Origin: Hyella patelloides LEGE 07179
Lineage (GTDB): Bacteria > Cyanobacteriota > Cyanobacteriia > Cyanobacteriales > Xenococcaceae
Direction of reading: 5' to 3'
Length of the DNA: 35,832 bases
Assembly: GCF_900659865.1 (NCBI RefSeq)
Contig: NZ_LR213807.1
Location: 1-35,832 of the forward strand
Shown: positions 1 to 35,832 of the stretch, piece after piece
Numbering within the stretch: position 1 is the stretch's first letter
Layout: each line of letters begins with the position of its first letter
Program-made: the position numbers and the translations under genes
The notes under the pieces: model-generated
Database searches by the model: none
What the model was told of the DNA's origin: nothing
Seen by the model: the letters and a program-made list of their open reading frames with translations, nothing else

Positions 1-130
1 GTCAGTCGGCATATTCCACTCCCGTGTTGACAACGCCCCGCTTGAATGCGATTCAAGAGACAGACCCTCCGAAGCCTGCGGTGACCGTTGGTCAAAGCGT
101 GCAATTAATTCTGCTCAGATACTTATCTGT
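1..130. repeat. GC-rich fragment, probable dispersed or mobile-element remnant
   Basis: The first 60 bases are 32/60 G+C, clearly richer than the AT-rich DNA that follows. Bases 9-32 read GCATATTCCA directly followed by ACTCCCGTGTTGACA. The same two blocks occur on the minus strand near 27742-27783, separated there by about 17 extra bases, so the two sites look homologous. One forward frame is open from base 3 to about 149 without a start, so a coding tail entering from the left is possible. I do not recognise a protein. A decayed transposon end or small dispersed repeat is the likeliest reading. Confidence 0.35.
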
Positions 131-871
131 TCATATATTCTCTTTAAAATGAATTTTTTTCCGAGAGAAAATTCCCAATCCACAACAGAAAAACAATCCC
201 ATAATCGTTGCTGGTTCAGGAATATTTGTTGCATCAATAGGTATCCTATTTTGATCTTGAGGCACATTTATTATTCCTTGCCCGACTATACTAAAAGAGT
301 CGATTTCCACATCTACATTAAGACCCCCTTGAGAGACGAGATGAATTTCATCAATTGAGCTTAAATTAACACCAGTAAAACTATCAAAATCGAATAATAC
401 ACGTTGCGATTTAGTGATACTTTCTGATAAGCTGGAAGACTCTCGATTATTACTGTCTACTACAAATATTTCAAATTGAGTAGCCAAATCAATATCAGTA
501 ACATCAATAGCAAAACTATTTCCTAAACCTAAAAGATTTGCTCCTAAACCATTACCTCCAGCATCATAAGTAATACTTGCAATACTAGATGCGCCAGTAT
601 TATTACTATGACTAAAATTATCGGAACTGGCAAAAAGATTAGTAGTAGCAAATGCCTGGTCGTCAGTGGCAGTTAGTAGTAATTCAATCTCTCTAGTTCC
701 TCCAAGTATACTGGTATGTGATGCGCTACCAGTATCTACTAAATCTATTGGGCTGACTGATAAATCAATTATTCCTTGTTCAAAAGTATCAATAAAAGTC
801 GCTGCCTGAGCGTCTATAGTAGCTGCTAATAAAGTGCTGGCTGCTAAACTTAAATGTAGAAAATTTTTCAT
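131..871 (-). CDS. PEP-CTERM sorting domain-containing exported protein
   Basis: Predicted secreted or surface protein of 246 residues. A signal peptide spans about residues 1-23, with a hydrophobic core ending in AQAA. The C-terminus has the tripartite PEP-CTERM signal: a PEP motif near residue 218, a hydrophobic stretch and a basic tail (SRKK). Such proteins are processed by an exosortase and are typically linked to extracellular polysaccharide; no exosortase gene lies in this window. The body is Ser/Thr/Asp/Asn-rich, beta-type, without a recognised catalytic domain. It shares layout with the next minus-strand gene: the same signal-peptide type, an LSVSPI/LDVSPI block near the N-terminus and an LGG-x-R block. 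The two are therefore likely paralogues. No strong Shine-Dalgarno site precedes the ATG. The exact role is unknown. Confidence 0.8.
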   Translation of the reverse strand: MKNFLHLSLAASTLLAATIDAQAATFIDTFEQGIIDLSVSPIDLVDTGSASHTSILGGTREIELLLTATDDQAFATTNLFASSDNFSHSNNTGASSIASITYDAGGNGLGANLLGLGNSFAIDVTDIDLATQFEIFVVDSNNRESSSLSESITKSQRVLFDFDSFTGVNLSSIDEIHLVSQGGLNVDVEIDSFSIVGQGIINVPQDQNRIPIDATNIPEPATIMGLFFCCGLGIFSRKKIHFKENI

Positions 872-1272
872 ATTGATAGGAGATATCCTAGCTAAATAAC
901 TTTGGTACTTAGCTCAGTTATATCTCCAAGGAAATAGAATGAACATCGATATAAATACTAGATGCTCAAATCTCAAATATTGGGTTTTACACGGGAAAAA
1001 TACTAGCTATTAATTACTAATTAAGTTAGTCAATCCGTATTAATAACTAAAAAAGAGTAATTTTACTGATACTAATTCTAAATTTTTATTAAAGTATCAG
1101 TCTTTAATACCAGATTGTGTAAGTATTATCTCTAGTTAGAGTAATCGTTCGATCTCGTAGTAAATAACTAGAAACTTTTATTCTTAATTAATTATTTCCG
1201 ATGAAAAGTAGCAATAATTTTCCATGAGATTTGAATTACTCTAACCAACAACATAAATAAGTGGTCAGTGAT
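872..1272. other. AT-rich spacer between the two PEP-CTERM genes
   Basis: No open frame of useful length and no RNA gene was recognised. Three copies of the hexamer AATACT/AGTATT occur here, the same motif that clusters downstream of 2100. The spacer should contain the promoter of the 131-871 gene at its left side and the 3' end of the 1273-2022 transcript at its right. I see no clear terminator hairpin. Confidence 0.4.
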
Positions 1273-2022
1273 TTAAGCTTGCTTTTTCTTTTTAGATAAT
1301 GCACCACAGCCTAAAGATAAAAGAAGACCAAGAACAGCAGCAGGCTCAGGAGTCTTTTCGCCTTCAACTCTAAAGTTATCAATAACTATATCTTCTTCAT
1401 CAAAGCCACTAACATCCAAAGATATTTCGGTAACATTCGCAAAACTGAAGCTAGCATCTCCAGTAAATTCACTAAACAAGAAGGTTGTAGGACTTGGAAG
1501 TATAACGTCTTCAATCCTTCCATCTGCCATTGAAGTCACCATATTACCCCCATTGTCTTTAAAGGTTACGCTAATTGCAGCAAAATCATCAGTTACACTT
1601 TCAAGTTCAATATCTATTGCAGCAAAATCAAATGAAGAAAAGTCTTCTATTCCAAAGCCATCATATTTTAGATTGAGATTACTGCTTGCTCCATCTTGTC
1701 CAAAACCCGCAGCATTATTACTTAAATTCGCAGTACCACTATTTACAGTAAAAAATTGATTGATATTAGCTTGTGCTGCTGCATCACCGTCAAGAAACGT
1801 TAATTCTGAAGTTCTTTTTCCACCAAGAACGCCAGAGAGTCCCATTTCTGTGTTTGAATCACTTGTAACAATGGGAGACACATCTAACTGTACTCCAGTA
1901 GGGGCTATAGTATCGTTAAAATTATCAATCACTGTAGTCATAGTAGCTGCTTGAGCTTGAGTAGAAGCGATTAATAATGCGCCGGTTGCTAAACCGAAAG
2001 TTAAAATATTTTTCATGTTCAT
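1273..2022 (-). CDS. PEP-CTERM sorting domain-containing exported protein
   Basis: Predicted exported protein of 249 residues. The N-terminal signal peptide ends near residue 26 (STQAQAA). The C-terminus carries TPEPA, a Leu/Gly-rich hydrophobic helix and a KKKKQA basic tail, which together form a PEP-CTERM sorting signal. The intervening region is acidic and low in Cys, consistent with an extracellular beta-rich domain. It resembles the 131-871 product in order of motifs and length, suggesting an old tandem duplication. Start choice: two in-frame ATGs lie six bases apart (2022 and 2016), and either could be used. Context suggests a surface or matrix protein, but no enzyme motif is visible and the function is unknown. 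Confidence 0.8.
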   Translation of the reverse strand: MNMKNILTFGLATGALLIASTQAQAATMTTVIDNFNDTIAPTGVQLDVSPIVTSDSNTEMGLSGVLGGKRTSELTFLDGDAAAQANINQFFTVNSGTANLSNNAAGFGQDGASSNLNLKYDGFGIEDFSSFDFAAIDIELESVTDDFAAISVTFKDNGGNMVTSMADGRIEDVILPSPTTFLFSEFTGDASFSFANVTEISLDVSGFDEEDIVIDNFRVEGEKTPEPAAVLGLLLSLGCGALSKKKKQA

Positions 2023-2955
2023 TTAGAGATAGATTTTTTCGCTGTAGATACTGACAATTCCATTTATATTCTTAAAGACTCGCTATCTACATCGCTATAA
2101 ATACGAATATTACTGTTTCTTTTTAGGATATTAATAAGTATTGAATAAGGGTTTTTGGGGATTGTTTTAAATAAATCTCTATGTATTTAAAACAGTAATT
2201 AATCAATTTTGAATATTTTAAAATATATTTTAGTCAAATACTTTGAGTTGTATCGTGCTTATGATGATGGCATTAACACTGATTATTCATTTATTCTTAG
2301 TTACTAATCAGCAATAAAAAGACGAGAGCAGTGAAACTACTACTATTTGAAATCTATGGCTTTTAAAATATAAGCATAATTATCAAAAATACTTACTAAA
2401 AGCTTAATATTGTTTTGTTTAAAAACATAAAACATAAGTCAAACATGGAGATATGAATACTTAATGTGGCTTGGGTTATTACTGATTTATAAGTATTAAA
2501 TCTGACAGTATTTCTGGTTGATATAACTTATAAAATACTGATAAATTAACCAAAAGTAATTAAATTACCCACAAATACTGAAGTATTTGATAAAAAAAAT
2601 TAAAAATAACTATTGCTAGGTATTTTATGCTGTAGTCGATAATTTGAGGTTATTAATTAAGGTCAAAAGTAGAAAAAGTAATATTTTTACGGAGGCTTAC
2701 TTAAGGTTTGATTGAAGTTTACGTAAGCTAATGAAGTAATTTCATACTTTGCATAAGTACAAATTTGCAGTGAAAGCTGCTATTTCTCAGGCTTGATATA
2801 CTTGATTAAGTATTTCTAGTAGATAGCTCAGTAGGCAAAGAGAAGAAATTAACCAATAATTACTGGTTCTTACACAATTGCGATGGTAGTTCTCTTAGTT
2901 CTCTATCTTTGTAACTTTCAATATTACTATTCCCTGTTCTCTTTAAATAAGAAGT
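2023..2955. other. Long AT-rich spacer with clustered AATACT hexamers
   Basis: 933 bases without a convincing gene. The spacer separates the minus-strand PEP-CTERM gene from the plus-strand RDD gene, so it must hold two divergent promoters. AATACT or its complement AGTATT occurs at 2137, 2237, 2388, 2456, 2492, 2507, 2534, 2574, 2582 and 2809. That is far denser than expected even in AT-rich DNA. Short hydrophobic frames exist (for example an 18-codon frame near 2260) but have no ribosome binding site support. Confidence 0.4.
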
Positions 2956-3495
2956 ATGTACGAAGAAGATTATAGCGATAAGCTAACTTATAGGCGTTTT
3001 CCTAAAGTCCCTATAGAAAGACGTATGGGAGCATTTGCTATTGATTTTGTAGTAGTCTGGTTTGTCAGTTCTTTTTTTGGTCAAAGTGGAGGATGGTTGG
3101 TTTTTTTGCTGGGTTGGTTGGCAATGCGAATTGTCGTAGTAGATCGCAATCAAGGGCAAAGCTTGGGACATTATGCTTTAGACATGAAAGTTATTGACTA
3201 TCGCTATAATCGAGTTCCAGATCTGGTTACTTTGGCTAAAAGGGAAGGTATTTTAGGTTTTACTGCTATGCTAGCTAGTCTAGGTTTACAAAATTTCGGG
3301 AATGGTTTGCTCTTATTATTTTTGGCAACTCCTTTGTTGGTAGACTGTTTATTGGCTTTATTTGATGAAGATTTGGATCGCGCTTTTCACGATCGCATTG
3401 CAGAAACTATAATAATTCAAACTCAGAGGGGCTTTTCTTTAGACCTGAGATTAAAAAAATTGTTGGCGACAATTCAGCGTAATATGCGACAATGA
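2956..3495 (+). CDS. RDD family integral membrane protein
   Basis: 179-residue membrane protein. The N-terminal half has the RDD-family layout: a basic segment with ERR-M, then the AID signature around residue 28, a first membrane helix (about 30-45), a second helix (about 47-62) and a conserved charged stretch with a G-Q-S-x-G motif near residue 68. Further hydrophobic segments occur around 100-135, followed by a DR-x-F-H-D-R motif near 145. RDD proteins are small multi-pass proteins of mostly unknown role; some are proposed transporters. The C-terminal tail is basic and cytosolic-looking. It is 151 bases upstream of rpmG on the same strand, but the spacer contains repeat-like DNA, so co-transcription is uncertain. 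Confidence 0.8.
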   Translation: MYEEDYSDKLTYRRFPKVPIERRMGAFAIDFVVVWFVSSFFGQSGGWLVFLLGWLAMRIVVVDRNQGQSLGHYALDMKVIDYRYNRVPDLVTLAKREGILGFTAMLASLGLQNFGNGLLLLFLATPLLVDCLLALFDEDLDRAFHDRIAETIIIQTQRGFSLDLRLKKLLATIQRNMRQ

Positions 3496-3646
3496 TAAAT
3501 TGCGTGTCACGACTCGCGCTATCCAGAGCGTCCGTTTTGATCTGCATCTCTTGGCTGACGAAATTTCGTGCCTAGGTCACATCGCTTTTGTGCTGTGCAG
3601 GGTCGTCAAATATAAGTAAACGTATAGATAGTTATCTCTAAAAATC
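3496..3646. repeat. GC-richer spacer with short palindrome
   Basis: The gap between the RDD gene and rpmG is noticeably richer in G+C than other spacers and includes a perfect 12-base palindrome, ACGAAATTTCGT (within about 3558-3573). It resembles the small dispersed repeats common in cyanobacterial spacers. It should also carry the promoter for rpmG. No gene is seen. Confidence 0.25.
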
Positions 3647-3841
3647 ATGGCTGGCAAAAAAGGAGTCCGTATTATCGTTACCCTCGAATGCACCGAATGT
3701 CGCAGTAATAATAATAAGCGATCGCCTGGTGTATCTCGTTATACTACGATGAAAAACCGTCGCAACACTACAGGCAGAATGGAATTAAAAAAATTCTGTA
3801 CTCATTGCAACTCTCACACTGTTCATAAAGAAATTAAGTAA
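3647..3841 (+). CDS. rpmG: 50S ribosomal protein L33
   Basis: 64-residue ribosomal protein L33, a small component of the large subunit near the E site. The N-terminus is [13 protein letters not shown], with a C-x2-C pair, and a second C-x2-C pair (CTHC) near residue 52. This is the zinc-ribbon form of L33 with all four cysteines. The basic N-K-R-x-P-G-V-S-R-Y motif and length match cyanobacterial and plastid L33. rpsR lies 61 bases downstream on the same strand. The rpl33-rps18 neighbourhood is a known conserved arrangement in cyanobacteria and plastid genomes, supporting an operon. Confidence 0.97.
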
Positions 3842-3902
3842 GCAGAACATTTACTTTTTCTTCTCATTATGCAAGTACATTACCAATTAACAAGTTAAAA
3901 CT

Positions 3903-4118
3903 ATGGCATACTACCGCAAACGTCTTTCCCCCGTCAAACCTAGCGACCCCATCGACTACAAAGATATCGAGTTACTCAGAAAGTTCATCACAGAAAGAGG
4001 TAAAATTTTGCCTCGTCGTATCACTGGTTTAACAGCGCAGCAACAAAGGGATTTAACTGAGGCTGTTAAAAGGGCAAGATCGATTGCCTTATTACCTTTC
4101 ATCAATAAAGAAGGATAA
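3903..4118 (+). CDS. rpsR: 30S ribosomal protein S18
   Basis: 71-residue small-subunit protein S18, which pairs with S6 on the platform of the 30S subunit. Diagnostic features are the YYRKRLSP start, the [13 protein letters not shown] block, the [11 protein letters not shown] motif and the [13 protein letters not shown] basic helix. Length is normal for cyanobacteria and chloroplasts. It follows rpmG, and the RNase II/R gene starts about 95 bases downstream. The spacer after the stop has a T-rich run (4131-4141) but no strong stem, so read-through into the exonuclease gene is possible. Confidence 0.97.
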
Positions 4119-4212
4119 ATCAATACCTAAATTTTTTTTTTCCTTATTGAGACAAAGAGAGTAGAAAGGTAGACTATATTAGTATATTGTTCGATGTTAA
4201 AGCGGAAAGCTG

Positions 4213-6216
4213 GTGGAAAAAGGAACGCTGATTGAATTTAGAGTCCAAGGAGAGCATCGTCTCGCAGTTGCCGACCACCCAGAAGGCAAAAAAGACTGGA
4301 TAGTAATAGATAGTGAAGGACAATCTCATAAAATTCGTCCCCAACGAGTTGAATACACAGTTAATGGTAGTCTCTATCAACCGTCCGATATCCCCAGCTT
4401 TATCGATAACGTAGAGTCCTATCTCGATCCTGATAGCCTGGAAGTAGCCTGGGAAATTCTGATTGAGGATCATGAAGCGGTAACACCTCAAGAGCTATCA
4501 GAACTATTATTTTCTGAAAAAGAACCTGCTTCTTGTTATGCTGCTCATAGTCTTTTAAGCAGGGACAAAATTTATTTTAAAAAGAAAGGTGACGGTTATG
4601 AGCCTCGTTCGGCAAATCAAGTAGCAGAAATCAAGCATCAGCTAGAAGTACAAAATCAAAAAGAGCAAGAAAAAGAGCAGTTTATCGTTCATCTGCAACA
4701 AGCCATTAAAGGAGAATCAGTAAATTGGTCAGATAGCGAACGTATTCGCCTAGAGACTATTGCCAAAATAGTACTTTATCCCGACCAAAATCATCGCACC
4801 GCTCAGGAAGTATTAGCATCAGTAAATAAGAGTGCCGATCCACAAAAAGTCTTTTATTTGTTGGTACAAATTGGGTGGTGGAGCGAACACGAAAACTTGT
4901 TTTTACTCCGCAGTTCCTACCCCATTCACTTTCCTCAAAAGGTACTTAACGTGTCGCAATCTCGGCTTACCTCTCCTGTTAACGATTCTAATAGCGATCG
5001 CTTAGACTTAACTCATTTAAAAGTCTACACCATAGACGACGAAAGCACAGAAGAAATTGATGATGGTCTGAGTGTGGAATATTTAGGGGAGGAGAAAACT
5101 TGTCGTTTGTGGATTCACATTGCCGACCCCACTCGTTTAGTCACCCCAGGAGATGAATTAGATTTAGAAGCTCGTCGTCGCAGTACCAGCTTATACCTGC
5201 CTACGGGAATGATTTCCATGTTCCCCACAGAGTTAGCCACAGGTCCTATGAGTTTGGTACAGGGTCAAGTTTGTTCTGCTCTCAGTTTCGGCGTTACTTT
5301 GGATGAATCTGGAGCAATCTTAGATTATGTAATCCGACCTAGTATTATCAAGCCCACCTATCGTCTGACATACCATGATGTAGATGAGATGCTAGAGCTA
5401 GGATTAACTAACGAGCCAGAAATTGCCGATCTGGCAAAATCAGCAAAGAAACGTAGAGAATGGCGCAAATCTCAGGGTTCGATTCAAATCCAAATGCCAG
5501 AATCTTCGATTAAGGTTAAAGAAAATGAAGAGATAACTATTGAATTGTTAGAAGGCTCTTTTTCCCGTCAGCTAGTAGCAGAAATGATGATTTTGACAGG
5601 GGAAGTTGCTGGAAAATACGCTAAAGAACATAATTTACCCTTACCTTTTCGGGGACAACCACAACCAGAATTACCCCCAGAAGAAGAACTATTGTTATTA
5701 CCCGCAGGTCCAGTGCGTTATTGTGCAGTGCGTCGCTGTATGCCTCGCAGTGAAATGGGAACTACCCCCATGCGCCATGCTAGTCTAGGTTTAGATAGTT
5801 ATATTCAGGTAACTTCCCCTATTCGTCGCTACACAGATTTATTAGCGCATTTTCAACTTAAAGCTCATCTTAGAGGTCATGACTTACCTTTTTCTCTTGA
5901 TGCTTTACAGGAGATTCTTTACAGCGTTGGCACTTCTGCCTATGAAGCAACTCTAGTAGAGCGTCAAACTAATCGCTATTGGGGATTAGAATATTTACGG
6001 CGTAATGCAGATATTATTTGGCAAGCTCTTGTTCTTCGGTGGTTAAGAGAAGAAGATAGTCTGGGAATTATTTTGTTAGAAGATTTAGGTCTGGAATTAC
6101 CCCATCGCTTTAATCGTGCAGTTAATTTAGGCGATCGCTTAGAAATGAAGGTCAGTTTAGTCGATCCTCATCGGGATGAAATTCGCTTTCAAGAAGCAAT
6201 TAGTGCAAATTTGTAA
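4213..6216 (+). CDS. rnr: RNase II/R family 3'-5' exoribonuclease
   Basis: 667-residue member of the RNB exonuclease family, which degrades RNA processively from the 3' end in the cytoplasm. The catalytic acidic cluster is visible as TIDDESTEEIDDGLS around residues 272-286, followed by the HIADPTRLV and LPTGMISMFP motifs of the RNB fold and the SPIRRYTDLLAH motif near residue 540. The N-terminal part (1-240) is not a canonical double cold-shock pair and the C-terminal S1-like region is short. This is typical of the compact cyanobacterial/plastid enzyme and makes RNase II versus R naming arbitrary. The start is GTG at 4213; no ATG upstream is in frame. Its position after rpmG-rpsR suggests a shared role in translation and RNA turnover. 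Confidence 0.9.
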   Translation: MEKGTLIEFRVQGEHRLAVADHPEGKKDWIVIDSEGQSHKIRPQRVEYTVNGSLYQPSDIPSFIDNVESYLDPDSLEVAWEILIEDHEAVTPQELSELLFSEKEPASCYAAHSLLSRDKIYFKKKGDGYEPRSANQVAEIKHQLEVQNQKEQEKEQFIVHLQQAIKGESVNWSDSERIRLETIAKIVLYPDQNHRTAQEVLASVNKSADPQKVFYLLVQIGWWSEHENLFLLRSSYPIHFPQKVLNVSQSRLTSPVNDSNSDRLDLTHLKVYTIDDESTEEIDDGLSVEYLGEEKTCRLWIHIADPTRLVTPGDELDLEARRRSTSLYLPTGMISMFPTELATGPMSLVQGQVCSALSFGVTLDESGAILDYVIRPSIIKPTYRLTYHDVDEMLELGLTNEPEIADLAKSAKKRREWRKSQGSIQIQMPESSIKVKENEEITIELLEGSFSRQLVAEMMILTGEVAGKYAKEHNLPLPFRGQPQPELPPEEELLLLPAGPVRYCAVRRCMPRSEMGTTPMRHASLGLDSYIQVTSPIRRYTDLLAHFQLKAHLRGHDLPFSLDALQEILYSVGTSAYEATLVERQTNRYWGLEYLRRNADIIWQALVLRWLREEDSLGIILLEDLGLELPHRFNRAVNLGDRLEMKVSLVDPHRDEIRFQEAISANL

Positions 6217-6622
6217 GTTTAGAGAGCCAATAAAGTAGTGTTTCTGACATTTTTTGCTCAATCAAGACTTTTTAATACTCCTAAATTTTTAACATAAAAA
6301 CCTTTTTCTAGTACCAATTGGGCAGCACCTAGCCGATCCAACGCTGGAAAATTAATCAAAAATGATAAATCTAAGTTTTAGATTTATTCAGCAAACCCTA
6401 CTTACAAACTCCTGTCTGGACTAGAGAACTGCTTTAGCCATCAATTGATATTTCAGTCGTAGAACTTTAGTCATAAGGAAATATACCTAACTGTGCAACG
6501 AAAGTTGGAGGATTGATATCTATTTAGTTGAGGGTAGATTCGAGACGTTTTTCAGATGTTTTTCAGATGTTGTATCTCTACAATTGGCTTAAAAGAATTT
6601 TTTGATTAGGGAGAAATTAATT
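6217..6622. other. Spacer with AT-rich hairpin
   Basis: Non-coding region after the exonuclease gene. It has a perfect 10-bp stem with a 3-base loop at 6365-6387 (ATAAATCTAA, loop GTT, TTAGATTTAT), without a following T-run on either strand. There is also a direct repeat of TTTTTCAGATG near 6547-6568. No gene is recognised. Confidence 0.4.
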
Positions 6623-6822
6623 ATGAGAGCTACAGTTGCAGTTTTTGGCACTTTATTCGTTACAACTTTCGGATTCAACAATGTTGCCACAACTGTGAAT
6701 TTACTAACAAAGGTGATAATGGTTGGATTAACTGGGGCTTTTCAGCTTCGTTTAACCGAGATGATAAGTACCGCACAATTTCATGTCCACTAATAATTTT
6801 TGAATACCAATTAAACAGTTAA
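6623..6822 (+). pseudogene. Frame-disrupted small exported cysteine protein
   Basis: An ATG at 6623 begins a signal-peptide-like segment (MRATVAVFGTLFVTTFGF, then NNVATT). In that frame the remainder is nondescript and stops at 6793. If the frame is shifted by one base around 6695-6700, the downstream DNA instead reads a plausible mature sequence beginning NCEFTNKGDNGWINWGFSAS. It continues with RDDKYRTISCP and stops at 6822. Two cysteines bracket a Trp/Gly-rich core, as in small secreted disulfide proteins. A single-base deletion would explain the split. The alternatives are a sequencing error or that neither frame is used. The family is not identified. Confidence 0.4.
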
Positions 6823-6960
6823 ATAGTTAAATAGTTAAACTACCATGACTTCTATTATTGTGATAATGATTATACTCTTCGCCACAACCTTAGTTAAAGC
6901 TTAGTGATAGGATTTGGAAGGTTAGAGCGATCGCTTTTACTAGGCTAAATATCGTAACAA

Positions 6961-9393
6961 TTAACTGCGTAAAGTGACATCAAACTTTTTAACCAGAGTA
7001 TCTCTCACCTTTTGATGTACGGGATCGACATCCTTATCTTGTAGAGTGCGATCGCTGGCACGATATACTAAGTTAAAGGCTAAACTACGCTGTCCTTCAG
7101 GGACATTTTTACCTTGATATTCATCAAACACTTCTATCTTATCGAGTAGCTTACCTCCAGCTTTGGTCATTACTTTTTCAATCTCTGTTACAGCAAGATC
7201 GAGAGGAGCGAAAAAAGCTAAATCTCTTTGACTAGCAGGATAAGCAGAATAAGTTTGGAATTTAGGAGTAGTAACTTTTTCCCGATTTAAAGCTGTTGCT
7301 AAGTTATCAAAAGCGAGTTCAAACACATACACCTCATCAATCAAATCTCTTTGTTTGACCAACTCAGGGTGTAGCTGTCCAAAAATACCTAACTGTTTTC
7401 CTTCTAACCACAATGAAGCAGTACGCCCAGGATGTAAACGAGAATCGCTATCATCGGCGCGATAGGTAATATTTAAACCCAAAACATTAAATACACCATC
7501 TAAAATACCTTTGGCTTCATACCAGGTTAAAGCAGGGGGTTTTCCGCCAGATGTCCAGCCACCTTCAGGATAGAATGCACCGCCCATAATTCCTGCTACT
7601 TTATCCCCTTCGCCAACACCATCTTCAGTTTTCCAGAATACTCTACCAATCTCAAAACCATTTAACCCACCATTACCTTGAGACTGATTATATGCAAAAG
7701 CATCGATTAAACCAGAAATTAGATCGGTACGCAGGGCGGAGTATTCAGCAAATAAGGGATTGGCTAAAGTTACTTCTTCTCCCGTAGGTTTGACTAGAGA
7801 GTAATGAACCAACTCCGTTAAGCCCACACCTCTAAAAGCGTTACGTAGTTTATTGAGAATTTGATATTCTACCGAGAGATAACCAGGTTCAGTCTTGTCT
7901 GGCAGGGTATCACAAAAGCGATCGTAACCATAAAGGCGAGCTACTTCTTCAATTAAATCGATTTCTCGTTCCAAATCGCGGTAACGATAGGGAGGTACTT
8001 TAACTAACCAAGTATCTGCTTTTTCCGTACTTTTAGTTAACTGACAACCCAATGCAGTCAAAATTGTTGATACTTCTGCTTGAGAAATGTAACCTGTACC
8101 GTCTTCTGTTTCTACCTCTCCTAATAACTGATGAATTCGAGATAAACGCAGTTCAATCGCATCCATAGAATCCCAATCAGGACGATGATCCACCATTGAC
8201 TGTGCTGCGGGAGTACCACCAGCTATCGATCGTAAAAGAGCAACTGCACGACTACAGGCATGGTCTAATTCTACTTGGTTAACTCCTCTTTCGTATCTAG
8301 TAGAAGCCTCACTTCGTAACCCCTGACTACGGGATGAACGACGTACCGCCACAGGATCGAACAATGCAGCCTCTAAAACCACATTAACAGTATTTTCATC
8401 AACTTCGGTTGTTTCTCCTCCCATAACCCCTGCTAAAGCTACTGGTGTGTCATTGGCGGTAATTAAGAGGTTTTGCGTAACTAGCTTTCTTTCTTGTTCA
8501 TCCAGAGTTTTGAGGCTTTCTCCTTCTGTGGCAAAGCGCACCCCAATAGTTATATCTTGGTTCTCTGCTACCTGTTGTAACTTTTCTTGATCGAATGCGT
8601 GTAAAGGCTGTCCCCATTCCAATAAGACATAGTTAGTAATATCTACTACATTATTAATCGGGCGTACTCCTCCCGCTTGCAAACGCCACTGTAACCAGTC
8701 AGGAGAAGGGGCAATTTTTACTCCTTCAATTACTGTTCCAATATATGCAGGACAAGCTTGAGTTTCAGTGATTGTTACTTTAAGAGAACTATTTTCTGTG
8801 AGGTTAGTTGCTTCGGCTTCAGGTAATCTTACCTCTACATCTGTTAAAGCAGCTACTTCTCGTGCAATACCCACCATACTCAATGCATCAGCCCGATTTG
8901 CGGTGGTAGCCAAATCTAAAATGACATCATCCAGTCCCAATAAAGGGCGCACGTCATCTCCTGGTTTAATATCACCTGAAAAGATATGTATTCCCTCAGA
9001 TTCTTTCTCCAAACCCAATTCCGACAGAGAACAAATCATACCCTCTGAAGGAACACCCCGTAATTTTGTAGGTTTGAGTTTTAAGTCCACTGCGGGGAGA
9101 TAAGTCCCTACTGTGGCTACAGGAACATAAATATCTGCCCGTACATTAGAAGCACCGCAGACAATATTGAGCGGGGTATCAACGCCGACATCTACTTCAC
9201 AGACACTTAATTTATCTGCATCGGGATGGCGATCGCGTTTAATGACTTTACCTACCACTACCCCATCAGCAAAGGTGCGTAAGTCTTCAATTTCCTCAAC
9301 TTCAAATCCTGCAATTGTCAAAATTTGCCCCAACTCTTCTGGAGCGAGGTTGATATCTACTAATTCTTTTAACCAGTTAAGAGAGACGCGCAT
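6961..9393 (-). CDS. pheT: Phenylalanyl-tRNA synthetase beta subunit
   Basis: Beta chain of the alpha2-beta2 enzyme that charges tRNA-Phe. The start is taken at the ATG at 9393 ([12 protein letters not shown]), giving 810 residues. The frame is open 20 codons further upstream, but that extension lacks family similarity. Domains in order: N-terminal helical region, EMAP-II-like tRNA-binding domain (about 38-150, with the DKLSVC and IVCGASNVR motifs), the B3/B4 editing domain (about 200-400; the [16 protein letters not shown] and HAFD motifs), the B5 region (about 410-500), the catalytic-like core, and a C-terminal ferredoxin-like anticodon-binding domain (about 715-810; [10 protein letters not shown]). 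pheS is not adjacent, as is common in cyanobacteria. Confidence 0.97.
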
Positions 9394-9837
9394 TTGGACT
9401 ACTTTGAATTTTGCATACTGATCCAGCCCAAATATTTTAACAGCAATCAGCAATCAGAAAGAGCGTTATGTTCCCAAATATTGAGAACCTCGATCTTTCC
9501 CGTTCCTTTTTTTCAATCTTTAAAGATAATTATCAACTATTAATTTTGAATAAACTATCATTAAAAAGACAATTAAATATCCTTAAATATACTTAAATAT
9601 TTTTACTTAAAATAGTAATTTAGTAGCGATTGATAATGTCTTGAAGCTTGAATTACTGCGACAAAAGTAGCTTTACAGTATCCAGATCACCCGTTTTAAA
9701 AAAATATAGGATATGCTGTTTTTAGAAAGCTAAATTATTATTTTGTTTAGTTAAAAAAATTTAGTTGAAAGATTCAGTATTCTGAAATCTTAACAGTCCC
9801 ATTTTTTGTATTGACAGAGCCGTGTAGGTAATTTTGA
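9394..9837. other. AT-rich divergent promoter region
   Basis: This region separates pheT (minus) from the protein kinase gene (plus), so promoters for both should lie here. It is strongly AT-rich, with several short repeats such as TTAAATAT near 9575-9605. No RNA gene, T-box-like leader or clear operator could be recognised, and no further open frame is supported. Confidence 0.4.
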
Positions 9838-11460
9838 ATGAGCTACTGCCTTAATCCATCCTGTCCTAAACCTGTAAATCACCCCAAGTCAAAAAAATGT
9901 AAGGCTTGTGGATCAAAATTATTATTGCGCGATCGCTATCACTTAGTCAAAGGTCTCGGAAAAGGTGGTTTTGGTGCAACTTTTCTCGCTGCAGATCTTT
10001 CTCTTCCTGGTAAGCCTTTGTGTGTTATCAAGCAGCTACAACCCAATACCGATAATCCTAACTTTCTCACTATGGCAAGACAGCTATTTGAGAGAGAAGC
10101 CAGAACTTTAGGCAAAGTGGGTAATCATCCTCAAATACCCCGCCTACTGGATTATTTTGAAGATAGAGAGCAATTTTATCTTGTCCAAGAATTTGTTAAA
10201 GGTAACAATCTACAACAAGAAATCAAAAAAAATGGTGTCCTTAATGAAGAACAAGCACAAGAAGTTCTTCGAGAAACCCTGATTATTTTACGAGACATTC
10301 ATGCTCAAAAAGTAATCCATCGTGATATTAAACCCGCAAATATCATTCGTCGTGAAATTGATAATAAGTTAGTACTCATTGATTTCGGTGTAGTTAAAAA
10401 TCAAGTTAACACTATAGCTTCGGGAGGAGATCAAACCGCCTTAACAGCTTTTGCTGTCGGTACTCCTGGTTTTGCTCCCCCAGAACAGTTAGCAATGCGT
10501 CCTGTATACGCTAGTGACGTTTATGCTTTGGGAGTCACCTGTATGTATCTCATGTCTGGGAAAGCCCCAAAAAACATGGATTGTGACCCCTTAACAGGAG
10601 ATATTGATTGGTTGAAATATGTAGATATCAGCGAGCAATTTGGCGATATTCTGCTAACTATGCTGGAAGTAGCTGTCAAAAATCGCTATAAAACGGCAGA
10701 AGAAGTTCTTCAAGCTATAGATATTCATAACCACATTGATAACCTAGCAGCAAGCATGGTGGGAGGGCTTTCTACTACGGGGTCAGATTCTCGTATGAAT
10801 AGTGGCTCTTCCAGACAATCGATTTATTCTTCTGGAAGAAAAAATAGTTCGACATCTCGTTCCCGAACAGAAGGTAGAACAGGTAGCAGAAGTGGTCGTA
10901 ATACCCCCTCTAATGCAACTTCTCGTAATTCCTCCAGAAATAGAACAGGTGGTACTGGAGCATCTAGAAATATGGGGAGAACTGGCAACCCCCGTAGTAC
11001 AGAAAGACATCAAGAATCTCGAAAACCCCTAAAACTAGATCGAGAAACTTTGTTAAGTGCTTACTCCAGTGGTAGAAGAGATTTTGCTCAAAAAGATGTC
11101 AGTTTACAAGACTTACAAAAAGCTAACCTCTCAGGAGTTAATTTTCATCACTCTCGAATGGTCAAAATCAATTTACAGGGAGCAGATTTAAACTCAACTG
11201 ATTTTACTGGCTGCGATTTACGTCAGGCGATGTTGCGTAATGCTAATTTGGGTCGTAGCTATCTCAGTTCTGCTAATTTGGAAGGAGCGGATTTGAGAGG
11301 GGCAGATTTGAGCTATGCTCACTTTAAAGGAACTAAATTAAAAGGTACTAATCTTTGCGGGGCTAATCTCAGCAATGCCAGTATTACAGAAGAACAATTA
11401 GCACAGGCTAAAACTAACTGGACAACAGTATTACCTAATGGTAGAAGGGGATTTTGGTAG
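9838..11460 (+). CDS. SpkB-like Ser/Thr protein kinase with zinc ribbon and pentapeptide repeats
   Basis: 540-residue predicted cytosolic Ser/Thr kinase. Domains: an N-terminal zinc-ribbon-like cysteine set (C4, C9, C21, C24); a eukaryotic-type kinase domain about 33-300 with glycine loop GLGKGGFGATF (39-49), ATP lysine K65, HRD at 161-163 and DFG at 182-184; a Ser/Arg/Gly/Asn-rich low-complexity linker about 310-395; and a C-terminal run of pentapeptide repeats about 420-520 (A[D/N]L-x-x units such as GADLRGADLS). This layout matches Synechocystis SpkB. All catalytic motifs are present, so it should be active. The cysteines may sense redox or zinc and the pentapeptide solenoid may bind a partner (inference). 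It stands alone between pheT and a MITE-like repeat. Confidence 0.93.
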   Translation: MSYCLNPSCPKPVNHPKSKKCKACGSKLLLRDRYHLVKGLGKGGFGATFLAADLSLPGKPLCVIKQLQPNTDNPNFLTMARQLFEREARTLGKVGNHPQIPRLLDYFEDREQFYLVQEFVKGNNLQQEIKKNGVLNEEQAQEVLRETLIILRDIHAQKVIHRDIKPANIIRREIDNKLVLIDFGVVKNQVNTIASGGDQTALTAFAVGTPGFAPPEQLAMRPVYASDVYALGVTCMYLMSGKAPKNMDCDPLTGDIDWLKYVDISEQFGDILLTMLEVAVKNRYKTAEEVLQAIDIHNHIDNLAASMVGGLSTTGSDSRMNSGSSRQSIYSSGRKNSSTSRSRTEGRTGSRSGRNTPSNATSRNSSRNRTGGTGASRNMGRTGNPRSTERHQESRKPLKLDRETLLSAYSSGRRDFAQKDVSLQDLQKANLSGVNFHHSRMVKINLQGADLNSTDFTGCDLRQAMLRNANLGRSYLSSANLEGADLRGADLSYAHFKGTKLKGTNLCGANLSNASITEEQLAQAKTNWTTVLPNGRRGFW

Positions 11461-11899
11461 TTTGTACCTAATCTAACCTGAGTTCATTTTTATGCAGATT
11501 AAGGTGAAAGTTAGTTAAGACGGAGATTTGGCTTTTTAGGTTGATGACAATGGGTAATCATACCAAATCCGAATTACATACCCAGTTTATAGATGAAATC
11601 TTTCAACCTTGTAAAGACGTATCATGATACGTCTTTACACTAGATATTTATTGGGGATTTTACTAAACGGATTTGGGATCAGTCTACAAATAATATTAAC
11701 GCAAAAAGTAACAGGCGATCGCATAATTCTCGAAGCACTGCGCTATCGCTGTCTTGAGTGTTCGATCTGAGAAATATTTTTGAGTTGGTCATTAAACAAG
11801 TGCGTATAATAAAATTCCCAATTTTAGAAAAAAGCGATCTCCAACAATATTGTAATCCGACACGGCAATCTTGGCTTGGCGATCGCTAAAAACAACAAG
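11461..11899. other. Spacer between kinase and NTF2-like genes
   Basis: Tail-to-tail spacer. Apart from the palindromic element at 11557-11681 it contains HIP1-like GCGATCGC sites near 11716 and 11880. There is no gene or clear terminator. The palindrome itself could stop transcription from either side, but lacks a T-run. Confidence 0.4.
11557..11681. mobile_element. MITE-like nested palindrome
   Basis: A perfect 28-base palindrome lies at 11611-11638 (GTAAAGACGTATCA and its complement, centre CATG). It is enclosed by imperfect inverted arms: ATCATACCAAATCCG at 11557-11571 and CGGATTTGGGATCA at 11668-11681. The whole unit is about 125 bases, non-coding, and lies in the spacer after the kinase gene. 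Nested inverted repeats of this kind are typical of cyanobacterial miniature inverted-repeat elements. Target-site duplication could not be fixed. Confidence 0.5.
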
Positions 11900-12295
11900 C
11901 TAACGCATAATAGGACTGCCGTGATGGTGAACCAGATACCATTTTTGTGCCATTTTCTGAAAGATATTAGTTGCTATTGACTGTGCTTTTAGCGAACGAC
12001 CTCGGCTAGACTGTAACACGGTTTCTCTGACGACTACATGAGCAAGAGCCTGGTCGATTTCTATCTTAATAACTTCTAGATCTATTTCCAACGATTCGGT
12101 ATTTTGAAATATAGATTCCCAGGAGGCTCGAATCGTCTCCCATCCCATAAGAACTTCACCACCTGGATGAACGCACAAACTGGTCGTACCCTGCCACCAC
12201 AAAAGATTCATTTTCCTAATATCTCTATGGGAAAAAGCATGATAAAAAGCTTGATTGGCAGCTAATATGATATCTTTTGATGATGAATCAGTCAT
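11900..12295 (-). CDS. NTF2-like / SnoaL-like domain protein
   Basis: About 131 residues from the ATG at 12295 (MTDSSSKD); an ATG six codons upstream at 12313 is also in frame. The whole protein is one NTF2-like cone: an N-terminal helix with AANQAFYHAFSHRD, a WW-x-G-T-T-S-L-C-V-H-P-G-G block near residues 35-45, a GW-x-x-I-x-x-S-W motif and a C-terminal W-x-L-V-H-H-H-G-S strand. The family ranges from ketosteroid-isomerase-like enzymes to non-catalytic binding domains. The conserved histidine-rich end and CVHPGG loop suggest a ligand pocket, but no substrate can be named. It follows the 82-residue membrane protein by about 30 bases on the same strand, so the two probably form an operon. Confidence 0.8.
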   Translation of the reverse strand: MTDSSSKDIILAANQAFYHAFSHRDIRKMNLLWWQGTTSLCVHPGGEVLMGWETIRASWESIFQNTESLEIDLEVIKIEIDQALAHVVVRETVLQSSRGRSLKAQSIATNIFQKMAQKWYLVHHHGSPIMR

Positions 12296-12325
12296 TTGAT
12301 GATTTTTAACCAATTAAGAATCAAA

Positions 12326-12574
12326 CTACTGCTTTTTGCTTAAATCGAATTCTTCAAGGTAATAAGATTCATCGACTTCGACCAAACGTTTCTTACTTTT
12401 ATTTTGCTCCAAGGTTTTGCCAGGGAATGGTGGTTTAGGAGTATCGGGGTCATCTCTACGGAAGTCGTCACCACCATCATCAGTATTAAACAACGAGAAC
12501 AACCAAGCAACCAACAGACCAAATAAATAGGCGAATGCTAAGAGCATAACAATTCTGAATGCTATTAAAAACAT
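12326..12574 (-). CDS. Small single-pass membrane protein of unknown function
   Basis: 82 residues. One hydrophobic helix spans about residues 3-29 (FRIVMLLAFAYLFGLLVAWLF), followed by an acidic linker (DDGGDDFRRDD), a proline-rich stretch and a charged C-terminal tail rich in Lys and Glu. There is no cleavable signal site, so it is likely anchored with the tail in the cytoplasm. It is first in a probable two-gene unit with the NTF2-like protein. No family was recognised. Codon choice and length are compatible with a real small gene. Confidence 0.6.
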   Translation of the reverse strand: MFLIAFRIVMLLAFAYLFGLLVAWLFSLFNTDDGGDDFRRDDPDTPKPPFPGKTLEQNKSKKRLVEVDESYYLEEFDLSKKQ

Positions 12575-12986
12575 AGTCTCTTTCCTTAGTACCAGTGGGA
12601 GAAAAGGGTTTTGAAGAGTCTTCGTGCTTTAATTATACGGTAATTGGTAACTTAAATTGTAGAAGCTGAGTAGGCTTCTAATTTAGATCCTCTAATCTTG
12701 ACCCTAAACCTGGTAGATATCTGCTACTGCTTGACCTGTTTCACAGCAATAGCAATCGCTATTGTCTTTTCTAAACCTACAATCAATTTAACTTTTTAAT
12801 CCAATCTGCACCCTTTACTTCTTTTCAATCATGTTGTGACTATGTAAAAAAAAATTTTTCTCGGTTACAAATCATCTTTAAGTTATTCTTCTGTTGCTTT
12901 GCTGTAGCTGATTTTTCTTAGAGAATTGCTTGAATTTTGGTAATGCTACGTACTAATAATTAAAGACAATTAATCTAGGATCGATC
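12575..12986. other. Divergent spacer with small hairpin
   Basis: This holds promoters for the minus-strand membrane protein and the plus-strand DUF3747 gene. A 7-bp stem with a 4-base loop lies at 12747-12764 (CAATAGC, AATC, GCTATTG), followed on the plus strand by TCTTTTCT. It looks like a weak terminator, but no plus-strand gene precedes it. No RNA gene is recognised. Confidence 0.35.
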
Positions 12987-13871
12987 GTGAAACTATCTCT
13001 ACCCGTAAAAATAGCTACGTTACTTACTATTTCTTTAGGTGCGTTCTCTACTACAATTAAGCCCAGTCACAGTTATAACTTCGCAGAGCAAAAAGTAGAT
13101 CAAGGTAATTTTGTTGCTGTTGCAGTTCCTTACAATTACAAGCAATATCGTCTAGCAATTATTGAGCAAATTCCTGGTCAACGTCGATGTTGGACGGAAT
13201 CAGGATATTCTCCAACAACTGTAGACTTAGCTCTCTTGAATTTCGATCATACCAATAGTTGCCGTAAAGCAGTGGATACTAATGGTTACACTCTAAGAGT
13301 TAATGGCAATGACGATCGCGTATCTTATCTTTTAAGATTAATGCCAAATAATAATAACTTACTTTTAGTTGCCGATCATCAAGACCCTAGTTTACCAGAT
13401 TTAGTTATCGGACGTACTTCTGGTATCGCAGCAGCCCCAGTTAAAATCGATCTAGAACCTGGTTGGCAATTTACTAAAAGGGTTTATGAGGGTAGTGTAA
13501 TTAATCATATCTATTTGAGTAACAATCCAAATCCTCAAAACATTGCGGTTAATTCCGAATCTCAAACTACCAGTGGCACTCCTGAAATTACAGATAACTC
13601 CGTATCTGAACCTATTCCCCAAAATGATTCTTCTGTTGCTGATGTTCCTCCGACACAACCGCAAACTGTTGCAGTGGCTAATCAGCTTAATTCCCAGCCT
13701 TATTGCGATCCCAACCCTCCACAACCTACTGTAACTTCTGTTGCGGTAGATACTCTGACTTCGATTTTAACTCCTTTAACTTCATTGGTTTTCCAGAGTT
13801 ATAATGCTTTATTCGACCAAAATATAACTGTTTCTAATAATTCTAATAACGGTCAAAATCCTTGTCCATAA
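12987..13871 (+). CDS. DUF3747 domain-containing exported protein
   Basis: 294-residue secreted protein of a cyanobacterial family known as DUF3747. The signal peptide spans about residues 1-29 (hydrophobic TLLTISLGAF, end HSYNFAEQ). The conserved domain follows at about 30-180 with the FVAVAVPY, QLAIIEQI-like and RRCW motifs and two cysteines (C62, C86 region) that could form a disulfide. The C-terminal third is a Ser/Thr/Pro/Gln-rich linker ending with a Cys pair, likely extended. The start is GTG at 12987, which places the signal peptide correctly. A strong terminator follows at 13921-13973, so it is monocistronic. Function is unknown; an envelope or extracellular location is inferred. Confidence 0.85.
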   Translation: MKLSLPVKIATLLTISLGAFSTTIKPSHSYNFAEQKVDQGNFVAVAVPYNYKQYRLAIIEQIPGQRRCWTESGYSPTTVDLALLNFDHTNSCRKAVDTNGYTLRVNGNDDRVSYLLRLMPNNNNLLLVADHQDPSLPDLVIGRTSGIAAAPVKIDLEPGWQFTKRVYEGSVINHIYLSNNPNPQNIAVNSESQTTSGTPEITDNSVSEPIPQNDSSVADVPPTQPQTVAVANQLNSQPYCDPNPPQPTVTSVAVDTLTSILTPLTSLVFQSYNALFDQNITVSNNSNNGQNPCP

Positions 13872-13920
13872 TCAAAGTTATGGTGGTTGCTAAATTTAAG
13901 GTAAATGTGTTTTTATTTCT

Positions 13921-13973
13921 AGCTGAAGTACTTAAATTATTAGTCTAAGTTTAAGCTTCAGCTTTTGGTTTTT
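13921..13973 (+). terminator. Rho-independent terminator after the DUF3747 gene
   Basis: An 8-bp stem AGCTGAAG/CTTCAGCT (13921-13928 with 13956-13963) is extended inside by CTTAAA/TTTAAG after a two-base bulge. It is followed directly by a T-rich tail, TTTGGTTTTT. It lies 50 bases after the stop codon. Confidence 0.75.
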
Positions 13974-14023
13974 CTCAAAGTTCTCTTTATAAAGACTTTT
14001 ATCAAAAAATTAAAAACATCAAA

Positions 14024-14971
14024 TCATGGCGTTAACGTTTGCTCAAAAAAATCTAGTGCCAAATCAATTAATTCAGGATCGAATTTTTCGCCATCTTCTC
14101 CTCTATAGGAATGAGTCATTTCGGGCTTACGAACAAAAGTTACTGGTACATCTTGAGACTGCAAAGCAGTAACTAAAATTTCACTTTGACTCACAGGAAC
14201 TATTTTATCTAAATCACCATGAAGCACCATAAAAGGTGGGTCTTGACTATCAATATAAGTGATGGGGTTAGCAGCTTGGGCTAATTCTGGCTTTTCTGCT
14301 ACCGAACCACCTAACAATAAAGTCGTAACCACTGTATAAAGATACCAAGGAGTTTCACGATATTTTTGTGAAACTTCAGGAGAAAATGCTTCGGTAAAAG
14401 CAGGTTTGACTTGAGTAAAATCCGTGGGAGCATACCAGTTACAAACTGCCTGAACACTACTAGAATAATTTAAATTACCGTGATTACCTTCGAGATTAGC
14501 AACCCCTTCAGAAGTACCTAATAAAGAACTTAAATGACCTCCTGCTGATGCACCCCAAGCACCAAATCTATTGGGGTCAAAATTGTATTGTTCGACATTA
14601 GCTCTCAACCATCGTACTGCACCTTTAGCATCATGAATTTGTGCGGGAAAGATAGCTTCAGTACTATAACGATAATTAATGCAAGCGATCGCCCATCCTC
14701 TTTCTGCTACAATTTTACCAGGGCAAATCTCTTTACTAAATTCTCGCCATCCTCCACCATGAATATAAATAAGTAACGGTAAAGGTTCTACAGATTGATT
14801 AGATTCAGTTTGGGGTAAATATAAATCTAACAATAATGATTTGGTTTCTCCTTGATGCTCATAGGAAGCATATTCTAAATCCTTAATTACTCGAACTTCA
14901 TTTTGTTTAACTTGGCATCCGCTACTAAGTAACAGTAATAAAAACGAAACACCATAAATCAAAATTTTCAT
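14024..14971 (-). CDS. Alpha/beta-hydrolase esterase, putative lipoprotein
   Basis: 315-residue serine hydrolase of the carboxylesterase/BD-FAE type. The N-terminus is a lipoprotein-like signal (hydrophobic core, then LSSGC with Cys19), implying membrane anchoring outside the cytoplasm. The oxyanion motif HGGGW lies near residue 71. The nucleophile elbow is GASAG with Ser142. The acid is likely the Asp in HGDLDKIVP (about residue 255), and the His lies in MTHSYRG (about residue 290). The full triad and normal length argue for an active enzyme. The substrate is unknown; acetylated or feruloylated polysaccharide is typical for the wider family. The glycosyltransferase gene ends 65 bases upstream on the same strand, so an envelope or polysaccharide unit is plausible. 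Confidence 0.88.
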   Translation of the reverse strand: MKILIYGVSFLLLLLSSGCQVKQNEVRVIKDLEYASYEHQGETKSLLLDLYLPQTESNQSVEPLPLLIYIHGGGWREFSKEICPGKIVAERGWAIACINYRYSTEAIFPAQIHDAKGAVRWLRANVEQYNFDPNRFGAWGASAGGHLSSLLGTSEGVANLEGNHGNLNYSSSVQAVCNWYAPTDFTQVKPAFTEAFSPEVSQKYRETPWYLYTVVTTLLLGGSVAEKPELAQAANPITYIDSQDPPFMVLHGDLDKIVPVSQSEILVTALQSQDVPVTFVRKPEMTHSYRGEDGEKFDPELIDLALDFFEQTLTP

Positions 14972-15036
14972 TGAAAGTCAGTAGTTATTTTTTACTTGCT
15001 AATTTATACCAATAATTGATAGCTGGTCACTGATAA

Positions 15037-16044
15037 CTAATTACCTTTTCCACCAACAATATCTCTAATACGATAAATTGGTCTTCTTTGGGATTCGTGA
15101 TAAGTGCGCATCAGTAACTCACAAACTAAACCAAAGCAAAATAGTTGAATTCCTGTTAGAACTAACAACACTGCCAAAATAAGTAGAGGACGAGAACCAA
15201 TATCTTGTTGAAAAACGAACTTAATTACAGTCAAATATAAACCAGTAGCAATACCCAAAGCAAAAGAAATCATTCCCCATAAGCCGAATACGTGCATCGG
15301 ACGAGTCAAAAACTTTTTCATAAAAAAGATCGTAAATAAGTCCATGACTACTCTAATAGTGCGTCCTAAACCATATTTACTTTGACCAAAACGACGGGGA
15401 TGATGACGTACGGGAATTTCTGTAATTCTTGCACCTTCAATAAAAGCTAATGCAGGTAAAAAACGATGTAACTCTCCATAAAGGTTCATGTCTGCAACCA
15501 ATTCAGCACGATAAGCTTTTAAAGAACAGCCATAATCATGAATTTTAACGCCAGTTACTTTAGCGATTAACCAGTTAGCAATCTTGGAGGGTAACAATCT
15601 AGTTAAAGCTGCGTCTTGCCTTTTTTTGCGCCAACCACTGACCAAATCGTAACCTTCTTCTAACTTGGCTAGTAAAATAGGAATATCTGCGGGGTCATTT
15701 TGTAAGTCTCCATCAAGGGTAATAATTATTTTACCTTCTGCACATTCAAAACCTGCTGCCATAGCTGGAGTTTGACCATAGTTACGGCGAAGAATGACTG
15801 CTTTGAGGTCATTACGCTCTCTGGCAATATCCCTTAGTATCTGAGTTGAACCATCACTAGAACCATCATCAACACCAATAATTTCGTAGTTTAAAGAAGT
15901 ATCTTTTACCGAATTAGCGATCGCCTTGACTAATGCGGTAAGGCTTTCTGCCTCATTATAGATGGGAACGACTATAGACAAATCTACTACATAAGTATTC
16001 TTCGTTTCTGTAATAACGCGATCTTCTGATGAATAATACTTCAT
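15037..16044 (-). CDS. GT2 glycosyltransferase, polyprenyl-phosphate (GtrB/DPM1-like)
   Basis: 335-residue membrane-bound family 2 glycosyltransferase. The catalytic GT-A domain starts at about residue 20 with DLSIVVPIYNE. It has the nucleotide-binding DDGS at 59-62, the DGDLQNDP metal-binding motif at 111-118, and later the HDYGCSLKAYR and HHPRRFGQSKYG motifs. Two membrane helices follow at about 247-275 and 288-315, as in enzymes that load a sugar onto undecaprenyl or dolichyl phosphate on the inner membrane face. The sugar cannot be told from sequence. It is transcribed ahead of the lipoprotein esterase gene, and a terminator belonging to the upstream rbp gene separates it from that gene. 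Confidence 0.9.
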   Translation of the reverse strand: MKYYSSEDRVITETKNTYVVDLSIVVPIYNEAESLTALVKAIANSVKDTSLNYEIIGVDDGSSDGSTQILRDIARERNDLKAVILRRNYGQTPAMAAGFECAEGKIIITLDGDLQNDPADIPILLAKLEEGYDLVSGWRKKRQDAALTRLLPSKIANWLIAKVTGVKIHDYGCSLKAYRAELVADMNLYGELHRFLPALAFIEGARITEIPVRHHPRRFGQSKYGLGRTIRVVMDLFTIFFMKKFLTRPMHVFGLWGMISFALGIATGLYLTVIKFVFQQDIGSRPLLILAVLLVLTGIQLFCFGLVCELLMRTYHESQRRPIYRIRDIVGGKGN

Positions 16045-16121
16045 AGCTATTTATTCAAAAATTCGGTTTTTCTCACCATAGAATATTACATCTTATGGTA
16101 TTAATATTATTGCCTTTAACC

Positions 16122-16162
16122 AAAAAGAGGCTTGAACTCTCTAATTTTCAAGAGCAAGCCTC
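16122..16162 (-). terminator. Rho-independent terminator after the RRM gene
   Basis: On the minus strand, GAGGCTTG pairs with CAAGCCTC (8 bp), extended by CTCT/AGAG with a two-base bulge. It is followed directly by TTTTTGG. It lies about 37 bases after the stop of the RRM gene and before the glycosyltransferase start, so it isolates the two. Confidence 0.8.
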
Positions 16163-16198
16163 AAACATTAATCAATACTTTCGATCTCAGTTTTTTGT

Positions 16199-16486
16199 CT
16201 AGATACGAAAACTTCTTCGATTCATCCCACCAGAATTTCCAGGTTCGCGGGGTTTTGCCTGATTAACTTTAAGGGTTCTACCCATCCATTCCGCGCCATC
16301 TAGTGCAGATATAGCAGCACTTTCTTCATCTTCGTTAGCCATTTCAACAAAAGCAAAACCACGCTTACGTCCTGTTTCACGGTCAGTAGGAAGATGAACC
16401 CTTTTGACATTTCCATGCTCAGAAAATACTTCAACTAGGTCTTCTTGCTCTAATCCATAATCAAGATTACCTACATAAATCGACAT
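16199..16486 (-). CDS. Single-RRM RNA-binding protein (cyanobacterial Rbp)
   Basis: 95-residue RNA-binding protein with one RRM. RNP2 is IYVGNL (residues 3-8) and RNP1 is KRGFAFVEM (about 44-52). The fold is complete by about residue 76, and the tail is short and Gly/Arg-containing (GGMNRRSF). Cyanobacterial Rbp proteins bind U-rich RNA; many are cold-induced and some help localise photosystem mRNAs. A good ribosome binding site, AGGAG, sits at 16496-16500, ten bases before the ATG. The roughly 300-base AT-rich region upstream is likely a long 5' leader of the kind that carries temperature control in these genes (inference). A strong terminator follows. Confidence 0.93.
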   Translation of the reverse strand: MSIYVGNLDYGLEQEDLVEVFSEHGNVKRVHLPTDRETGRKRGFAFVEMANEDEESAAISALDGAEWMGRTLKVNQAKPREPGNSGGMNRRSFRI

Positions 16487-16795
16487 GATTATTGTCTCCT
16501 AAATAATATGCTTACGGAGATACAAGATTTCGGACAAAGCTTATCAATACTTTACGGAAAAACCTACCAATACTGAATACCAACTCGAATACCGATTCTT
16601 TATTCTCAGAAAAATCTTATCATTTTAGTGGAATTTAAAGACAAAATTTACTGATTAAGTACATAATTTACTAAATTAAACGGATAACTAAGTACTTTTG
16701 CCAAATAAACCCATGTTTTTTCTAGCAAAGGAGCTTCGAGAGCGGGAGAAAAGATCGCTACAATCGGAAACAGGCGAATAAATTTGCCTACCTGC
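16487..16795. other. Upstream leader region of the RRM gene
   Basis: AT-rich DNA without a gene. Read on the minus strand it has repeated GTATTG/GTATTC motifs (about 16540-16590) before the ribosome binding site. It also contains the downstream side of the SRPBCC gene at its right edge. A cold-responsive leader is possible but not provable from sequence alone. Confidence 0.3.
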
Positions 16796-17236
16796 TTATG
16801 TTGTGGTTTTCAAAGCATATTCGCGAAAACGCTCCATGTCTGCTTGGATAGTTGATTCGACAATTCTACCCAAAAATAGATTATCCATAATTTTCCCTAG
16901 GATACCAGGAATGGAATAAGCTACAGACAATTTGACAATACTGCTATTGTGACGACCGTAAAATCGAATTGCTCCTTTGTTTGGTAAACCATCTACTGAT
17001 TCCCATTGGATAATTTGTTCGGGAACTAAGTTGACAATACGAGACAGCCAGGTAAATTTAAATGCACCACTAGCTAATTTCCAGCGAGATAATTCAGGAT
17101 TATCTTTCAGAATTTCCACCGAATCAATCCATTTCATCCATCGTGGCATTTGTTCTAAATCTGACCACAGACTCCATACTTGCTCGATGGGTACTGCTAC
17201 TTCTACTTGTACGGTATGCTCTAGCCAATCTGACAT
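16796..17236 (-). CDS. SRPBCC (cyclase/dehydrase-like) family protein
   Basis: 146-residue START/SRPBCC-type lipid-binding fold. The N-terminal strand EHTVQVEVAVPIEQVWSLW and the motif MPRWMKWIDSVE are characteristic of the polyketide cyclase/COQ10-like subfamily. The C-terminal long helix (about 115-142) closes the cavity. There is no signal peptide, so it acts in the cytoplasm or at the thylakoid face. It lies directly downstream of zds on the same strand with an 88-base gap. A zds-SRPBCC pair occurs in other cyanobacteria (for example next to zds in Synechocystis), so a role in handling a hydrophobic carotenoid intermediate is a reasonable inference. No enzyme activity is demonstrable from motifs. 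Confidence 0.85.
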   Translation of the reverse strand: MSDWLEHTVQVEVAVPIEQVWSLWSDLEQMPRWMKWIDSVEILKDNPELSRWKLASGAFKFTWLSRIVNLVPEQIIQWESVDGLPNKGAIRFYGRHNSSIVKLSVAYSIPGILGKIMDNLFLGRIVESTIQADMERFREYALKTTT

Positions 17237-17291
17237 CTGAGATTATAAGTTCTGAATATTAATTATCTGTAGTATAAAACTTATTTTACAG

Positions 17292-17315
17292 TCAGGTGGA
17301 CATTGCCCACCCTAC
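17292..17315. repeat. Short palindromic repeat between zds and SRPBCC genes
   Basis: AGGTGG-ACATTGC-CCACCCT forms a five- to six-base-pair hairpin. This sequence type (GGTGGGCAATG-x-CCACC) is widely dispersed in cyanobacterial spacers. No T-run follows, so it is not a clear terminator. Confidence 0.4.
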
Positions 17316-17324
17316 GATTACTGA

Positions 17325-18785
17325 TTAGTAGATCGCTGATAACTGTTTGAGAGCTTCTGCACAATCTAAAATGGCTTTGGCTGCTTGTTTTCCAGAGAGG
17401 GTTGCACCTTCCATACTGTCTATATAATCTTGTTGGGTATAACTCCCTGCAAGAAAAAAGTTTTCGACAGGAGTTTTCTGAGGTGGACGATAAGGATCCA
17501 TTCCTGGAGCTTCTCGATAAAGAGATTGAGCCAGCTTAACTACGCTATACCAGGTCATATTGAGGTTGCGAGAGGAAGGAAACAGCTTATGTACCTGTTT
17601 TAAAACGCGATCTGCGATCGCATCATTATTTTCTTTGACAAAGGGATCGCCTGGAGTCAACACCAATTGTAATAGGGATCCTTCACCTTCTTTATAGAAG
17701 TTTCCAGGGCTAGTTAGTGCGAGATCGGCAAAACAAGAAAAGTCGGCATCAGGGGTATAAAGTAAGTTATCAATGCCTTCTGCTCGTTCTAATTGTTCGC
17801 GTTTATCCGCATCATGTAATTCTGTTACCCAACCATCAAAGCGCAATTGTACTGTAGCCACAGGAACAGCATCTAACTGGTAAATATTGTCAAATTCAGA
17901 CCATTTGCGCCATTCTTGGGGTATTACCTTTTTAATTCCTGGGACATCGCAAGCACAGACATAAGCATCGGCTGTAATAGTAGATTCTGTTTCACCGTTA
18001 GCTACGACGATTCCTGTTACCTTGGTTCGATCTGCTGAATCAAAAAGAATTTCCCTAACGCGACGGCGAGTGTGGATTTTAGCCCCTCTCTCTTCAAGGT
18101 AATTAACAATAGGTGTATGAAGGTAATCCTGTGGAGAGCCTTCCAACATCCGCAACACAGAAGCTTCTGTTTTAGTAGCAAACAACTGAAAGATGGTTAA
18201 CATACAGCGTGCAGAGATATTTTCTGTATCGATAAATCCTAACGCGTAGGCAATGGGGTCCCACATTCTCCGCAGACTGTTATTATTACCCCCATGAGAG
18301 CGAAACCAATCTGCAAAGCTAATGCGATCTAGATCGCGGATAGTTTTCATTGCACCCTCAAAATCTACTAATCCGCGCACTACAGGGCTTGTACCCAATG
18401 CAAGAGAGTTAAAAACCTTATCCGCAGCAGATAATTGAGAGGTGGTAAAAAAAGCTTTTAAACCATTAAAAGGTGCGCCAGTCAGAAAGCGAAAATCCAA
18501 CTCACCGACTTTTCCCCCTTCGTTAATGAAAGTATGGGTGTGTTCTTTTAGGCGTAAATTATCAATTGCGCCTACTTTTTCCATTAGAGCAAATAGATTG
18601 TAGTAGTTTCCGAAGAAGACGTGTAAACCCATTTCAATATGGTTGCCATCGCCATCTACCCAACTACCTACTTTACCTCCCACAAAGGGACGAGATTCAA
18701 AAATTTCTACTTCAGCACCAGCATCTACTAGATCGATCGCTGTTGCCATTCCTGCTAGTCCTGCTCCTACGATTGCAACGCGCAT
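17325..18785 (-). CDS. zds: 9,9'-di-cis-zeta-carotene desaturase
   Basis: 486-residue FAD enzyme (CrtQ/ZDS) that introduces two double bonds into zeta-carotene via neurosporene to give lycopene isomers, at the thylakoid membrane with plastoquinone as acceptor. The N-terminus is the dinucleotide fold [15 protein letters not shown] with the downstream acidic [14 protein letters not shown]. Motifs [22 protein letters not shown] and the C-terminal FAD-binding segment [19 protein letters not shown] are diagnostic and separate it from phytoene desaturase. Length is normal. The SRPBCC gene follows on the same strand. The spacer to the next gene upstream (18786-18955) holds the probable promoter. Confidence 0.97.
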
Positions 18786-18955
18786 TCCTTACTTCTTCCT
18801 TATAATTGCTTCATATATTGTAATTTATTTTTGATAACGGGAGAAAATGCTCTTCTTTAAGACAAGGTATATTCCGAGAGCGAGTGTTGACGAAAAATAA
18901 TTGGTTGTTAGTGGTTACCCATTATCTGTTACCTCCCCATCTCCCTCTGCTTCCC

Positions 18956-19642
18956 CTATTCATCCTGCTCCTCTTGGCGTTGATTATCAGCGATCTCTTT
19001 AAGTTTTCGAAAAAAGCCCGATCCATCAGGAAGAGGTTGAAAAGTAGTAATACCTTGGCTATGAGATTGTTTTTTAGCAATTTTCTGGGTTTTATTGGCT
19101 TTTTTGTGGGAAGAAGTCGAAGAAACAATTTTAGGCTTGGGTACGGGAGTTACTTTAGTAGAAAGGTGCAAATTTTGAGTAGCAGAGATATCGGGTTTAT
19201 CATTCAGGTTTGGTTGAGGTGTTGAACGATCTTGGGAGCACTTTTCTTGACGATTACTTGCGATCTGAGTTTTTGATTCAAAAGTTGGGTAATTGTTTTT
19301 ACTAAACTGTAGTACTGTTTCCTGTTCTTTTTCTTTTACGGGTTCTAGTGTGCTGAGATGTCGTGGTAATTTACGAGAGATCAGCCTTTCAAACTCTCCG
19401 CCAAAATGAGTCTTAGGCTGTCCCGAACGTAACCAACTGTTCATAATCTGTTCAATTGAGATAGCTTTGTAGCGTCCAAGATATAATGCCTCAATAGTAG
19501 CCAAATAAATCCAATGGACATGATATATTTTCTGCCACTGTTGAACTAATTCTTCCACATTATTCTGGTCAGTATCAAAGCTATAGCTAGTCATGAGAGT
19601 TATGATCTGAGCGATAGCCAAGTTCTGGTTTAAATCAGACAT
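18956..19642 (-). CDS. Conserved hypothetical protein, family not identified
   Basis: 228 residues. The N-terminal third (about 5-95) looks folded and helical, with AIAQIITLMTSY, WQKIYHVHWIYLATIEALYLGRYKAISIEQI and an SGQPKTHFGGEFERLI segment. The remainder is a low-complexity tail rich in Lys, Ser, Gln and Thr, with a final helical GSGFFRKLKEIADNQRQEE. This suggests a small structured head on a disordered linker with a short terminal binding helix. No signal peptide or membrane helix is present. It is divergently arranged from the sulfotransferase genes and lies upstream of zds on the same strand, with a 170-base gap. Function is unknown. Confidence 0.65.
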   Translation of the reverse strand: MSDLNQNLAIAQIITLMTSYSFDTDQNNVEELVQQWQKIYHVHWIYLATIEALYLGRYKAISIEQIMNSWLRSGQPKTHFGGEFERLISRKLPRHLSTLEPVKEKEQETVLQFSKNNYPTFESKTQIASNRQEKCSQDRSTPQPNLNDKPDISATQNLHLSTKVTPVPKPKIVSSTSSHKKANKTQKIAKKQSHSQGITTFQPLPDGSGFFRKLKEIADNQRQEEQDE

Positions 19643-19984
19643 GAACTTTATGGACTTTGAAGAAACTTGAATTCAGCGATCTTAACTCACCATAAAATTA
19701 TTTTATTCTTCTATAGTACTTAAATGAACCTTACTTTGGTTAGAAAAATCTCATTTTCTATGTCAATTAAACCCATTTGTTCAAATCATATTTCTGCAAA
19801 CACTCTATTCTTAATTTCACTGACATTGTGTCTAATGAAGAGAAACTATTGAACAACGAGAAAATCTCAACTACTTTTGAGGTGGCACAGTTAGTAACGA
19901 AGATGTTAATTTTGTATTCAGTTTACATACGCTTACAGCAAATTACTAATAATTACAACAACAACTTAATCCAGGTAAAAAATC
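19643..19984. other. Divergent spacer upstream of the sulfotransferases
   Basis: 342 AT-rich bases between the unknown minus-strand gene and the first sulfotransferase. A TTG-started frame at 19777-19998 exists but overlaps the real start and is of low complexity. I see no RNA gene or operator. Confidence 0.35.
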
Positions 19985-20884
19985 ATGGTGATGCCTAATT
20001 TTTTAATTTTGGGGGCTGCCAAAACAGGCACTACTTCGATTTATCGCTACATGAAGCAGCATCCAGAGATTTATATGAGTCCCGCTAAAGAGCCCAGGTT
20101 TTTTGTATTTGAGAATGAAACCCTTGATTTTAATGGCGTAGGAGATGAAATAGAAACTGCTAAAACCAGTCTTCAAGAGTATCAACAACTATTCGCTGGA
20201 GTTGAAGCCGAAAAAGCGATTGGCGAAGCTACAACCATGTATCTTTGGAGTGCCAAAGCTCCTCAACGTATTAAGCATTATATTCCTGATGTTAGAATGA
20301 TTGCGATTTTACGTAATCCAGTAGATAGAGCTTATTCTAATTATTTACATTTAAAACAGGCAAAAAGAGAACCTTTAGATAGTTTTTCCGCAGCTATTCA
20401 ACAAGAATCACAACGTATTAAAAATCATTGGTGGCCATTTTGGTATTATAAAGATCAAGGTTTTTATTATCGCCAATTGCAACGTTATTATTCTCTATTT
20501 GATAGTAATCAACTTAAAATTTATCTCTATGAAGACTTAAAAACTGAGCCTTTGAAGCTACTACAGGATATCTTTAGTTTCCTAGAAGTAGACGATCGCT
20601 TTATGCCTAATATCTCAGAAGTAGTGAGAAAATCTCATTCTGTACCAAAAAATCAAGCTTTACAGTCTCTAGTTTCTCAACCCAATCCTTTTAAGTCATT
20701 TCTTAAACCATTATTACCCCAAAATTTACGCCAACAAATCATCAAAAAAATTAACAAAAAAAATCTAGTAAAGCCTCAAGTTAGCTCAAAATTTCGCCAG
20801 CAATTAATTGCAGAATACCGAGAAGATGTTTTACAACTTCAAGAGCTAATCGATCGCGATCTTTCCCCATGGCTAAAAGTGTAA
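19985..20884 (+). CDS. Sulfotransferase domain protein (PAPS-dependent), copy 1
   Basis: 299-residue cytosolic-type sulfotransferase. The 5'-phosphosulfate loop is GAAKTGTTSIYRY (about residues 10-22), and the KEPRFF motif follows near 37. The 3'-phosphate-binding motif is LRNPVDRAYSNY (about 109-120) with the expected Arg and Ser. The fold is of the heparan/NodH-like group that transfers sulfate from PAPS to sugars. The tail ends QELIDRDLSPWLKV. The start is taken as the ATG at 19985; another ATG two codons later is equally possible. Copy 2 begins 26 bases after the stop with the same motif order and tail, so they are tandem paralogues in one operon. The acceptor is unknown; surface polysaccharide is likely. 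Confidence 0.9.
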   Translation: MVMPNFLILGAAKTGTTSIYRYMKQHPEIYMSPAKEPRFFVFENETLDFNGVGDEIETAKTSLQEYQQLFAGVEAEKAIGEATTMYLWSAKAPQRIKHYIPDVRMIAILRNPVDRAYSNYLHLKQAKREPLDSFSAAIQQESQRIKNHWWPFWYYKDQGFYYRQLQRYYSLFDSNQLKIYLYEDLKTEPLKLLQDIFSFLEVDDRFMPNISEVVRKSHSVPKNQALQSLVSQPNPFKSFLKPLLPQNLRQQIIKKINKKNLVKPQVSSKFRQQLIAEYREDVLQLQELIDRDLSPWLKV

Positions 20885-20910
20885 TTAATGTCTAGTTAAT
20901 AATCAATAAA

Positions 20911-21816
20911 ATGACTTTACCTAATTTTCTAATTATTGGTGCAGCCAAAGCTGGTACTACTTCTCTATATAAGTATCTCGAACAACATCCTGATGTGTAT
21001 ATGAGTTCTTTTAAAGAACCAGGGTTTTTTGCTTTTGAAGGGCAAACATTAAACTTTCAAGGACCAGGAGTAAAATATAGAATTAACAAGTGGACAGTAA
21101 CAGATCTAGATAGCTATCAAGAAATGTTTGCAGGGGCAGAAAATCAAAAAGCAATTGGTGAAGCAACACCCCTATATCTTTACTATACTCAAGCTTGCGA
21201 TCGCATTAAACATTATATTCCTGATGCTAAACTTATTGCTATGTTGCGCGACCCAGTAGAAAGAGCATTTTCTAACTATGTTTGGGCAGTTCAACCTGGT
21301 GCAGAACCCATAACTAATTTTACTGAAGCACTGGCAGCAGAACCAAAAAGAATTAATGACAATTGGGGACCACGTTGGCATTATAAAGCCCAAGGTTTTT
21401 ACTATCAACAACTAAAGCCATACTTTGAAACTTTCGATCCTCAACAAATCAGAGTTTATTTACATCAAGATTTTGTCGCTAATCCCAAACAAGTTTTACA
21501 AGATATTTTTAACTTTTTAGAAATAGATGACAGCTTTGAATTAGATTTATCTAAAAAACATAACGTCTCTCAAATACCACGTAATAAAACTTGGCATGAA
21601 TTTATTAATAAACCCAATCCACTCAAAACTTTAGTTAAACCTTTTATTCCTTTGAAATTCAGAACAAATATCAAGAAGCAGGCTAAAACTAAAAATCTCT
21701 ATAAACCCAAACTCAATCCTGAAGTACGCCAACAACTAATAGCGGAGTATCAAACTGATATCCTTCAGTTACAAGAGCTAATCAATCGTGATTTATCTCA
21801 ATGGTTGAAAGTTTAG
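20911..21816 (+). CDS. Sulfotransferase domain protein (PAPS-dependent), copy 2
   Basis: 301-residue paralogue of the preceding gene. PAPS loop GAAKAGTTSLYKY lies at about 10-22, KEPGFF near 37, and 3'-phosphate motif LRDPVERAFSNY at about 112-123. The C-terminal QELINRDLSQWLKV mirrors copy 1. It has an insertion of several residues near 55-60 and a Lys/Asn-rich stretch near 255-270. Both copies keep all cofactor residues, so both should be active. Divergence in the middle region, where acceptors bind, suggests different targets (inference). No sulfate activation genes (cysN/cysC) are in the window. It converges with aroA. Confidence 0.9.
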   Translation: MTLPNFLIIGAAKAGTTSLYKYLEQHPDVYMSSFKEPGFFAFEGQTLNFQGPGVKYRINKWTVTDLDSYQEMFAGAENQKAIGEATPLYLYYTQACDRIKHYIPDAKLIAMLRDPVERAFSNYVWAVQPGAEPITNFTEALAAEPKRINDNWGPRWHYKAQGFYYQQLKPYFETFDPQQIRVYLHQDFVANPKQVLQDIFNFLEIDDSFELDLSKKHNVSQIPRNKTWHEFINKPNPLKTLVKPFIPLKFRTNIKKQAKTKNLYKPKLNPEVRQQLIAEYQTDILQLQELINRDLSQWLKV

Positions 21817-21980
21817 AAAGCTCTTTATGAAGCAGTAAAAAAATACTTTTCTGCCGAAGAATGACAAGATTCTCAAACAAGTGAGCAACCAATTATCTGT
21901 ATTACAACACAAAAGCAGTTTTGGTTAAACATAGCAACAATGGGAATGCACTGTGGTTGTCAAAGAAGACTTACGCCAAT

Positions 21981-23333
21981 TCAACTACTGATTACTTGTT
22001 GTAAAGTCTCAAAAAACATCGGGTAAGAGATAGATGCAGCCTCAGCACGATGAATCGTAGTTTCACCTTGAGCCATCAGAGAAGCGATCGCTAAACTCAT
22101 AGCAATCCGATGATCGGTATAAGTGTCTACTTCTGCACCATTTAGGGTTGTACCTCCTGTAATTTCCAAGCCATCAGGGAGTTCGGTAATCTTTGCTCCC
22201 ATTTTACCTAATTCTGTCGCCATTACCTTTAGGCGATCGCTTTCTTTGACTCGTAATTCCGCAGCGTCTTTAATCACTGTTGTTCCCTCAGCAAAAGTAG
22301 CAGCTACCGCTAGAATGGGTATTTCATCAATTAAGCGAGGGATTATACTCCCTTCGATGGTACAGGCTGTTAGTTTACCGTGTTTAACTCGTAAGTCGGC
22401 TACAGGTTCACCTGCTACTATCCTTTCATTTTCCTTGGTGATATCGGCTGACATCATTTCTAAGGCTTCTAAAATCCCCGTACGGGTGGGATTAACTCCG
22501 ACATTGGTAATTAATAACTCTGAATCAGGAACAATTGCAGCAGCTACTAACCAAAATGCAGCCGAACTAATGTCTCCTGGTACAATGACATTTTGTCCTC
22601 TGAGGGTGGGCTGTCCTGTAAGAGTAACGCTGTGGGTTTGGGAATCAATCTCTAATTCTGCACCAAAAGCTTTGAGCATTCTTTCACTGTGATCTCTCGA
22701 TAAAGCAGGTTCGGTAACAGTAGTTTTCCCGTCTACCATCAAACCAGCAAGTAAAATGCAAGATTTCACTTGAGCCGATGCTACGGGGGACATATAGTGT
22801 ATTGCTTGCAGTTTTTGTCCTTTAATAGCCAAAGGTGCTAAAGAATCATTGTTTCTTCCCCAAATAGTTGCTCCCATCTGCTGTAAAGGCTCAACTACCC
22901 TGGACATCGGACGCGATCGCAAAGAATCATCCCCTGTAACGGTAAAAAAGCGATCGCTAATAGATGCGAGTAATCCTAACATCAAACGAATTGTTGTTCC
23001 TGAATTTCCAACATCCAAAATATTTGTTGGCTCTTGGAGATTTCCTAAGCCAATTCCTTGGACTATTACTTTTTCTGGATTTAAAGGGGATATTGTTGCT
23101 CCCATCTGTCTAAAGCATTTGGCGGTGCTTTGGGGGTCTTCTCCCACCAATAACCCTTCGATAACAGTTTCTCCTTCAGCGATCGCACCAAACATTAAAG
23201 AACGATGAGATATCGATTTATCTCCTGGAATGGAAACATTTCCTGTTAAAGTCAGTCCATTACTAGGAGGAACAATCACTAATTTTTGAGTATGGTCGTC
23301 TTTTTTTTGAATAGTAACGATAGAAGATGGCAT
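21981..23333 (-). CDS. aroA: 3-phosphoshikimate 1-carboxyvinyltransferase (EPSP synthase)
   Basis: 450-residue enzyme of the shikimate pathway: it joins phosphoenolpyruvate to shikimate-3-phosphate in aromatic amino acid synthesis. Motifs are [15 protein letters not shown] (about residues 37-51), [15 protein letters not shown] (about 108-122), [15 protein letters not shown] (about 367-381) and [11 protein letters not shown] near residue 418. The GNSGTT loop has Thr-Thr-Ile after Gly in place of the A-G-T-A/T-A-M pattern of the E. coli enzyme. This resembles class II, naturally glyphosate-tolerant type enzymes; assignment to that class is inference. It stands alone and converges with the sulfotransferases. 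Confidence 0.96.
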
Positions 23334-23909
23334 AAAACTGAACTGGCAAACCTAATTATTCTGTTGTGTAGCGATTGTATCAAACTTTATGTTTTGCTAT
23401 CTGCACTACAAAAAAATCACAAAATTACTCTTAGTATTATTGATTCCCTAAATTTTCTGTTTTTGCTATCAGTAAAAGACAGCATTCAGGAAAATTTGTA
23501 TTCTCTAAAACAAAATTTTGTAAAGATTGTTAGAAAGTACTTTTTAGTAACATATTAGGAGGCGTAAATACTGAACATATAACATTTATGAGCAAAAAAA
23601 TAGGTATTTTCCCCGATAGATTATCGATTTATACAGACTATAAAAGAACTATTGTGCCAAGCTCTTATAAATCAACTAGCTAATCGTAGTTTTGGGGAAA
23701 CTGTAATCAAAGTCAAGACAAATCAAAGAAATAAATCTGTATCTTAGAATACATAAAGTGATTGAAATAATACCTAAAAATACTCCCTAGAGTATCAAGA
23801 TTTTATGAAGATAATTACTTTAGGTGGATAAATCTAGAATTAACGATTATCCTCTTAAACATAAATTGAAGTTTGAAGTAGTGTTTAGTCAGGATCTTAC
23901 GAGAAAAAA
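23334..23909. other. AT-rich spacer upstream of aroA and the STAS gene
   Basis: 576 bases between divergent genes. A 90-codon plus-strand frame at 23286-23558 overlaps the aroA start and has no family features, so it is not called. The region should contain the promoters of aroA (left) and the STAS gene (right). No RNA gene or repeat was recognised. Confidence 0.35.
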
Positions 23910-24251
23910 ATGAATAGCAATTTATTGAATCGCGAATTTGCCACTTTTCAACCTCAAGGTTACTTGAGTGCAGCTAACGCTAAAGAATTTTTACAACAAC
24001 TAACCGAGGCTGTTGAGACATCAAATAATCCTTCCATACTCATAGATATGAAAGAAGTTGAGTTTATGGATAGTGCAGGTTTAATGGCTCTGATTGAAGG
24101 ATTTCGCTTTGCTCAAGAGATGAAACGCAATGTTAGTATTTGCTCTGTAGCTCCCTCCGTAAGAATGCTTTTCGAGCTAACTCAGCTAGATAATGTGTTT
24201 AACATTTTTGACAGTCAGGATAGCTTTGTCGCCGAAGCTGTGGCAGCATAA
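23910..24251 (+). CDS. STAS domain anti-sigma factor antagonist
   Basis: 113-residue single STAS domain. The phosphorylation-site motif is DSAGL with Ser55, preceded by the strand ILIDMKEVEFM. The C-terminal part has the SVRMLFELTQLDNVFNIFDS helix-strand typical of SpoIIAA/RsbV-like proteins. Such proteins bind anti-sigma factors or kinases when unphosphorylated. No partner kinase or sigma factor gene is adjacent, and in cyanobacteria many STAS proteins work in motility or signalling rather than sigma control. A long inverted repeat follows at 24292-24340. Confidence 0.9.
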   Translation: MNSNLLNREFATFQPQGYLSAANAKEFLQQLTEAVETSNNPSILIDMKEVEFMDSAGLMALIEGFRFAQEMKRNVSICSVAPSVRMLFELTQLDNVFNIFDSQDSFVAEAVAA

Positions 24252-24291
24252 CACTATCTTTGATTCTCAGAAAAGTAAAGTACCAACAAAA

Positions 24292-24340
24292 GTAAGGTGA
24301 GCAAACCTCAAGAACTGAGAGCTAATTCTGCTCACTTTAC
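24292..24340 (+). promoter_or_regulatory. Nested hairpin between STAS and radical SAM genes
   Basis: GTAAGGTGAGCA (24292-24303) pairs with TGCTCACTTTAC (24329-24340) over 12 positions with one G-T wobble. The loop contains a second small hairpin, CTCA-AGAAC-TGAG. There is no immediate T-run, so it may be a terminator without U-tail, a leader structure for the next gene or a repeat. The role is not resolved. Confidence 0.45.
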
Positions 24341-24449
24341 AGGATATGAGTTTTTGGAAAAATATTCTGATTAATGCTGAGCAAAGGCTTTGTCCAGTAT
24401 ATTAAAAGATGCTAGTCCCACTACAAAAAAGTACGAGGAGCATCCTGCT

Positions 24450-27071
24450 GTGACGATCGCCTTTGACCAACTAATTTCCCCCGAAATCAATAAACCTGCT
24501 CGTTATCTGGGAAAAGAACTCGGAGCGAAGCATAAACCTTGGGATTCGGCTACTATCCGTTGGGTTTTAACCTATCCCGAAGTTTATGAGGTAGGTGCTT
24601 CCAATCTGGGTCATATTATTCTCTACAATATTATCAATGCCCAGCCTCGCCAACTTTGCGATCGCACTTATCTGCCAGCGAAAGATTTAGCAACTAAATT
24701 ACGAGACACCAATACACCTTTATTTGCCTTAGAATCAAAGCGATCGCTACAAGAATTTGATATTTTAGGCTTTAGCCTTAGTTACGAGCTAGGAGCAACT
24801 AATATCCTAGAAATGCTCGATCTAGCTCAGATTCCCCTCACTTGGCAGAAAAGAGAACAAGGGGATTACCCTTTAATCTTTGCAGGGGGACAAACTGCAA
24901 CTTCTAACCCCGAACCATACTCAGACTTTTTCGACTTTCTGGTTATGGGTGATGGAGAAGAATTATTACCCGAAATTGGTTTTGTCTTAGAAGAAGGAAA
25001 AACAGCAGGATTAAGTAAAGAAGAGTTATTACTTGATTTAGCCCAAGTTCCAGGGGTTTATGTGCCAAAATTTTACGATATGTCAGAAGATGGCTCGGTA
25101 CATCCTAATCGAGATGATGTACCCAAGAGAATTTTACGACGCGTAGCTACCCCCATTCCTGCCTATTCTATCGGCTTGGTTCCCTATGTCGAAACAGTAC
25201 ACGATCGCTTGACAGTAGAAATTAGAAGAGGTTGCACCCGTGGCTGTCGTTTTTGCCAGCCAGGAATGTTAACTCGTCCTGCAACAGACGTAGAACCTGA
25301 AAAAGTAGTAGATGCTATTGAAAAAGGAATGCGGACTACTGGTTACAACGAGTTTTCTTTATTATCTCTTAGCTGCTCCGATTATCTAGCTTTACCTGCG
25401 GTAGGTATGGAAATCAAAAACCGTCTTCAAGAAGAGAATATTTCCCTTTCTTTACCCAGTCAACGGGTAGATAGATTTGATGAGAATATCGCTAAGATCA
25501 TCGGTGGTACGCGTAAATCTGGCTTAACCTTTGCTCCTGAAGCTGGTACACAGAGAATGCGAGATGTCATCAATAAAGGCTTAACCAACGAAGAATTATT
25601 AAGAGGAATTAAAATCGCCGTTGAACAAGGTTGGAGCAAAGTAAAACTCTATTTCATGATTGGTTTACCAGGAGAAACCGATGTCGATGTGTTGGGTATT
25701 GCTGAAACAGTACGCTGGTTACGCAGAGAATGTGCCAATCTAAGCAATAAACGCCTCAACTTTAATATCACAATCTCTAACTTTACTCCCAAGCCTCATA
25801 CTCCCTTTCAATGGCATTCCGTATCTACTAGCGAGTTTTTACGTAAGCAAGATTTACTCAGAGAAGAATTTCGCCGTATCAGGGGAGTCAAGGTTAACTA
25901 TACCGATGTGCGTATTTCCGCTATGGAAGATTTTGTCGGTAGAGGCGATCGCAGATTAGCAGGTGTCGTGCGTCGCGCTTGGGAATTAGGCGCAGGTATG
26001 GATTCCTGGTGGGAAAGCTTAGATAATGCCTTTGCAGCTTGGGAACAAGCGATCGCTGAAGCCGATCTTACCTGGAAATATCGTCAGGTAGAAAACGGTG
26101 AATGGAACTTATTTAAGGAAGAAGGACAGAGGATTGAGGAACAAGGAATAGAAACAGAAGTTGCGTTAAACGATGCTTTGGATGCACCCTTACCTTGGGA
26201 TCATCTCAATACGGGTATTGATAAAGAATGGCTCAAAAAAGACCTTCAAAAAGCTTTGGACGCTGCAACAGTACCAGACTGTGCCTTTGAAGGTTGTTCC
26301 CATTGTGGTATTTGCGGAACAGATTTCGGTCATAATATTGTAGTCCCCGCACCGCCCATACCCAACTTTGAAGGGCACTTTAAACCAGACATTCACAAAG
26401 AACAAAGAATGAGAGTTTGGTTTGGGAAAAAAGGAGAAATGCGCTTACTTAGTCATCTGGACTTGGTTCGTTTATTCGATCGCGCTATCCGTCGTGCTGC
26501 CATTCCTATTTCCTTTACTGGGGGATTTCATCCTGGCCCTCGTATTGCGATCGCTAATGCTTTATCTTTAGGTATTACCAGTAGCGGGGAAATTGCCGAT
26601 TTTGAACTGAAAGAAGATATTGAGTTAGAGGAATTTAAAAATAAATTAACGGCTCAGCTACCTTCAGGAATTCCTATTTATCGTGTTGAAGAAATTGGTG
26701 TTAAATCACCCTCTGCAACTCAAATTTTAGAACAAGCAGAATACTTAATCACTGTAACCACTAGCGAAAATAATAGCCCTGAAAATTGGCAACAATGGAT
26801 TGAAACTATGAAAACTCGCTCAGAAATTATTTGGGAAAAAACCACTAAAAAAGGAAGAAAACAACAAGTTAACTTATGCGATCGTTTGTTTTCTTTAAAA
26901 ATAGAAACTATTCAACCAGATAAATCTGTAGTTTTACGCTATCTTGGTAGCTGTCGTAATGACGGTACCAAAATATCTCCCGACAATATTATTTATATGT
27001 TAGAAAAAGTAGCAGATCAAGAATTTGAACTACTACAAGTACATCGTCAACAACTGATCTTAAATTCTTAA
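24450..27071 (+). CDS. TIGR03960-type B12-binding/radical SAM protein fused to DUF2344
   Basis: Large iron-sulfur protein. The start is placed at GTG 24450 because GAGGAG lies nine bases upstream and the protein then begins at the conserved FDQLISPEI-x-KPARYLG segment; a TTG at 24390 gives 20 more residues. Length from 24450 is 873 residues. Domains: a B12-binding-like N-terminal fold (about 1-200; VYEVGASNLGHIILY), then a radical SAM core with C-x3-C-x2-C at 262/266/269 (CTRGCRFC), then a linker with a further Cys cluster near residue 610 (C-x4-C-x2-C-x2-C), then DUF2344 (about 655-870; LLSHLDLVRLF, GGFHPGPRIA). Family members are widespread in cyanobacteria and likely modify RNA or protein, but the substrate is not established. 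Confidence 0.9.
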   Translation: MTIAFDQLISPEINKPARYLGKELGAKHKPWDSATIRWVLTYPEVYEVGASNLGHIILYNIINAQPRQLCDRTYLPAKDLATKLRDTNTPLFALESKRSLQEFDILGFSLSYELGATNILEMLDLAQIPLTWQKREQGDYPLIFAGGQTATSNPEPYSDFFDFLVMGDGEELLPEIGFVLEEGKTAGLSKEELLLDLAQVPGVYVPKFYDMSEDGSVHPNRDDVPKRILRRVATPIPAYSIGLVPYVETVHDRLTVEIRRGCTRGCRFCQPGMLTRPATDVEPEKVVDAIEKGMRTTGYNEFSLLSLSCSDYLALPAVGMEIKNRLQEENISLSLPSQRVDRFDENIAKIIGGTRKSGLTFAPEAGTQRMRDVINKGLTNEELLRGIKIAVEQGWSKVKLYFMIGLPGETDVDVLGIAETVRWLRRECANLSNKRLNFNITISNFTPKPHTPFQWHSVSTSEFLRKQDLLREEFRRIRGVKVNYTDVRISAMEDFVGRGDRRLAGVVRRAWELGAGMDSWWESLDNAFAAWEQAIAEADLTWKYRQVENGEWNLFKEEGQRIEEQGIETEVALNDALDAPLPWDHLNTGIDKEWLKKDLQKALDAATVPDCAFEGCSHCGICGTDFGHNIVVPAPPIPNFEGHFKPDIHKEQRMRVWFGKKGEMRLLSHLDLVRLFDRAIRRAAIPISFTGGFHPGPRIAIANALSLGITSSGEIADFELKEDIELEEFKNKLTAQLPSGIPIYRVEEIGVKSPSATQILEQAEYLITVTTSENNSPENWQQWIETMKTRSEIIWEKTTKKGRKQQVNLCDRLFSLKIETIQPDKSVVLRYLGSCRNDGTKISPDNIIYMLEKVADQEFELLQVHRQQLILNS

Positions 27072-27176
27072 GCCAAGAAGCAGAGGAAGATAGGGAGCTA
27101 AGGGGAGCTTACAAGATGCTGTAGGCAAATCGATTTTATGAGTTTAATTTAAGTTTAAGTACAGGATGCTAATTTT

Positions 27177-27204
27177 GTAGTGGCAATTCATGAATTGCCA
27201 CTAC
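27177..27204. repeat. Perfect 28-base palindrome
   Basis: GTAGTGGCAATTCA and its exact complement meet at a CATG centre, 106 bases after the radical SAM gene. The following TTTGATGTCTTTT is T-rich, so it may act as a terminator. Its length and CATG centre match the 11611-11638 palindrome, though the arms differ. It is probably a dispersed cyanobacterial palindrome. Confidence 0.55.
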
Positions 27205-27318
27205 TTTGATGTCTTTTAATCACCTTGATTTTAATTCGCCAACAGTATCTTATGAGGTTAAGGGGAGTCGAAACAATGATACTTTTATTCCTCCTCGTTC
27301 CTTTTTCGTTCCTCAATT

Positions 27319-27612
27319 ATGAAAGTTACTCTTCAAGATGACATTCTTTTAATTTGCTACGACGATCTTCCTCCTTACAAAAAAGGCGGATCGGTAGTGC
27401 GAAATAGTTACTTTTGGGCATTAAAATCGATCTCTTGTTATACTCCCAGAGGTAAAGATTGGGAATACGATCGCGATGTTTGGGTGGCATTATCCAGAAT
27501 GCTCTTATCTTTTGCCGAATCGGGATATTTAGGCGATCGCGAAATTACTCTAGAATTTCCTGAAGATACTCCAATACCTCCAGAATTGCGCTCTGTGGCA
27601 ACCTGGTTATAA
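27319..27612 (+). CDS. Small conserved-looking hypothetical protein
   Basis: 97 residues, probably cytosolic. It begins MKVTLQDDILLICYDDLPPYKKGG and has an aromatic-rich middle (NSYFWALKSI, DWEYDRDVWVALSRMLL) and an acidic C-terminal strand (REITLEFPEDTPIPPELR) ending SVATWL. The composition is balanced and the frame is well formed, so this looks like a real single-domain gene. No signal peptide, membrane helix or catalytic motif is visible and I do not recognise the family. The gap to the radical SAM gene contains a palindrome, so it is likely a separate unit. Confidence 0.6.
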   Translation: MKVTLQDDILLICYDDLPPYKKGGSVVRNSYFWALKSISCYTPRGKDWEYDRDVWVALSRMLLSFAESGYLGDREITLEFPEDTPIPPELRSVATWL

Positions 27613-28140
27613 AGGAGCGAAGCTATAAGCTATAAGCTATAAGCGCGATTGCCGATCAAACAGGGTAGACGACCCTACTCGATTGTAGACAACGCAAAGG
27701 CGTAATCGTCTTGAACTCAGTAGCGTGATTGCTGGAAGAGCTGTCAACGCGGGAGTCCCCATTCGAGGATAAATGGAATATGCGCGCTTTTCCGTGACCG
27801 CATCGAGAAGCATTCCCAAGTCCGCGACTGCGTGGGTTTCCCGCGCAGTTTAAGTCGGACGCTTGCCCCCAAATGCGATGGGGATCAACACGAAGATGCG
27901 ACGGGTATAAACGCCTGACGGCGACGCGGTCAGAGAGACCCCGCCTTGAAAAGACGGGGCTTCCTCTGACTTCGTGAGTTAGTGCGGTCTTGGGCGGGGC
28001 AGAAGAGTTCTGCCTTCAGAAGACAGAATCAGCCCCTTGGGTTTCCCTCAATGAGCAACTAACGAACCCTTTAGGGGGTCTTCTCTCATTTCCTCCCGTC
28101 AAGTACAAAGCTATTAGCAAGCGAAGCTCCTAGCTTAGAG
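27613..28140. repeat. GC-rich multi-hairpin module, probable mobile-element remnant
   Basis: It begins with about three tandem copies of AGCTATA (27620-27642), then switches to GC-rich DNA (38/60 G+C at 27901-27960, against 15/60 at 28321-28380). Strong stems occur in a row: GTCAGAG/CTCTGAC enclosing CCCCG/CGGGG at 27929-27970; GGGGC/GCCCC near 28005-28035 with CAGAA-GAG-TTCTG inside; and ACCC-TTTA-GGGG-GT near 28065. TGGGTTTCCC occurs twice. Short open stretches exist on both strands (a 60-codon minus frame at 27637-27819) but no clear protein. The minus strand shares two blocks with bases 9-32 of the window. Likely a decayed IS200/IS605-type end or composite repeat; a structured RNA is the alternative. 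Confidence 0.4.
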
Positions 28141-28707
28141 CTTTAAGAAGATAAATTTAACAGATACAAGGCAAGAGACAAGAAAATTGCGATGCTCTCT
28201 GAAGTACAAGAGGAATACTAAGATAAAAACTAGAACTGTGTAATTATTTATGCATGGGAGCTTAGTTGTTTTTACTTAGGTAGTTATTAAGTAATTTTTT
28301 TCCATATTTCAATTACAATACTTGAGTAATTACAAGTAATAATACTCTCAAAATTGTATAAATCGACTCACAATAAATACTCAGATAAAATTAAATTTAT
28401 TGTTAAGACCCGTCAACCGAAGTGGACAAAAAAAGGTCAAACACAAAAGGTTTAATTTTAGTTCTTGATTTTTTTGAGAAAAAGTCTATTTACTGAGTAT
28501 CAATTTTTCATCAATTTTCTAAAAATTAGATTGATTTGTTTACTCTGTACCCCCCCAATTACAAAATGTAGGATAAAATATTAAGTGATTTTACGTAAGC
28601 CTTCTATTTGTACTATCAAATTATTACTTGAAGTATATAAAAAATACTCGGTAATCTATCGTAAAAACAACAATTTTCTCATGTAACTAACAGTAACCAA
28701 TATTTTT
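28141..28707. other. AT-rich spacer upstream of the GAF protein gene
   Basis: About 570 bases of very AT-rich DNA. No open frame, RNA gene or repeat of note is seen, apart from a run of seven Cs near 28550. It should contain the promoter of the tandem-GAF gene. Confidence 0.35.
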
Positions 28708-30066
28708 ATGACCATTCAGCCTTCAATCTCTACGATGATTCATAGTGCATCTCAATCTAACAATAGTAGTAACAATCTACTAGCTAATATTTTTCAAAAA
28801 TTACGTAAGATCGAAACAAAAGAAGGGCTTTTCCAGATTAGTGTTGAAATTATATACCAAGTCCTGGAATGCGATCGCGTAGTTGTTTACAGTCTGCAAT
28901 CAGATTCTTACTGTAAGGTCATAGCAGAAGCCGTAACTTCTGGATATGCTCAAATTCTGGGTTCAATTATTAAAGATGCTTGTTTTGAATCAGGATACAT
29001 TGAAAAGTATCAAAAAGGTCGTGTCAGAGCCGTTGCAGACATCTATAAAGCAGGAATGAGTTTTTGCCATATTGAAAATCTAGAACGAATCCAGGTTAAG
29101 GCTAATTTGGTTGTACCTTTAATCGATCGAGATGCTTCACTTTTAGGATTGCTGGTAGTACATCAATGTTCGCAAATTCGTCAATGGCAACAGTCTGAGG
29201 TAGACTTTTTATTACAAATTGCTGATTGGACGATGGAGCAAATAGCAGAAAAAGAGCAATATCAAAATTTATCTTCTCAAATAGAACAACTTCAGCTATG
29301 TCAAGAGACATTAGAAGAAGTTACCAAAGAAATTCACGCAGCGCAAGATTCCAATACAGTATTGCAATTGGCAACCAGACGAGCCAAAGAATTGCTAAAA
29401 TGCGATCGCGTTGTCGCTTATGGTTTAGAAGATGAAAATATTGGGAAAATTGTCGCTGAGTCTACCTTACCTTCTTTAGCACCCATCTTGGGCAGAATCA
29501 TTATAGACCCTTGTTTAGAGCATTCATATCGCGAAAAGTATCAAGACGGAAGAGTAAGAGCAATAAACAATATCTATGAAGCGGGAATGACCCCTTGCTA
29601 CATAGAAAATTTAGAGAACATTGGCGTAAAAGCTAATCTAGTAGTACCAATTAATCTTGATAATGGTAAGATATTTGGTTTACTAGTTGCCCATCAATGT
29701 TTTCAGTTTCGAGAATGGCAGCCAGAAGATGTTGATTGTCTGGAAAAAATTGCTTTCCAAGCAGGTTTATGTTTATCAAAAACTAAGATACTAGAAAAAC
29801 TACAGTTAATTAAATTTGATGTATCTGGTTTAAATGACACTAAAAAGAAGTTAGAAATAGTTAAATTAGGAATTAAAGAAATACAAGAACCTATCAAAAT
29901 AACATCTAATAGTTTAATAGAAATTAATAATCTCAATAAGTTATTAGACAGAGAATTCAATTTAATTAGTCAAAACAGTTCTATTCAAACCAAAAAAGAT
30001 ACTAAGCTAATCCAAATTTTCGTAAAAAAACTAATCTTAAACATAAATGATTACAACATTCTCTAA
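28708..30066 (+). CDS. Tandem cyanobacteriochrome-like GAF protein without visible output domain
   Basis: 452 residues with two GAF domains, about 27-180 and 205-355. GAF1 has the D-x-C-F motif (D90-A-C92-F) and the Cys-His pair C120-H121 in AGMSFCHIENLE, followed by VKANLVVP and VHQC. These are the second-cysteine and bilin-attachment signatures of DXCF cyanobacteriochromes. GAF2 has DPCL (C269) and Cys-Tyr (C297-Y298) at the same places, so it is a diverged relative and may not bind bilin normally. A helical linker (about 180-205) joins them. The last ~95 residues are Lys/Asn/Ile-rich and helical, with no histidine kinase, GGDEF or methyl-accepting domain. This could be a stand-alone photosensor acting through protein contacts, or a truncated receptor. 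Chromophore binding is inference. Confidence 0.85.
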   Translation: MTIQPSISTMIHSASQSNNSSNNLLANIFQKLRKIETKEGLFQISVEIIYQVLECDRVVVYSLQSDSYCKVIAEAVTSGYAQILGSIIKDACFESGYIEKYQKGRVRAVADIYKAGMSFCHIENLERIQVKANLVVPLIDRDASLLGLLVVHQCSQIRQWQQSEVDFLLQIADWTMEQIAEKEQYQNLSSQIEQLQLCQETLEEVTKEIHAAQDSNTVLQLATRRAKELLKCDRVVAYGLEDENIGKIVAESTLPSLAPILGRIIIDPCLEHSYREKYQDGRVRAINNIYEAGMTPCYIENLENIGVKANLVVPINLDNGKIFGLLVAHQCFQFREWQPEDVDCLEKIAFQAGLCLSKTKILEKLQLIKFDVSGLNDTKKKLEIVKLGIKEIQEPIKITSNSLIEINNLNKLLDREFNLISQNSSIQTKKDTKLIQIFVKKLILNINDYNIL

Positions 30067-30477
30067 ATAATTTTAGCCAGCAAAAAAAATCACTCGACAG
30101 TCTCATAAAAAGAATGATTTACAATATCGATGATGAGATGAGTTAAAGACATAATAAAATCGGTGTTGAAGAGCAAGCATAGCACGAGGAAGGCTTAGCA
30201 AACTTCCGTCATATGCGGAGCGGTTATGCCACGGCACTAGCTTCGCGTCGTCCGAAGGTGTATCCTTTAGGAATCCTTTAGGGCAAGCATTTGAGAAGAC
30301 ATCAAATGTCGTGGACTGAGAAACGCGCGAGGAGGTATGAAATAAATAATGATACGATTAGTTAAATTAAGTAAGCGATGAGGAAAGATTCACCGTAGAT
30401 GATTATTTAAGAAAAAGCAGGTATTTTATCCTTATTCTCTTCATAATTCATCCTTCTTTCCTCATTTTTAGATGTCA
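30067..30477. repeat. Spacer with dispersed repeat between the GAF and Ro genes
   Basis: Between two converging genes. About 30165-30345 is GC-richer and repeat-like. It contains TCCTTTAGG twice in tandem (about 30260-30282), a 7-bp hairpin CATTTGA/TCAAATG (about 30289-30309), and segments such as GCGGAGCGGTTATGCCACGGCACTAGC typical of cyanobacterial small dispersed repeats. No gene is recognised. A two-base-shifted frame continues briefly past the GAF stop but ends within 90 bases. Confidence 0.45.
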
Positions 30478-32082
30478 CTAAACTTGACCTGTTGCCAACA
30501 TTTGAACCAAACGAGGTACACCAGGATCGAAACCCGCTAAATCCCAAGATAAATCATCTTTGGGGTCTACCAAACTAATTTTATAGGGTGTTAAAGTGAC
30601 ATAAACAGCTTTAACATTAGGGTTAACTTTTTGGCGATACTCTTTCAAGGCTACACTGGGATGTTTGCGTCCAGCCCAACTTTCGCAGTCCGTCCAAAAG
30701 CAAATAACATCTGCTTTGAATTTATTTTTAATCGCCCAGTCATAAGCTACAGAAGCATCAGTAGCACCAAAATTATGGCTACGAGCTTTTTTGAGAGCAG
30801 AACTAAAGGAATCTCGGCGAGAAATACCCAAATCAATAAATTTTGTAGAAAAACCACGAATAGCATAGTTTTTCTCGGCTTTAGCTGTTACTAAAGCCAT
30901 AGTAGTAGCAATTTCACAACAAGTTAAACCCACAGAGTCGGACACATAGCTAGACATTGAGCCAGAGATATCAACCCCGTGGAGAAACACCTTATTAGTA
31001 GGCTCTACCGTTTCAAAAGATAATTCCAAAGTTTTTTCTAGAATATCCACAATGCGGGAAACAGGAGTCCAAGTTTTTTTACTTCGTCCCACTCTCCCGC
31101 CAGATTTGTAGGTTTTGAGAGCTTTTAAAACATCAATAGGATGAATACGTCCCCGACGGAGATATTTTTGGTTATTTAAAACATTTTCCAAACGGTCGAG
31201 ATTTTCGACACTATCAACACGTAACACATCTAATTGAGTCAGAGAACCCAAATTACGCAACATAGCACCGATAGGCATTTCATTAAACAATAATTGCCAT
31301 GCTTGCCGATCCATTTTACCCACAGGGGCAGCCATTTCATGAGTCAAACGACCGTTGATAATAGCTTCATGGGTGCGGTTAGGATTGCGTTTTAACCATT
31401 CATACCACCAGATTTGCGCTAAAGCTTCCGAAGGAATTTCACTAGGTAAGCCTTCCCAACCATTAACCACCCAACTGAATAAGCGATCGTGATCTACTGT
31501 TGGTGGTTTAACATGAAATAGTCTGAGAATATCTCGGTGTTGGAAGCCGTGGCGTTGTTGGTACTTCAGTAATTGATAAGCTAAACCCTTAACATCATCG
31601 CGAGATAGCCATGCTGTACCCACTTCACGAATAATTTTACCAAAACCTCTGAAAGACTTGGTGTAATTTAACCATTCATAAAAGTGGCTACCAGTACGCA
31701 CTACTTGGGGAAAAATTTCCCGAAAAGCTCTTTTTGCTTCTGGTGTTTCTCCCATAGAAAGCAATACTAAAGCTAAAATCGGCGCACTATTATTAATAGA
31801 GCGTCCATCGCTAGCATAGACAATTTCTTCGGCTACACGACTAGGATTTTCCTTAATAGCTTGTTTGATAACGTTGATAAAGTCTTCGGTTAATTCTCTT
31901 TTATTGGCATAGTAAGTACTTTGGGCTGTCCCAATAAGCAGACAACGCCGTAACATTTGCCAAACACCCGCATCAAACATCCAACCGCCAGAGCGACCTT
32001 GAATCATCTCAGTTTCTCGCTCTGGAAGGGGTTGAGATTGGGGTGTTGTTTTATTTTTGTTGGTGAAAAAACGGTAATTCAT
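30478..32082 (-). CDS. rsr: TROVE domain Ro60-like RNA-binding protein (Rsr)
   Basis: 534-residue orthologue of the Ro autoantigen. The TROVE HEAT-repeat ring spans about residues 25-355, including GGWMFDAGVWQMLRRCLLIG, the ASDGRSINNSAPILALVLLS segment and the basic KTYKSGGRVGRSKKTW stretch. A von Willebrand A domain follows at about 360-534 with a complete MIDAS: D371-I-S-G-S-M (D371, S373, S375), the GATDAS loop and WTDCESW. In bacteria, Ro proteins bind Y RNAs on the outer surface and misfolded RNA ends in the ring, and can tether Y RNA to PNPase. GGAGG lies five bases before the ATG. A candidate Y RNA lies about 100 bases upstream on the same strand. No rtcB or PNPase gene is adjacent. 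Confidence 0.93.
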   Translation of the reverse strand: MNYRFFTNKNKTTPQSQPLPERETEMIQGRSGGWMFDAGVWQMLRRCLLIGTAQSTYYANKRELTEDFINVIKQAIKENPSRVAEEIVYASDGRSINNSAPILALVLLSMGETPEAKRAFREIFPQVVRTGSHFYEWLNYTKSFRGFGKIIREVGTAWLSRDDVKGLAYQLLKYQQRHGFQHRDILRLFHVKPPTVDHDRLFSWVVNGWEGLPSEIPSEALAQIWWYEWLKRNPNRTHEAIINGRLTHEMAAPVGKMDRQAWQLLFNEMPIGAMLRNLGSLTQLDVLRVDSVENLDRLENVLNNQKYLRRGRIHPIDVLKALKTYKSGGRVGRSKKTWTPVSRIVDILEKTLELSFETVEPTNKVFLHGVDISGSMSSYVSDSVGLTCCEIATTMALVTAKAEKNYAIRGFSTKFIDLGISRRDSFSSALKKARSHNFGATDASVAYDWAIKNKFKADVICFWTDCESWAGRKHPSVALKEYRQKVNPNVKAVYVTLTPYKISLVDPKDDLSWDLAGFDPGVPRLVQMLATGQV

Positions 32083-32179
32083 TATTACCTCCAGCCCTCA
32101 ACCGGGCAAATTAATTAAATGTGTTTTTAGTTATTAGCCATCAGCTATTAGCCTTTCAAGCTTAAGATTAATTGAATGA

Positions 32180-32311
32180 CTGTGAGCTTAAAACTTTCAC
32201 TAAAATTGACTTGGTTTGGTGGTTAACCCCACCAATCGACGGAGTGGGACTTGAACCAGTAACATTATTATACTACAAAATAACTACATAAAGTCGAAGC
32301 CTTACTCACAG
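32180..32311 (-). ncRNA. Candidate Y RNA (YrlA-like) upstream of the Ro gene
   Basis: Read on the minus strand, the ends pair: CTGTGAG (32311-32305) with CTCACAG (32186-32180). The stem continues as AAGGCTTC (32303-32296) with GAAAGTTTT (32198-32190), using two G-U pairs and one bulge, and then as GACTT/AAGTC (32295-32291 with 32212-32208). The interior has a tRNA T-loop-like GGTTCAAGTCC (32257-32247), an acceptor-like TCGAC/GTCGA pairing (32297-32293 with 32240-32236; an alternative to part of the long stem) and a 7-bp hairpin, TTGGTGG-GGTTAA-CCACCAA (32235-32216). A long closing stem plus tRNA-like module next to rsr is the known pattern of bacterial Y RNAs. The T-arm stem is only two pairs, so a tRNA-gene fragment is the main alternative. 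Confidence 0.4.
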
Positions 32312-32994
32312 CTACATTTAGCCAAAGTGAGTAAAAAGTGAATAATATTAAATCCGATTAGGAGAGGTTCGGAAGAGGTTTGGGGGATTTAGGGAGCATT
32401 AATTTATCGATATTGTTACTTAAGAGTTCTTTTGTAATTCATAACTATTAACTTAACTAGCCAAAAATTCCCCCCAAGTAGCATAAATGAAAATGTTAGT
32501 AGCGATCGCAGCGAAGAAAACCTCAATCACATTACCAATAATTGAACCAATTACAATGCCTATACTGACTTGAAAAGCCTGTCTAATTTTTTATTCTAAG
32601 TCTAAACCCTCTTGTTGAGATATCATTGGCTCTCGAGATCGCAGATCTCAAACAACTTCTTGTTTCGGGTTCATTTGGACTCGCTGTCTATCTTAAGTTA
32701 CTAAAAGTCAATAGAATTTTCTGTAACGTTACCGAAATAGTTGAACAAGCCAAAAACAGCAAACACTAACCCAATTATCAACCGAACAACTTATTTATCC
32801 ACTGTCTCTTTTTACAACTCTCTGTCTGATAGTCAATACTTGAAAGGATCGTATCACGATGGTTTAAGTACAATTACGTATTTGATGTTACTTCTAAAAA
32901 CAAATTAAAATTTGCTGAGGATATCTGCTTAAAATCGATCTTTAATGAAGATAATATAATTTAATCAGGTCTTCAGTTGTTAAATTTGAGTTTT
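32312..32994. other. AT-rich spacer upstream of the Ro gene and PPC gene
   Basis: The divergent region between the Ro/Y RNA unit and the plus-strand PPC-domain gene. It contains a broken small membrane ORF on the minus strand at 32453-32626 and a palindromic CTCGAGATCGCAGATCTC stretch near 32630. No intact gene is seen. Confidence 0.35.
32453..32626 (-). pseudogene. Small membrane protein ORF interrupted by an in-frame stop
   Basis: An ATG at 32626 begins MISQQEGLDLE, then a TAA, and the same frame continues as KIRQAFQVSIGIVIG followed by SIIGNVIEVFFAAIATNIFI and YATWGEFLAS, stopping at 32453. The post-stop part has Gly-spaced hydrophobic residues of one or two membrane helices and ends in a natural-looking tail; no alternative start precedes it. 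Total is 58 codons including both stops. One base change would restore a 56-residue membrane protein. The family is not recognised; a sequencing error or chance frame remains possible. Confidence 0.35.
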
Positions 32995-33447
32995 ATGTTT
33001 ACTGTATCTACTCGACGTTGGTTTTTTTTGATAGCTACGGGAATTGCGGTAAATGCGATCGCTATTTTTCCCGCAAAAGCACAACTAAGACTTTATAACC
33101 CGACATCGATAGCTTCAGATAAAGAAATAGCGGATACTCTCACAGAAAAAGATATCCCCACAGGAGAAGGTGGTTTTGCTCGCGACTACTATGTGGAACT
33201 ACAAAAAGGCGATCAAGTAGCGATCGATCTCACTTCTGATGAGTTTGATACAATGCTGATGCTAATTGCTGAAGATGGCTCTACCGTAGCCGAAAATGAT
33301 GATGGTCCTGATGGTTCAACTAACTCTCTATTATTTTCTCGCATTGCCGAAAATGGTAACTACATAGTAAGAGTTCGCGCTTTTGGAGAAACCAGTGGTG
33401 GTAAATTTAATCTCAAACTAACTCGCCTTAAATCCGTGAATAAGTAA
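32995..33447 (+). CDS. Exported PPC (pre-peptidase C-terminal) domain protein
   Basis: 150 residues from the ATG at 32995 (MFTVSTRRWFF); a TTG six codons upstream is in frame but unnecessary. The signal peptide spans about 1-29, cut after FPAKA. The mature part is one beta-sandwich of the PPC type, with DYYVELQKGDQVAIDLTSDEFDT, the LMLIAEDGSTVAENDDG acidic turn (likely Ca-binding) and NGNYIVRVRAFG. PPC domains usually sit at the C-terminus of secreted peptidases; here the domain is alone, with no catalytic part, as seen in many cyanobacterial envelope proteins. It lies 90 bases before hpnA on the same strand. The role is unknown, possibly adhesion or assembly. Confidence 0.85.
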   Translation: MFTVSTRRWFFLIATGIAVNAIAIFPAKAQLRLYNPTSIASDKEIADTLTEKDIPTGEGGFARDYYVELQKGDQVAIDLTSDEFDTMLMLIAEDGSTVAENDDGPDGSTNSLLFSRIAENGNYIVRVRAFGETSGGKFNLKLTRLKSVNK

Positions 33448-33537
33448 ATTTAAGTGATTAAGCTAATAAAATTAATCTGTTGGGATTGTTAGTTGTTAGT
33501 TTTTGGTGGTTGGTTGTAAAAATACATAATTTTTAAG

Positions 33538-34515
33538 ATGCGTGTTTTTCTTACAGGAGGTACTGGATTTATTGGTGCTAATTTGGCTCGTTTATTATTA
33601 CAACAAGGCTATAAGGTAACAACTTTGGTACGTCCTGATAGTTGTTTATATAATCTGCAATCTTTAGATGTGGAGCTTGTTGAAGGAGATTTAAACGACC
33701 CTGGGCTTACCTCTAAAATGCAAGACTGTCAGGTATTATTTCATGTCGCAGCTTGTTATTCTCTATGGCAACGCGATCGCCATTTACTCCACCACAGCAA
33801 TGTTTTGGGTACACGAAATATTCTCAGATGTGCCAGAAAAGCTAATATAGAGCGTACTGTTTATACAAGCTCTGTAGCTGCTATCGGAGTCGGCAAAAAT
33901 GGTCAATCTGTAGATGAAACCCATCAAAGTCCAGTAGCTAGACTAATTGGATACTACAAAAAATCTAAATATTATGCTGAACAAGAGGCGATCTCAGCTA
34001 CTCGATTAGGACAGGACATTGTAATTGTTAATCCAACTACTCCAATCGGTGGCTGGGACATCAAACCCACTCCTACGGGAGAAATAATAGTACGTTTCTT
34101 GCGTCGTAAAATGCCTTTTTATGTGGATACTGGCTTAAATCTGATTGATGTTCAAGATGTTGCTTGGGGACATTTATTAGCCTTGGAAAAAGGACGAACG
34201 GGCGATCGCTATATTTTAGGGAATAAAAACTTAACTCTAAAACAAATTCTCCATAAATTAGCTCATATTACAGACTTAAAAGCACCCAAAAATCAAATTC
34301 CCTATTGGATTCCCTACGCTGTTGCTTGGATAGATGAAAAAATACTGGCATCTTTGGGTAAAAAACCCAGTATCTCTCTTGATGGAGTTAGAATGTCACG
34401 GCAAAAAATGTTTTATAACCCAGATAAAGCAGTTACTCAGTTAGGCTTACCTCAATCCTCTATTGATATGGCATTAGAAAACGCTGTTCATTGGTTTCAA
34501 CAATCAATACCATAG
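33538..34515 (+). CDS. hpnA: Hopanoid-associated sugar epimerase/dehydratase
   Basis: 325-residue extended short-chain dehydrogenase. The NAD(P) fold starts at once with VFLTGGTGFIGANLARLLL (Gly-x2-Gly-x2-Gly), followed by the acidic EGDL loop, and has the catalytic Tyr-x3-Lys as YYKKSKYYAEQ near residues 140-150 with a preceding Ser in YTSSVAAIG. The motifs VNPTTPIGGWDIKPTPTG and FYVDTGLNLIDVQDVAWGH are characteristic of HpnA, found with squalene-hopene cyclase gene sets and thought to act in hopanoid side-chain formation. No other hopanoid genes are in the window. It starts 90 bases after the PPC gene. The end overlaps a WD40-like remnant on the other strand. Confidence 0.92.
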   Translation: MRVFLTGGTGFIGANLARLLLQQGYKVTTLVRPDSCLYNLQSLDVELVEGDLNDPGLTSKMQDCQVLFHVAACYSLWQRDRHLLHHSNVLGTRNILRCARKANIERTVYTSSVAAIGVGKNGQSVDETHQSPVARLIGYYKKSKYYAEQEAISATRLGQDIVIVNPTTPIGGWDIKPTPTGEIIVRFLRRKMPFYVDTGLNLIDVQDVAWGHLLALEKGRTGDRYILGNKNLTLKQILHKLAHITDLKAPKNQIPYWIPYAVAWIDEKILASLGKKPSISLDGVRMSRQKMFYNPDKAVTQLGLPQSSIDMALENAVHWFQQSIP

Positions 34516-34577
34516 CTCCAAACTGAGATTTTGCCATCATAACCACCACTAACCATAATTTGTCGCTCTTTTATCTT
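34497..34577 (-). pseudogene. WD40-repeat fragment
   Basis: Minus-strand codons read KERQIMVSGGYDGKISVW followed by SYGIDC and a stop at 34497. SGGYDGKISVW is a good WD40 blade end (S-G-x-D-G-x-I-x-V-W). It lies directly after the response regulator stop, in a different frame, and overlaps the last bases of hpnA. No upstream repeats remain in frame. It is most likely the 3' end of a lost WD40 gene, although chance cannot be excluded for so short a piece. Confidence 0.35.
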
Positions 34578-35283
34578 ATTGCTTTGTTTCAAAAAAATCG
34601 AATTGGCTTAAAATTTTCGTATTTTCAGGAGTTAATATCTTATGTAACTCTGATACTTGGTTAACTACCGAGAGTAAACGAGCAAATTCTTTTTCTAAGT
34701 TATCTAAATGTTCTTGTTGCTTCGATTCGGTAAGGGTTTCTCTAAACTCTGACATTTCTTGATTAAGACGAGAAATTGACGGTTTTATCCCTTCTAAAAG
34801 AAACTGAAATAAAGAGCTTTGAGCGTTACTATATTCTCTTAACTGTTCTGGGTCAGAATCCGCTATATCTGAAGTTGGCAGATCGGTAATACTATAATTT
34901 TGTATGGTAGCTTCCTGCTTTCTCAGCCTACTCGCGATCGCTGCCCTTAATTCTGCACTGGTGACAGGTTTACGTAAATAGTCATCAGCACCCATTTCCA
35001 TACCTAAGCGAAAACTGGAGCTATCTGTGGTTGCGGTTAAAAATATAAAAGGAATACCTGCGGTTTCTGTGTCTTGTTGTAGGTAGGTTAAAACATCATA
35101 CCCGTCTAATTCTGGCATCAAAATATCACAAATAATCAAAGCTGGTAGGTGTTTTTGAGCTAATTCAATGCCATCACGACCATTTTCTGCTCCTAGTGCA
35201 TCAAAGCCTTCACTCAATAAAAACTCAACAATACTATTGAGAGTTGTCCGTTCATCTTCAATAACTAAAATTTTTCTTTTCAT
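34576..35283 (-). CDS. Response regulator: receiver domain with coiled-coil C-terminus
   Basis: 235 residues. The receiver domain spans about 1-122, with acidic pocket E9-D10, phospho-acceptor D53 in ICDILMPELDGYD, Thr in FLTATT and Lys in YLRKPV, so all key residues are present. The rest (about 125-235) has no DNA-binding or enzymatic domain. It is Gln/Glu/Leu-rich with heptad-like helices (LLEGIKPSISRLNQEMSEFRETL, EHLDNLEKEFARLLSVVNQVSELH), suggesting a dimerising coiled coil related to the HisKA-like dimerisation helices. No partner histidine kinase is next to it. Output is probably through protein-protein contact. It is convergent with hpnA. Confidence 0.88.
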   Translation of the reverse strand: MKRKILVIEDERTTLNSIVEFLLSEGFDALGAENGRDGIELAQKHLPALIICDILMPELDGYDVLTYLQQDTETAGIPFIFLTATTDSSSFRLGMEMGADDYLRKPVTSAELRAAIASRLRKQEATIQNYSITDLPTSDIADSDPEQLREYSNAQSSLFQFLLEGIKPSISRLNQEMSEFRETLTESKQQEHLDNLEKEFARLLSVVNQVSELHKILTPENTKILSQFDFFETKQ

Positions 35284-35554
35284 TAATCTAAAATTATAGC
35301 TTGTAATATATTTTTAGTTGTTTATACGGATATTTTTGCTTGCTAAAACCAAATAATAATAGTTTTTTTTAGCTAATTGCCACAGGCAATTACTTACCAA
35401 GAAAAGAGCCAGATATACTCTTGTATAGCATTACAATTTTATTTCGGCAAAACTTATTTCTAAATACGGCTTTATTATCTTGGGTTATGAATTTACTTTG
35501 TAATTATTGGTAATCTAATTATGGCAGTTTTAAAGTCCTAAATCACCAGAGTTA
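35284..35554. other. AT-rich spacer with small hairpin
   Basis: Contains a 7-bp hairpin AATTGCC-ACA-GGCAATT at 35375-35391 next to a T-run (35363-35370) that lies on its 5' side on the plus strand, so it is not a standard terminator in either direction. It holds the probable promoter of the response regulator gene. No gene is seen. Confidence 0.35.
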
Positions 35555-35815
35555 TTACTTAAAAGAAACTTGTCCTTCTAACCAATTAGCTACCAAACCA
35601 GGTACATTCTTCTTAACCCAGCGTAATGCGAATACTCTAAGTATTGGTTTGGGCATTGTAGCGATCGCTTTTAAGCAACGATTTAAATGACGATTGCGAA
35701 CCTTTTTATTTACCAAATTTACCAAACCTACATCATAAAGACAGTCAATAATTAATCTTAAGGTGATTTCTTCCCTTTCTACCAACTGTTTTAGTAATAA
35801 AACAACATCACGCAT
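35555..35815 (-). CDS. Helical hypothetical protein, possibly incomplete at its start
   Basis: 86 residues from the ATG at 35815. The frame stays open to the end of the window and no good ribosome binding site precedes this ATG, so the gene may begin outside. The protein is all-helical and basic: VVLLLKQLVEREEITLRLIIDCLYDVG, a KKVRNRHLNRCLKAI segment and a Trp-containing end (RWVKKNVPGLVANWLEGQV). There is no signal peptide or clear membrane helix. The composition looks like a genuine small cyanobacterial protein, but the family is not recognised and no neighbour gives a clue. Confidence 0.55.
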   Translation of the reverse strand: MRDVVLLLKQLVEREEITLRLIIDCLYDVGLVNLVNKKVRNRHLNRCLKAIATMPKPILRVFALRWVKKNVPGLVANWLEGQVSFK

Positions 35816-35832
35816 TCGCTCTTGTTTTTTTT

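Follow-up and report, generated by a model that had tools for sequence, protein, structure and literature searches.

A probable Y RNA gene remnant upstream of Ro in Hyella patelloides, and tRNA-shaped Y RNAs upstream of Ro in related cyanobacteria

Among described RNAs, the closest to those analyzed here is YrlA (RF02553; 6CU1), which is likewise found beside Ro and combines tRNA-like D and T arms with a Ro-binding stem. YrlA (6CU1) has been reported to be circularly permuted relative to tRNA (PMC11472068), and its Rfam alignment runs in the order Ro strand, T arm, closed acceptor, D arm, Ro strand. The cyanobacterial units described below keep the same circular order of parts. They lie beside the Ro/Rsr gene (78 of 80 loci; 23 of 24 genomes) and have a tRNA-like part with D and T arms. 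However, whereas YrlA has its T arm before the D arm, a closed acceptor hairpin and the Ro stem at its ends, the cyanobacterial units are predicted to be open at the acceptor and closed at the Y stem, which is internal, with the D arm preceding the T arm. The Ro60-tethering Y RNAs of Deinococcus and of animals (RYPER, with PNPase) resemble the units in joining a Ro-binding stem to a separate effector part (PMC8394870, PMC8058203). With tRNA (RF00005) the units share cloverleaf order, a 7- or 8-bp acceptor, U8, and D and T arms; CCA is present in about half, and more than half of those tested have an anticodon loop of 7 nt bearing U33 and a purine at 37. They differ from it in a Y module of about 50 nt that breaks the anticodon stem (or the D-loop), and an uninterrupted anticodon arm is not found in them. 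To our knowledge, no Deinococcus or animal Y RNA has a tRNA cloverleaf with a free acceptor end.

The window, the whole stretch of 35,832 nucleotides of Hyella patelloides LEGE 07179 DNA that was analyzed, encodes a true Ro60. The ORF at 30478-32082 matches vWA_Ro60 (E 2.8e-38) and TROVE (E 4e-15) in Pfam, and the NCBIfam model RNA-bind_Rsr at 310.5 bits, which is under its equivalog cut-off of 900. No RtcB gene was found on the Ro contig of this genome; RtcB genes are present on contigs C55 and C94. A search of IMG/VR for relatives of the window Ro gave 11 stretches that fit a pattern, none of which was confirmed. The features of the Ro gene and of the region just before it are as follows.

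30478..32082, minus strand: Ro60/Rsr protein gene, 534 aa (Pfam and NCBIfam matches)
32094..32107, minus strand: small hairpin GCCC-N6-GGGC (by eye from the sequence, without statistics)
32180..32311, minus strand: segment first proposed as a Y RNA; not a conserved RNA (fold z, R1 covariance model, relatives)
32305-32311, minus strand: CTGTGAG, 5' arm of the proposed closing stem
32180-32186, minus strand: CTCACAG, 3' arm of the proposed closing stem
32296-32303, minus strand: AAGGCTTC, continuation of that stem as named earlier
32190-32198, minus strand: GAAAGTTTT, continuation of that stem as named earlier
32247-32257, minus strand: GGTTCAAGTCC, T-loop
32293-32297 / 32236-32240, minus strand: TCGAC / GTCGA, proposed acceptor-like pairing
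32216-32235, minus strand: 7-bp hairpin
32237..32257, minus strand: probable 3' remnant of a tRNA-shaped Y RNA, with T-loop, 3' strand of the T-stem and 3' strand of the acceptor (TCCGTCG) (blastn and alignment)
32211..32236, minus strand: probable 3' flank of the former unit, similar to L006 (second half of the blastn match)
32284..32345, minus strand: dispersed repeat, probably replacing the 5' part of the former Y RNA (copies in the same genome)

The GCCC..GGGC hairpin directly precedes the GGAGG ribosome-binding site of Ro, and such a pair also stands at the matching place in the Ro loci of three relatives (L006, L007 and L008); a part in translational control of Ro is possible.

The initial annotation had taken segment 32180-32311, which lies on the same strand as the Ro gene and about 100 bases ahead of its start at 32082, for a complete Y RNA whose paired ends form the Ro-binding stem. 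All motifs that it named are present on the minus strand. At -33.4 kcal/mol the segment is somewhat more stably folded than expected by chance (z -2.30; 4 of 200 shuffles equal or better). Position, orientation, this moderate folding and a real T-loop all speak for a working Y RNA. Against it, Rfam at gathering and permissive thresholds gave no Y RNA or tRNA match in the window, ARAGORN found no tRNA there, and R1, a covariance model of the intact units described below, gave no match over the window at E<=10. When R1 was run locally and unfiltered over 451 bases of the window, 11 scraps were returned, the best of them (7.6 bits) elsewhere than the T-loop, which itself scored 4.3 bits. The 5' arm of the closing stem lies inside a dispersed repeat, and neither CTGTGAG nor CTCACAG is present in any of the Ro-upstream regions of 80 relatives (450 nt per region, shorter at contig ends). 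The stem is not a conserved Ro-binding stem; one of its arms comes from the repeat and the other from what follows a truncated Y RNA on the 3' side. The T-stem has only two pairs, its 5' strand being broken, as had been conceded from the start. It is very unlikely that the segment is itself a working Y RNA; what it holds is a 3' tRNA-gene-like fragment with no conserved closing stem and no support from relatives.

The T-loop at 32247-32257, recognized at the outset as tRNA-like, is a real piece of Y RNA, homologous to the T-loop of intact units. The 3' strand of the acceptor-like part is homologous to them as well, whereas the TCGAC/GTCGA pairing is not confirmed as an RNA feature. By blastn, window positions 32211-32257 match L006:467-513 at 81% over 47 nt, L006 being the nearest relative by Ro (87% identity). 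The unit in L006 ends at position 487; it therefore contributes about 21 nt to the match, and the other 26 come from the flank on its 3' side. The remnant at 32237-32257 is nearest to units with a Leu-like body. In alignment with L006, L007, L009 and L010, everything 5' of the T-loop is lost or unalignable in the window. Further copies of the repeat at 32284-32345 are found on other contigs of the genome, at C118:1616-1677 (89%) and C367:5280-5321 (93%), and CTGTGAG is invariant across the three copies. On this sequence evidence the window segment is very probably the remnant of a decayed, truncated Y RNA gene. The C118 copy of the repeat is overlapped by the start of a 343-aa ORF (L004:592-1623, minus strand), to which neither Pfam nor NCBIfam assigned a family and whose PHROG matches were all weak. 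We also considered the repeat as an integrase attachment end, but this was unsupported, the overlapping ORF having no family.

Intact units were identified in relatives. Eighty Ro loci (L006-L085) were analyzed, the best 80 of 172 related stretches in genome contigs, with Ro 75-87% identical and with some upstream flanks ending at contig ends. A script that required a T arm, a GG-TTATC Y motif at most 75 nt upstream of it and a 7-nt acceptor partner with at least 6 pairs yielded 216 candidates; in 209 the acceptor partner was present. Removal of 3 overlapping parses left 206 units, which lie upstream of Ro in 78 of the 80 loci, at 1-7 per locus. The expectation of a Y RNA beside Ro thus holds for the gene family, though not for the segment in the window. 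Searching the same loci with R1 gave 325 matches at E<=0.01, and among the 300 listed some lie downstream of Ro. No unit was found by script in L062 or L081; R1 gave a weak upstream match in the former (22.5 bits) and none in the latter. In 6 of 8 loci scanned the Rfam tRNA model gave long matches (119-136 nt, 43-57 bits), and the units listed, at 37-57 bits, exceed the RF00005 gathering score of 29 bits. YrlA (RF02553) matches reached 27-41 bits in 5 of 8 loci scanned and 31-34 bits in another scan, below the gathering score of 69 bits. No tRNA was called by ARAGORN in the 40 of the 80 loci on which it was run.

The typical unit appears as a cloverleaf whose parts follow one another as in tRNA (acceptor, D arm, anticodon arm, T arm, acceptor). 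Its acceptor end is open, and the Y module, about 50 nt long, lies within the 5' strand of the anticodon stem. The Y stem-loop, which has a tight loop, is placed after two or three nucleotides of that strand, and the 7-nt anticodon loop can therefore still form behind it in more than half of the units tested. Variant units carry the Y module in the D-loop (e.g. L010:587), and in 5 detected by script the Y strands are ordered differently.

We examined this structure in an alignment of 29 diverse units, A1, taken from 130 that passed a first anticodon-arm filter; 26 were picked by script, one was dropped and four were added by hand. The structure comprises an acceptor of 7 bp, a D arm of 4, an anticodon stem of 2+3, Y helices of 5+3+4 and a T arm of 5. 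Over the 29 sequences, 95.9% of 948 cells are paired compared to 81.8% in shuffles, two-sided changes occur in 24 of 33 pairs compared to 14.2, and the covariation score is 0.473 compared to 0.203; controls with slid partners pair at 37-51%. Units had been preselected for pairing (acceptor >=6/7, D arm, T arm, anticodon stem >=4/5), so that covariation in the acceptor, D, T and anticodon helices is partly by construction. The inner Y helix covaries, with double changes in 4 of 4 pairs. RNAalifold alone predicted the acceptor, the D and T arms and the three Y helices, with double changes in 18 of 26 pairs; it did not predict the anticodon stem. Folding of single sequences gave the whole structure in none of four units tested (z -0.76 to -2.80), the acceptor and T arm in all four, and in L011 also the D arm and a 4-bp anticodon hairpin.

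The arrays could also be read in another register, as permuted YrlA RNAs with the Ro stem at their ends and the acceptor closed via the spacer between units. This is the form seen in other bacteria and phages, where non-cyanobacterial units have, by eye, a closed acceptor, and full-length Rfam YrlA matches in the cyanobacterial loci do run across two neighbouring units. In the preselected set the 3' acceptor strand pairs at >=6/7 with the 5' strand of the next unit in 77 of 128 neighbours, and such frequent pairing means that acceptor pairing alone fits either register. As the comparison between neighbours was unclean in that set, the test was repeated without selection on the acceptor, on 157 units anchored by the T arm, the Y motif and a perfectly paired D arm. 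All 7 acceptor pairs form in 139 of these 157, whereas shuffling of the partners gives 56 on average and 66 at most. Among 79 neighbouring pairs, perfect 7/7 pairing occurs in 65 within units and only 12 between them; at >=6/7 the contrast is weaker, with 69 within and 56 between. Perfect acceptors thus argue against the permuted register, as do a tight-looped and covarying inner Y helix, spacers between parsed units that range from 7 to 668 nt (median 61), and CCA after the acceptor in 89 of 182 units. Loci with a single unit by script number 12, and they help little against the permuted register. Among the matches listed, 9 of these have further upstream R1 matches, the flanks of two more are only 233 and 166 nt long, and L055 alone combines one unit with a complete flank of 1.5 kb. 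We consider that register unlikely, and the un-permuted build described above very probably correct, as far as sequence can tell.

The anticodon arm was analyzed in 182 distinct units having an acceptor and a D arm, read through the insert and without selection on the anticodon; counts from this set come from related sequences and are not independent events. A perfect 5-bp stem with a 7-nt loop is found in 103 of the 182 and is absent from 79. Loops of 4, 5, 6, 8, 9, 10 and 11 nt gave 2, 2, 11, 1, 1, 5 and 0 perfect stems, respectively. Shuffling the 5' anticodon nucleotides among units gave a mean of 43.6 perfect stems (maximum 55), a background that remains this high because the units are related. 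Position 33 is T in 102 of the 103 loops and position 37 a purine in all 103, which are, at the level of sequence, hallmarks of true anticodon loops. The commonest anticodons are AGG (25), GCC (13), TCC (10) and GTT (9), followed by CAT (7), CTT, TGG and TTT (6 each) and others. Within a locus they all differ in 34 of the 34 loci with at least two, compared to 29.1 +- 2.0 in random draws, these loci being related by descent. The ends of the units resemble those of a tRNA: CCA stands one or two bases past the 7-bp acceptor in the 89 units noted above and is not at the expected place in 93, and G-1 opposite C73 makes an 8-bp acceptor stem in 139 of 182. When the insert was removed at the expected cut, ARAGORN called 153 of 186 units as tRNAs, compared to 1 of 186 uncut; shifted cuts gave 20-180 calls, so that this excision does not fix the boundary of the insert, for which we depend on the comparison of loop lengths given above.

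Inserts of a similar kind have been published under another name. In 2017, 'group I introns' of 22-49 nt were reported in cyanobacterial tRNA genes, and those of tRNA-Gly(TCC) and tRNA-Lys(CTT) share, according to that report, the motifs CTTGxCT, AAGxC, GAAGAAT and GG (PMC5733544). Compared by these reported motifs alone, they match the Y module, in the same phylum and in the same kind of gene; they are read there as group I introns, unlike our reading of them as Y modules (PMC5733544). The units could accordingly be proposed to be intron-containing tRNA genes. Excision of the Y module, with RtcB as a possible ligase, would then yield a tRNA together with a Y RNA that is either separate or circular. 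Lengths of 22-49 nt are far too short for a group I intron, and the Gly and Lys inserts are, to judge by their motifs, probably Y modules. Without the module, 103 of 182 units regain a 5-bp anticodon stem, most of them having U33 and a purine at position 37. A joint rise of the TROVE and RtcB genes is reported from one cyanobacterial coculture (PMC11423583), and probably two genes of the kind described here have been published as intron-bearing tRNAs (PMC5733544). Against splicing, the module of some units sits in the D-loop or has its strands ordered differently, the commonest anticodon, AGG, has A34 (25 of 103), and the window's genome has its own ordinary tRNAs. We know of no splicing endonuclease of such a type in bacteria. 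The best-scoring ordinary tRNA reaches a score of only 61-76% against a unit, and the two agree in anticodon in 1 of 19 cases, in a crude comparison of 19 of the 130 filtered units (9 loci) with 38 ordinary tRNAs of the window's genome rather than of each unit's own. Recent capture of cognate tRNA genes was likewise unsupported by these crude figures. Splicing thus seems quite improbable to us. TROVE transcripts have also been reported to rise after erythromycin in Chlorogloeopsis fritschii PCC 9212 (PMC6424891).

The association of the units with Ro extends beyond the 80 loci. R1 was run with strict filters over 292 genomes of the phylum and matched 24 of them at E<=1e-9. In the same setting, Ro protein was found at E<=1e-20 in 27 of 292 genomes, which include all 24 RNA-positive ones (Fisher p 3e-32). 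RNA and Ro are on one contig in 23 of the 24, the exception being the window's genome. No R1 match was found in three Ro-positive genomes (G127, G021 and G041), whose Ro is distant (33% identity); such absences are soft because of the strict filters. In G044, with Ro at 38% identity, the RNA lies about 2.5 kb downstream of Ro. This co-occurrence, together with covariation, unselected acceptor pairing and U33 with a purine at 37, argues against the units being decaying tRNA genes into which an unrelated repeat was inserted, with no role alongside Ro. Their chimeric look and the decay of the window copy would fit that proposal, to which we nevertheless give hardly any credence.

The window's genome has an intact array of its own, apart from Ro:

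C30:31732-33356 (= L108:5733-7357): intact array of 8 units, 98-133 nt each, in the window's genome (G000) (R1)

Its neighbouring genes encode a Lon substrate-binding-domain protein and a nucleoside hydrolase. In this genome R1 also matches ordinary tRNAs. With Ro and this array apart, the window would hold only the scar of a former neighbour. Two copies of the Y motif seem to lie within or next to one C30 unit (32533-32665). A separate tRNA array in the same genome (C9:56882-58220, L191) includes three tRNA-like genes of 118-121 nt; these have other structured-looking inserts, without the Y motif. In Picosynechococcus PCC 7002, a strain well suited to laboratory work, positions 2542-2943 of plasmid pAQ7 (NC_010474.1, L148) hold three units upstream of the TROVE gene SYNPCC7002_RS15900. 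No protein gene is listed there in the PLSDB table, which omits RNA genes; the original record may annotate something there.

What we observe in the intact units is their sequence, covariation, unselected pairing, tRNA-like ends and tandem order, an anticodon loop preserved in more than half of those tested, and their linkage and co-occurrence with Ro. Taken as a whole, an explanation that combines a remnant in the window with intact tRNA-shaped Y RNAs upstream of Ro in relatives and on C30 is likely to be right. How such RNAs would work can be outlined tentatively. The transcript would be trimmed at both acceptor ends by the tRNA machinery, through RNase P, tRNA 3' processing and CCA addition. 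Ro would hold the Y arm, while the tRNA-shaped body would dock on a handler of tRNAs such as PNPase, the CCA enzyme, or tRNA-modifying or tRNA-damaging enzymes. Tandem units with different anticodons would give Ro a set of tRNA look-alikes. Known YrlA is the same ring opened elsewhere, with its ends at the Ro stem and its acceptor closed by a loop. Binding of Rsr/Ro by the Y module is putative, from linkage and from likeness to YrlA, and we likewise infer transcription, processing by tRNA enzymes and recruitment of a partner. This outline of function is somewhat more likely to need revision than to stand in full.

The intact units suggest how Ro proteins and transfer RNA biology connect. With a free and often CCA-bearing acceptor and a kept anticodon loop, the un-permuted form makes the role of the tRNA-like half of Y RNAs testable, since one can ask in laboratory cyanobacteria which of the steps known from tRNA a Y RNA undergoes, be it trimming, CCA addition, charging, modification or cleavage. 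It also connects tRNA with permuted YrlA, each being the same ring opened at a different point. The arrays might, more speculatively, constitute a repertoire, in which complete tRNA look-alikes with different anticodon loops stand by each Ro gene; we think this rather doubtful. If true, the repertoire would let Ro sample or guard isoacceptor-specific events such as those involving anticodon nucleases, tRNA damage and repair, or synthetases, and the anticodon arm in Y RNAs, including the permuted ones of phages and actinobacteria, would be a working end, not a relic. The published reading of short inserts in cyanobacterial tRNAs as 'group I introns' is probably corrected by these results, and non-protein stretches upstream of TROVE genes, such as that of pAQ7, gain a meaning. 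R1 provides a covariance model for finding more such RNAs. Among the titles and openings of abstracts listed in searches of the literature we found no description of Y RNAs in un-permuted tRNA order, which is weak evidence of novelty, and we regard the novelty of this form as provisional.

Ten non-cyanobacterial Ro loci, on plasmids and in phages, were compared, and RF02553 gave subthreshold matches of 33-52 bits in 8 of them. Several of these permuted RNAs keep, by eye, an interrupted anticodon arm, with loops such as ATTGGGA, CTGTTAA and CTGATAA. Their acceptor hairpins are, also by eye, closed by TTCG or by loops containing ACCAC or CCACCA. The latter loops, seen by eye in a handful of sequences, would fit a descent of permuted genes from tandem un-permuted ones. 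In the Gordonia phages Sixama (L197) and Mareelih (L199), the Ro gene is followed by a tRNA cluster and a tmRNA match (annotated in Mareelih), and these clusters include a permuted YrlA-like RNA. The annotated tRNA-Leu(gag) of Mareelih overlaps the YrlA match and may be a misread half of a Y RNA. In a third Gordonia phage, Cashline (L198), positions 1325-1452 give a weak match to the Rfam family ceN72-3_ceN74-2, a nematode sRNA (31.8 bits, gathering score 38). This match covers the YrlA-like RNA and is possibly an echo of a shared Y stem.
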